34,378 nucleotides of DNA from an uncultured Bacteroidales bacterium (GTDB lineage Bacteria > Bacteroidota > Bacteroidia > Bacteroidales > Bacteroidaceae), in NCBI GenBank assembly GCA_902798705.1, contig CADBXS010000083.1, positions 746 to 35,123 on the forward strand. Reading direction: 5' to 3'. The position numbers and the translations under genes are program-made. This document shows positions 1 to 34,378 of the stretch, piece by piece. The notes beneath the pieces are model-generated. The model was not told where the DNA came from, made no database searches, and worked only from the letters and a program-made list of their open reading frames with translations. Position 1 is the first letter of the stretch. Each line of letters starts with the position of its first letter.

Positions 1-123
1 ACTCAGCGTTTTTCCTTGTGCTATCAGAATTTCGTGAATGACAGAACACACTTCCTCTGCCTCCCTTACATAGGAAGGAGAATTAACCCCGCTATTTGAA
101 TTATCTATTTGCTCTGTTTTCAT
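1..123 (-). CDS. CinA C-terminal-family protein, N-terminal part only (runs off the window)
   Basis: An ATG at 123-121 on the minus strand opens a frame of 41 codons that runs off the left edge. The visible protein ends in HEILIAQGKTLS, which resembles the lead-in to the conserved AESCTGG motif of CinA C-terminal-domain proteins (NMN deamidase / competence-damage-inducible family); that motif itself would lie outside the window. The gene follows tsaD in the same direction, and a cinA-like gene next to tsaD is a common Bacteroidota arrangement, which supports the call. The first 20 or so residues (MKTEQIDNSNSGVNSPSYVR) look like a variable extension. It is probably cotranscribed with map and tsaD. 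Confidence is moderate because only the N-terminus is visible. Confidence 0.6.
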   Translation of the reverse strand, partial: MKTEQIDNSNSGVNSPSYVREAEEVCSVIHEILIAQGKTLS

Positions 124-143
124 AAAAAAAGTATTCCTTTGCG

Positions 144-232
144 TGTCTATCTACTCCCCTCCCTCCCAGGGAGGGGCAAGGGGGTGGGTCTTAGGGGCAA
201 GGGAGTGGGTCTTAGGGGCAAGGGAGTGGGTC
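144..232. repeat. REP-like GC palindrome with three tandem 21-bp units, between tsaD and cinA
   Basis: Positions 144-193 match 1344-1393 with one mismatch. The core is CCCCTCCCT-ccc-AGGGAGGGG, a 9-bp perfect stem with a 3-nt loop. It is followed by a 21-bp unit (GGGGCAAGGG, then G or A, then GTGGGTCTTA) present three times at 173-193, 194-214 and 215-232, the last one cut short at the tsaD stop codon. On the transcribed (minus) strand it lies directly after tsaD and before cinA, so it would form a strong intercistronic mRNA hairpin. Confidence 0.85.
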
Positions 233-1324
233 CTATTTTTCCATCCTCGCAAACGCAGGTGCATCAATACTGCAGAACTGCTTGTCGAGATATTTGAAAT
301 AGCCCGTGATGGCAATCATGGCAGCATTATCCGTGGTATAGCTGAACTTAGGAATGAATATTTTCCAGCCGTAGCGCTTTGCATAGTCACGATAAGCCTG
401 GCGCAATCCGTTGTTCGCCGACACACCGCCAGCCACAGCCACTTCCTTGATACCAGTGTCCTTCACCGCCAGTTTCAGTTTCTTCATCAGAATATCTACG
501 ATGGTCTTTTCCAGCGATGCAGCCAAATCCTCCTTGTGGTGCTCCACAAAGTCTGGGTCCTCCTTCATCCAGTCGCGCAACGAATAGAGGAACGAGGTTT
601 TCAGTCCCGAGAAACTATAGTCATACCCCTTGATTTGAGGTTTTGCAAACTGAAACGCATCTGCATTTCCTTGCCTTGCCAACTTGTCGATGATAGGTCC
701 TCCTGGATAGCCCAAGCCCATCACCTTCGAGCATTTGTCTATGGCTTCGCCAGCCGCATCGTCGATGGTCTGTCCCAGTATTTCCATGTCGTTATAGGCA
801 TTCACCTTCACGATTTGCGAATTACCACCGCTCACCAGCAGACAGAGGAATGGAAAGTGAGGCTGATCGTGGTCGTCCTCACTCTCACGAATGAAATGCG
901 CCAACACATGCCCCTGCAAGTGGTTCACGTCAATCATCGGCACACCCAAGGCACGCGCAAATCCCTTTGCAAACGACACACCCACCAGCAAACTGCCCAT
1001 CAAACCAGGGCCACGGGTAAAGGCCACTGCCGACAACTGTTCTTTCTCAATGCCTGCACGCTTCAACGCTTGGTCCACCACAGGAACAATATTCTGCTGA
1101 TGCGCACGCGATGCCAATTCTGGCACCACACCGCCGTATGCCTCATGCACCGCCTGACTTGCCGTCACATTCGATAGCAAAACACCATCTTTCAGCACGG
1201 CTGCCGACGTATCGTCGCACGACGATTCGATACCGAGAATATAAACGGGCTCTTCTCCCAACCTCTTTTGATGGTATGGAGAAGAAGCTCCGCCACTTGG
1301 ATTATCCACTTCTTCTATATTCAT
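233..1324 (-). CDS. tsaD: tRNA N6-adenosine threonylcarbamoyltransferase TsaD
   Basis: TsaD (Kae1/Qri7/YgjD family) transfers the threonylcarbamoyl group to A37 of tRNAs that read ANN codons, acting in the cytoplasm with TsaB and TsaE. The protein has 363 residues. It shows the N-terminal GIESSCDDTSAAV signature (31-43), the metal-binding H135-x3-H139 (NHLQGHVLAH), and the C-terminal GGVSANNGLR nucleotide-binding region. The family core begins near VYILGIESSCDDT (27), so the first 26 residues are an extension rich in Ser/Gly/Pro. The only ATG upstream of the core is at 1324; an in-frame TTG just before GEEPVYILG is an alternative start. The gene lies between map and cinA in one direction with short gaps occupied by repeats. 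The family assignment is secure; the start is less so. Confidence 0.97.
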   Translation of the reverse strand: MNIEEVDNPSGGASSPYHQKRLGEEPVYILGIESSCDDTSAAVLKDGVLLSNVTASQAVHEAYGGVVPELASRAHQQNIVPVVDQALKRAGIEKEQLSAVAFTRGPGLMGSLLVGVSFAKGFARALGVPMIDVNHLQGHVLAHFIRESEDDHDQPHFPFLCLLVSGGNSQIVKVNAYNDMEILGQTIDDAAGEAIDKCSKVMGLGYPGGPIIDKLARQGNADAFQFAKPQIKGYDYSFSGLKTSFLYSLRDWMKEDPDFVEHHKEDLAASLEKTIVDILMKKLKLAVKDTGIKEVAVAGGVSANNGLRQAYRDYAKRYGWKIFIPKFSYTTDNAAMIAITGYFKYLDKQFCSIDAPAFARMEK

Positions 1325-1343
1325 ATAATTTTATTTCTTAGCA

Positions 1344-1393
1344 TGTCTATCTACTCCCCTCCCTCTCAGGGAGGGGCAAGGGGGTGGGTCTTA
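1344..1393. repeat. REP-like GC palindrome between map and tsaD
   Basis: This is a second copy of the element at 144-193, exactly 1200 bp away and differing at one base inside it. The core is CCCCTCCCT-ctc-AGGGAGGGG followed by one GGGGCAAGGGGGTGGGTC unit. The last three bases (TTA on the plus strand) are the TAA stop codon of map, so the element abuts the gene exactly. Confidence 0.85.
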
Positions 1394-2245
1394 GTACGTC
1401 AAAATCTCCACACCCGTCTCCGTCATCAGGAACGTATGTTCCCACTGCGCACTTGGCAACTCGTCTTCCGTCACCACCGTCCAGTCATCTTCCACATCGA
1501 TGAACACATGCCAATCGCCCATGTTCACCATCGGTTCAATGGTAAACACCATTCCTGGCACGAGCAGCATACCCGTACCCTTCTTGCCATAATGCATGAT
1601 GTCGGGTAGCTCATGGAAAGCATTGCCCACACCGTGTCCACACAAGTCGCGAACCACAGTAAAACCGTTCTTGTGAGCGTGTTTCGCAATCGCATTACCG
1701 ATGTCGCCCACGAAGCAATAAGGCTTGCACACTTCCATGCCTATCTCCAGGCATTCCTTGGCTACATCAACGAGTTTCTGCACCCGAGGCTCAACCTTTC
1801 CTATCATGAACATACGAGAGGCATCAGCATAGTAGCCATCCAATATCGTGGTGCAATCCACGTTGATGATGTCGCCATCCAGCAGTTCCTCATCCTCGCT
1901 CGGAATGCCATGGCACACCACCTCGTTGATACTCGTACACACACTCTTCGGAAAACCCTCATAGTTGAGCGGAGCTGGGATGCCCCCATGCTCCACCGTG
2001 TAAGTATGCACCAACGTGTTGATTTCCTCCGTGGTCATACCCTCGTGGATGTTGGCAGCCACATGGTCCAGCACAGCCGTGTTGAGCACACCAGCCTTTC
2101 TGATACCCTCAATTTGCTCAGGAGTCTTAATCAGGTCGCGAGTAGGCACCAGCTTACCCTTGTTCTCCCAAAACATAATAGTCTTGTCCATTTCCGTGAG
2201 CGGTTCACCCGCCACGGTATGCCATCTGCGTTTTATTCTTTTCAT
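1391..2245 (-). CDS. map: Type I methionine aminopeptidase
   Basis: The enzyme removes the initiator methionine from nascent proteins in the cytoplasm, using two metal ions. The pita-bread fold motifs are present in order: VCHGIPSE, then DGDIINVDCTTILDGYYADAS with the two metal-ligand Asp residues, GHGVG...HELPDI with the His ligand, FTIEPM with a Glu ligand, and WEHTFLMTE with the last Glu ligand. I chose the ATG at 2245 (284 residues, MKRIKRRWHTVAG...). It has an A/G-rich site just upstream (AAAGGAAAAG), whereas a longer frame starting at 2332 would translate a repeat-derived stretch (LLLPLGGAGW). The roughly 35 residues before the catalytic domain are a short N-terminal extension. First gene of the map-tsaD-cinA set. 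Confidence 0.96.
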   Translation of the reverse strand: MKRIKRRWHTVAGEPLTEMDKTIMFWENKGKLVPTRDLIKTPEQIEGIRKAGVLNTAVLDHVAANIHEGMTTEEINTLVHTYTVEHGGIPAPLNYEGFPKSVCTSINEVVCHGIPSEDEELLDGDIINVDCTTILDGYYADASRMFMIGKVEPRVQKLVDVAKECLEIGMEVCKPYCFVGDIGNAIAKHAHKNGFTVVRDLCGHGVGNAFHELPDIMHYGKKGTGMLLVPGMVFTIEPMVNMGDWHVFIDVEDDWTVVTEDELPSAQWEHTFLMTETGVEILTY

Positions 2246-2291
2246 CTTTTCCTTTCTAACAATAACGAAGACGATAACGAAGGCTTTCCAT

Positions 2292-2318
2292 CCAGCTCCC
2301 CCGAGGGGAAGTAAAAGT
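2292..2318. repeat. REP-like palindrome fragment upstream of map
   Basis: CAGCTCCCCCGAGGGGAAG belongs to the same loose family as the elements at 144, 1344, 14478, 14680 and 22238: a short C-rich arm facing a G-rich arm. It lies in the map leader, and translating through it would give the spurious LLLPLGGAGW extension of Map. Confidence 0.55.
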
Positions 2319-2358
2319 GAGAAGCGAATCAAGGATTTAAAGGATTTATAAAGATTCT

Positions 2359-2400
2359 AACTTCGTTAAACGTTAAACGTTAAACTTTAAACGTTTTTCG
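2359..2400. repeat. TTAAAC-type interspersed repeat, copy 1
   Basis: The segment begins AACTTCGTTAAACG and continues with reiterated TTAAACG/TTAAACT units, ending ACGTTTTTCG. The same AACTTCGTTAAAC start and TTAAAC units occur inverted at 4132-4174 and in direct orientation at 17598-17629. All three copies are intergenic. Confidence 0.75.
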
Positions 2401-2416
2401 TTTTTCTATTTGCTTG

Positions 2417-2424
2417 CAAAGTTA
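2417..2424 (-). promoter_or_regulatory. Candidate promoter -7 box for the map-tsaD-cinA operon
   Basis: CAAAGTTA on the plus strand is TAACTTTG on the minus strand, a full match to the Bacteroidota -7 consensus TAnnTTTG. I see no TTTG at the expected -33 distance, so this rests on the -7 box alone. It would give a leader of about 165 nt that contains the two repeats at 2292 and 2359. Confidence 0.4.
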
Positions 2425-2485
2425 CAAAATAATCACTTTCGAGTCCCCCTGTTTCACTTTTTTTATATAAAATAGCACTTGATAT

Positions 2486-2516
2486 TTTGTCAAATCACAT
2501 TCTTTCACTACTTTTG
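2486..2516 (+). promoter_or_regulatory. Bacteroidota-type promoter of the DUF4738-like gene
   Basis: A -33 TTTG at 2486-2489, a spacer of 19 nt, and a -7 TACTTTTG at 2509-2516 match the consensus fully. Transcription would start near 2522, about 30 nt before the ATG at 2554. Confidence 0.75.
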
Positions 2517-2553
2517 CCGACCTAACAGCAAAATCAAACACACAAAAAATAAA

Positions 2554-3210
2554 ATGCAAAAGACAAAACACCTATCCAACAAGAGCCTTCGACGCTCTAC
2601 CATTGGCTTCGCCAAGCTAAGGCTTCTTCATTCATCCTTATTCATCCTCCTGTCGTCCACCATCCTCTTCTCTTGTCATGGAAAAGGAGGCGGAAACAAG
2701 GAGAGCGACAGCATTTGGGTAGCACCACAGCAGTCGAATGCCATCCTTTCACTCGACGAGATCAACGCCACCGACTCACGCAATGTCAAGGGAAGCGTTT
2801 TTACATACACCATCCACATGGCGCCATCCGACTCGCTCCCTGTCGTCATCAACCTCGACGGGGCACGCTACAAGGACAACATCGTGAATCTCAGCGTCAC
2901 CAAGGACCAGCAAGTCATCCTGCAGCAAAGCTTCACCAAAGCCTCCTTCAAGAACTTCGTACCCGAAAACGACATGTCCAACTGCGCACTGGTAGGTTTC
3001 AGCTACAACCTCAACGAGACAGCCGACACCACGCAGCTCCGCTTCATCGCCACCGTAGGCGATCCCGACGAGACAGCAGGTGTAAACTACTCTACCGAAA
3101 TACTCGTCTCGCCAGCTGGACACATCACCATGCAAATGGCGAAGGACTTAGAGACAGAACCTGAATACGACAATCTCAACCAAGACCCTTCCGAAGACCA
3201 AGGAGTATAA
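2554..3210 (+). CDS. Predicted lipoprotein, DUF4738-like
   Basis: The protein has 218 residues from the ATG at 2554. I prefer this start because the promoter at 2486-2516 lies inside the longer frame that begins at 2479. A basic N-terminus is followed by a hydrophobic stretch (LLHSSLFILLSSTILF) and a Cys in SC-HGKGGG, a lipoprotein-type end. The mature part carries GSVFTYTIHMAPSDSLPVV, a Y-x-DN-x-V-x-L segment, F-T-K-A-S-F, and a hydrophobic C-terminal sandwich. This order resembles what I recall of DUF4738, an uncharacterised family of Bacteroidota envelope proteins. No catalytic motif is visible and the function is unknown. It is a single-gene unit, followed directly by a 22-bp tandem array that ends in a hairpin. 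Confidence 0.7.
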   Translation: MQKTKHLSNKSLRRSTIGFAKLRLLHSSLFILLSSTILFSCHGKGGGNKESDSIWVAPQQSNAILSLDEINATDSRNVKGSVFTYTIHMAPSDSLPVVINLDGARYKDNIVNLSVTKDQQVILQQSFTKASFKNFVPENDMSNCALVGFSYNLNETADTTQLRFIATVGDPDETAGVNYSTEILVSPAGHITMQMAKDLETEPEYDNLNQDPSEDQGV

Positions 3211-3310
3211 CAATAGGGATTCACCCGAACGCTTTTGGGGACTCACCCAAACCTTATTGGGGATTTACTGAAATGCCATTGGGGATTTAGAACGATACGT
3301 CCTCAATGGC
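3211..3310. repeat. 22-bp tandem array A, four copies ending in an inverted copy
   Basis: Copies begin at 3216, 3238, 3260 and 3282, an exact 22-bp period, each opening with GGGA(T/C)T(C/T)A and the first three closing with (T/A)TTG. After the last copy comes TCCTCAATGG (3300-3309), which pairs with CCATTGGGGA (3276-3285) in a 10-bp stem with one G-U pair and a 14-nt loop. It starts directly at the stop codon of the preceding gene. The same repeat occurs at 19957-20070. It is non-coding, since 22 is not a multiple of three. Confidence 0.85.
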
Positions 3311-3405
3311 ATCATTTTATGATATCATTCGTGCTCAAGCAGGGAGGGAAAAGCGATAGTACAGTTTTATTTTTGTGTAATAAAAATCAAATAGAGTTAA
3401 TTTCT

Positions 3406-3436
3406 TTTGCAGTTAGGAGGAGAATCCGTAATTTTG
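3406..3436 (+). promoter_or_regulatory. Bacteroidota-type promoter with almost no leader
   Basis: A -33 TTTG at 3406-3409, a 19-nt spacer, and a -7 TAATTTTG at 3429-3436 match the consensus. The ATG of the next gene is at 3444, so the start site would fall on or within a few bases of the start codon. Confidence 0.75.
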
Positions 3437-3443
3437 CGCCATC

Positions 3444-4130
3444 ATGAAAGGATTGCTAACTATATGTATGCTGCTGCTTGGTTTCGTGGCGAATGCTCAG
3501 GAAACAGGTACGAGCTTAGGCAGTTCCTCCACAACGGACAGACAGGAGCGGATGGCTACGGAACCGCTAACAACGGAACCGATGGGCTTGACTGCTGACG
3601 TGTTGCCACCCGTGGAGGCAGCGACAGCCGAGGACTCGCTGCACCTGCACTTGCCTATGCTCAACCAGTGGGGACTGATGCCACGACTGATGTACAGCCC
3701 TATCTGGTGGGGAGGATGGAACAGTTGGGATTTGCACGAAGGTCTGAATGTGAGCATGGGAGCCAGCGTGTTCTCCACCTTTGGTTCAGGACACAGCTAC
3801 CACGGCGCTGGTTTCACTCAGAATGTTGCAGCCCTCTATGCACGCCCACTGACGGACAAGCTCTCGTTTGCCGTCGGCGGCTACTTCCACCGCATGAGCT
3901 GGGCGCACGACAGCTGGAAGGATGCAGGACTGACGGGCATTCTCTCCTACCGTTTCAACGACCACTGGGAGGCATACCTCTACGGACAAAAGTCGTTCAT
4001 TGACAAAAACGTGCCACGGCATCCGCTCCTGTACGACATGGCTGGATTCGGTGACCGCATCGGTGCTACACTGCGCTACAACCTCAACAGAATGGTGAGT
4101 TTTGAGGTGAACGTGGAAAAAAGAAGATGA
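3444..4130 (+). CDS. Small predicted outer-membrane / secreted protein, function unknown
   Basis: The protein has 228 residues. A clear signal peptide (MKGLLTICMLLLGFVANAQ) is followed by a low-complexity Thr/Glu-rich stretch (about 20-65). The rest alternates aromatic and small residues with repeated strand-like segments (LNVSMGASVFSTFG, LSFAVGGYFHRMSW, HWEAYLYGQKSF, IGATLRYNLNRMVSFEVNVE), as expected of a small outer-membrane beta-barrel. I recognise it only as a type of hypothetical protein frequent in Bacteroidota. It has its own promoter with a near-zero leader and is separated from susC by 350 nt of repeats. No Shine-Dalgarno site is visible. Confidence 0.7.
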   Translation: MKGLLTICMLLLGFVANAQETGTSLGSSSTTDRQERMATEPLTTEPMGLTADVLPPVEAATAEDSLHLHLPMLNQWGLMPRLMYSPIWWGGWNSWDLHEGLNVSMGASVFSTFGSGHSYHGAGFTQNVAALYARPLTDKLSFAVGGYFHRMSWAHDSWKDAGLTGILSYRFNDHWEAYLYGQKSFIDKNVPRHPLLYDMAGFGDRIGATLRYNLNRMVSFEVNVEKRR

Positions 4131-4131
4131 A

Positions 4132-4174
4132 GTTTAAAACGTTTAAAGTTTAAAGTTTAACGTTTAACGAAGTT
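4132..4174. repeat. TTAAAC-type interspersed repeat, copy 2 (inverted)
   Basis: Read on the minus strand this begins AACTTCGTTAAACGTTAAAC and continues with TTTAAAC units, matching the copies at 2359 and 17598. It starts immediately after the stop codon of the gene ending at 4130. Confidence 0.75.
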
Positions 4175-4176
4175 AG

Positions 4177-4280
4177 TGGGGCGTGAAGGGTGGAACGTGA
4201 AGAGTGAAGAGTGGAGCGTGAAGAGTGGAGGGTGGAGCGTGAAGAGTGAAGGGTGGAGCGTGAAGAGTGAAGAGTGAAGC
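4177..4280. repeat. Degenerate short tandem repeats (GTGAAGAGTG / GTGGAGCGTG type)
   Basis: About 100 bp of alternating GTGAAGAGTG and GTGGAGCGTG-like units with a period of 7 to 8 nt, and larger repeats of the combined unit. It has no coding potential. With the TTAAAC repeat it fills most of the 353-nt gap before susC. Confidence 0.8.
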
Positions 4281-4374
4281 GATGCTAATCGGATGTAAAG
4301 CCATTGTTTGGGGTATCGTTGAAAAAAAATCAAAAAATGATAGAATTCAGTCAGTGGTACATGAAAAAATACAC

Positions 4375-4382
4375 TATCTTTG
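4375..4382 (+). promoter_or_regulatory. Candidate -7 box of the susC promoter
   Basis: TATCTTTG matches TAnnTTTG fully. No good TTTG lies 19-20 nt upstream, so the promoter may need an activator. It would give a leader of about 95 nt before the susC ATG. Confidence 0.55.
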
Positions 4383-4403
4383 CAACTGAATTTGATGAAG
4401 AGG

Positions 4404-4434
4404 GGGTGAAGTCGGTTTGGATTCGCCCATTTTT
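4404..4434 (+). terminator. Terminator-like hairpin inside the susC leader (possible attenuator)
   Basis: GGGTGAA (4404-4410) pairs with TTCGCCC (4422-4428) with one G-U pair and an 11-nt loop, followed directly by ATTTTT. It lies between the -7 box and the susC start codon, so it could terminate transcription before the locus is read. Confidence 0.45.
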
Positions 4435-4483
4435 CTGATAACGATAAACGGACACTTTAACTAAATTAATAATAACACTACTT

Positions 4484-7400
4484 ATGAAAAAACTTTCCTC
4501 TCACTTGTGCTGTGTACATGCAAAGGGCATGGGCATGGCACTTCTCATGCTGATGCTTCCGCTATGCCTTTGGGCACAGAAGGTGAACGTCAGTGGTACG
4601 GTGACGGATGCATCGAACGGCGAAGCCATCAGCTTCGGTACGGTGCAGGTGAAAGGCACAGGCGACGGTACCCTGACTGACATCGACGGAAACTACAAGA
4701 TTTCGGTGAACATAGGAGCGACTCTGGTGTTCAGTTACGTGGGCTACAAGGCTCAGGAACTGAGAGTGACGCGCGGCGGAACACTGAACGTGCGCCTGGC
4801 TGTGGACAACAAGCTGAACGAGGTGATCGTCGTGGGTTACGGTACGATGAAGCGCTCCGACCTGACGGGTTCGGTGTCGAGCATTGGCGAAGAACAAATC
4901 AAGCAGGGCGTGAACACGTCGCTGGAACAGGCCATGCAGGGCCGCATCGCTGGTGTGAACGTGACGCAGAACTCGGGTGCTCCAGGCGGTGGCATCTCGG
5001 TGCAGATTCGTGGTATCAACTCGCTCTCGGGTAATGAGCCACTGTACGTGGTGGACGGCATCGCGATGAGCGGACAGACAAGCAGCAACACATCGGTGCT
5101 GGCTGGCATCAACCCTGACGACATCACCAACATCGAGGTGCTGAAGGACGCCAGTGCAACGGCCATCTATGGTAGCCGCGCCAGCAATGGTGTGGTACTC
5201 ATCACGACGAAGCGCGGACAAGAAGGCAAGGCAACGGTGGATTACCACGGCTACGTGGGCTGGCAGCAGATTCCGTCGTTCCTGAAGGTGATGGACCTGC
5301 CTCAGTATGCAGACTTCTACAACGTGCGTGCCCAGATTCAAGGATGGGGTACACGCGAGGACTATAAGCACCCCGAACTGCTCACGAAGGGTACGGACTG
5401 GCAGGACGAGCTGTTCCGCACGGCATTCATGCAGAACCACAACGTGAGTGTGAACGGCGGTACGAAGGACATGCACTATAACATCAGCGGTGGCTATCTG
5501 GATCAGGACGGTGTGGGTATCGGATCGGGCTTCAAGCGTGCCAGCTTCCGTGCCAACTTCGACACAAACATCACGAGCTGGCTGCAAATCGGTACGAACG
5601 TGTCGTATGCGAACACGAAGCAGAAAATCACCTTCACGGAGAGCAACATCATCTCGACAGCGCTGAGCCAGTTCCCTGACGTGGCTCCACGCAACCCTGA
5701 CGGCACTTACGGTGTGCCAGAGGTGAACGACTTTGCCACTTACTATAGCAACCCTATCTTCGAGGCCAACATGAAGGAGAACAAGACGAACAACTACCAG
5801 TTGGACTACAACGCCTTCGCCAACATCATGCCTGTGAAGGGACTCAACGTGCGCATCGAATATGGCGGCAACCGCGGATGGGGCAACACGTATTACTTCG
5901 TGCCAGACTTCAGCTACGGAAGCATCATCGTGGAATCGCAATCCACCCGCACGAAGTCGCTCAGCAAGTACAACTCTTTCAAGCAATATGCCACCTACGA
6001 CCGCGACCTCTGGGAAGGTCATCACTTCCAGCTGATGGTAGGTCACGAAGCTCAGTGGGGCAACTGGGAAAGCCTGAGCGGAACTAGAAAGAACTACGTT
6101 TCCGACGCGCTGCACTCGCTCAACGTGGGTGACGCATCGACTGCCACCAACAGCGGCGACGACGGCACACAGTGGAGCATTGAGTCGTACTTCGGACGTT
6201 TCAACTACAACATGTACGACCGCTATCTCCTTACTGCCACACTCCGTGCCGACGGTTCGTCGAGCTTCGGTCCTAACAACCACTGGGGATGGTTCCCTTC
6301 GGCTGCTGTGGCATGGCGCATCAACAATGAAAGCTTCATGAAGAACATCGACTGGCTCAGCAACCTGAAGCTGCGCCTGGGATGGGGACACGTGGGTAAC
6401 CAAAGTTCTGCATCGTATGCCTACGGTGCGGTGATGGCCAACACTGCCACTGCATGGGGTACGGGCTACTACCCAGGCAACTTCGCCAACCTGAACCTGA
6501 AATGGGAAAGCACAAACTCGTGGAACCTCGGTCTGGACTTCGCAGCCCTGAACAACCGCATCGAGTTCATCGTGGATGCTTACCATAAGAAAACTGACAA
6601 CCTGCTCATGCAGGCTTCCCTCCCTTCCTACGTCATCAACAACGACTGGATGGGTATGACCGCTCCTTGGGTGAATACGGGTGCCATCAAGAACAAGGGT
6701 ATTGAATTCACCCTCAACACCGTGAACATCTCGAACAAGGACTGGCAATGGAGAACGGGAGCAACCCTCTCCATCAACCGTAACGAACTGACTAAGCTGA
6801 ACAGCGAAGGTTCGACCATCTCGGGCACCATCGGCTCGAACACCTTCACACTGTCGGAAATAGGCGGTCCTGTTGGACGCTTCTACGGCTACAAGGTGAT
6901 TGGCATGTTCAGGAACGAAAGCGACTTCTACCAGAAGAACGACCAGGGCGAGTTCCTGCTCGATGCCAGCGGCAACCGCGTGCCAGTGGCTCGACCTGTG
7001 GATACGGAAGGCAACTTGCAACCTATCGCACAGAACAGCATCTGGGTGGGTGACTACATCTTCCAGGATGTGAACGGCGACGGCAAAATCACGGAAGCCG
7101 ACCGCACCTACATTGGCAATCCGAATCCAGACTTCACGTTCGGCTTGAACAATGTTATCAAATATAAGGACTTCGAACTGAGCTTCTTCCTGAACGGAAG
7201 CGTGGGTGGCGACATCTACAACCTGGTGCGACAGGAGCACACCAACACGCAGGGCTACGGCAACAAGATGAGCGACGTTGCCAACTACGCACGCCTGGGA
7301 TTGTACGACCCGAACGCTTCGGCTGCCGACATAACAAACGTGTATGTAACCAATGCATCGACCGCAAGCGTGCAGCGCATCAGTGCCGCAGGAACAAGCC

Positions 7401-7687
7401 TGAACGACAACAACCGTGTGAGCGACCGCTTCGTGGAGGATGGTTCCTACCTCCGACTCAAGACTTTGTCGTTGGCATGGAATCTGCCAAAGCGCTGGCT
7501 GAATGCAGCGAAACTGGACTGGGTGCAGGTGTATGGAAACATCCAGAACCTCTTCACCATCTGCGGATATGACGGCTACGACCCCGAAATCGGTGCACAG
7601 GGACAGAGCGTGATTCTGCAAGGAATCGATAACTACCGCTACCCTTCGCAGCGCATCTATACGGTGGGATTGAAAGTGAAATTCTAA
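4484..7687 (+). CDS. SusC/RagA-family TonB-dependent outer-membrane transporter
   Basis: SusC-type proteins import oligosaccharides across the outer membrane using TonB energy, with SusD as a lid. The protein has 1067 residues, the usual length. It has a signal peptide ending near LCLWAQ (32), a carboxypeptidase-D-like regulatory domain (about 34-110, VSGTVTDASNGEAISFGTVQVKG... and SYVGYKAQE), and a SusC-type plug (about 112-240). The plug contains LNEVIVVGYGTMKRSDLTGS, the VQIRGINSLSGNEPLYVVDG motif and EVLKDASATAIYGSRASNGV. A 22-strand barrel runs to the terminal phenylalanine (YTVGLKVKF). It is intact and the first gene of the locus, followed by susD, the glycan-binding protein and the GH5 enzyme. 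The long leader with a terminator-like hairpin suggests control before the gene. Confidence 0.97.
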   Translation: MKKLSSHLCCVHAKGMGMALLMLMLPLCLWAQKVNVSGTVTDASNGEAISFGTVQVKGTGDGTLTDIDGNYKISVNIGATLVFSYVGYKAQELRVTRGGTLNVRLAVDNKLNEVIVVGYGTMKRSDLTGSVSSIGEEQIKQGVNTSLEQAMQGRIAGVNVTQNSGAPGGGISVQIRGINSLSGNEPLYVVDGIAMSGQTSSNTSVLAGINPDDITNIEVLKDASATAIYGSRASNGVVLITTKRGQEGKATVDYHGYVGWQQIPSFLKVMDLPQYADFYNVRAQIQGWGTREDYKHPELLTKGTDWQDELFRTAFMQNHNVSVNGGTKDMHYNISGGYLDQDGVGIGSGFKRASFRANFDTNITSWLQIGTNVSYANTKQKITFTESNIISTALSQFPDVAPRNPDGTYGVPEVNDFATYYSNPIFEANMKENKTNNYQLDYNAFANIMPVKGLNVRIEYGGNRGWGNTYYFVPDFSYGSIIVESQSTRTKSLSKYNSFKQYATYDRDLWEGHHFQLMVGHEAQWGNWESLSGTRKNYVSDALHSLNVGDASTATNSGDDGTQWSIESYFGRFNYNMYDRYLLTATLRADGSSSFGPNNHWGWFPSAAVAWRINNESFMKNIDWLSNLKLRLGWGHVGNQSSASYAYGAVMANTATAWGTGYYPGNFANLNLKWESTNSWNLGLDFAALNNRIEFIVDAYHKKTDNLLMQASLPSYVINNDWMGMTAPWVNTGAIKNKGIEFTLNTVNISNKDWQWRTGATLSINRNELTKLNSEGSTISGTIGSNTFTLSEIGGPVGRFYGYKVIGMFRNESDFYQKNDQGEFLLDASGNRVPVARPVDTEGNLQPIAQNSIWVGDYIFQDVNGDGKITEADRTYIGNPNPDFTFGLNNVIKYKDFELSFFLNGSVGGDIYNLVRQEHTNTQGYGNKMSDVANYARLGLYDPNASAADITNVYVTNASTASVQRISAAGTSLNDNNRVSDRFVEDGSYLRLKTLSLAWNLPKRWLNAAKLDWVQVYGNIQNLFTICGYDGYDPEIGAQGQSVILQGIDNYRYPSQRIYTVGLKVKF

Positions 7688-7773
7688 GGATGGGCTACTG
7701 GCCTGACATACCTTATATAATATAATGAAAGGGAACGAACAGGCAAGGCCATTCAGGAATCAGAAAACGACAC

Positions 7774-7807
7774 ATCGGTCAATCATTAAAATCGGTCAAA
7801 TCATTTT
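7774..7807. repeat. Two 17-bp direct repeats immediately before the susD start
   Basis: ATCGGTCAATCATTAAA (7774-7790) is followed directly by ATCGGTCAAATCATTTT (7791-7807), and the ATG of susD is at 7808. This could be a binding site or a small duplication; the purpose is not known. Confidence 0.6.
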
Positions 7808-8992
7808 ATGAATGCAATTATCAATAAAATAAATCAATCATTGGCAAGAGCAACCTCCCTACTCTCCCGCTCGAAGGAGATGGGACTGTTCCTCCTTGCT
7901 ATTCTCAGTCTCACTGCATGTAGCGACGATTTTCTCGACCAAAAGCCAAAGGGACAATATACGGCAGAGACCTTCTACAGTTCGGATGCAGCAGTGAGGA
8001 AAGGTACAGAACCACTGTACAACCGTGCATGGTTCGACTTCAACCGCCGTGCCATCGTGGGTATGGGTTCGTACCGTGCCAACGATGCATGGAACCCATA
8101 CGTAAGCGCAGAGTTTGCCCGCTTCCAGGTGACAGCCTTGACAGAGGATATGAGTCTGGCATGGTCGGCTCTCTATAACGTAGTCACAATGAGTAACGCC
8201 ACACTGCAGAACATTGAGAATTACTGCAGCAGCGAGGTGACAGAGAAAGCGAAGAACGCTGCCATGGGCGAATGCTACCTCATGCGTGGATGGGCTTACT
8301 TCTATCTGCTCCGTGGATGGGGTGCGAACATCCTGTTCGAGGACAACCAGAAGATGGTGGACAATCCTATCCAGCCTCTCAACCCTGAGGACGACGTACT
8401 GAAATTCATCATCCGCGACTTTACCAAGGCAAAGGACCTGCTCCCTGAAGAAGGAATAGACCATCACCCAAGCCGCTATGCTGCCATGGCAGCACTTGCC
8501 AAGGCTTATCTGGCTCAGAGCGGATGGCAGAAAGGCAACAAGGGCGACCACAACCGCAACGAGGCTCTGCTCGACTCCGTCGTGAACTATTGCAACCAGG
8601 TGATCAACTGCGGCCAGTATGCGCTCATGAACGACTATGCCGACCTGTTCAAGGCTCAGAGCAACGACAATATGGAAACACTGTTGGCCATGCGCTGGGC
8701 AGACCCAGGCACAGGCGAATGGGGTGCGATGAATGCACTGTATTCCGACTTGGCCTTCCCAGAAGTGACAGACGTGAACGTATGGGGTGGTTCTCTCATC
8801 GCTTCGGTTGACATGATAGACCTCTACAACGAGGACCCTGCCGACTCCATCCGTCGCGATGCCACTTTCTTCACGCCTCGCAAGTACTACAGCTACCTGA
8901 AGAGGGCTGACGGCGGCTACACCTACAAGCACAACTGGATGCAATGCAAGAAGGGTGTGCTGGGCACAAGTGAATGCCGAATCTACGACTGA
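7808..8992 (+). CDS. SusD-like glycan-binding lipoprotein, N-terminal part (gene disrupted)
   Basis: SusD proteins sit on the cell surface over SusC and bind glycan. The signal peptide has an unusually long n-region (about 24 residues, with ARATSLLSRSKEMG) before the hydrophobic core and the lipobox LTAC; lipidated Cys38 is followed by SDD, the Bacteroidota surface-export signal. The mature part shows the family start FLDQKPKGQYTAETFYSS and the TPR-rich domain, including ECYLMRGWAYFYLLRGWG. Homology stops near 8970 (KGVLGTS) and the frame ends at 8992 after a few unrelated residues. The sequence continues in another frame from about 8972. The RxADVxLxYAEA-type segment that normally lies between the two parts is in neither frame, so a stretch is missing, not only one base. 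Confidence 0.9.
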   Translation: MNAIINKINQSLARATSLLSRSKEMGLFLLAILSLTACSDDFLDQKPKGQYTAETFYSSDAAVRKGTEPLYNRAWFDFNRRAIVGMGSYRANDAWNPYVSAEFARFQVTALTEDMSLAWSALYNVVTMSNATLQNIENYCSSEVTEKAKNAAMGECYLMRGWAYFYLLRGWGANILFEDNQKMVDNPIQPLNPEDDVLKFIIRDFTKAKDLLPEEGIDHHPSRYAAMAALAKAYLAQSGWQKGNKGDHNRNEALLDSVVNYCNQVINCGQYALMNDYADLFKAQSNDNMETLLAMRWADPGTGEWGAMNALYSDLAFPEVTDVNVWGGSLIASVDMIDLYNEDPADSIRRDATFFTPRKYYSYLKRADGGYTYKHNWMQCKKGVLGTSECRIYD

Positions 8993-9536
8993 TGCCGAGG
9001 CATTGGCAGCCTTCAATGCAGTCCGTCTGCGTGCAAAGGTGGCACCATACACCTCCATCCGTTTCGAGGACATTCTGCGCGAACGCCGCATAGAGTTCTG
9101 CATGGAGTACTTCAACTGGTGGGATATGGTGACATACTATCGCTGGAAACCTCAGACCATGACTGTCTATTTCAACCACTCCCAGCACCGTGCATGGGAA
9201 TATCGTGAAGGCGACGTCATCAAAAATTCGAACGGAACCCTCAGCTACCGTGCCGTATTCCCTGGCACAAACAACTGGTATCTGTTCGACAGCAACGGAA
9301 ACGTGCTTTGGAACGACTGCCTCCGCACTGGCGAGTTCGACAACAGCATCGTGAAGACAGCAAGACAAGGCTACGACTACGCGACATTGAGAGACTCCAT
9401 CCTCAGGTCGAAAGGTCTGGACTACCAGCCTATCTCACTGAGCGAGGAGAACATCTTCATGCCATATCCTGAAAGCGACGTGATTCAGAACCACTACCTG
9501 AAAGAAGATCCACAGGCATACACTTTCAGCAAATGA
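8955..9536 (+). CDS. SusD-like protein, C-terminal part (gene disrupted)
   Basis: This is the continuation of the SusD gene in a shifted frame. Recognisable sequence starts at about NAESTTDAEALAAFNAVRLRAKV and continues with FEDILRERRIEFCMEYFNWWDMVTYYRW, a hallmark of the RagB/SusD C-terminal domain, to the end of a normal SusD. On its own it has no signal peptide; the frame begins with a GTG at 8955 that lies inside the upstream reading frame, so independent translation is doubtful. The two parts together span 576 codons. An internal loss of some tens of codons that also shifts frame is the simplest reading. Confidence 0.85.
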   Translation: MCWAQVNAESTTDAEALAAFNAVRLRAKVAPYTSIRFEDILRERRIEFCMEYFNWWDMVTYYRWKPQTMTVYFNHSQHRAWEYREGDVIKNSNGTLSYRAVFPGTNNWYLFDSNGNVLWNDCLRTGEFDNSIVKTARQGYDYATLRDSILRSKGLDYQPISLSEENIFMPYPESDVIQNHYLKEDPQAYTFSK

Positions 9537-9571
9537 GGTTTTGGAACGAAAAGATAAGCAACCTTTTTTAA

Positions 9572-11281
9572 ATGACTATCAATATGAAAAAGTATATCAC
9601 ATATAGAAACAAGAGCATGTGGCTGATGATGATGGCAGTGCTGTTTTCTGTTGCCTTCATCGCTTGTAGCGACGACAACTCCAGCACGGGAGCTCCCGTC
9701 ATAACAGGAGTGAAAGTGCTGTCGTCCGACACGCTGAGCTACGACTACAACAAGACCTACACAAAGGCGGGTGCAGGCAATATGATTGCCATCATGGGTG
9801 AGAACCTCGGTGGAGCACTCCATGTGTATGTCAACAACCAAGCTCTGAACATCAATCCTACGATGAACACCAACACGAGCATCATCGTGACGATTCCTTC
9901 AGAGGACAATGGCTTCAAGCTCACAGGACTCTATGGCGGTACGGACATCATCCGCGTTGTGACTCGCGGAGGCGAAGCAACCTACGGCTTCAAGGTGACA
10001 GGCGGAAGTCCAAGCCTGAAGCGCATCGACGCTGAATATCCTCGCGAAACGGGCGACACCATCTACCTGACAGGTGACAACCTCTTCGACATCGAGCAAA
10101 TCTATATCACCGATGCTATGCCAGCCGCTCTTGACACCGTGGAATGGGAGAATGAGCAGGCACCAGGCAACCACCTTGTAATTTCAGACACAACCACAAC
10201 GGTGATGAGCCGCTATTTCGATGAGGACACGAACAACTACAAGATGGACTCGAGAGTGCGTGTGGTGCTGCCAGCACAACTGCCTGACTCAGGTTCTATC
10301 GTTGTGAAGTGTGCCTCGGGCAATTCCTATCTGCCTTTCTCGATTCTTCCTGGCAAGCCAACCATCACAAGCGTGTCGAACGATATGCCAATGATAGACG
10401 AGGAAATCGTCATCTCGGGTACGGAATTCTACCTCGTTGAAAGTGTATCTTGGGGTGATGTGACTGTCACAGAGGACGATGGCGACCTCAGCATCTCGAA
10501 GACTCACGACAAGATTTTTGTGGTGTTCGACAGAAAGCCATCACCTGGAAGCGAAGCAACGCTGAAGGTGAACACGGCATCGGGTACAGCCACCTACAAG
10601 AATTTCTACGAACGTTCAACGATTCTCACTACCTTCGACGGCGATGCCATCGACAACGGATGGGGACCAAATGCCACATTCAAGGACAGCAAGACTTCTG
10701 ATGGAATATATGCTTACTTCAACATTGAAACGGAATACCAGCAGTGGTGGGGTACGATGATTTACTTCCGCAAGGACTGGGACGGCAACAAGTTCCCTCT
10801 CCCATCCTACGATGTGATTCCAGCCAATGCCTCTACCGACGATGTCTATTTGGCAATGAACGTATTCGACAACGGAAGTGACTACAACAACGGCAAGTTC
10901 TCGGGATTCCTGCGCTATTTCCTCCAGTACGACAACGAAGATGCATTAGGACCAAAGGACGACAGCGGCAACGACAACCCAGCCGACAAGGTGAACGTGT
11001 ACGACAACGGTTTCAGATGGGATGACTACGATGCTGGCACGTTCCTTTTCGACCGCCCAGTACTGGCCGACTACGAGGGCAAAACATACACCGATGTATG
11101 GTATCGCCATGTGGTTCCGCTCAGCTCATTCCTCAAGTACAAGGGACACGATTATCAATTCGTCTATGAAAACGGAATCAATCAGTTCCGCATTCAGAGC
11201 ATCAACCAAGGTACTTCATCAGGTACTATTGATTTCATGATTGATAATGTGCGAATCATCTACATTCCAAAGACAAAATAA
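9572..11281 (+). CDS. TIG/IPT-domain surface glycan-binding lipoprotein (SGBP-B type)
   Basis: A second glycan-binding lipoprotein of the locus. From the ATG at 9584 (equally possible to the one at 9572) the signal peptide ends in FIAC followed by SDD, so it should be surface exposed. It holds about three immunoglobulin-like TIG domains. Their starts read PVITGVKVLSSD, PSLKRIDAEYPRETGDTIYLTGDNL (split here for length at the Gly-Asp) and KPTITSVSNDMPMIDEEIVI. A C-terminal domain follows (from about residue 345: LTTFDGDAIDNGWGPN, WWGTMIYFRKDWDG, IDFMIDNVRIIYIP) that resembles the xyloglucan-binding domain of SGBP-B proteins. Its position after susD matches that role. The substrate is inferred from domain type only. 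Confidence 0.88.
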   Translation: MTINMKKYITYRNKSMWLMMMAVLFSVAFIACSDDNSSTGAPVITGVKVLSSDTLSYDYNKTYTKAGAGNMIAIMGENLGGALHVYVNNQALNINPTMNTNTSIIVTIPSEDNGFKLTGLYGGTDIIRVVTRGGEATYGFKVTGGSPSLKRIDAEYPRETGDTIYLTGDNLFDIEQIYITDAMPAALDTVEWENEQAPGNHLVISDTTTTVMSRYFDEDTNNYKMDSRVRVVLPAQLPDSGSIVVKCASGNSYLPFSILPGKPTITSVSNDMPMIDEEIVISGTEFYLVESVSWGDVTVTEDDGDLSISKTHDKIFVVFDRKPSPGSEATLKVNTASGTATYKNFYERSTILTTFDGDAIDNGWGPNATFKDSKTSDGIYAYFNIETEYQQWWGTMIYFRKDWDGNKFPLPSYDVIPANASTDDVYLAMNVFDNGSDYNNGKFSGFLRYFLQYDNEDALGPKDDSGNDNPADKVNVYDNGFRWDDYDAGTFLFDRPVLADYEGKTYTDVWYRHVVPLSSFLKYKGHDYQFVYENGINQFRIQSINQGTSSGTIDFMIDNVRIIYIPKTK

Positions 11282-11375
11282 GAGGAAGAGGCATGAGAGA
11301 AGAGACACCTTCTCTCAGCATCTACCTCAAAGAAGAAACGAATAATAAACCATCCATCAATCCGTGAATCTATAT

Positions 11376-12965
11376 ATGAATACTATCATCCATCAAATAG
11401 CAAAAACAATGGCAAGAGCCACCTCACCCCTCCGTGCTTTGGAGGGGTTGGGTCTTGCCCTGCTTCTAATGGTCCTTCCTTTCCTGGCAAGTTCCTGTAG
11501 CGACGACGACAAGAGTTCTCCTGCTACTGTCCTTACCATCAGTCAGAATGGCACTGTTGTGAACGCGCTGAACCTGTCATTAGGAGAAACTACCGTGATG
11601 CTCTCCGTAAATACCGATGGCAATTGGACTGCTTCCGTGCCAGAAGCCGACACCACTTGGGTTCACATCACACCTCATGCAGGCTACGGCTGGGAGGTGG
11701 CGAAAGGCGATTCTGCCAACCGCATGGCTTTCGTCAGGCTCAAGGTAGATTTCAACCAGTCGCCAGCACGCTCCTCATCCATCACCTTCAAGGCAGGTGG
11801 CTTGGAGCAAATCGTTGCCATCAATCAGAAAGGCATCTCGGGCAATGACCCTATCGAAAGTGTTTGGAGTATGGTTCAGAAACTGCGAATCGGCTACAAC
11901 TTGGGTAACACACTCGAATCCAGCCACGACACCGTGACTCAGAGCTCTTGGTTCCATCCAAAAGGACCTGGCGACTGGAGAACATGGGAAACCTGCTGGG
12001 GACAACCTGTTACCACGCCTGAAATCATACAGTCGATTGTCAACAAGGGCTTCAACATCATCCGAGTGCCTGTGACATGGTTCCCACACATCGATGGAAA
12101 CTGGAGCGAGAACGACAACTGGAGCATCAACGAGGAATGGATGAGCCGTGTGGAAGAAGTTGTGAAGATGGTGACAGATGCTGGTGCTTACTGCATCCTC
12201 AACGTGATGCACGACGTGGGATCGCACGACCCTGCACGCATCGACAACCAGTGCTGGCTTACTGCCGACCCAGACAGGTATGAGGCAAACACGAAAATCT
12301 ATCAGAAGCTCTGGCAACAGATTGCAACCCGATTCCGCAACTACGACGACAAACTCATCTTCGAATCGTTCAACGAAATTCTCGACAAGAACTATTCATG
12401 GACTGCTCCAGCAGCAGGCAACGATGCCTACAAGGTCATCAACAAACTGCAGCAGGACTTCGTGAATGTGGTACGTAGCACAGGTGGCAACAACGAATAT
12501 CGCAACCTCGCCATCACTACTTACGCTTCAACGGGCAACACCGATGCTCCACTGAAAGAATTGACTCTGCCACAGGACACTCACGAAAACCACATCTACC
12601 TGTCCATCCACTCCTACGACCCATACAACTTCTGTAGCAACAACGCAGGTAAGAACGCAGACGGTTCGGAATACGACTACAACATCAAGGTTTTCAACGA
12701 CGACTGCAAGACAGAAATCGATGCTGTCTTCGCACGCGTCAAGAATCGTGCTTACGAGCTCGGCATTCCGTTCATCTTCGGAGAGTTTGGTGCTATCGAC
12801 GAAGGAAAGGAAATGGCTGAACGTGTGAAGTACGCCACTTACCTCGGTTCCAAATTCAAGGAATACAACACCACTGGCCTCTGGTGGATGGGACTCCTCA
12901 ACCGCTCTGCCAGCACTTGGTATGAAGATGCCATCGTAACTGCGCTTTTCGATGCAAAGAAATAA
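11376..12965 (+). CDS. BACON-GH5 endo-beta-glucanase lipoprotein
   Basis: A family 5 glycoside hydrolase, expected to cleave a beta-linked glucan backbone at the cell surface. From the ATG at 11376 (a GTG at 11364 is the alternative) it has 529 residues. The signal peptide has a long n-region (TMARATSPLRALEGLGL) and ends ASSC41-SDDD, a surface lipoprotein signal. A BACON-type beta-sandwich spans about 50-152 (NTDGNWTASVPEADTTWVHI, AINQKG). The GH5 barrel follows, with RIGYNLGNTLES, the acid/base Glu334 in FESFNE and the nucleophile Glu470 in IFGEFG. BACON-GH5 order is known from xyloglucan loci, where the enzyme belongs to subfamily 4; subfamily and substrate here are inference. The n-region is encoded by a REP-like palindrome (11427-11447). 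Confidence 0.93.
   Translation: MNTIIHQIAKTMARATSPLRALEGLGLALLLMVLPFLASSCSDDDKSSPATVLTISQNGTVVNALNLSLGETTVMLSVNTDGNWTASVPEADTTWVHITPHAGYGWEVAKGDSANRMAFVRLKVDFNQSPARSSSITFKAGGLEQIVAINQKGISGNDPIESVWSMVQKLRIGYNLGNTLESSHDTVTQSSWFHPKGPGDWRTWETCWGQPVTTPEIIQSIVNKGFNIIRVPVTWFPHIDGNWSENDNWSINEEWMSRVEEVVKMVTDAGAYCILNVMHDVGSHDPARIDNQCWLTADPDRYEANTKIYQKLWQQIATRFRNYDDKLIFESFNEILDKNYSWTAPAAGNDAYKVINKLQQDFVNVVRSTGGNNEYRNLAITTYASTGNTDAPLKELTLPQDTHENHIYLSIHSYDPYNFCSNNAGKNADGSEYDYNIKVFNDDCKTEIDAVFARVKNRAYELGIPFIFGEFGAIDEGKEMAERVKYATYLGSKFKEYNTTGLWWMGLLNRSASTWYEDAIVTALFDAKK
11427..11447. repeat. REP-like palindrome inside the GH5 signal-peptide coding region
   Basis: CCCCTCC (11427-11433) and GGAGGGG (11441-11447) form a perfect 7-bp stem with a 7-nt loop, followed by TTGGGTCTT as in the intergenic copies at 144 and 1344. 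It encodes the SPLRALEGLG part of the long signal-peptide n-region. Confidence 0.65.
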
Positions 12966-13002
12966 ACCAACCTTTTTATTAACTCATTAAATTATTAGTT
13001 TT

Positions 13003-14472
13003 ATGAAGAAATTTTTTACTCTTGTGGCTTTGGCTCTTACGGCCTTAAGCATGAATGCCCAAGATACTGCTATCTATTCTTGGCAGGACGACTTCGAGGC
13101 AGCAAACCTGATTACATTTGCAGATGGTGCAACTATCCAGATTACTGGTAACACAGACAAAACTATCAGCAAGGCAAACAAAATCACGGTGGATGGAGAA
13201 GAATATGTCTCCATGAAGGTATCTAACGGTGCTCAGAACACATACGTGGCGCCAGAAGGCAAGACTGTATCAAAGATGACTTTCTACAGCTATGTCAACA
13301 AGGATGAGCAGACCACTCGTCCTGCATACTGGAGGGAAGTAGCAGGTGTTGAGTACACCGTTGAAGAGTGTGGCGAATTGATGTGCTTCAAGGATGGTGC
13401 AAACCCAGACGTACGCTCTTACACGCTCGAAACTCCTGCAAGCGTTGTCACTTTCACGAACTCTGGTGAGCAGCTTTGCTATGTGCTCGTTGTTGAGTTT
13501 GGTGGTGGAGATACTCCTAGCGACACAAAGGTGGAAGTCACTCTCTTGGAAGGCGAGTACATTGCTGATGATTGGGGCAACCAACCTGCAATCCTTAGCG
13601 ATGGTGGTGCAGAACTGAAGAAGGTGAATGCAGTGCCAGGCGACGAAATCCGTTTCTACATCGAGCCACTCGAATCTCCATGGCAGGTTCAGATTGTGGA
13701 TGGACACTGGACTCAGGGAGTTGATGTTATGGGATGGTTCTCTGACGTAGAAGGCACAAACGAAGACGGCTCTGTCAACGAGAAAGTGAAGGTTGTTGAC
13801 CTCTCAGCTTGCCCTTACGTAACCGTTGTTCTTACTCAGGAAATCCTCGACCGCGCATTCGCTGCACAGGGTTGGGGCGGTGTGTTCTACCTCAATGGCG
13901 ACAATGTGAAGTGTACAAAGGTGACGATTCTCACAGAAGAGGATTTCACACCAGAAGAACCTGATGGCGAAAAGGAAAGCATCATCGAAAAATTCACTTA
14001 TTGCTGGAACTCTGAAGAGACACTGACACGCAACGAGGATGGTACCATCACTTTCAATGCTGCAGCGTGGGGTGGCATGGCAGCATGGCTTGTTGTTGAT
14101 GAAGTAAAGGCTGACTGGTCGAATTACAAGAAGATTGTATTCGAATATGCAGAACCTACCACTGTGAACACTCAGATTAAGATTGGTGACTACAGCGCAT
14201 GGGGCAACCCAGGCATCACCAGCCTCGAAATGCCATTCGACGACAAGGACGTAAGCGCAATTGAACAGGTTGCACTCCAGTGCTCTGATCCAACCACACT
14301 TGTTGTCACTGCCATCTATCTCGTGAAGAAAGGCGGCGATGAAGCAGCCATTACTTCTCTCACAACCAACGCTCTTAGCAATGCCAAGATCTACAACCTC
14401 GCAGGTCAAGTAGTGGACAAGAACTACAAGGGCATCGTTATCTGCAATGGCAAGAAGTACATGCAGAAGTAA
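13003..14472 (+). CDS. Secreted multi-domain beta-sandwich protein, possible carbohydrate binding
   Basis: The protein has 489 residues and a signal peptide ending MNAQ (20). Three segments are visible. The first, about 21-172, is a beta-rich domain (YSWQDDFEAANLITFADGA...). The second, about 178-310, contains WGNQPAILSDGGAELKK and PGDEIRFYIEPLESPWQVQI. The third, about 325-440, contains FNAAAWGGMAAWLVVDEVKA and YKKIVFEYAEP. The last two resemble carbohydrate-binding-module jelly rolls, but I cannot name a family. The C-terminus NAKIYNLAGQVVDKNYKGIV ends in GKKYMQK, a tail common on secreted Prevotella proteins and similar to type IX secretion sorting domains. As the last gene of the susCD locus before a strong terminator, a glycan-binding role is plausible but not shown. 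Confidence 0.72.
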   Translation: MKKFFTLVALALTALSMNAQDTAIYSWQDDFEAANLITFADGATIQITGNTDKTISKANKITVDGEEYVSMKVSNGAQNTYVAPEGKTVSKMTFYSYVNKDEQTTRPAYWREVAGVEYTVEECGELMCFKDGANPDVRSYTLETPASVVTFTNSGEQLCYVLVVEFGGGDTPSDTKVEVTLLEGEYIADDWGNQPAILSDGGAELKKVNAVPGDEIRFYIEPLESPWQVQIVDGHWTQGVDVMGWFSDVEGTNEDGSVNEKVKVVDLSACPYVTVVLTQEILDRAFAAQGWGGVFYLNGDNVKCTKVTILTEEDFTPEEPDGEKESIIEKFTYCWNSEETLTRNEDGTITFNAAAWGGMAAWLVVDEVKADWSNYKKIVFEYAEPTTVNTQIKIGDYSAWGNPGITSLEMPFDDKDVSAIEQVALQCSDPTTLVVTAIYLVKKGGDEAAITSLTTNALSNAKIYNLAGQVVDKNYKGIVICNGKKYMQK

Positions 14473-14477
14473 AAAAG

Positions 14478-14505
14478 TAAAGCCCCTCCGACTCTCCCAA
14501 GGGGG
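14478..14505. repeat. REP-like element, left member of an inverted pair
   Basis: GCCCCTCCGACTCTCCCAAG followed by GGGGAG is nearly the reverse complement of the element at 14680-14711 (about 24 of 27 positions). The pair flanks the terminator of the glycan locus. Confidence 0.7.
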
Positions 14506-14545
14506 AGTGTTCCTATCCGGTTGGCTACTTTCGGGGGCTACCATT

Positions 14546-14585
14546 GCGACTATCTGGCACTGCGTCAGGTAGTCGCTTCTTTTTG
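14546..14585 (+). terminator. Rho-independent terminator of the glycan-utilisation locus
   Basis: GCGACTATCTG (14546-14556) pairs with CAGGTAGTCGC (14566-14576) over 11 bp with one G-U pair and a 9-nt loop, followed by TTCTTTTT. It lies 74 nt after the last gene of the locus. Confidence 0.88.
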
Positions 14586-14679
14586 TGGCAACAATGACAC
14601 TGCAATGCAATAATGCGCAGTTTTTTACGTTATATTTTAATAACGAAAACAGTTCCGTCCAACTACCCATCCGGATGGC

Positions 14680-14711
14680 AACCCTCCCCCTTGGGGGAGC
14701 TGGAGGGGCTA
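14680..14711. repeat. REP-like element, right member of an inverted pair
   Basis: CTCCCCCTTGGGGGAG is an 8-bp perfect palindrome followed by CTGGAGGGGCT. It is the inverted partner of 14478-14505 and ends just before the start codon of the next gene (14724). Confidence 0.75.
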
Positions 14712-14723
14712 AAACTATAATCA

Positions 14724-16208
14724 ATGAAAAGACTCACATATATCTTCGTCTGCATGATGGCGTTGGGAGCACTTCTCTTCAGCTGTTCCGAAGAAGAGCA
14801 GTTCACTTCCAGCACCAACGCACGACTCTGCTTCGAATCCGACACCGTCCGTTTCGACACGGTTTTCACCACCATCGGCAGTTCCACCAAGCGATTTAAG
14901 GTTTTCAACCGCAACAAGGACGGACTCCGCATCAGTTCCATTCGCCTTGCAAGCGGTGGGGCAAGCGGTTTTCGCATCAACGTCGATGGGCATAGCGGTA
15001 CGACGCTTTCCGACATCGAGATTCTGAAGGAAGACAGCCTTTTCATCTTTGCGGACATCATCGGGAAGCCCAAGAACGATGACTCCCCCATCCTGGTTCG
15101 CGACTCTCTCATCTTCCGCTTGGAAAGCGGCATCCAGCAACAAATCATCTTGGAGGCTTTGGGACAGGACGTCATCATCCTGAAGGCACAGACCATCACG
15201 TCCGACACGAAGCTTTCACCTGCACGTCCCTACCTCATTTACGACAGCCTCATCGTGGCACCAGATGTTACCCTCACCATTCCCGAGGGAACCACTCTCT
15301 GCTTCCATCAGAAGGCATACTTGGGCGTGCATGGAAAAATCATTTGCAACGGTTCCCTGGAGCAGCAAATCACTTTCCGTGGCGACCGCACCGATAAGAT
15401 TTTCCCTTATCTGCCCTACGACCGCATGGATGCTCAGTGGGGAGGTATCACACTCTATAGCACCAGCGGCGACAACTACTTCAACTACGTCGATATTCAT
15501 GGCGGCAACTGGGGCATCGACTGTCCTGAGTCGGAATTTATCGGTACCAAGTTCAGCATCGAGAATTCCATCATTCACAACGTGAAAGGCTACGGACTCC
15601 GCGAGATGTACGTGGCAGGAAGTGTCATCAACAGCCAAATCACCAATGCAGGAAAGGACTGTGTCCGACTTGTGGGAGGATATCTGGATTTCATCCACTG
15701 CACCATCGCACAGCTCTACCCATGGAACGGCGAGCATGGCACCGCGCTCAACTTCACCAACTTCCAGGACAGCATTATCTACCCGCTCGAGCACGCCTAC
15801 TTCTACAACTGCATCATCACGGGTAGCAGCAAGGACGAAATCGTCGGAAGTCAAATAGAGAATGCCGACGCTGCCTTCAACGCCAAATTCCTGAATAGCC
15901 TTATCAACATCAAGATGACAGGCGAGGAAAGCGAGGCCATCCAGCAGATGTTTGCCTCTTCCGTCAATGAAGTGGCTCCTTTCAACGAGAAAAACTCCAC
16001 GGCAAAGGACGACGATGTGGTGTGGGGAAAGAAGAATTTCAAAGAAGCAAACACCGACATCTATTTCTACGATTTCCAACTCGACACCCTGTCGCAAGCA
16101 CGAGGTATCGGCAACGGCGAATACGTCAACTACGCACCTACGGACCTCTTGGGCAGGCAGCGTCCTACCAGCAAGCCCGATGCCGGCTGCTATCAGTATG
16201 CAGAATAA
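14724..16208 (+). CDS. Right-handed parallel beta-helix lipoprotein
   Basis: The protein has 494 residues. MKRLTYIFVCMMALGALLFS is followed by Cys21-SEEE, a lipoprotein signal. An N-terminal beta-sandwich-like region (about 30-165, DTVFTTIGSSTKRFKVFNRN) precedes a parallel beta-helix (about 170-430). The helix shows successive short coils such as LIVAPDVTLTIPEGTTLCFH, GKIICNGSLEQQITFRG, NYVDIHGGNWGID and FSIENSIIHNVKGYG. The C-terminus YAPTDLLGRQRPTSKPDAGC is a typical closing segment of these Bacteroidota proteins. Similar proteins may bind or cleave polysaccharides, but no lyase catalytic residues can be assigned by eye. It is separated from the susCD locus by a terminator, and I see no convincing promoter of its own. 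Confidence 0.8.
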   Translation: MKRLTYIFVCMMALGALLFSCSEEEQFTSSTNARLCFESDTVRFDTVFTTIGSSTKRFKVFNRNKDGLRISSIRLASGGASGFRINVDGHSGTTLSDIEILKEDSLFIFADIIGKPKNDDSPILVRDSLIFRLESGIQQQIILEALGQDVIILKAQTITSDTKLSPARPYLIYDSLIVAPDVTLTIPEGTTLCFHQKAYLGVHGKIICNGSLEQQITFRGDRTDKIFPYLPYDRMDAQWGGITLYSTSGDNYFNYVDIHGGNWGIDCPESEFIGTKFSIENSIIHNVKGYGLREMYVAGSVINSQITNAGKDCVRLVGGYLDFIHCTIAQLYPWNGEHGTALNFTNFQDSIIYPLEHAYFYNCIITGSSKDEIVGSQIENADAAFNAKFLNSLINIKMTGEESEAIQQMFASSVNEVAPFNEKNSTAKDDDVVWGKKNFKEANTDIYFYDFQLDTLSQARGIGNGEYVNYAPTDLLGRQRPTSKPDAGCYQYAE

Positions 16209-16243
16209 ACAGAACACAGATAAAAGCAGAATACAGATAAAAT

Positions 16244-16275
16244 GAAAAAGCATCCACGTCAATGGATGCTTTTTC
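16244..16275. terminator. Bidirectional rho-independent terminator between convergent genes
   Basis: GAAAAAGCATCCA (16244-16256) and TGGATGCTTTTTC (16263-16275) form a perfect 13-bp stem with a 6-nt loop, with A-run and T-run at its base. It can serve both the beta-helix gene (ends 16208) and oadB (ends 16312, minus strand). Confidence 0.92.
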
Positions 16276-16311
16276 TGTTTTATATTATTGTGTGGATGTT
16301 CTTTTCGTCTC

Positions 16312-17547
16312 CTACGACAAGAACTTAATCAGCACACCTGCTGCAACGGCCGAACCGATAACACCCGAGATGTTAGACGACATGCAATAGTTGAGCACAT
16401 GGTTCTTAGGGTCGTACTTCGTAGCGATTTCGTTGCACACGCGGCTTGCCATTGGCACTGCCGAAAGACCTGTTGCACCGATGAGCGGATTGATTTTCTT
16501 CTTCACGAAGAGGTTCATAATCTTCACCATGCTGATACCAGCGGTAATCGACAGGGCAAATGCCAAGAAACCACCGATGATGATGCCAATCGTTGTCCAG
16601 TTGAGGAATGCCTGAGCGGTCATTGTTGCGCCCACACAGAGTCCGAGGAACACCGTTGCCGTGTTCATGATGGAGTTCGAAATTGTGTCGAACAAGCGGC
16701 TCGTGTCCGAACCAATCTCCTTCAACAAGTTACCGAACATCAGCATACCAATCAGACTCACAGCCGTTGGCACGAAGATAGCCACAATCGTTGTTACGGC
16801 GATTGGGAAGATAATCTTGATGACACGCATGTTCTTGATTTCGTTCTTTGCAGGGAACTTCTTGTCCTGGTCCTTCATGTTGATCATCAGTTCCTTCTTC
16901 GAGCAGGTGAGCTTCACCACCAATGGAATGATGACAGGCACCAGTGCCATGTAGCTATACGCAGCGATGGCGATAGGACCCAGCAGATGAGGAGCCAGCT
17001 TGATAGTCGTGAAGATGGCAGTAGGACCATCAGCACCACCGATGATACCGAGGCTGGCAGCTTCCTTCAGCGTGAAGCCCATCAGTACAGCACAAATCAA
17101 TACGAGGAAAATACCGAACTGAGCTGCAGCACCAAAAATGGCCAAACGCAAGTTACGGAGCATAGGACCGAAGTCGGTCAGCGCACCTACACCCATGAAG
17201 ATAACAGGTGGCAGGAATCCCGTCTTGATGAGCATGTAGTAGAGGAAATTCATCAGTCCCAGGTCGTGAGCGATGGCAGGCAACGACATTTCCCAAATGT
17301 TGTAGGCCACTCCGTCCTTCACGATGGTTCCATCCTCAGCTGCTTGCAGCACTCCCATGTCGCCACCAGGGAAGTTGGCGATGAGCACACCGAAACCAAT
17401 CGGGATGAGCAGAAGCGGCTCGTAATGCTTCACAATGCCCAAATACAGCAGCAAGAAGGCAATGAGATACATCACGATGAACGACGGGTCAGCAATGATG
17501 TTGCTGAGCGCCGTCATTTCATATAGTTTCTGAAATATTTCTACCAT
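16312..17547 (-). CDS. oadB: Sodium-translocating decarboxylase beta subunit (OadB)
   Basis: The beta subunit is the membrane part of oxaloacetate/methylmalonyl-CoA-type decarboxylases: it decarboxylates carboxybiotin and exports sodium ions across the inner membrane. The protein has 411 residues, the usual length, and is mostly transmembrane. The conserved IGGADGPTAIF segment with its ion-site Asp is present, as are AAQFGIFLVL, GATGLSAVPMASRV and the C-terminal YCMSSNISGVIGSAVAAGVL stretch. The start at 17547 (MVEIFQKLYEMTALSNI) fits the family. It is the last gene of oadG-oadA-oadB and ends at a bidirectional terminator. The gap to oadA (85 nt) holds AAGTTTTT and TTAAAC repeats. Confidence 0.95.
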   Translation of the reverse strand: MVEIFQKLYEMTALSNIIADPSFIVMYLIAFLLLYLGIVKHYEPLLLIPIGFGVLIANFPGGDMGVLQAAEDGTIVKDGVAYNIWEMSLPAIAHDLGLMNFLYYMLIKTGFLPPVIFMGVGALTDFGPMLRNLRLAIFGAAAQFGIFLVLICAVLMGFTLKEAASLGIIGGADGPTAIFTTIKLAPHLLGPIAIAAYSYMALVPVIIPLVVKLTCSKKELMINMKDQDKKFPAKNEIKNMRVIKIIFPIAVTTIVAIFVPTAVSLIGMLMFGNLLKEIGSDTSRLFDTISNSIMNTATVFLGLCVGATMTAQAFLNWTTIGIIIGGFLAFALSITAGISMVKIMNLFVKKKINPLIGATGLSAVPMASRVCNEIATKYDPKNHVLNYCMSSNISGVIGSAVAAGVLIKFLS

Positions 17548-17550
17548 TAT

Positions 17551-17629
17551 TCTAAGTTTTTGAGTTTTTAAGTTTTTAAGTTTTCGCGGAGAAGTGTAAC
17601 TTCGTTAAACTTTAAACTTTAAACTTTTT
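17551..17629. repeat. AAGTTTTT run and TTAAAC-type repeat (copy 3) between oadA and oadB
   Basis: Positions 17553-17584 hold four AAGTTTTT/GAGTTTTT units. From 17598 AACTTCGTTAAAC is followed by two TTTAAAC units, matching the elements at 2359 and 4132. It lies inside an operon, so it would be part of the transcript. Confidence 0.7.
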
Positions 17630-17632
17630 ATA

Positions 17633-18358
17633 TTATCCAATTTTCATGATGACATCGTCCTCTTCCACCGAGTCGCCCGAATTCACGAGGATGGCAGTGA
17701 TGACACCGTCTCGGTCGGCCTTGATGGCATTGTACGTCTTCATGGCCTCGATGTATCCCACTACGTCGCCTTCCTTCACGGCATCGCCCACATTCTTAGG
17801 CTGCTCGTTGGTGTCCTTCACACGGTAGAACTTACCTTCAAGTGGAGCTACCAAGTCAGCACCTTCGCCAGCAGCTGGAGCCACAGCAGCGAGAGCGGCA
17901 GCAGGAGCAGAAGCAGGTACTTCACCACCGTATGCAATGTCCACCTTGTAGTTCTGTCCGTTCACATTCACAGTGATGCTCTTTGGCAGTTCGGCAGGAG
18001 CAGCACCCGCAGCAGGAGCGTTCTTCGCAGCCTTGCGCTTAGCCAGGTCTGCCTCGAAATCAGCCTTTGCCTTACCGCTCTTGTATGCCTCATACTGTGT
18101 TGGGTGCATTGAGTACTCGAAGAGTTCCTCATCGTCCTCACCGAGCTCCCAGCCCTTCTCCTGCATCTTCTTGCGATACTCGTCGAGGTCGTCAGGATAG
18201 TTCTCCTGAGGGTCGGTGTCGAGGAACTGACGACCTTCAGCCTTTGCCATCTCCACAAGTTCAGGAGCCACAGGTCCAGGCAGGCGACCAGCCTTGCCGA
18301 GAATCATGTCCCAAATGGTGTCGGCAATCATCGACCAGCGCTCCTTGCCCTTCTCCAT
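17633..18358 (-). CDS. Decarboxylase alpha subunit C-terminal part with biotin carrier domain (gene disrupted)
   Basis: This is the 3' part of the oadA/pyruvate-carboxylase-B gene, in a frame shifted from its 5' part. Homology resumes at VIQMEKGKERWSMIADTIWD and continues through LGKAGRLPG, DDEELFEYSMHPTQYEAYKS, and an Ala/Pro-rich linker (APAAGAAPAELP and VPASAPAAALAAVAPAAG). It ends in a biotinyl domain with the biotin-acceptor Lys in VGYIEAMKT, stopping at MKIG. Fused carrier domains of this kind take carboxyl groups to OadB. The first in-frame ATG with homology is at 18358; a longer open frame begins at 18412 but overlaps the 5' part. Without the 5' part it could supply only a carrier domain. 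Confidence 0.88.
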   Translation of the reverse strand: MEKGKERWSMIADTIWDMILGKAGRLPGPVAPELVEMAKAEGRQFLDTDPQENYPDDLDEYRKKMQEKGWELGEDDEELFEYSMHPTQYEAYKSGKAKADFEADLAKRKAAKNAPAAGAAPAELPKSITVNVNGQNYKVDIAYGGEVPASAPAAALAAVAPAAGEGADLVAPLEGKFYRVKDTNEQPKNVGDAVKEGDVVGYIEAMKTYNAIKADRDGVITAILVNSGDSVEEDDVIMKIG

Positions 18359-19394
18359 CTGGATGACAGAGCTTAATGAGCAACTCGTCGGTCGAGAGTT
18401 CCTTCTCTCCATGCTTCACCTTCCACTTGTTCAGCGAAGCGAGGTTCTCCTCCAAGTCAGTCATCAGCGAACCCATCATGCCGCCTGGCAGACCAGGTTT
18501 AACGAGCAGCGCGTTGTTGATGCGGTTGAGTTCTGGACAATAATATCCGAGGAAGTCGTCCATCATTTCCTGAATCTGAGAACGTACCTCCATGTATGCT
18601 TCCATGTTGATTTCCTTCACCTTGAAGCCAGCGTCCTTCAGCATCTCCTGCACGGCGATGATGTCAGCGTGTCCCGTACCCCATGCTAATGGAGCCACAG
18701 CCGTATCCACGTAGTCGCAACCGTTCTTGCACACTTCCAAGATACTTGCCATGTTGAAGCCAGGGCCTGAGTGAGAGTGGTACTGCACCACGATGTCCTT
18801 CTTATATGCCTTGATGCCAGCCACAATCTTACCGAGAGAATCTGGGCGACCAATACCAGCCATATCCTTGAGACAGATTTCGTCGGCACCCGCATCGATG
18901 AGTTCCTTTGCCAAGTCCACATAGTATTTCACCGTGTGGATAGGAGAATGCGTCATACAGAGCGATGCCTGAGCAATCATGCCCGCAGCCTTCGCATAGT
19001 GGATGGAAGGAATAATATTGCGCGTGTCGTTCAGACCGCAGAAAATACGGGTGATATCCGTGCCCTGCGCCTTCTTCACCTTGTAGAAGAGTTGACGCAA
19101 GTCCTTTGGACATGGACTCATGCGCAGTGCATTCAGCGCACGGTCCAGCATGTGCGTCTGGATGCCAGCCTCATGGAAAGGCTTTGTCCATTCGCGCACC
19201 GACCTGTTCGGATTCTCACCATAGAGAAGGTTCACCTGTTCAAAACCACCGCCGTTCGTTTCCACGCGGTCGAAGCAGCCCATTTTGATAATTGCAGGAG
19301 CCACCTTCACCAGCTGATCTACGCGAGGCTGGTACTTGCCAGCACTCTGCCACATGTCGCGGAAGACCAGACTAAACTTTACTTCTTTTGCCAT
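18261..19394 (-). CDS. oadA: Oxaloacetate decarboxylase / pyruvate carboxylase-B alpha subunit, carboxyltransferase part (gene disrupted)
   Basis: The carboxyltransferase moves CO2 between a 2-oxoacid and biotin. The start MAKEVKFSLVFRDMWQSAGK is typical of the Bacteroidota enzyme. The HMGL-like TIM barrel is intact: FDRVETNGGGFEQVN, the metal-site VQYHSHSGPGFNMAS with two His residues, the LKDMAGIGRP segment with the active-site Lys and Asp, and LPGGMMGSLMTDLEENL. Homology ends at DELLIKL near 18370; after that the frame reads unrelated residues to 18261. The next about 30 family residues (normally a DEVAYVWPRVGYPPLVTP-like stretch) are absent from both frames. The whole span is 587 codons, consistent with a loss of roughly 95 nt that also shifts the frame. 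Confidence 0.9.
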   Translation of the reverse strand: MAKEVKFSLVFRDMWQSAGKYQPRVDQLVKVAPAIIKMGCFDRVETNGGGFEQVNLLYGENPNRSVREWTKPFHEAGIQTHMLDRALNALRMSPCPKDLRQLFYKVKKAQGTDITRIFCGLNDTRNIIPSIHYAKAAGMIAQASLCMTHSPIHTVKYYVDLAKELIDAGADEICLKDMAGIGRPDSLGKIVAGIKAYKKDIVVQYHSHSGPGFNMASILEVCKNGCDYVDTAVAPLAWGTGHADIIAVQEMLKDAGFKVKEINMEAYMEVRSQIQEMMDDFLGYYCPELNRINNALLVKPGLPGGMMGSLMTDLEENLASLNKWKVKHGEKELSTDELLIKLCHPDGEGQGALVDDCRHHLGHDSRQGWSPAWTCGS

Positions 19395-19463
19395 CTTATT
19401 TTGATATATGAGATTATTTTATTTCTGGTTTGTTCAAATAAAAGGATAGTGGTGTCGTATCTC

Positions 19464-19733
19464 TTACACCTTCTCAATCTTCTTGACTTGTCCCTTGCCA
19501 CCTGTCAACTGGCTCACCGCAGCGGCGATGATGGCCTTTGTCTGTGCGTCCACTACCGAGACGCCACCGCCCATCGCAGCCACCTTCTTCTGGGGAACCT
19601 GCTCTGCTGGCGCAAACTTGTTCACGAGCGCTATCAGGCCCTTGCCCAAGAAAATGACAATCAGCAGAATCATAAACACGGTCAGCATACCGACAACCAA
19701 GAGTTGGAGGGCATCACCCATAACATTTTCCAT
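19464..19733 (-). CDS. oadG: Sodium-pump decarboxylase gamma subunit (OadG family)
   Basis: A small protein of 89 residues with one N-terminal membrane helix (about 9-33, ALQLLVVGMLTVFMILLIVI), a short cytoplasmic Pro/Lys region and the AAAVSQLTGGKGQVKKIEKV tail. OadG anchors the alpha subunit to OadB and assists assembly. It is the first gene of the oadG-oadA-oadB set, 69 nt before oadA. The likely promoter -7 box lies at 19837-19844 on the minus strand. Confidence 0.88.
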   Translation of the reverse strand: MENVMGDALQLLVVGMLTVFMILLIVIFLGKGLIALVNKFAPAEQVPQKKVAAMGGGVSVVDAQTKAIIAAAVSQLTGGKGQVKKIEKV

Positions 19734-19803
19734 AAAGCTAATGTAGTTATATGTTCATTAATGATTTGGTAAAAACATTCTTTTTACGTCACACGTCCCT
19801 TCC

Positions 19804-19822
19804 ATGCCCCACATTGGTGCAT
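19804..19822. promoter_or_regulatory. Inverted repeat at the start of the oad transcript (possible operator)
   Basis: ATGCCCCA-cat-TGGTGCAT is an 8-bp inverted repeat with one mismatched pair. It starts about 10 nt downstream of the predicted start of the oadG transcript, a position where a repressor could act. No regulator gene is nearby. Confidence 0.35.
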
Positions 19823-19836
19823 GAAAAAAATTCTTG

Positions 19837-19844
19837 CAAATGTA
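19837..19844 (-). promoter_or_regulatory. Candidate -7 box of the oadG-oadA-oadB promoter
   Basis: CAAATGTA on the plus strand is TACATTTG on the minus strand, matching TAnnTTTG. The -33 position shows a T-run, not TTTG. The predicted leader is about 95 nt. Confidence 0.5.
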
Positions 19845-19956
19845 CTCAAAAATCAGAACATGATAAAACTTTTCACTTACTTTTAATGTTTTTTATTCTT
19901 TCGCACAAAAAAGCAACGGGAAAAGCAATCGGAAACACTCCGTTCCATCAACAGTG

Positions 19957-20070
19957 GAAACTCACTCAAACGCAATTGAGGATTCACGCTGAAAACGATG
20001 GGGACTCACTCTAACTATATTGGGGATTTACGCCTTCAACGATGGGGACTAAACCAAGTTCGTCCCCAAT
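19957..20070. repeat. 22-bp tandem array B, five copies ending in an inverted copy
   Basis: Copies begin at 19957, 19979, 20001, 20023 and 20045, an exact 22-bp period. They open with GGGA(C/T)T(C/T)AC in the later copies, with one or two changes in the first two. The last copy is followed by GTCCCCAAT (20062-20070), and TGGGGAC (20044-20049 plus neighbours) pairs with GTCCCCA as a 7-bp stem. It is the same repeat as array A at 3216. It lies in the 567-nt divergent gap between oadG and moxR and has no coding potential. Confidence 0.85.
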
Positions 20071-20082
20071 AAAAATACAGAC

Positions 20083-20145
20083 AAACCGCAGAGAACATGG
20101 ATTCCGACAGAAATCATGCCGTTCTATCCGCTGAATCCACGGTTT
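20083..20145. repeat. Composite inverted repeat upstream of moxR
   Basis: AAACCG (20083-20088) and TGGATTC (20098-20104) are mirrored by GAATCCA (20133-20139) and CGGTTT (20140-20145). The arms could fold into a long imperfect hairpin. It lies just after array B and about 90 nt before the moxR promoter. Confidence 0.45.
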
Positions 20146-20234
20146 GGGAATACCGAGCCATCACCGTTTGCGTTAAATGTTCTTAAATATTTATTTTCAA
20201 CAATACTTTTTAGATTTAATTAGATATTGCAAGC

Positions 20235-20265
20235 TGTGTTTTTACACGCGAAAGTGTTAATTTTG
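20235..20265 (+). promoter_or_regulatory. Promoter of the moxR-bat operon
   Basis: The -7 box TAATTTTG at 20258-20265 matches the consensus. At the -33 distance (19-nt spacer) there is TGTG (20235-20238), one base from TTTG. The ATG of moxR is about 30 nt downstream of the expected start site. Confidence 0.6.
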
Positions 20266-20300
20266 CACCCGAAAAAAATAAAAGCACAAAAAAATATACT

Positions 20301-21296
20301 ATGGCAGAAGCTATTGACATTCGTGAACTCAACGAACGTATAGAAAGAGAAAGTTCTTTCGTAACCAATCTGGTAACGGGTATGAACCAGGCCATCATCG
20401 GACAGAAGCACCTGGTGGAATCACTCCTCATCGGTCTGCTCTCCGACGGACACGTGCTGCTGGAAGGTGTGCCAGGTTTGGCCAAGACAAAGGCCATCAA
20501 GACCTTGGCAGCACTCATCGACGCGAAGTTCAGCCGCATCCAGTTCACTCCCGACCTTCTCCCTGCCGATGTAATCGGTACGATGATTTACAATCAGAAG
20601 GAAAGCCGATTCGAGGCAAAGCAGGGACCTATCTTCGCCAACTTCGTATTGGCAGATGAAATCAACCGTGCGCCAGCCAAGGTGCAGAGCGCACTGCTGG
20701 AAGCCATGCAGGAACGTCAGGTGACACTCTCCACAACCACTTACCAGCTCCCTGCCCCATTCCTCGTACTGGCCACGCAGAACCCTATTGAGCAGGAAGG
20801 TACGTACCCACTGCCTGAGGCACAGGTGGACCGCTTCATGCTGAAGGTAGTCATCGACTATCCAAAGCTGGAGGAGGAGAAGAAAATCATCCGTCAGAAC
20901 ATCGCTGCGGAAAAGACAGTGATTCGTCCTATCATGGGCACGAACGAGATTGAGTCGGCCCGCAAGGTGGTGAGCCAGGTGTATCTCGACGAGAAGATTG
21001 AGCAGTACATCGCTGACATCGTCTTTGCAACTCGCTACCCAGACAAGTACGGACTGAAGGACTTGACGGGACTCATCAACTTCGGTGCATCGCCTCGTGC
21101 TTCCATCAACCTGGCTCTGGCTGCTCGCGCCTTTGCCTTCATCAAGCACCGTGGCTACGTGATTCCAGAGGATATCCGCGCCGTGGCTCACGACGTGCTC
21201 CGCCACCGCATCGGTCTGACCTACGAGGCTGAAGCCACGAATGTGACGCAGGAGGAAATCATCAGCAAGATTATCAATAAGGTGGAAGTACCATAA
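20301..21296 (+). CDS. MoxR-family AAA+ ATPase
   Basis: MoxR ATPases act as chaperones for partner proteins with von Willebrand A domains, several of which follow in this operon. The protein has 331 residues and is intact. It has Walker A GVPGLAKT (56-63), Walker B VLADEINR, the sensor-1 region LATQNPIEQEGTYPLPEAQ, and the AAA lid FGASPRASINLALAARAFA. It is the first gene of the set moxR, DUF58, BatD-like, batA to batE. Array B and a composite inverted repeat lie upstream of its promoter. Confidence 0.95.
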   Translation: MAEAIDIRELNERIERESSFVTNLVTGMNQAIIGQKHLVESLLIGLLSDGHVLLEGVPGLAKTKAIKTLAALIDAKFSRIQFTPDLLPADVIGTMIYNQKESRFEAKQGPIFANFVLADEINRAPAKVQSALLEAMQERQVTLSTTTYQLPAPFLVLATQNPIEQEGTYPLPEAQVDRFMLKVVIDYPKLEEEKKIIRQNIAAEKTVIRPIMGTNEIESARKVVSQVYLDEKIEQYIADIVFATRYPDKYGLKDLTGLINFGASPRASINLALAARAFAFIKHRGYVIPEDIRAVAHDVLRHRIGLTYEAEATNVTQEEIISKIINKVEVP

Positions 21297-21361
21297 GTGC
21301 AAGACACTAAAGTGCCTTGGACAGTATTAATTGCCTTAAACAATAAAAACGGAAACGAGGA

Positions 21362-22237
21362 ATGATGGACACTGAAGAACTGCTGAAACGCGTGAGGCGC
21401 ATCGAAATCAAGACTCGTGGTCTCTCGAGCAACATCTTTGCCGGCGAATACCATTCGGCATTCAAGGGCAGGGGTATGGCGTTCAGCGAGGTGCGCGAAT
21501 ACCAGTACGGCGACGACGTGCGCGACATAGACTGGAACGTGACAGCTCGACTGGACAAGCCCTACGTGAAGGTGTTTGAGGAAGAGCGCGAGCTGACAGT
21601 CATCCTCATGGTCGATGTGTCGGGCAGTCTGGACTTCGGTACTTCGCAGCAGACGAAGCGCGAGATGGCGACAGAGATTGCTGCCACACTTGCCTTCTCT
21701 GCCATCCAGAACAACGATAAGATTGGTGTGATTTTCTTCTCGGACAAGATTGAGAAGTTCATCCCTCCGAAGAAAGGACGCAAGCACATCCTCTTCATCA
21801 TCCGCGAGCTGCTCACCTTCCAACCCGAAAGTACACGTACGAACATCGGCAACGCTGTGGAATTCATGACAAATGCCATCAAGAAGCGGTGCACGGTGTT
21901 CCTGCTGAGCGACTTCTTCGACCCGAAGGACTATTCGCAGCAACTCATCATCGCTAACAGGAAGCACGATGTTTGTGCCCTGCAAATCTACGACCAACGT
22001 ATGCAGGAAATCCCCGACGTGGGACTGATGAAGGTGCGCGACACGGAAACTGGAAACGAGATGTATATCGACACGTCGTCGAAAGCTGTGCGTACGGCTC
22101 ATCACGAATGGTGGATTCAGAACCAGGCAAGACTGAACGAAGTGCTCACTCACTCGAACATCGACTGCACGCACCTGCGCACTGATGAGGACTACGTGAA
22201 GGGGCTGATGGGACTGTTCAAACGAAGAGGAAAATAA
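21362..22237 (+). CDS. DUF58 protein of the Bat operon
   Basis: The protein has 291 residues and matches the DUF58 family usually encoded next to MoxR. The signature REYQYGDDVRDIDWNVTAR (DIDWN at 55-59) is followed by a von Willebrand A-like core with a metal-ion-dependent adhesion site, D85-V-S-G-S89. No signal peptide or membrane helix is seen, so it should be cytoplasmic, where it can contact MoxR. Two consecutive ATG codons (21362 and 21365) are possible starts. A REP-like palindrome lies between it and the next gene. Confidence 0.93.
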   Translation: MMDTEELLKRVRRIEIKTRGLSSNIFAGEYHSAFKGRGMAFSEVREYQYGDDVRDIDWNVTARLDKPYVKVFEEERELTVILMVDVSGSLDFGTSQQTKREMATEIAATLAFSAIQNNDKIGVIFFSDKIEKFIPPKKGRKHILFIIRELLTFQPESTRTNIGNAVEFMTNAIKKRCTVFLLSDFFDPKDYSQQLIIANRKHDVCALQIYDQRMQEIPDVGLMKVRDTETGNEMYIDTSSKAVRTAHHEWWIQNQARLNEVLTHSNIDCTHLRTDEDYVKGLMGLFKRRGK

Positions 22238-22275
22238 GGCCTCACCCCCTGCCCTTCTCCAAGGAGAGGGGAGAA
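22238..22275. repeat. REP-like palindrome between the DUF58 gene and the next gene
   Basis: CTCACCCCCTGCCCTTCTCC-AAGGAGAGGGGAG belongs to the family at 144 and 1344 (C-rich arm then G-rich arm, same order on the transcribed strand). It starts directly after the stop codon and ends 16 nt before the next ATG, so it is an intercistronic hairpin. Confidence 0.8.
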
Positions 22276-22291
22276 AAATGAAGAATAACGA

Positions 22292-23377
22292 ATGAAAGTT
22301 AGAACAATGATATGGAAGATGGGATTGCTTCTGCTGGTCATCTGCCATGCTTCAACAAGCTCGGCTCAGGTGACGGTGGAAGCAAGACTGGATTCCAACC
22401 AAATCTACATAGGCGAACAGACGAGCATCCTGCTGGAAGTGAGCGTGGATGCCAACAAGCAGGTGGAACTGCCACGCTTCGACTCGCTGCAGCAGATTAC
22501 GCCTGGCGTGGAGGTGCTCCGAACCTCCAAGACAGACACGAACCAGCTCAACGAAGGTCAGCGCATGACACTGTCGCAGCGGTACTACATCACCTCGTTC
22601 GATTCAGCCATCTACAGCATTCCACCTCTAAAAGTGAAGGTGGATGGCAAGGACTATGAGACGAAGGGACTGGGACTGAAAGTCTATACCGTGAACATCG
22701 ACACGCTCCACGCCGACAGTATCTTCGGCATGAAGGCCGAGATGCGCCCACCATTCGAATGGGCCGACTGGAGTTCGATGCTCTGGCTCTCCCTGTTGGT
22801 GATGGTGCTCACGGCTCTGCTTATCTACATTGCCATCCGTCTGAAGGACAACAAGCCTATCATCCGACGCATCAGGGTGAAGCCGCGTCTGGCTCCTCAC
22901 AAGGCTGCTATGCTGAAGATTGAGCAGATTAAGGAGGAGAAGATATGGCAGAAGGAGGACTCGAAGGAATACTACACGCAGCTGACCGACACACTCCGCC
23001 AGTACATCAACGAGCGCTATGGTTTCAACGCCATGGAAATGACGACAAGCGAAATCATCGAGCACCTGCAAGAGGTGAATGACGCAAATGCCATTGCCGA
23101 ACTGCGCGAGCTCTTCGAAACTGCCGACCTGGTGAAATTCGCAAAATACAGTACGCTCATCAACGAGAACGACCGCAACCTGGTGAATGCCATCGAGTAT
23201 ATCAACAGCACGAAGAAGGAGGAACCTGTGGTGCAACAGCCAGAGGAAATCGTCATCGTGGAGAAGCGCTCGAAAGTGGCGAAGAACGTACTGTTGGCAA
23301 GTATCACTGCTGCATCCATCGCCCTGCTCATCGCTGCTGGCTACCTCATCTACAGAATCATCATGCTCAACGTGTGA
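22292..23377 (+). CDS. BatD-like membrane protein of the Bat operon
   Basis: The protein has 361 residues. A signal peptide ends near STSSAQ (26). A periplasmic beta-rich domain (about 27-150) opens VTVEARLDSNQIYIGEQTSI, like the oxygen-tolerance (BatD) repeats. A membrane helix lies at about 160-182 (LWLSLLVMVLTALLIYIAI). A cytoplasmic helical domain follows (LAPHKAAMLKIEQIKEEKIW, YYTQLTDTLRQYINERYGFN), similar to the C-terminal region of BatD. A second membrane helix is near the C-terminus. A gene of this kind between DUF58 and batA is usual in Bacteroidales. The function is unknown beyond membership of the complex. Confidence 0.82.
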   Translation: MKVRTMIWKMGLLLLVICHASTSSAQVTVEARLDSNQIYIGEQTSILLEVSVDANKQVELPRFDSLQQITPGVEVLRTSKTDTNQLNEGQRMTLSQRYYITSFDSAIYSIPPLKVKVDGKDYETKGLGLKVYTVNIDTLHADSIFGMKAEMRPPFEWADWSSMLWLSLLVMVLTALLIYIAIRLKDNKPIIRRIRVKPRLAPHKAAMLKIEQIKEEKIWQKEDSKEYYTQLTDTLRQYINERYGFNAMEMTTSEIIEHLQEVNDANAIAELRELFETADLVKFAKYSTLINENDRNLVNAIEYINSTKKEEPVVQQPEEIVIVEKRSKVAKNVLLASITAASIALLIAAGYLIYRIIMLNV

Positions 23378-23442
23378 GGCTCCGAAGGAAACATCCTGAC
23401 GGAGAGCCTTGCGAACGCTGAGCATCAATCAATCATAAAAGC

Positions 23443-24042
23443 ATGGAATTTAAGAATCCATATTTCTTCGCACTGCTGGCTCTGCTAATACCTTATATAA
23501 TATGGTATGTGCTGCGCTACAAGAAAAGCCTGCCAGCCCTGCGAATGCCTGAAATAGCCAAGTACAGGTTTGTGCCTCGCTCTTGGCGCATCTACCTTCT
23601 GCCCCTGCCGTTCTTCTTGCGCGTGTTCACCATGATACTCGTGATTTGCATATTGGCACGCCCTCAGAGCAAGCACACATGGAGCAACACCGACGTGGAA
23701 GGTATCGACATCATGCTCTGGGTGGACGTCTCCACCAGTATGCTCACTGAGGACTTCAAGCCCAACCGTGTGGAGGCACTGAAGGAAATTGCCCAGAAAT
23801 TCGTGGACAAGCGCCCTAACGACAATATCGGTCTGACGTTCTTCGCAGGAGAAGCCTACACGCAATGCCCACTCACCACCGACCACGCCGTGTTGATGAA
23901 TCTCTACAATTCGGCTGACAACAAGATGGCCGAAAAGGGCATTATCGAGGACGGAACAGCCATTGGCGATGGCATCATGAAACCATCGGTATCGGACGAA
24001 ACGGTATGGCACCTTTTCCTCTGCCAACAGGAGGCACGGTGA
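23443..24042 (+). CDS. batA: BatA, N-terminal part (gene disrupted)
   Basis: BatA is a von Willebrand A-domain membrane protein of the aerotolerance operon. Two N-terminal helices are present (about 7-24 and 53-72), then the VWA core with the metal site D95-V-S-T-S99 in MLWVDVSTSMLTEDF, and GLTFFAGEAYTQCPLTTDHA. The family match ends at EDGTAIGDGI near 23980; the frame then reads unrelated residues to a stop at 24042. The rest of the gene continues in another frame. The segment expected between (usually about 45-50 residues including VVILLTDG and the AAEIAK helix) is missing. Confidence 0.88.
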   Translation: MEFKNPYFFALLALLIPYIIWYVLRYKKSLPALRMPEIAKYRFVPRSWRIYLLPLPFFLRVFTMILVICILARPQSKHTWSNTDVEGIDIMLWVDVSTSMLTEDFKPNRVEALKEIAQKFVDKRPNDNIGLTFFAGEAYTQCPLTTDHAVLMNLYNSADNKMAEKGIIEDGTAIGDGIMKPSVSDETVWHLFLCQQEAR

Positions 24043-24296
24043 TGGTACCTGTGGAAATCGACGAGGAAACGATGACGAAGATTTCGGAAGAGACGGGCGG
24101 ACGCTACTTCCGTGCACAGAGGAACGACGAACTGAAGGCCATCTACGACGAAATCGACCACATGGAGCGAACGAAATTCAGTGTACGCCAGTTCAGCAAG
24201 CGCAGTGAGCTGTACAAGCCCTTCGCTCTGGCAGCACTCGTAAGCCTCCTGCTTGAGATTCTTCTGAATGTATTTGTCCTGAGACGCCTGCCATAA
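24006..24296 (+). CDS. batA: BatA, C-terminal part (gene disrupted)
   Basis: Homology in this frame begins slightly before the ATG, at about 23982 (TIGIGRNGMAPFPLPTGG), and continues VEIDEETMTKISEETGGRYF, the DHMERTKF segment, and a C-terminal membrane helix (ALAALVSLLLEILLNVFVL). It has no signal or metal site and depends on the N-terminal part. The full span is about 284 codons against roughly 330 for a typical BatA, consistent with a loss of about 140 nt. Confidence 0.85.
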   Translation: MAPFPLPTGGTVMVPVEIDEETMTKISEETGGRYFRAQRNDELKAIYDEIDHMERTKFSVRQFSKRSELYKPFALAALVSLLLEILLNVFVLRRLP

Positions 24297-24327
24297 AACT
24301 ACAGATAGAGTTTTTTCAACAATTACC

Positions 24328-25362
24328 ATGTTTAGATTTGCACAACCCATATTCCTATATCTACTGCTGTTGATTCCCATTCTGACAGCAGCCTACGTCT
24401 TCATCAGCTTTCGGCAAAAGCAGAAACTGAAGAAATTTGGCAACGCCGACATCGTGAAAGGACTCACCGTGGGGGTGTCGCACTTTCGCCGAAACCTGAA
24501 ATTCCTGTTGCTCATGCTTGCCTTGGCACTCATCTGCTTCCTCTTGGCTCGCCCTCAGTATGGCACACGAAATGAGGAAATCAAACGACAGGGCATTGAA
24601 GCCATCATTGCCGTCGATGTGTCGAACTCAATGCTTTGCCAAGACATCAAGCCAAGCCGACTGGACAAATCGAAAATGCTGGTGAGCAAACTCATTGAGC
24701 AGCTGGATCAAGACCGCGTGGGACTCGTGGCATTTGCAGGTACAGCCATCACACTGCTACCTGTCACCTCCGACTACGTGAGCGCCAAGATGTTCCTCGA
24801 CCAACTCAACCCTGCCACCATCTCCATCCAAGGCACCAACATGGCTGAAGCCATCACGAGAGCCACGGCAGGTTTCTCGGACAACAAGATGGTGGGCAAG
24901 GCGCTCATTCTCATCACCGATGCAGAGGACAACGAAGAGGGTGCCGTGGATGCAGCTAAGGCAGCAAAGGATAAAGACATTCGCATCTTTGTGCTGTCGG
25001 TAGGTACCGAAAGCGGAGGCCCAATCCCAATAGGCAATGGCTACAAGAAGGACAATGCCGGCAATGTGGTCACAACAAAGTTGAATGAAACGGTAGGCAA
25101 GCAGATTGCCAAAGCTAGCGGTGGCGTGTATATCAACGTGGATCAGACCAACCAGGCACAGCGTCTGTTGGAGAAGGAAATCGAAACGATGCAGAAGGAC
25201 GACTTCGCGTCGTCGATGTATTCGGAATACGACGAGCAATTCGTGGCAGTTGCCATCCTGCTTTTCATCGCACTGCTGTTAGAGATGTGTATCATGGAGA
25301 AGAAAAATCCATTGCTCCACAACTTCAAACTCTTCAAGGAACAAAAGGAAGGAAGCAGATAA
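24328..25362 (+). CDS. batB: BatB, VWA-domain membrane protein
   Basis: The protein has 344 residues and is intact. N-terminal helices at about 7-27 and 57-75, then a von Willebrand A domain with metal site D97-V-S-N-S101 (IIAVDVSNSMLCQDIKPSRL), GLVAFAGTAITLLPVTSDY, and KALILITDAEDNEEGAVDAA. A C-terminal helix is present (FVAVAILLFIALLLEMCI). It is paralogous to BatA and shows the middle region that BatA lacks here. Its place after batA and before the TPR protein BatC is standard. Confidence 0.94.
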   Translation: MFRFAQPIFLYLLLLIPILTAAYVFISFRQKQKLKKFGNADIVKGLTVGVSHFRRNLKFLLLMLALALICFLLARPQYGTRNEEIKRQGIEAIIAVDVSNSMLCQDIKPSRLDKSKMLVSKLIEQLDQDRVGLVAFAGTAITLLPVTSDYVSAKMFLDQLNPATISIQGTNMAEAITRATAGFSDNKMVGKALILITDAEDNEEGAVDAAKAAKDKDIRIFVLSVGTESGGPIPIGNGYKKDNAGNVVTTKLNETVGKQIAKASGGVYINVDQTNQAQRLLEKEIETMQKDDFASSMYSEYDEQFVAVAILLFIALLLEMCIMEKKNPLLHNFKLFKEQKEGSR

Positions 25363-25416
25363 GTCGGTTTATCTCTTTCTGAATCAATATGATATGTACT
25401 TTTAAGTAAATCAAAC

Positions 25417-26136
25417 ATGCAAAGATATATCACATTCGTCATATCACTCCTCGTGTGCTGCGTAGCATGGAGTCAGAGCAACGAGCGCGACTTCATTCGC
25501 ATGGGTAACAAGTACTTCCGCTCAGGTCAATACCAGAAAGCGGAAACGTACTACCGCAAGTCGATTGACAAGAAGCCCACAATGGAAGGATACTACAACT
25601 TAGGCAATGCCTTGGCATTTCAAGAGCAGGACTCAACAGCTTTCGAGATGTACAAAAAGGCTGTTGCAGAGCCTTCGGACAATGCGCTGAAGAAGTCGCA
25701 CATCTACCACAACATGGGCAATCTGACCTACGTCAGTGGACTGAGGGAAATGAATACAGGTGGACAGAATGCCAGCCAAAGTTTCCAGCAAGCGGTGGAC
25801 CTCTACAAGAGTGCACTGCGACTGAATCCCAATGACAACGAAACACGCTACAACTTGGCGATGGCTCAGCATCAGTTGAAGAAGAGCCAGCAAGGTGGTG
25901 GCGGAAACAACGACAAGAACAAAGACCAAGACAAGCAAAAGCAAGAGCAGAAGCAACAGCAACAACAGCAACAGCAGCAACAACAACCTCAGGCTCCTAA
26001 GCAGCCAAAGAAGGACGAAATAGACGACAAAACAGCAGAGCAGTTGCTCAACTCGGCTCAGCAAGACGAAAAGAACGTGCAACGCAAAGTGCAGAAGAAT
26101 CCTTCGAAGCGCAAGAGTCTGGAGAAGGACTGGTAG
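25417..26136 (+). CDS. batC: BatC, TPR protein with polyglutamine tract
   Basis: The protein has 239 residues. A signal peptide is likely (MQRYITFVISLLVCCVAWSQ). TPR repeats cover about 22-155 (RMGNKYFRSGQYQKAETYYR, YYNLGNALAFQEQDSTAFEM, LYKSALRLNPNDNETRYNLA). A Lys/Gln-rich linker includes 12 consecutive Gln (about 180-191), then a Lys-rich C-terminus. BatC probably organises BatA/BatB in the periplasm, which is inference from the operon and the TPRs. The CAA/CAG tract is prone to length changes. Confidence 0.88.
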   Translation: MQRYITFVISLLVCCVAWSQSNERDFIRMGNKYFRSGQYQKAETYYRKSIDKKPTMEGYYNLGNALAFQEQDSTAFEMYKKAVAEPSDNALKKSHIYHNMGNLTYVSGLREMNTGGQNASQSFQQAVDLYKSALRLNPNDNETRYNLAMAQHQLKKSQQGGGGNNDKNKDQDKQKQEQKQQQQQQQQQQQPQAPKQPKKDEIDDKTAEQLLNSAQQDEKNVQRKVQKNPSKRKSLEKDW

Positions 26137-26237
26137 TATTCCCGCCCTTTCTCATGCACAAGCGACAACACCACTTTCCTTTCCACATCCAAAAACCACA
26201 TACACATTATATTATATATTGAAGACTTATCTGTAAA

Positions 26238-28106
26238 ATGAAACGGCTCAGTGCTTTCATCATAGCGATTCTACTCCATTCCTCACTCTTCATCCTGAAG
26301 GGATTTGCCGAAGATGTCACCATCACAGTGCAAGCCCCAACCACCATTGAGGCTGGCGACCAGTTCAGAGTGAGGTTCACCATCAGTTCTCAGAACGTAT
26401 CGAACTTCAATGCTCCCGACTTCAAGGGGTTTGAAGTGATTTACGGCCCTGCTACCTCACGCCAAAGCAGCATTCAGATTATCAACGGACGATCCTCGCA
26501 AAGCAGTTCGATTACCTACACCTACGTACTGCTCGGCTCAAAGCCAGGAACCTACACCCTGAATCCTGCCACAGCCGAAGTGGGAGGAAATACAGTGAAG
26601 TCGAAGCCTTTGCAGATTCATGTCACGAAGTTAGGACAAGGCGCTGCAGCAGGAGCACATCAGCAGACACAGAGCAGTAGTTCAACATCGTCGGGACGCT
26701 CCTCGAGTAACACCTCTGACAACGGCAACAGCATCTCTACCAATCAACTATTCATGACGGCCACTGCTTCCCGAACCAACGTCTATGAGCAAGAAGCAAT
26801 TCTCGTGACCTACAAACTCTACACTCTGGTCAACCTCACTCAACTTGACGGAAAGCTCCCTACCCTCGACGGTTTCCAGATTCAGGAAATTCCACTTCCA
26901 AGAACAAAGGAATTCTCATTGGAAACCTACAACGGCAGAAACTACCATACTGTGGTGTGGAGTCAATATGTACTCTTCCCTCAGAAGACAGGAAAACTCA
27001 CCATCCCATCTGTCACATTCGAAGGAGTGGTCGTACAGCCTAACAGGTCGTTAGACCCAATAGATGCCTTCTTCAATGGCACAAGCGGAATGCTGGAACT
27101 GAAAAAGAAAATCGTTACTCCTGCCCTCAACATCTTCGTACAGCCACTGCCAACGAAGCCTGAAGGCTATTCGAGTGCTGTGGGTAAGTTCAGCATTTCG
27201 TCATCTATCAATGCCAAGGAAGTGAAGACCAACGATGCCATCACCATCAAAATCAATGTGAATGGTACGGGTAACATGAAATTGATTAGCACTCCTGAAC
27301 TGGCATTTCCAAAGGATTTCGAAACATACGATGCCAAAGTTACTGACAATTTCAGCCTCACACGCGGAGGACTATCAGGAACAAAGACATTTGAATATTT
27401 AGCTGTGCCACGACATGCAGGCACTTACACCATCCCAGCCGCCAAGTTTGTGTATTTTGACACAGATTCAAAGTCGTACAAAACCTTGACGACAGAGCCA
27501 TACACCGTGAAGGTGTCGAAAGGCAAGGGTAATTCAGCTCAGGCTGTGAGTGACTTCACCAACGGAAAGGAGGACATTGAAGAGCTCAACCAAGACATCC
27601 GCTTCATCAAGACCAACAACGTAACTCCAAAGAAACAGAACTTCGACTTCTTCACCTCATGGAAATACGCCCTGTGCTATGCCATTCCGCTGCTTGTATT
27701 CCTCATAATCGTCATTTTGGGAAGAAAACGTATCAACTCCCTCTCTGACATCGCTGCCACACGCGGGAAGAAGGCGAACAAGATTGCACAGAAGCGCCTA
27801 AAGCTGGCTGATAGCCTCATGAAGGAAAGAAAGCAGAACGAATTCTACGATGAAGTGCTGAAAACCCTCTACGGATACATCGCCGACAAGTTGAATCTGC
27901 ACCAGGAAAACCTGAACAAGGACAATGTGCAGCAAGAACTCTTGTCGAAGGAAGTGCCACAGGACATCATCGACCAATTCATCAGCACACTCAATGACTG
28001 TGAATTTGCTCGTTATGCTCCAGGCGATTCAGATGCCAACATGGGACATATCTACGAAAAGGCTATTTCTATTATTAGCAAAATTGAAGAAAACATAAAA
28101 AAATGA
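26238..28106 (+). CDS. batD: BatD, oxygen-tolerance membrane protein
   Basis: The protein has 622 residues. A signal peptide (MKRLSAFIIAILLHSSLFIL) is followed by repeated Ig-like domains typical of BatD: VTITVQAPTTIEAGDQFRVR, NFNAPDFKGFEVIYGPATSR, and PKDFETYDAKVTDNFSLTRG, with a Ser/Thr-rich linker at about 140-165. A membrane helix lies near 475-493 (ALCYAIPLLVFLIIVILG) with a cytoplasmic helical tail (IAQKRLKLADSLMKERKQNE...). Full length. Its stop codon overlaps the start of batE (ATGA at 28103), so the two are translationally coupled. Confidence 0.93.
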   Translation: MKRLSAFIIAILLHSSLFILKGFAEDVTITVQAPTTIEAGDQFRVRFTISSQNVSNFNAPDFKGFEVIYGPATSRQSSIQIINGRSSQSSSITYTYVLLGSKPGTYTLNPATAEVGGNTVKSKPLQIHVTKLGQGAAAGAHQQTQSSSSTSSGRSSSNTSDNGNSISTNQLFMTATASRTNVYEQEAILVTYKLYTLVNLTQLDGKLPTLDGFQIQEIPLPRTKEFSLETYNGRNYHTVVWSQYVLFPQKTGKLTIPSVTFEGVVVQPNRSLDPIDAFFNGTSGMLELKKKIVTPALNIFVQPLPTKPEGYSSAVGKFSISSSINAKEVKTNDAITIKINVNGTGNMKLISTPELAFPKDFETYDAKVTDNFSLTRGGLSGTKTFEYLAVPRHAGTYTIPAAKFVYFDTDSKSYKTLTTEPYTVKVSKGKGNSAQAVSDFTNGKEDIEELNQDIRFIKTNNVTPKKQNFDFFTSWKYALCYAIPLLVFLIIVILGRKRINSLSDIAATRGKKANKIAQKRLKLADSLMKERKQNEFYDEVLKTLYGYIADKLNLHQENLNKDNVQQELLSKEVPQDIIDQFISTLNDCEFARYAPGDSDANMGHIYEKAISIISKIEENIKK

Positions 28107-28852
28107 AACAAGCTATTTCTATCATATTGCTCTCCCTGCTCTTCTCAACCACTTCGTTTGCTCAAAGCAAATCGGAAGCCGACTCACTTTATATTAAAGA
28201 GAAATACGAAGAAGCTGCCAAGATGTATGAGAAAATTCTATCCACACAAGGAGAAGCTGCCGAAATCTACTATAACTTAGGCAACTGCTACTACAAACTG
28301 GAAAATGTGCCCTACTCCATCCTCAACTACGAACGTGCCTTGATGTTGAGTCCAGGAGACGGTGACATCCGCACCAACTTAGCACTTGCACGTGCCAGAA
28401 CCGTTGACAGAATCACACCTGCATCGGAGATGTTCTTCATCACATGGTGGCATAACATCACCAACAGCATGAGCATTGCTGCATGGATACGATTCGCCGT
28501 TGTTTGTTTTATCCTCATGCTCATTGGCATTCTAGCATATATGTTCCACACCAACCTTACCATTCGAAAACTGGGTGCGTATGGTGCCATCACACTTTTT
28601 CTTCTCGTCATTTTGGCAAACCTTTGCGCTCTGACACAACATGTATTTTTAGCTAAACGCTCCTACGCCATCATGATTGCACCTGCTACCACCGTGAAAA
28701 GTTCACCAAGCGAAAGCAGCACCGACCTTTTCATCATCCACGAAGGCTCGAAAGTAGAGATTCTCGACAACACGATGAAAGGATGGCGAGAAGTGAAGCT
28801 GGAAGAAGGAAAGCAAGGATGGGTGGAAGTGAATTCGATGGAGATGATTTAG
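28103..28852 (+). CDS. batE: BatE, TPR and SH3-like membrane protein
   Basis: The protein has 249 residues and overlaps batD by 4 nt. A signal peptide (MKQAISIILLSLLFSTTSFA) precedes TPR repeats (about 25-95, ADSLYIKEKYEEAAKMYEKI, EIYYNLGNCYYKLENVPYSI). Two membrane helices follow (about 130-152 and 158-180) and a bacterial SH3-like domain (about 190-249, SYAIMIAPATTVKSSPSESS, KGWREVKLEEGKQGWVEVNS). It ends the bat set and is followed within 30 nt by the PAP2 gene. Confidence 0.92.
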   Translation: MKQAISIILLSLLFSTTSFAQSKSEADSLYIKEKYEEAAKMYEKILSTQGEAAEIYYNLGNCYYKLENVPYSILNYERALMLSPGDGDIRTNLALARARTVDRITPASEMFFITWWHNITNSMSIAAWIRFAVVCFILMLIGILAYMFHTNLTIRKLGAYGAITLFLLVILANLCALTQHVFLAKRSYAIMIAPATTVKSSPSESSTDLFIIHEGSKVEILDNTMKGWREVKLEEGKQGWVEVNSMEMI

Positions 28853-28880
28853 AGTCATAAACTTGAAAAGAAAACGAACC

Positions 28881-29576
28881 ATGATACCATTAGATATCAT
28901 CTCATTTGACCAGCAAGCCACATTGGCCGTCAATGGTAGCAACTCGCTGTTCTGGGACAATGTCATGTACACAGTCACAGACACGTTCTCCTGGTCGCTG
29001 CTCATTGCCATGCTGATTTACATTCTTTTCAAGAACACACAACTCAAAGGCACTCTTTTCATCCTCATCACCATTGCACTGATGATATTTGTAGCCGACC
29101 GAATTTGCTCCGGAATGGTGAAACCCATGGTGGGAAGATGGCGTCCGGCACAAGACCCAGAGCTCATGTACCTTGTCGATATTGTGAATGGATACAGAGG
29201 TGGACGCTTCGGCTTCTTCTCAGGACATGCGTGCAACACCTGTTGCATGGCAACATTTTTAGCACTACTGTTCCGTAGTACTCGCCTCACTTTCGTTCTC
29301 TATTTCTGGTCATTTACCACCACCTACACTCGCCTCTACTTGGGAGTCCACTACATTGGAGATGTGACCGTAGGCTTTATCGTGGGAGCCATCATCGGAA
29401 TCATTTTCTACCTCCTATATAATAATCTCCGACAACGCTTCTTCAAAGCAAAACTCATTTCGGAACAATTCACGTCAACAGGTTTTCTGAAAAGCGACAT
29501 CAACAGATTCATTGCGACAGTATTTGTCAATTACATCCTCGTTATCACAGTTGCACTCACAAGAGGCATTAGTTAA
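28881..29576 (+). CDS. PAP2-family membrane phosphatase
   Basis: A membrane phosphatase of the PAP2 / acid phosphatase superfamily, likely acting on a lipid phosphate (undecaprenyl pyrophosphate or phosphatidylglycerol phosphate; not decidable here). From the ATG at 28881 (231 residues) the three motifs are K81-x6-R88-P89 (KPMVGRWRP), F113-S-G-H116 and R151-x5-H157-x3-D161 (YTRLYLGVHYIGDV), with about six membrane helices. The second motif has Phe where PSGH is usual, but the catalytic His is present. A TTG upstream at 28863 is an unlikely start. It follows batE closely and may be cotranscribed with it. Confidence 0.92.
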   Translation: MIPLDIISFDQQATLAVNGSNSLFWDNVMYTVTDTFSWSLLIAMLIYILFKNTQLKGTLFILITIALMIFVADRICSGMVKPMVGRWRPAQDPELMYLVDIVNGYRGGRFGFFSGHACNTCCMATFLALLFRSTRLTFVLYFWSFTTTYTRLYLGVHYIGDVTVGFIVGAIIGIIFYLLYNNLRQRFFKAKLISEQFTSTGFLKSDINRFIATVFVNYILVITVALTRGIS

Positions 29577-29621
29577 AAGGCACTAATTTTACCATTTTTC
29601 ATCAAAAAAACTTGGAAATAT

Positions 29622-29652
29622 TTTGTCAGTTTCAGAAAAAGGACTACCTTTG
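29622..29652 (+). promoter_or_regulatory. Bacteroidota-type promoter of the tRNA cluster
   Basis: A -33 TTTG at 29622-29625, a 19-nt spacer and a -7 TACCTTTG at 29645-29652 match the consensus fully. The first tRNA begins at 29717. Confidence 0.8.
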
Positions 29653-29716
29653 CACTCGCTTTCGGAAAGAAAACTCTAAAGGAGCACAAAAACAAGAGTA
29701 ATTCCAAGCAAACAAA

Positions 29717-29791
29717 GGGCGTTTAGCTCAGCTGGTTCAGAGCATCTGCCTTACAAGCAGAGGGTCGGCGGTTCGAATCCGTCAACGCCCA
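29717..29791 (+). tRNA. tRNA-Val (anticodon TAC)
   Basis: Acceptor GGGCGTT pairs with AACGCCC (discriminator A). The anticodon stem TCTGC/GCAGA encloses the loop CTTACAA, giving anticodon TAC. The T-loop TTCGAAT is standard. CCA is not encoded. First gene of the cluster. Confidence 0.95.
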
Positions 29792-29808
29792 CAAATCATT
29801 CAAGATTC

Positions 29809-29882
29809 GGCTCGTTAGCTCAACTGAATAGAGCATCTGACTACGGATCAGAAGGTTATAGGTTTGAATCCTATACGAGTCA
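29809..29882 (+). tRNA. tRNA-Arg (anticodon ACG)
   Basis: Acceptor GGCTCGT pairs with ACGAGTC (one G-U). The anticodon stem TCTGA/TCAGA encloses CTACGGA, anticodon ACG (expected to be edited to ICG). CCA is not encoded. Confidence 0.94.
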
Positions 29883-29914
29883 CTTCGGCAGAGGCTGATG
29901 AACAAAATTGTGTA

Positions 29915-29979
29915 GGGCATATTCCAGAGTGGCCAAATGGGGCAGACTGTAAATCTGCTGGCTTTCGCCTTCGGTGGTT
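29915..29979 (+). tRNA. tRNA-Tyr (anticodon GTA), 3' end missing
   Basis: The 5' part is clear: acceptor strand GGGCATA, a D-arm, the anticodon stem CAGA/TCTG enclosing CTGTAAA (anticodon GTA), and a long variable arm (CTGGCTTTCGCCTTCGG) as in class II tRNA-Tyr. The T-arm stops after GGTGGTT; the rest of the T-loop, its 3' stem and the acceptor complement TATGCCC are absent, and the sequence goes into GAACAAAAGAAGAT before the next tRNA. As written it cannot fold into a tRNA. At least about 18 nt are missing. Confidence 0.85.
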
Positions 29980-29993
29980 GAACAAAAGAAGAT

Positions 29994-30066
29994 GCGGAAG
30001 TAGCTCAGTCGATAGAGCACTAGCCTTCCAAGCTGGGGGTCGCGGGTTTGAGCCCCGTCTTCCGCT
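29994..30066 (+). tRNA. tRNA-Gly (anticodon TCC)
   Basis: Acceptor GCGGAAG pairs with CTTCCGC (discriminator T). The anticodon loop CTTCCAA gives TCC. The T-loop TTTGAGC is slightly atypical. CCA is not encoded. Confidence 0.94.
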
Positions 30067-30083
30067 CTCAAAAAAGAATGATT

Positions 30084-30157
30084 GCCTCTTTAGCTCAGTT
30101 GGCCAGAGCACGTGATTTGTAATCTCGGGGTCGTTGGTTCGAATCCGACAAGAGGCT
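30084..30157 (+). tRNA. tRNA-Thr (anticodon TGT)
   Basis: Acceptor GCCTCTT pairs with AAGAGGC. The anticodon loop TTTGTAA gives TGT; the stem CGTGA/TCTCG has one central T-T mismatch. The T-loop TTCGAAT is standard. Confidence 0.92.
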
Positions 30158-30217
30158 CAAGAGAGAACAAAATCTCCTTAACATCGACAAGAAGAAATTC
30201 AAGTCGACAAATAGTTT

Positions 30218-30299
30218 GGAGAGGTGGCGGAATGGTAGACGCGCTACTTTGAGGGGGTAGTGGGCTCAGCCCGTGGGAGTTCGAGTCTCCTCCTCTTCA
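30218..30299 (+). tRNA. tRNA-Leu (anticodon GAG)
   Basis: A class II tRNA with acceptor GGAGAGG paired to CCTCTTC (one G-U), anticodon stem CTACT/GGTAG enclosing TTGAGGG (anticodon GAG), a long variable arm (TGGGCTCAGCCCGTG) and T-loop TTCGAGT. Confidence 0.92.
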
Positions 30300-30319
30300 C
30301 ACTAAATAAAGAAAGAAAC

Positions 30320-30393
30320 GCTTCAGTAGCTCAGTCGGTTAGAGCACCTGACTGTTAATCAGGGGGTCGTTGGTTCAAGCCCATCCTGAAGCG
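30320..30393 (+). tRNA. tRNA-Asn (anticodon GTT)
   Basis: Acceptor GCTTCAG pairs with CTGAAGC (discriminator G). Anticodon stem CTGA/TCAG encloses CTGTTAA, anticodon GTT. The T-stem GTTGG/CCATC has one mismatch. Confidence 0.92.
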
Positions 30394-30430
30394 CAAAACA
30401 ATAAAACCGAAGAACGAAATTCTTCAACAA

Positions 30431-30505
30431 TGCGTCCTTAGCTCAGTTGGTAGAGCAATTGACTCTTAATCAATGGGTCCAGGGTTCGAGCCCCTGAGGG
30501 CGTAC
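30431..30505 (+). tRNA. tRNA-Lys (anticodon CTT)
   Basis: Acceptor TGCGTCC pairs with GGGCGTA with two G-U pairs. Anticodon stem TTGA/TCAA encloses CTCTTAA, anticodon CTT. The T-loop TTCGAGC is standard. Confidence 0.92.
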
Positions 30506-30541
30506 AAAGTTTGAAAGAGACCACAACTTTCAAACTTTTTT

Positions 30542-30626
30542 GGAGAGATGGCAGAGTGGTCGATTGCACCGGTCTTGAAAACCGACGTACTGAGAGGTAC
30601 CGGGGGTTCGAATCCCTCTCTCTCCG
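30542..30626 (+). tRNA. tRNA-Ser (anticodon TGA)
   Basis: A class II tRNA with acceptor GGAGAGA paired to TCTCTCC (discriminator G), anticodon stem CGGT/ACCG enclosing CTTGAAA (anticodon TGA), a long variable arm (GTACTGAGAGGTAC) and T-loop TTCGAAT. Last gene of the cluster. Confidence 0.94.
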
Positions 30627-30630
30627 CGAA

Positions 30631-30660
30631 AGTCGCTGAATACCAGCGGCTTTTCTTTTT
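30631..30660 (+). terminator. Rho-independent terminator of the tRNA cluster
   Basis: AGTCGCTG (30631-30638) pairs with CAGCGGCT (30644-30651) with one G-U pair and a 5-nt loop, followed by a T-rich run. It begins 5 nt after the tRNA-Ser gene. Confidence 0.88.
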
Positions 30661-30738
30661 TTATAGCCGATTATACAGCCAGATTTCATTGTGACATAAA
30701 ACCCACAATTATCCAATCCATAAATATTTTCACAAAAC

Positions 30739-30770
30739 TTTGCGGGTTTTAAATATAATGAATACCTTTG
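30739..30770 (+). promoter_or_regulatory. Bacteroidota-type promoter of the CotH-domain gene
   Basis: A -33 TTTG at 30739-30742, a 20-nt spacer and a -7 TACCTTTG at 30763-30770 match the consensus. The ATG at 30839 is about 60 nt downstream of the expected start site. Confidence 0.75.
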
Positions 30771-30838
30771 CACAAGGTTGTGCTATCGTGTACTACCCTC
30801 ATTGATTCGAAATACTCAACAATTAAAATCATTATATC

Positions 30839-33800
30839 ATGAAAAATTATTTGCGTACCGCTTTGGCGGTAATTGGCTTTTTATTGTGTAGAACTGCACA
30901 AGCAACAGACGTAGTATTTGACGTTACCTCAACCAATGCCGGTGCTTACACCAGCTATTGCAATCAGACCTGTAACGTAACCCTGCAAAACAAAACATTC
31001 TCAGCCTACGAGTGGGACGGAGCAGTCTTCCCCTTCACGGCCTCGCAAGAAGTCCTCAACGCCACCTTTGGCGAAGGCAATTGGAACTTGCAAGAGTTTG
31101 ACTCCTACGATGGCACCACCATCAAGATGAAAGCAGCAACATCCATCGTCGCCGGCACTCCATACGCCATTCGCATCAAGCAAAACGTTACAAACCCAAC
31201 CTTTAACAACGTTACCTTTGCCTCCAGCATTTCCACGAATTTCATCAAGGTTCAACTTGACAACAATCTCCAATTCTGGGGAACATACTTCAAACTAGAA
31301 TGGTACAGAATCGTTGATGGACAAGGCAATCCAACCACTGCATTGTCATTCAAAAGTGATGGCACAGGATTGAACAACTGGCGAATTTGGGGTACATTCA
31401 GAGCGCAAGACAAAAAAGGAGATGTCGACGATGGATACTACGGCACCTTCGCATGGTTTTTCCACCCTACTCTCGACTCAACCACCCCATCCCTATCCCT
31501 CGATATCACCAATTCAGGTAGCGGTGAAGGTGGTGAAGGCGGAGGTGGTGATGAGCCTACCCCAACCTCTCTTGAAGGAAAAATAGCAGCTCGTGCCCAA
31601 ATAACCAATGTACCTACCATCTATATCGACCTTCCAGAGATTGGTAACCAAACTTTGAACGAATATCTTTACAAGATTCGAGGCGGCAGCTCAACTGCCG
31701 AAATAGCACCTTATCGTCCTGCCAAGATTCAGGTAGTAGCAACTTCCGACGTCACAAGTCCCGACTATCTTGAGTCATTCATCGAAGATGAGACCAATTT
31801 GGAAATCAAAGTCAGAGGTAACTCCACGGCTGATGCTGAAAAACGCCCATACCGCTTGAAATTTGCCAGCAAAAAGACCTCTACCGACGGACAGACACAC
31901 AAGCACGACCTCCTCGGCAAAGGTTACGCCAAGCGCAACTGGACTCTCCTTGCCAACGTCAACGACAGGTCCCTCCTCCGCAATGCACTCACTTACCACA
32001 TTGCACAAGCTGTGGGCATGCCTTTCGCTGCTGGTTACAAGTTCGTGGACCTTGTCATCAACAACGAATATCGAGGCACTTACCAAATTTCCGACCATTG
32101 CGAAGTGGATGCCGACCGCATCAATATCAATGCTGACACGGGCTGGTACGTTGAGTTCCAAGGCAGAAACGACATGTGCGACTACCCTATGTGCTTTGCT
32201 GAAGGTGGTGTACTGATGAACATCAACAATCCTGAGCCAGACGATGAAAACGATGCCGCCCAACGCGCTGCCATTATCAACCCAATCAAGGACTGGTTCC
32301 TCAACACTTGGAAGAAAGCATTCAGTTCAGGCTTTTCCAACCCTACAACGGGATGGCGCGCCTACAACGACGAGGAAACACTGCTGAAATTCTGGATTGC
32401 CACCGAATTTACAGGCGACTACGATGGATTGATGAGTGTGAAGGCATATCGTGAAGCTGATGGCAAACTCTGCTGGGGACCTCTGTGGGACAAGGATTTG
32501 GCATTCGGAAACTGGGATTCAATGGCTGCCCCTAATGGAATGTTGGTGGCTCACCTTAAACAAGCTTCCTGCATCCAAGCCTACTTCGAAAACCTGACGA
32601 AAGACCCTATATTCATGGCTCATGCAAAGGAAGTCCTCGACAACCTCATCAGCGGAGGCATCAAAGCCTCTTTGCTCGCTAAAATCGACGAGATGGCTGA
32701 CGTGGTAAGGGAAACCCAAAAGCTGAACTTAGCGAAGTGGGGCAACACACCACAGGGAGCCTTCGGACATGTTGGTGGTCTTGCCGACTACCAAGCCTAC
32801 GTTGACCAGCTGAAAGACTGGCTGAGTGACCGCATCGACTATGTTCAGTTGCGATTCGCACAACTTGTGGAAGCGGCTAATACATCTTCAGGTGCTCTCA
32901 CGTTTGATGCTGAAAAGAGCCAAGAAGCCAATGGCATCAAAGTCGGTCTTTTGGACAAAACCTATGACATTACGCTCCTCAACAAGACCTTCGAGCAAGG
33001 CAAATGGACTGCCATTTCGCTGCCATTCTCAGCCAACGAGCAGACCTTGAAGAGCGTCTTCGGTGACCAATACGAACTGAAAGAACTGGCTGGCATCTAC
33101 TCCGACGGCACCACCCTCTATTTCGCCACACCTGCCAACAATGCCATCATCCCAGGCATGCCTTATCTGATTAAGCCTTCGAAGGAAGTCGCTGAAAATC
33201 CAGTGTTTAACAGCGTCATGTTGGCATATTGCGCGAACTGGGACAACAACCACAAGCCATACGGCGAGAGTGTCTCATTCGGCAACTACACTTTCAGCGC
33301 AAACCTCTATCCTAACAGGCTCAGCGTGGATGGCACCGACCTTCTCATCACTGGCTCTGCCCCATCATTCACCACTCCTCAAAAGACGGATGATTGGAAC
33401 ACAAACGGGCTCGTCTATGGTTTCAACGCCTACATCAGAAAGGCCAACGGAGCCGAGAATCCAACCATCAGCTTCGTGCCAGAAGGCGAGATTGAAGAAC
33501 AGCGCACCCAAAAGAACGACGTGCCAACCATCTACATCGATACCGATGCAACCATCAATGCCGACGATTGGACAACAGCAACCATCGAGCTCTTCGACCA
33601 GAACAACAAGATTGGCGGCAACAAGACCTGGGACAACACAGCAGTCAGCGTGAAATTCGTGGGTGACGGAAGCGACATCAAGACATCCTACAGACTGAAG
33701 TTCGAGAAGAAATACGCACTCCTCGGAAGCAAGTCAGGCTCCTACAAGCAATGGGTACTCGAGTCCAACGACGACGACCCAACCATGCTCCGTAACGGAC

Positions 33801-34378
33801 TCACAGAAGAACTCGGCGACCAGATAGGACTCAGCTTCACACCAGGCTGCCAGTATGCCGACCTCATCGTCAACGACACCTACGTAGGCACCTACCAGAT
33901 AACCGACCGCGTCAAGGTAGAAGGCGGAAGAGTGTTAGTCAGCGACAAAAACAACGACTGGCTCCTCGAGATAGCATCAAACGGAGAAATAGGAGCCAAC
34001 GACCTCTATGTGGCAGGCGACGAAACCAATCCAAACATCATCATCAAGAACCCAGACAAGGACGAGCTCACACCAGAACAACAAGCCGCCCTGAAAGACG
34101 CAGTCAGCAACTACTTCAACACCTTCTGGACAGACATCGAAAACCAAGTTGACCCAACTTCATTCATCAACTGGTACGTAGCCAGCGAAATCCTCGGCGG
34201 CTACAAGCAACTCTCCGACATCTACGTCTATAAAGACAACGCCGACGGAAAACTCCACTTCGGACCACTCTGGAGCAACGACAAAGCCTATGGCAACAAC
34301 CCAGCCCATCCAGTCGATATGAGCGACCTCAGCACCGCAGGCTCCTACAACGGCCTTCTCTTCAACCACGCCGACTAC
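30839..34378 (+). CDS. Very large secreted protein with two CotH-kinase domains (3' end outside the window)
   Basis: The ATG at 30839 opens 1180 codons with no stop before the window edge. A signal peptide is present (MKNYLRTALAVIGFLLCRTA, cut after QA near 22). The domains are: beta-sandwich A1 (about 40-215, NVTLQNKTFSAYEWDGAVFP), a Gly/Glu linker (226-243), CotH domain 1 (258 to about 600), a helical stretch (to about 680), beta-sandwich A2 (about 690-877, DITLLNKTFEQGKWTAISLP), and CotH domain 2 (895 onward). CotH 1 has the VPTIYID start, LEIKVRGNST with KRPYRLK341F, LLANVNDRSLLRNALTYHIA, and WGPLWDKDLAFGN (D551, D553). CotH 2 keeps this order, but reads FGPLWSNDKAYGN (S1146, D1148). CotH proteins are atypical kinases that modify other proteins; the target here is unknown. 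It has its own promoter. Confidence 0.85.
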   Translation, partial: MKNYLRTALAVIGFLLCRTAQATDVVFDVTSTNAGAYTSYCNQTCNVTLQNKTFSAYEWDGAVFPFTASQEVLNATFGEGNWNLQEFDSYDGTTIKMKAATSIVAGTPYAIRIKQNVTNPTFNNVTFASSISTNFIKVQLDNNLQFWGTYFKLEWYRIVDGQGNPTTALSFKSDGTGLNNWRIWGTFRAQDKKGDVDDGYYGTFAWFFHPTLDSTTPSLSLDITNSGSGEGGEGGGGDEPTPTSLEGKIAARAQITNVPTIYIDLPEIGNQTLNEYLYKIRGGSSTAEIAPYRPAKIQVVATSDVTSPDYLESFIEDETNLEIKVRGNSTADAEKRPYRLKFASKKTSTDGQTHKHDLLGKGYAKRNWTLLANVNDRSLLRNALTYHIAQAVGMPFAAGYKFVDLVINNEYRGTYQISDHCEVDADRININADTGWYVEFQGRNDMCDYPMCFAEGGVLMNINNPEPDDENDAAQRAAIINPIKDWFLNTWKKAFSSGFSNPTTGWRAYNDEETLLKFWIATEFTGDYDGLMSVKAYREADGKLCWGPLWDKDLAFGNWDSMAAPNGMLVAHLKQASCIQAYFENLTKDPIFMAHAKEVLDNLISGGIKASLLAKIDEMADVVRETQKLNLAKWGNTPQGAFGHVGGLADYQAYVDQLKDWLSDRIDYVQLRFAQLVEAANTSSGALTFDAEKSQEANGIKVGLLDKTYDITLLNKTFEQGKWTAISLPFSANEQTLKSVFGDQYELKELAGIYSDGTTLYFATPANNAIIPGMPYLIKPSKEVAENPVFNSVMLAYCANWDNNHKPYGESVSFGNYTFSANLYPNRLSVDGTDLLITGSAPSFTTPQKTDDWNTNGLVYGFNAYIRKANGAENPTISFVPEGEIEEQRTQKNDVPTIYIDTDATINADDWTTATIELFDQNNKIGGNKTWDNTAVSVKFVGDGSDIKTSYRLKFEKKYALLGSKSGSYKQWVLESNDDDPTMLRNGLTEELGDQIGLSFTPGCQYADLIVNDTYVGTYQITDRVKVEGGRVLVSDKNNDWLLEIASNGEIGANDLYVAGDETNPNIIIKNPDKDELTPEQQAALKDAVSNYFNTFWTDIENQVDPTSFINWYVASEILGGYKQLSDIYVYKDNADGKLHFGPLWSNDKAYGNNPAHPVDMSDLSTAGSYNGLLFNHADY

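Follow-up and report, generated by a model that had tools for sequence, protein, structure and literature searches.

Why should five related units stand exactly 22 bp apart in the gap between two divergent genes of a Bacteroidales bacterium? The stretch analysed here (the window, 34,378 nucleotides in full) carries such a run, array B, between oadG and moxR, and a second one, array A, behind a DUF4738 gene. A sequence-only reading had described five copies at that spacing in array B, placed it in the divergent gap, assigned both arrays to one family and suggested a MITE-like mobile element or a nucleoid-protein binding array. The spacing was confirmed, in the same register, the copies having been counted from a point two bases further on, and OAD_gamma and AAA_3 domain matches bear out the gap. 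The features on which the argument rests are the following.

2479..3210, plus strand: DUF4738 gene in front of array A, from a domain match
3213..3306, plus strand: array A, four alpha units of the array B family with a weak inverted end, 3 bp past the stop of the DUF4738 gene
19464..19733, minus strand: oadG (OAD_gamma, E 2.7e-10)
19955..20064, plus strand: array B, five alpha units of the type TTGGGGAYTYACTnnnnCGCTA, from the exact 22-bp register and a shuffle test
20043..20068, no strand: closing palindrome of array B, TGGGGANNNACTNNAGTNNNTCCCCA, with 2 mismatches, where the last forward unit meets an inverted one
20048..20091, minus strand: inverted alpha units of array B, one good and one degenerate, both with counterparts in the sister genome G002
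20258..20265, plus strand: TAnnTTTG box upstream of moxR, apart from the array and invariant in the 9 genomes aligned
20301..21296, plus strand: moxR (AAA_3, E 6.6e-67)

Two arrays in the window and a family in the genome

The units of array B start, at the T of TGGGGA, at 19955, 19977, 19999, 20021 and 20043, exactly 22 bp apart; copies 1 to 5 match the core at 6, 7, 8, 8 and 7 of 8 positions, and the first (GTGGAAACTCAC) is a poor match. An inverted GTCCCCAAT at 20062-20070 forms, together with the fifth copy, a 26-bp imperfect palindrome. A closing inverted core had been claimed for both arrays; it is present in array B, and its counterpart in array A is weaker (TTGGGGATTTAG...CGTCCTCAATGG). 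TRF calls array B with a period of 44 (score 112, 19960-20050). A tandem-pair pattern scanned with up to 3 mismatches has 7 matches in the window, every one within arrays A and B, against a mean of 0.29 and a maximum of 2 in 100 dinucleotide shuffles of the window. The pattern of a second module, beta, has no match in the window, and known RNA families at gathering thresholds there comprise 8 tRNAs and nothing else. Tandem repeats of 7/14/21 bp at 4181-4281 and of 21 bp at 172-232 are unrelated to the 22-bp arrays; multiples of the 7-bp repeat turn up again in congeners, at lag 14.

The two arrays do belong to one family, and it is far larger than two loci. In the window's own assembly (G000; 81.7% complete, 195 contigs) the tandem-pair pattern at up to 3 mismatches gives 188 matches against 7 for the reversed control pattern, and the palindrome TGGGGANNNACTNNAGTNNNTCCCCA, also at up to 3 mismatches, 20 sites against 0 for its control. 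Unrelated sequence in relatives and no unit elsewhere would have spoken against a family; what we find is a unit spread genome-wide and a sister genome with arrays at both sites. We read 53 loci, namely arrays A and B and 51 taken from the fewer-mismatch sites among the matches listed, the higher-mismatch sites being left out. Their forward chains hold 2-10 units; as chains are defined by a step of 22, that step inside them is not independent evidence. The step at which an array turns direction was left free, and it is 25 bp in 10 of the 11 arrays that turn and 113 bp, or 25 + 4x22, in the eleventh (L079). None of the 54 array clusters at these loci lies inside a gene, as predicted with a simple codon score made for this analysis, and three extend 9-14 bp into a predicted gene end; 12 clusters have divergent neighbouring genes, 19 have tandem and 5 convergent ones, and for 18 the arrangement is unresolved on at least one side.

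The loci are modular. Among the matches listed, alpha-alone loci often have one or two inverted units at one end, loci with alpha and beta usually carry a block of four CGARSSYTCG (beta) motifs downstream of alpha, and many of the latter also carry a CAACTAGTTG unit and further 22-bp units; a third kind has alpha behind an AT-rich stretch (L061 and L082). In the 16 loci with at least two beta motifs downstream of the longest alpha chain, 15 (58 of 60 motifs) have all their beta motifs at a single phase of the alpha register, and in the remaining one, L065, two motifs lie at other phases. The CAACTAGTTG unit stands at the near end of the beta block in 6 loci; in 3 the block is reversed and the unit is at its far end, with the phase unchanged; in L057 the beta block lies upstream of alpha, at phase 13. 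Independent joinings of alpha and beta must be fewer than 15, since some of the 15 loci share ancestry, and the two orientations imply at least two. An AT-rich element of 230-350 bp lies with or beside alpha arrays at L061:1746-1977, L082:1688-2038 and L148:3614-3952; it occurs at different G000 loci and upstream of moxR in the congener G011, and has therefore been copied or moved. In G011 the composite element before moxR resembles a G000 locus other than the moxR one, with 81% identity across 357 bp.

The 22-bp pitch in relatives

The alpha sequence is patchy in the genus, being abundant in 3 of 13 genomes: the alpha pair at up to 2 mismatches has 127 matches in G000, 86 in G002, 79 in G011 and 0-2 in the other 10 congeners. 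Beta matches number 477 in G002, 290 in G000, 200 in G011, 76 in G010, 9 in G006 and 0-2 in other congeners, with 0-6 for reversed controls. Both sequences fit one clade and not scattered transfer, judged against MoxR identity (G002 100%, G011 98%, G010 and G006 91%, G008 89%, G001 85%, G005 83%, G003 81%); the best match in G004, G009 and G012 is just 46-47%, and G007 has none. A search of named genomes with three exact units returned 43 stretches, 24 in the Prevotellaceae MAGs UBA4361 and RUG849 and 19 elsewhere. One of the 19, from a Bacteroidaceae MAG (L134), has both alpha units and the closing palindrome, and those from Treponema, Planctomycetes and others carry arrays of other motifs (GGGGACAGACC and similar).

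Arrays above the conserved moxR promoter come and go. Lag-22 arrays lie upstream of moxR in G000, G002, G011, G010 and G005 (0 of 200 block shuffles reach the observed value in each), with unit sequences that differ among G000/G002, G010 and G005. G001 has a 21-bp array there and also a fainter signal at 22 bp, reached by 0 of 200, and G006 has 14/21-bp repeats instead, its lag 22 being matched by 3 of 200; in G008 and G003 the lag scan with block shuffles showed no array. The gene order differs in the congeners without alpha at this site: the upstream neighbour of moxR is oadG in G000 and G002, a DUF4738 gene homologue directly upstream in G010, G006 and G008, and other sequence in G011, G005, G001 and G003. 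Array B is not the core promoter of moxR, as the TAnnTTTG box, which we take to be the Bacteroidetes -7 promoter element, stands separate from it and is invariant in the aligned genomes.

What relatives keep is the spacing. A scan of intergenic DNA at lags 12-45 in four species put 22 and 44 ahead of every other lag that is not a multiple of three in each of them, with totals (lag 22 / 44, in bp) of 1709 / 1141 in G000, 908 / 732 in G002, 939 / 847 in G008 (9 of 51 regions) and 216 / 264 in G006; lag 14 and its multiples are also present, from 7-bp repeats. G008 and G006 show the pitch yet have 1 and 0 alpha matches. The G008 units are TTTCACTGCGGTGGAACTTTTG and CCAAGTGCTTAGCGTAAAATCT, and those of G007, G010, G001 and G005 are different again. 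Because relatives keep the exact 22-base pitch with different unit sequences, the spacing itself, this suggests, matters. In the four-species samples the median array length is 102-135 bp, and Markov-resampled intergenic DNA gave no arrays. All 33 arrays of these samples are intergenic, though intergenic DNA makes up 26-38% of the sample; as 22 is not a multiple of three either, a coding origin was rejected.

Whole stretches held 16 lag-22 arrays in 398 kb of G000, 6 in 199 kb of G002 and 26 in 501 kb of other congeners (contigs partly chosen). From other genera of the family, 423 kb yielded 8, spread over 5 of 22 genera; 288 kb of other families held 1 and two more at lag 23, and E. coli had none in 100 kb. 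At other lags not divisible by three, with 44 left out, there were 2 arrays in other genera, 7 in congeners, 10 in G000 and 16 in G002. The 22-bp excess is far less sharp with TRF at loose settings, where periods 12, 15 and 21 are often equal or commoner; period 22 accounts for 43 of 398 arrays in G000 and 20 of 191 in G002; other congeners have 33 such arrays among 448, other genera 24 among 347, other families 11 among 257 and E. coli 3 among 58. Another Bacteroidales family has 23-bp-pitch arrays (TTTTTATCTCACAAGTTTGTCAG) at L295:8224-8301 and 9665-9764, like the 23-nt units reported for Porphyromonas. In other genera, three stretches chosen by pattern hits (L247:10318-10647, L248:13766-13986 and L254:12610-12761) show by eye an apparent 11-bp sub-period, half of 22. 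On sequence evidence, the constant feature of this class of short intergenic arrays is its 22-bp pitch.

A proposed docking array or a neutral minisatellite

We propose, tentatively and well aware that it may fail, that array B is an intergenic mosaic of the BIME/BOX kind with fixed spacing and a putative docking array for a DNA-binding protein; among the suggestions of the sequence-only reading, the putative nucleoid-protein binding array is the most likely. The units would be docking sites of one or more DNA-binding proteins that assemble with sites about two helical turns apart, and the closing palindrome would be a dimer site of the putative docking protein. Unit number and sequence would shift through local duplication and conversion, tracking the changing preference of the protein, and the likely outcome would concern neither termination nor a core promoter but local nucleoid architecture, insulation or the modulation of promoters nearby. 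Docking at two-turn intervals would fit a spacing that stays fixed through changes of module and arrays that end in a closing palindrome. Of 60 pairs of free positions in the 20 palindromes, 15 are complementary, below the 21.8 of shuffled pairs, so the palindromes look like protein half-sites and not like stems.

A rival account, which we regard as a real but lesser possibility, is that the arrays are a neutral or selfish intergenic minisatellite, BIME/BOX-like, whose units multiply by slippage and gene conversion and serve neither a function nor a binding protein, with the 22-bp pitch as a by-product of how it is generated. Comparison of G000 with its sister genome G002 bears on both accounts. 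For fifteen G000 loci the G002 pieces compared contain the orthologous stretch (three further loci, which matched just a ~200-bp repeat in L143, were left out): in 11 the collinearity runs through to either side of the array, in 2 it breaks there (L046 and array A), and 2 were not classed, the stretch of L047 ending beside the array and that of L070 being unmatched for 1.2 kb to the contig start. In G002 the place and the closing palindrome are mostly kept and the inner units have turned over. Over 14 pairs, agreement at variable positions is 0.60 between units within one array, 0.44 between orthologous arrays, 0.43 (G000) and 0.48 (G002) with other loci of the same genome, and 0.40 with the other genome's other loci; 0 of 500 species-label swaps reach the homogenisation observed for the unit's 3' half. 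When all 22 positions are counted, the last unit agrees at 0.77 between orthologues against 0.60 between non-orthologues, and internal units at 0.594 against 0.567. The apparent conservation of the core between G000 and G002 is inflated, because the loci were found largely by the alpha pattern; array B in G002 was reached by its neighbouring gene also, without that pattern.

Concerted evolution within loci and rapid turnover are explained more simply by a minisatellite than by docking. The intergenic position with mixed gene orientations, the gain and loss of arrays at moxR, and the tandem repeats of 22, 23 and 41 nt reported for Porphyromonas gingivalis (PMC4596501) fit it as well. It leaves unexplained why unrelated modules join in one register and in both orientations, why the last, palindromic unit is the better orthologue, and why species with different units share a pitch.

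Several observations count against the docking reading in turn. Slippage alone holds the register inside arrays of like units, several lag-22 arrays in other genera have just two or three alike units, and the species-specific homogenisation signal comes mainly from G002. In the whole stretches of G002, lag 14 (8 arrays, from 7-bp repeats) is commoner than lag 22 (6), and no lag-22 arrays were seen in G003, G004, G009 and G012 (22-40 kb each). The units of G008 and G010 are imperfect palindromes and some of their arrays fold strongly. Of the six arm positions compared over 27 G008/G010 palindromes, three covary, one is anti-complementary and the other two show no covariation; structure tests thus differ by unit type, since alpha palindromes are non-complementary and G008/G010 arms partly covary.

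At array A (window 3213-3366) the gene orders of G000 and G002 part: G002 carries the DUF4738 gene together with its array on a separate contig, and has the genes to the right of array A behind another gene. Array A and the site upstream of moxR are also synteny breaks among congeners. The hypothesis that arrays are breakpoints is left weak, because only 2 of 15 sister pairs break at the array.

Known repeat systems and the meaning of a fixed pitch

We file the arrays as a variant of intergenic mosaic repeats, not as members of the MITE, RAYT-REP or terminator families. Pneumococcal BOX elements have a variable number of inner modules; the arrays differ in that every module keeps one 22-bp register. 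Both are modular intergenic elements (PMC10969869). REP/BIME elements are intergenic, modular, clustered palindromes (PMC3733652, PMC2817692). The arrays share with them the intergenic position, the many copies and the modular build; clustering is found throughout, and the units are largely palindromic in G008-type arrays, whose clustered imperfect palindromes include some oppositely oriented neighbours, and not in alpha. They differ from REP/BIME in the alpha unit, which is no palindrome, in the single 22-bp pitch across species with different sequences, and in that no tyrosine transposase was found in their own genome (G000, 81.7% complete).

It is improbable that the arrays are relics or non-autonomous repeats of a GGGG-tagged tyrosine-transposase (TIRYT/RAYT) system. 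The likeness is real: the flanks of TIRYT genes share GGGGWSAS and these GGGGA-initial repeats form dimers and clusters (PMC3733652), alpha begins GGGGAY..AC, and in Treponema G062 and G065 GGGGA[CT]nnAC[CT] repeats stand at 10 of 10 fetched Y1-transposase loci. Against it, no Y1 transposase was found in G000 or in G011 (89% complete), both rich in arrays, and none was seen in association with the arrays; the one Y1 transposase of G002 fits the IS200 model and is flanked by other repeats; five other array-bearing genomes, the alpha-bearing Bacteroidaceae MAG included, have no such repeats at the 20 Y1 loci fetched; and the units of G008, G010 and G007 lack GGGG yet keep the 22-bp pitch. IS200/RAYT as the driver in G000 was rejected on the same grounds, Y1 being not found there and the G002 gene having other flanks. 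A crude HUH-motif scan of the 19 array loci outside UBA4361 and RUG849 (L111, L134 and L135 of Bacteroidales among them) gave three ORFs with the bare motif, none convincing.

Treponema G062 has 33 Y1 matches, and the repeats at the fetched G062/G065 loci (L302, L307, L311, L315, L319, L321, L324, L327, L329 and L331) are of the GGGGACAGACC type. The IS200 copies at L166:1388-2017 (G002) and L167:1331-1937 (G010) are closely similar, both flanked by CGAGGGTACG...CGTACCCTCG.

That the arrays are BrickBuilt-type MITEs, moved by an IS transposase, is disfavoured and very unlikely. BrickBuilt elements (PMC4596501) consist of 23-nt units with a leader, a tail and IS5-like TIRs, and the paper also notes direct repeats of 22 nt in P. 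gingivalis W83; the order Bacteroidales, the intergenic position and tandem units of varying number are common ground. The arrays are likewise dispersed, and the likeness among some composite elements extends over 130-350 bp of sequence surrounding or adjoining the array. In an all-against-all comparison of the 53 loci, among the matches listed, alpha-only arrays share essentially just the array, with no common leader, tail or TIRs, and flanks are shared by a beta or AT-rich composite subset. Array B itself has neither leader, tail nor TIRs, keeps a pitch of 22, and turns direction at a palindrome. Of the earlier suggestion of a MITE-like mobile element, movement or copying stands for some composite elements, and mobility in general fares poorly, since 11 of 15 loci, array included, line up collinearly with the sister genome. 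In the open-licence literature, none of the matches listed describes a class of arrays with 22-bp pitch from Prevotella relatives.

That the arrays act in the transcript, as RNA hairpins or a terminator, we give hardly any credence. Some arrays of G008, G010 and others fold strongly (z down to -13.2), and array A, 3 bp behind a gene, does so on one strand (z -4.5). Folding is weak in array B (z -1.5, -2.1), slight in L214:1-119 of G008 (0.1, -1.6) and below that of shuffled sequence in one G007 array (z 2.6, 1.7); the palindrome arms are non-complementary, and 12 of 54 arrays lie in divergent gaps. The 37 arrays folded span z values of -13.2 to +2.6, and for that reason a hairpin was rejected as a general principle. 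An intrinsic terminator was rejected for array B, where GTCCCCAAT is followed by AAAAATAC and not by T, the gap is divergent and the fold weak; the earlier remark that a simple terminator cannot explain both arrays was right.

Phage or plasmid cargo was rejected: blastn at E up to 0.01 found no match to array B among 50,697 records of phages or 72,556 of plasmids, and the one viral contig that matches a triple pattern has a GC-rich, different array. A serine-recombinase site was rejected too, for the 12+2+12 geometry fits, yet PF00239 was not found in G000 or G002 (G011 has one match, of 48 bits, and G005 one).

We speculate, with little confidence, that the heritable feature may be a 22-bp ruler and not a sequence, and that a conserved Bacteroidales machine would build or read the arrays by pitch alone; unit sequences would then be replaced species by species and the pitch kept. 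If so, sequence comparison would be blind to this class of array and only a period scan, which is cheap and repeatable on any genome, would detect it, and the arrays would offer a natural test of whether the assembly of DNA-bound proteins is selected for spacing. Were the arrays neutral, they would still be fast species-level markers and a clean bacterial case of concerted evolution. If the pitch is conserved without the sequence, homology searches would overlook an intergenic layer in an abundant group of gut and rumen bacteria.
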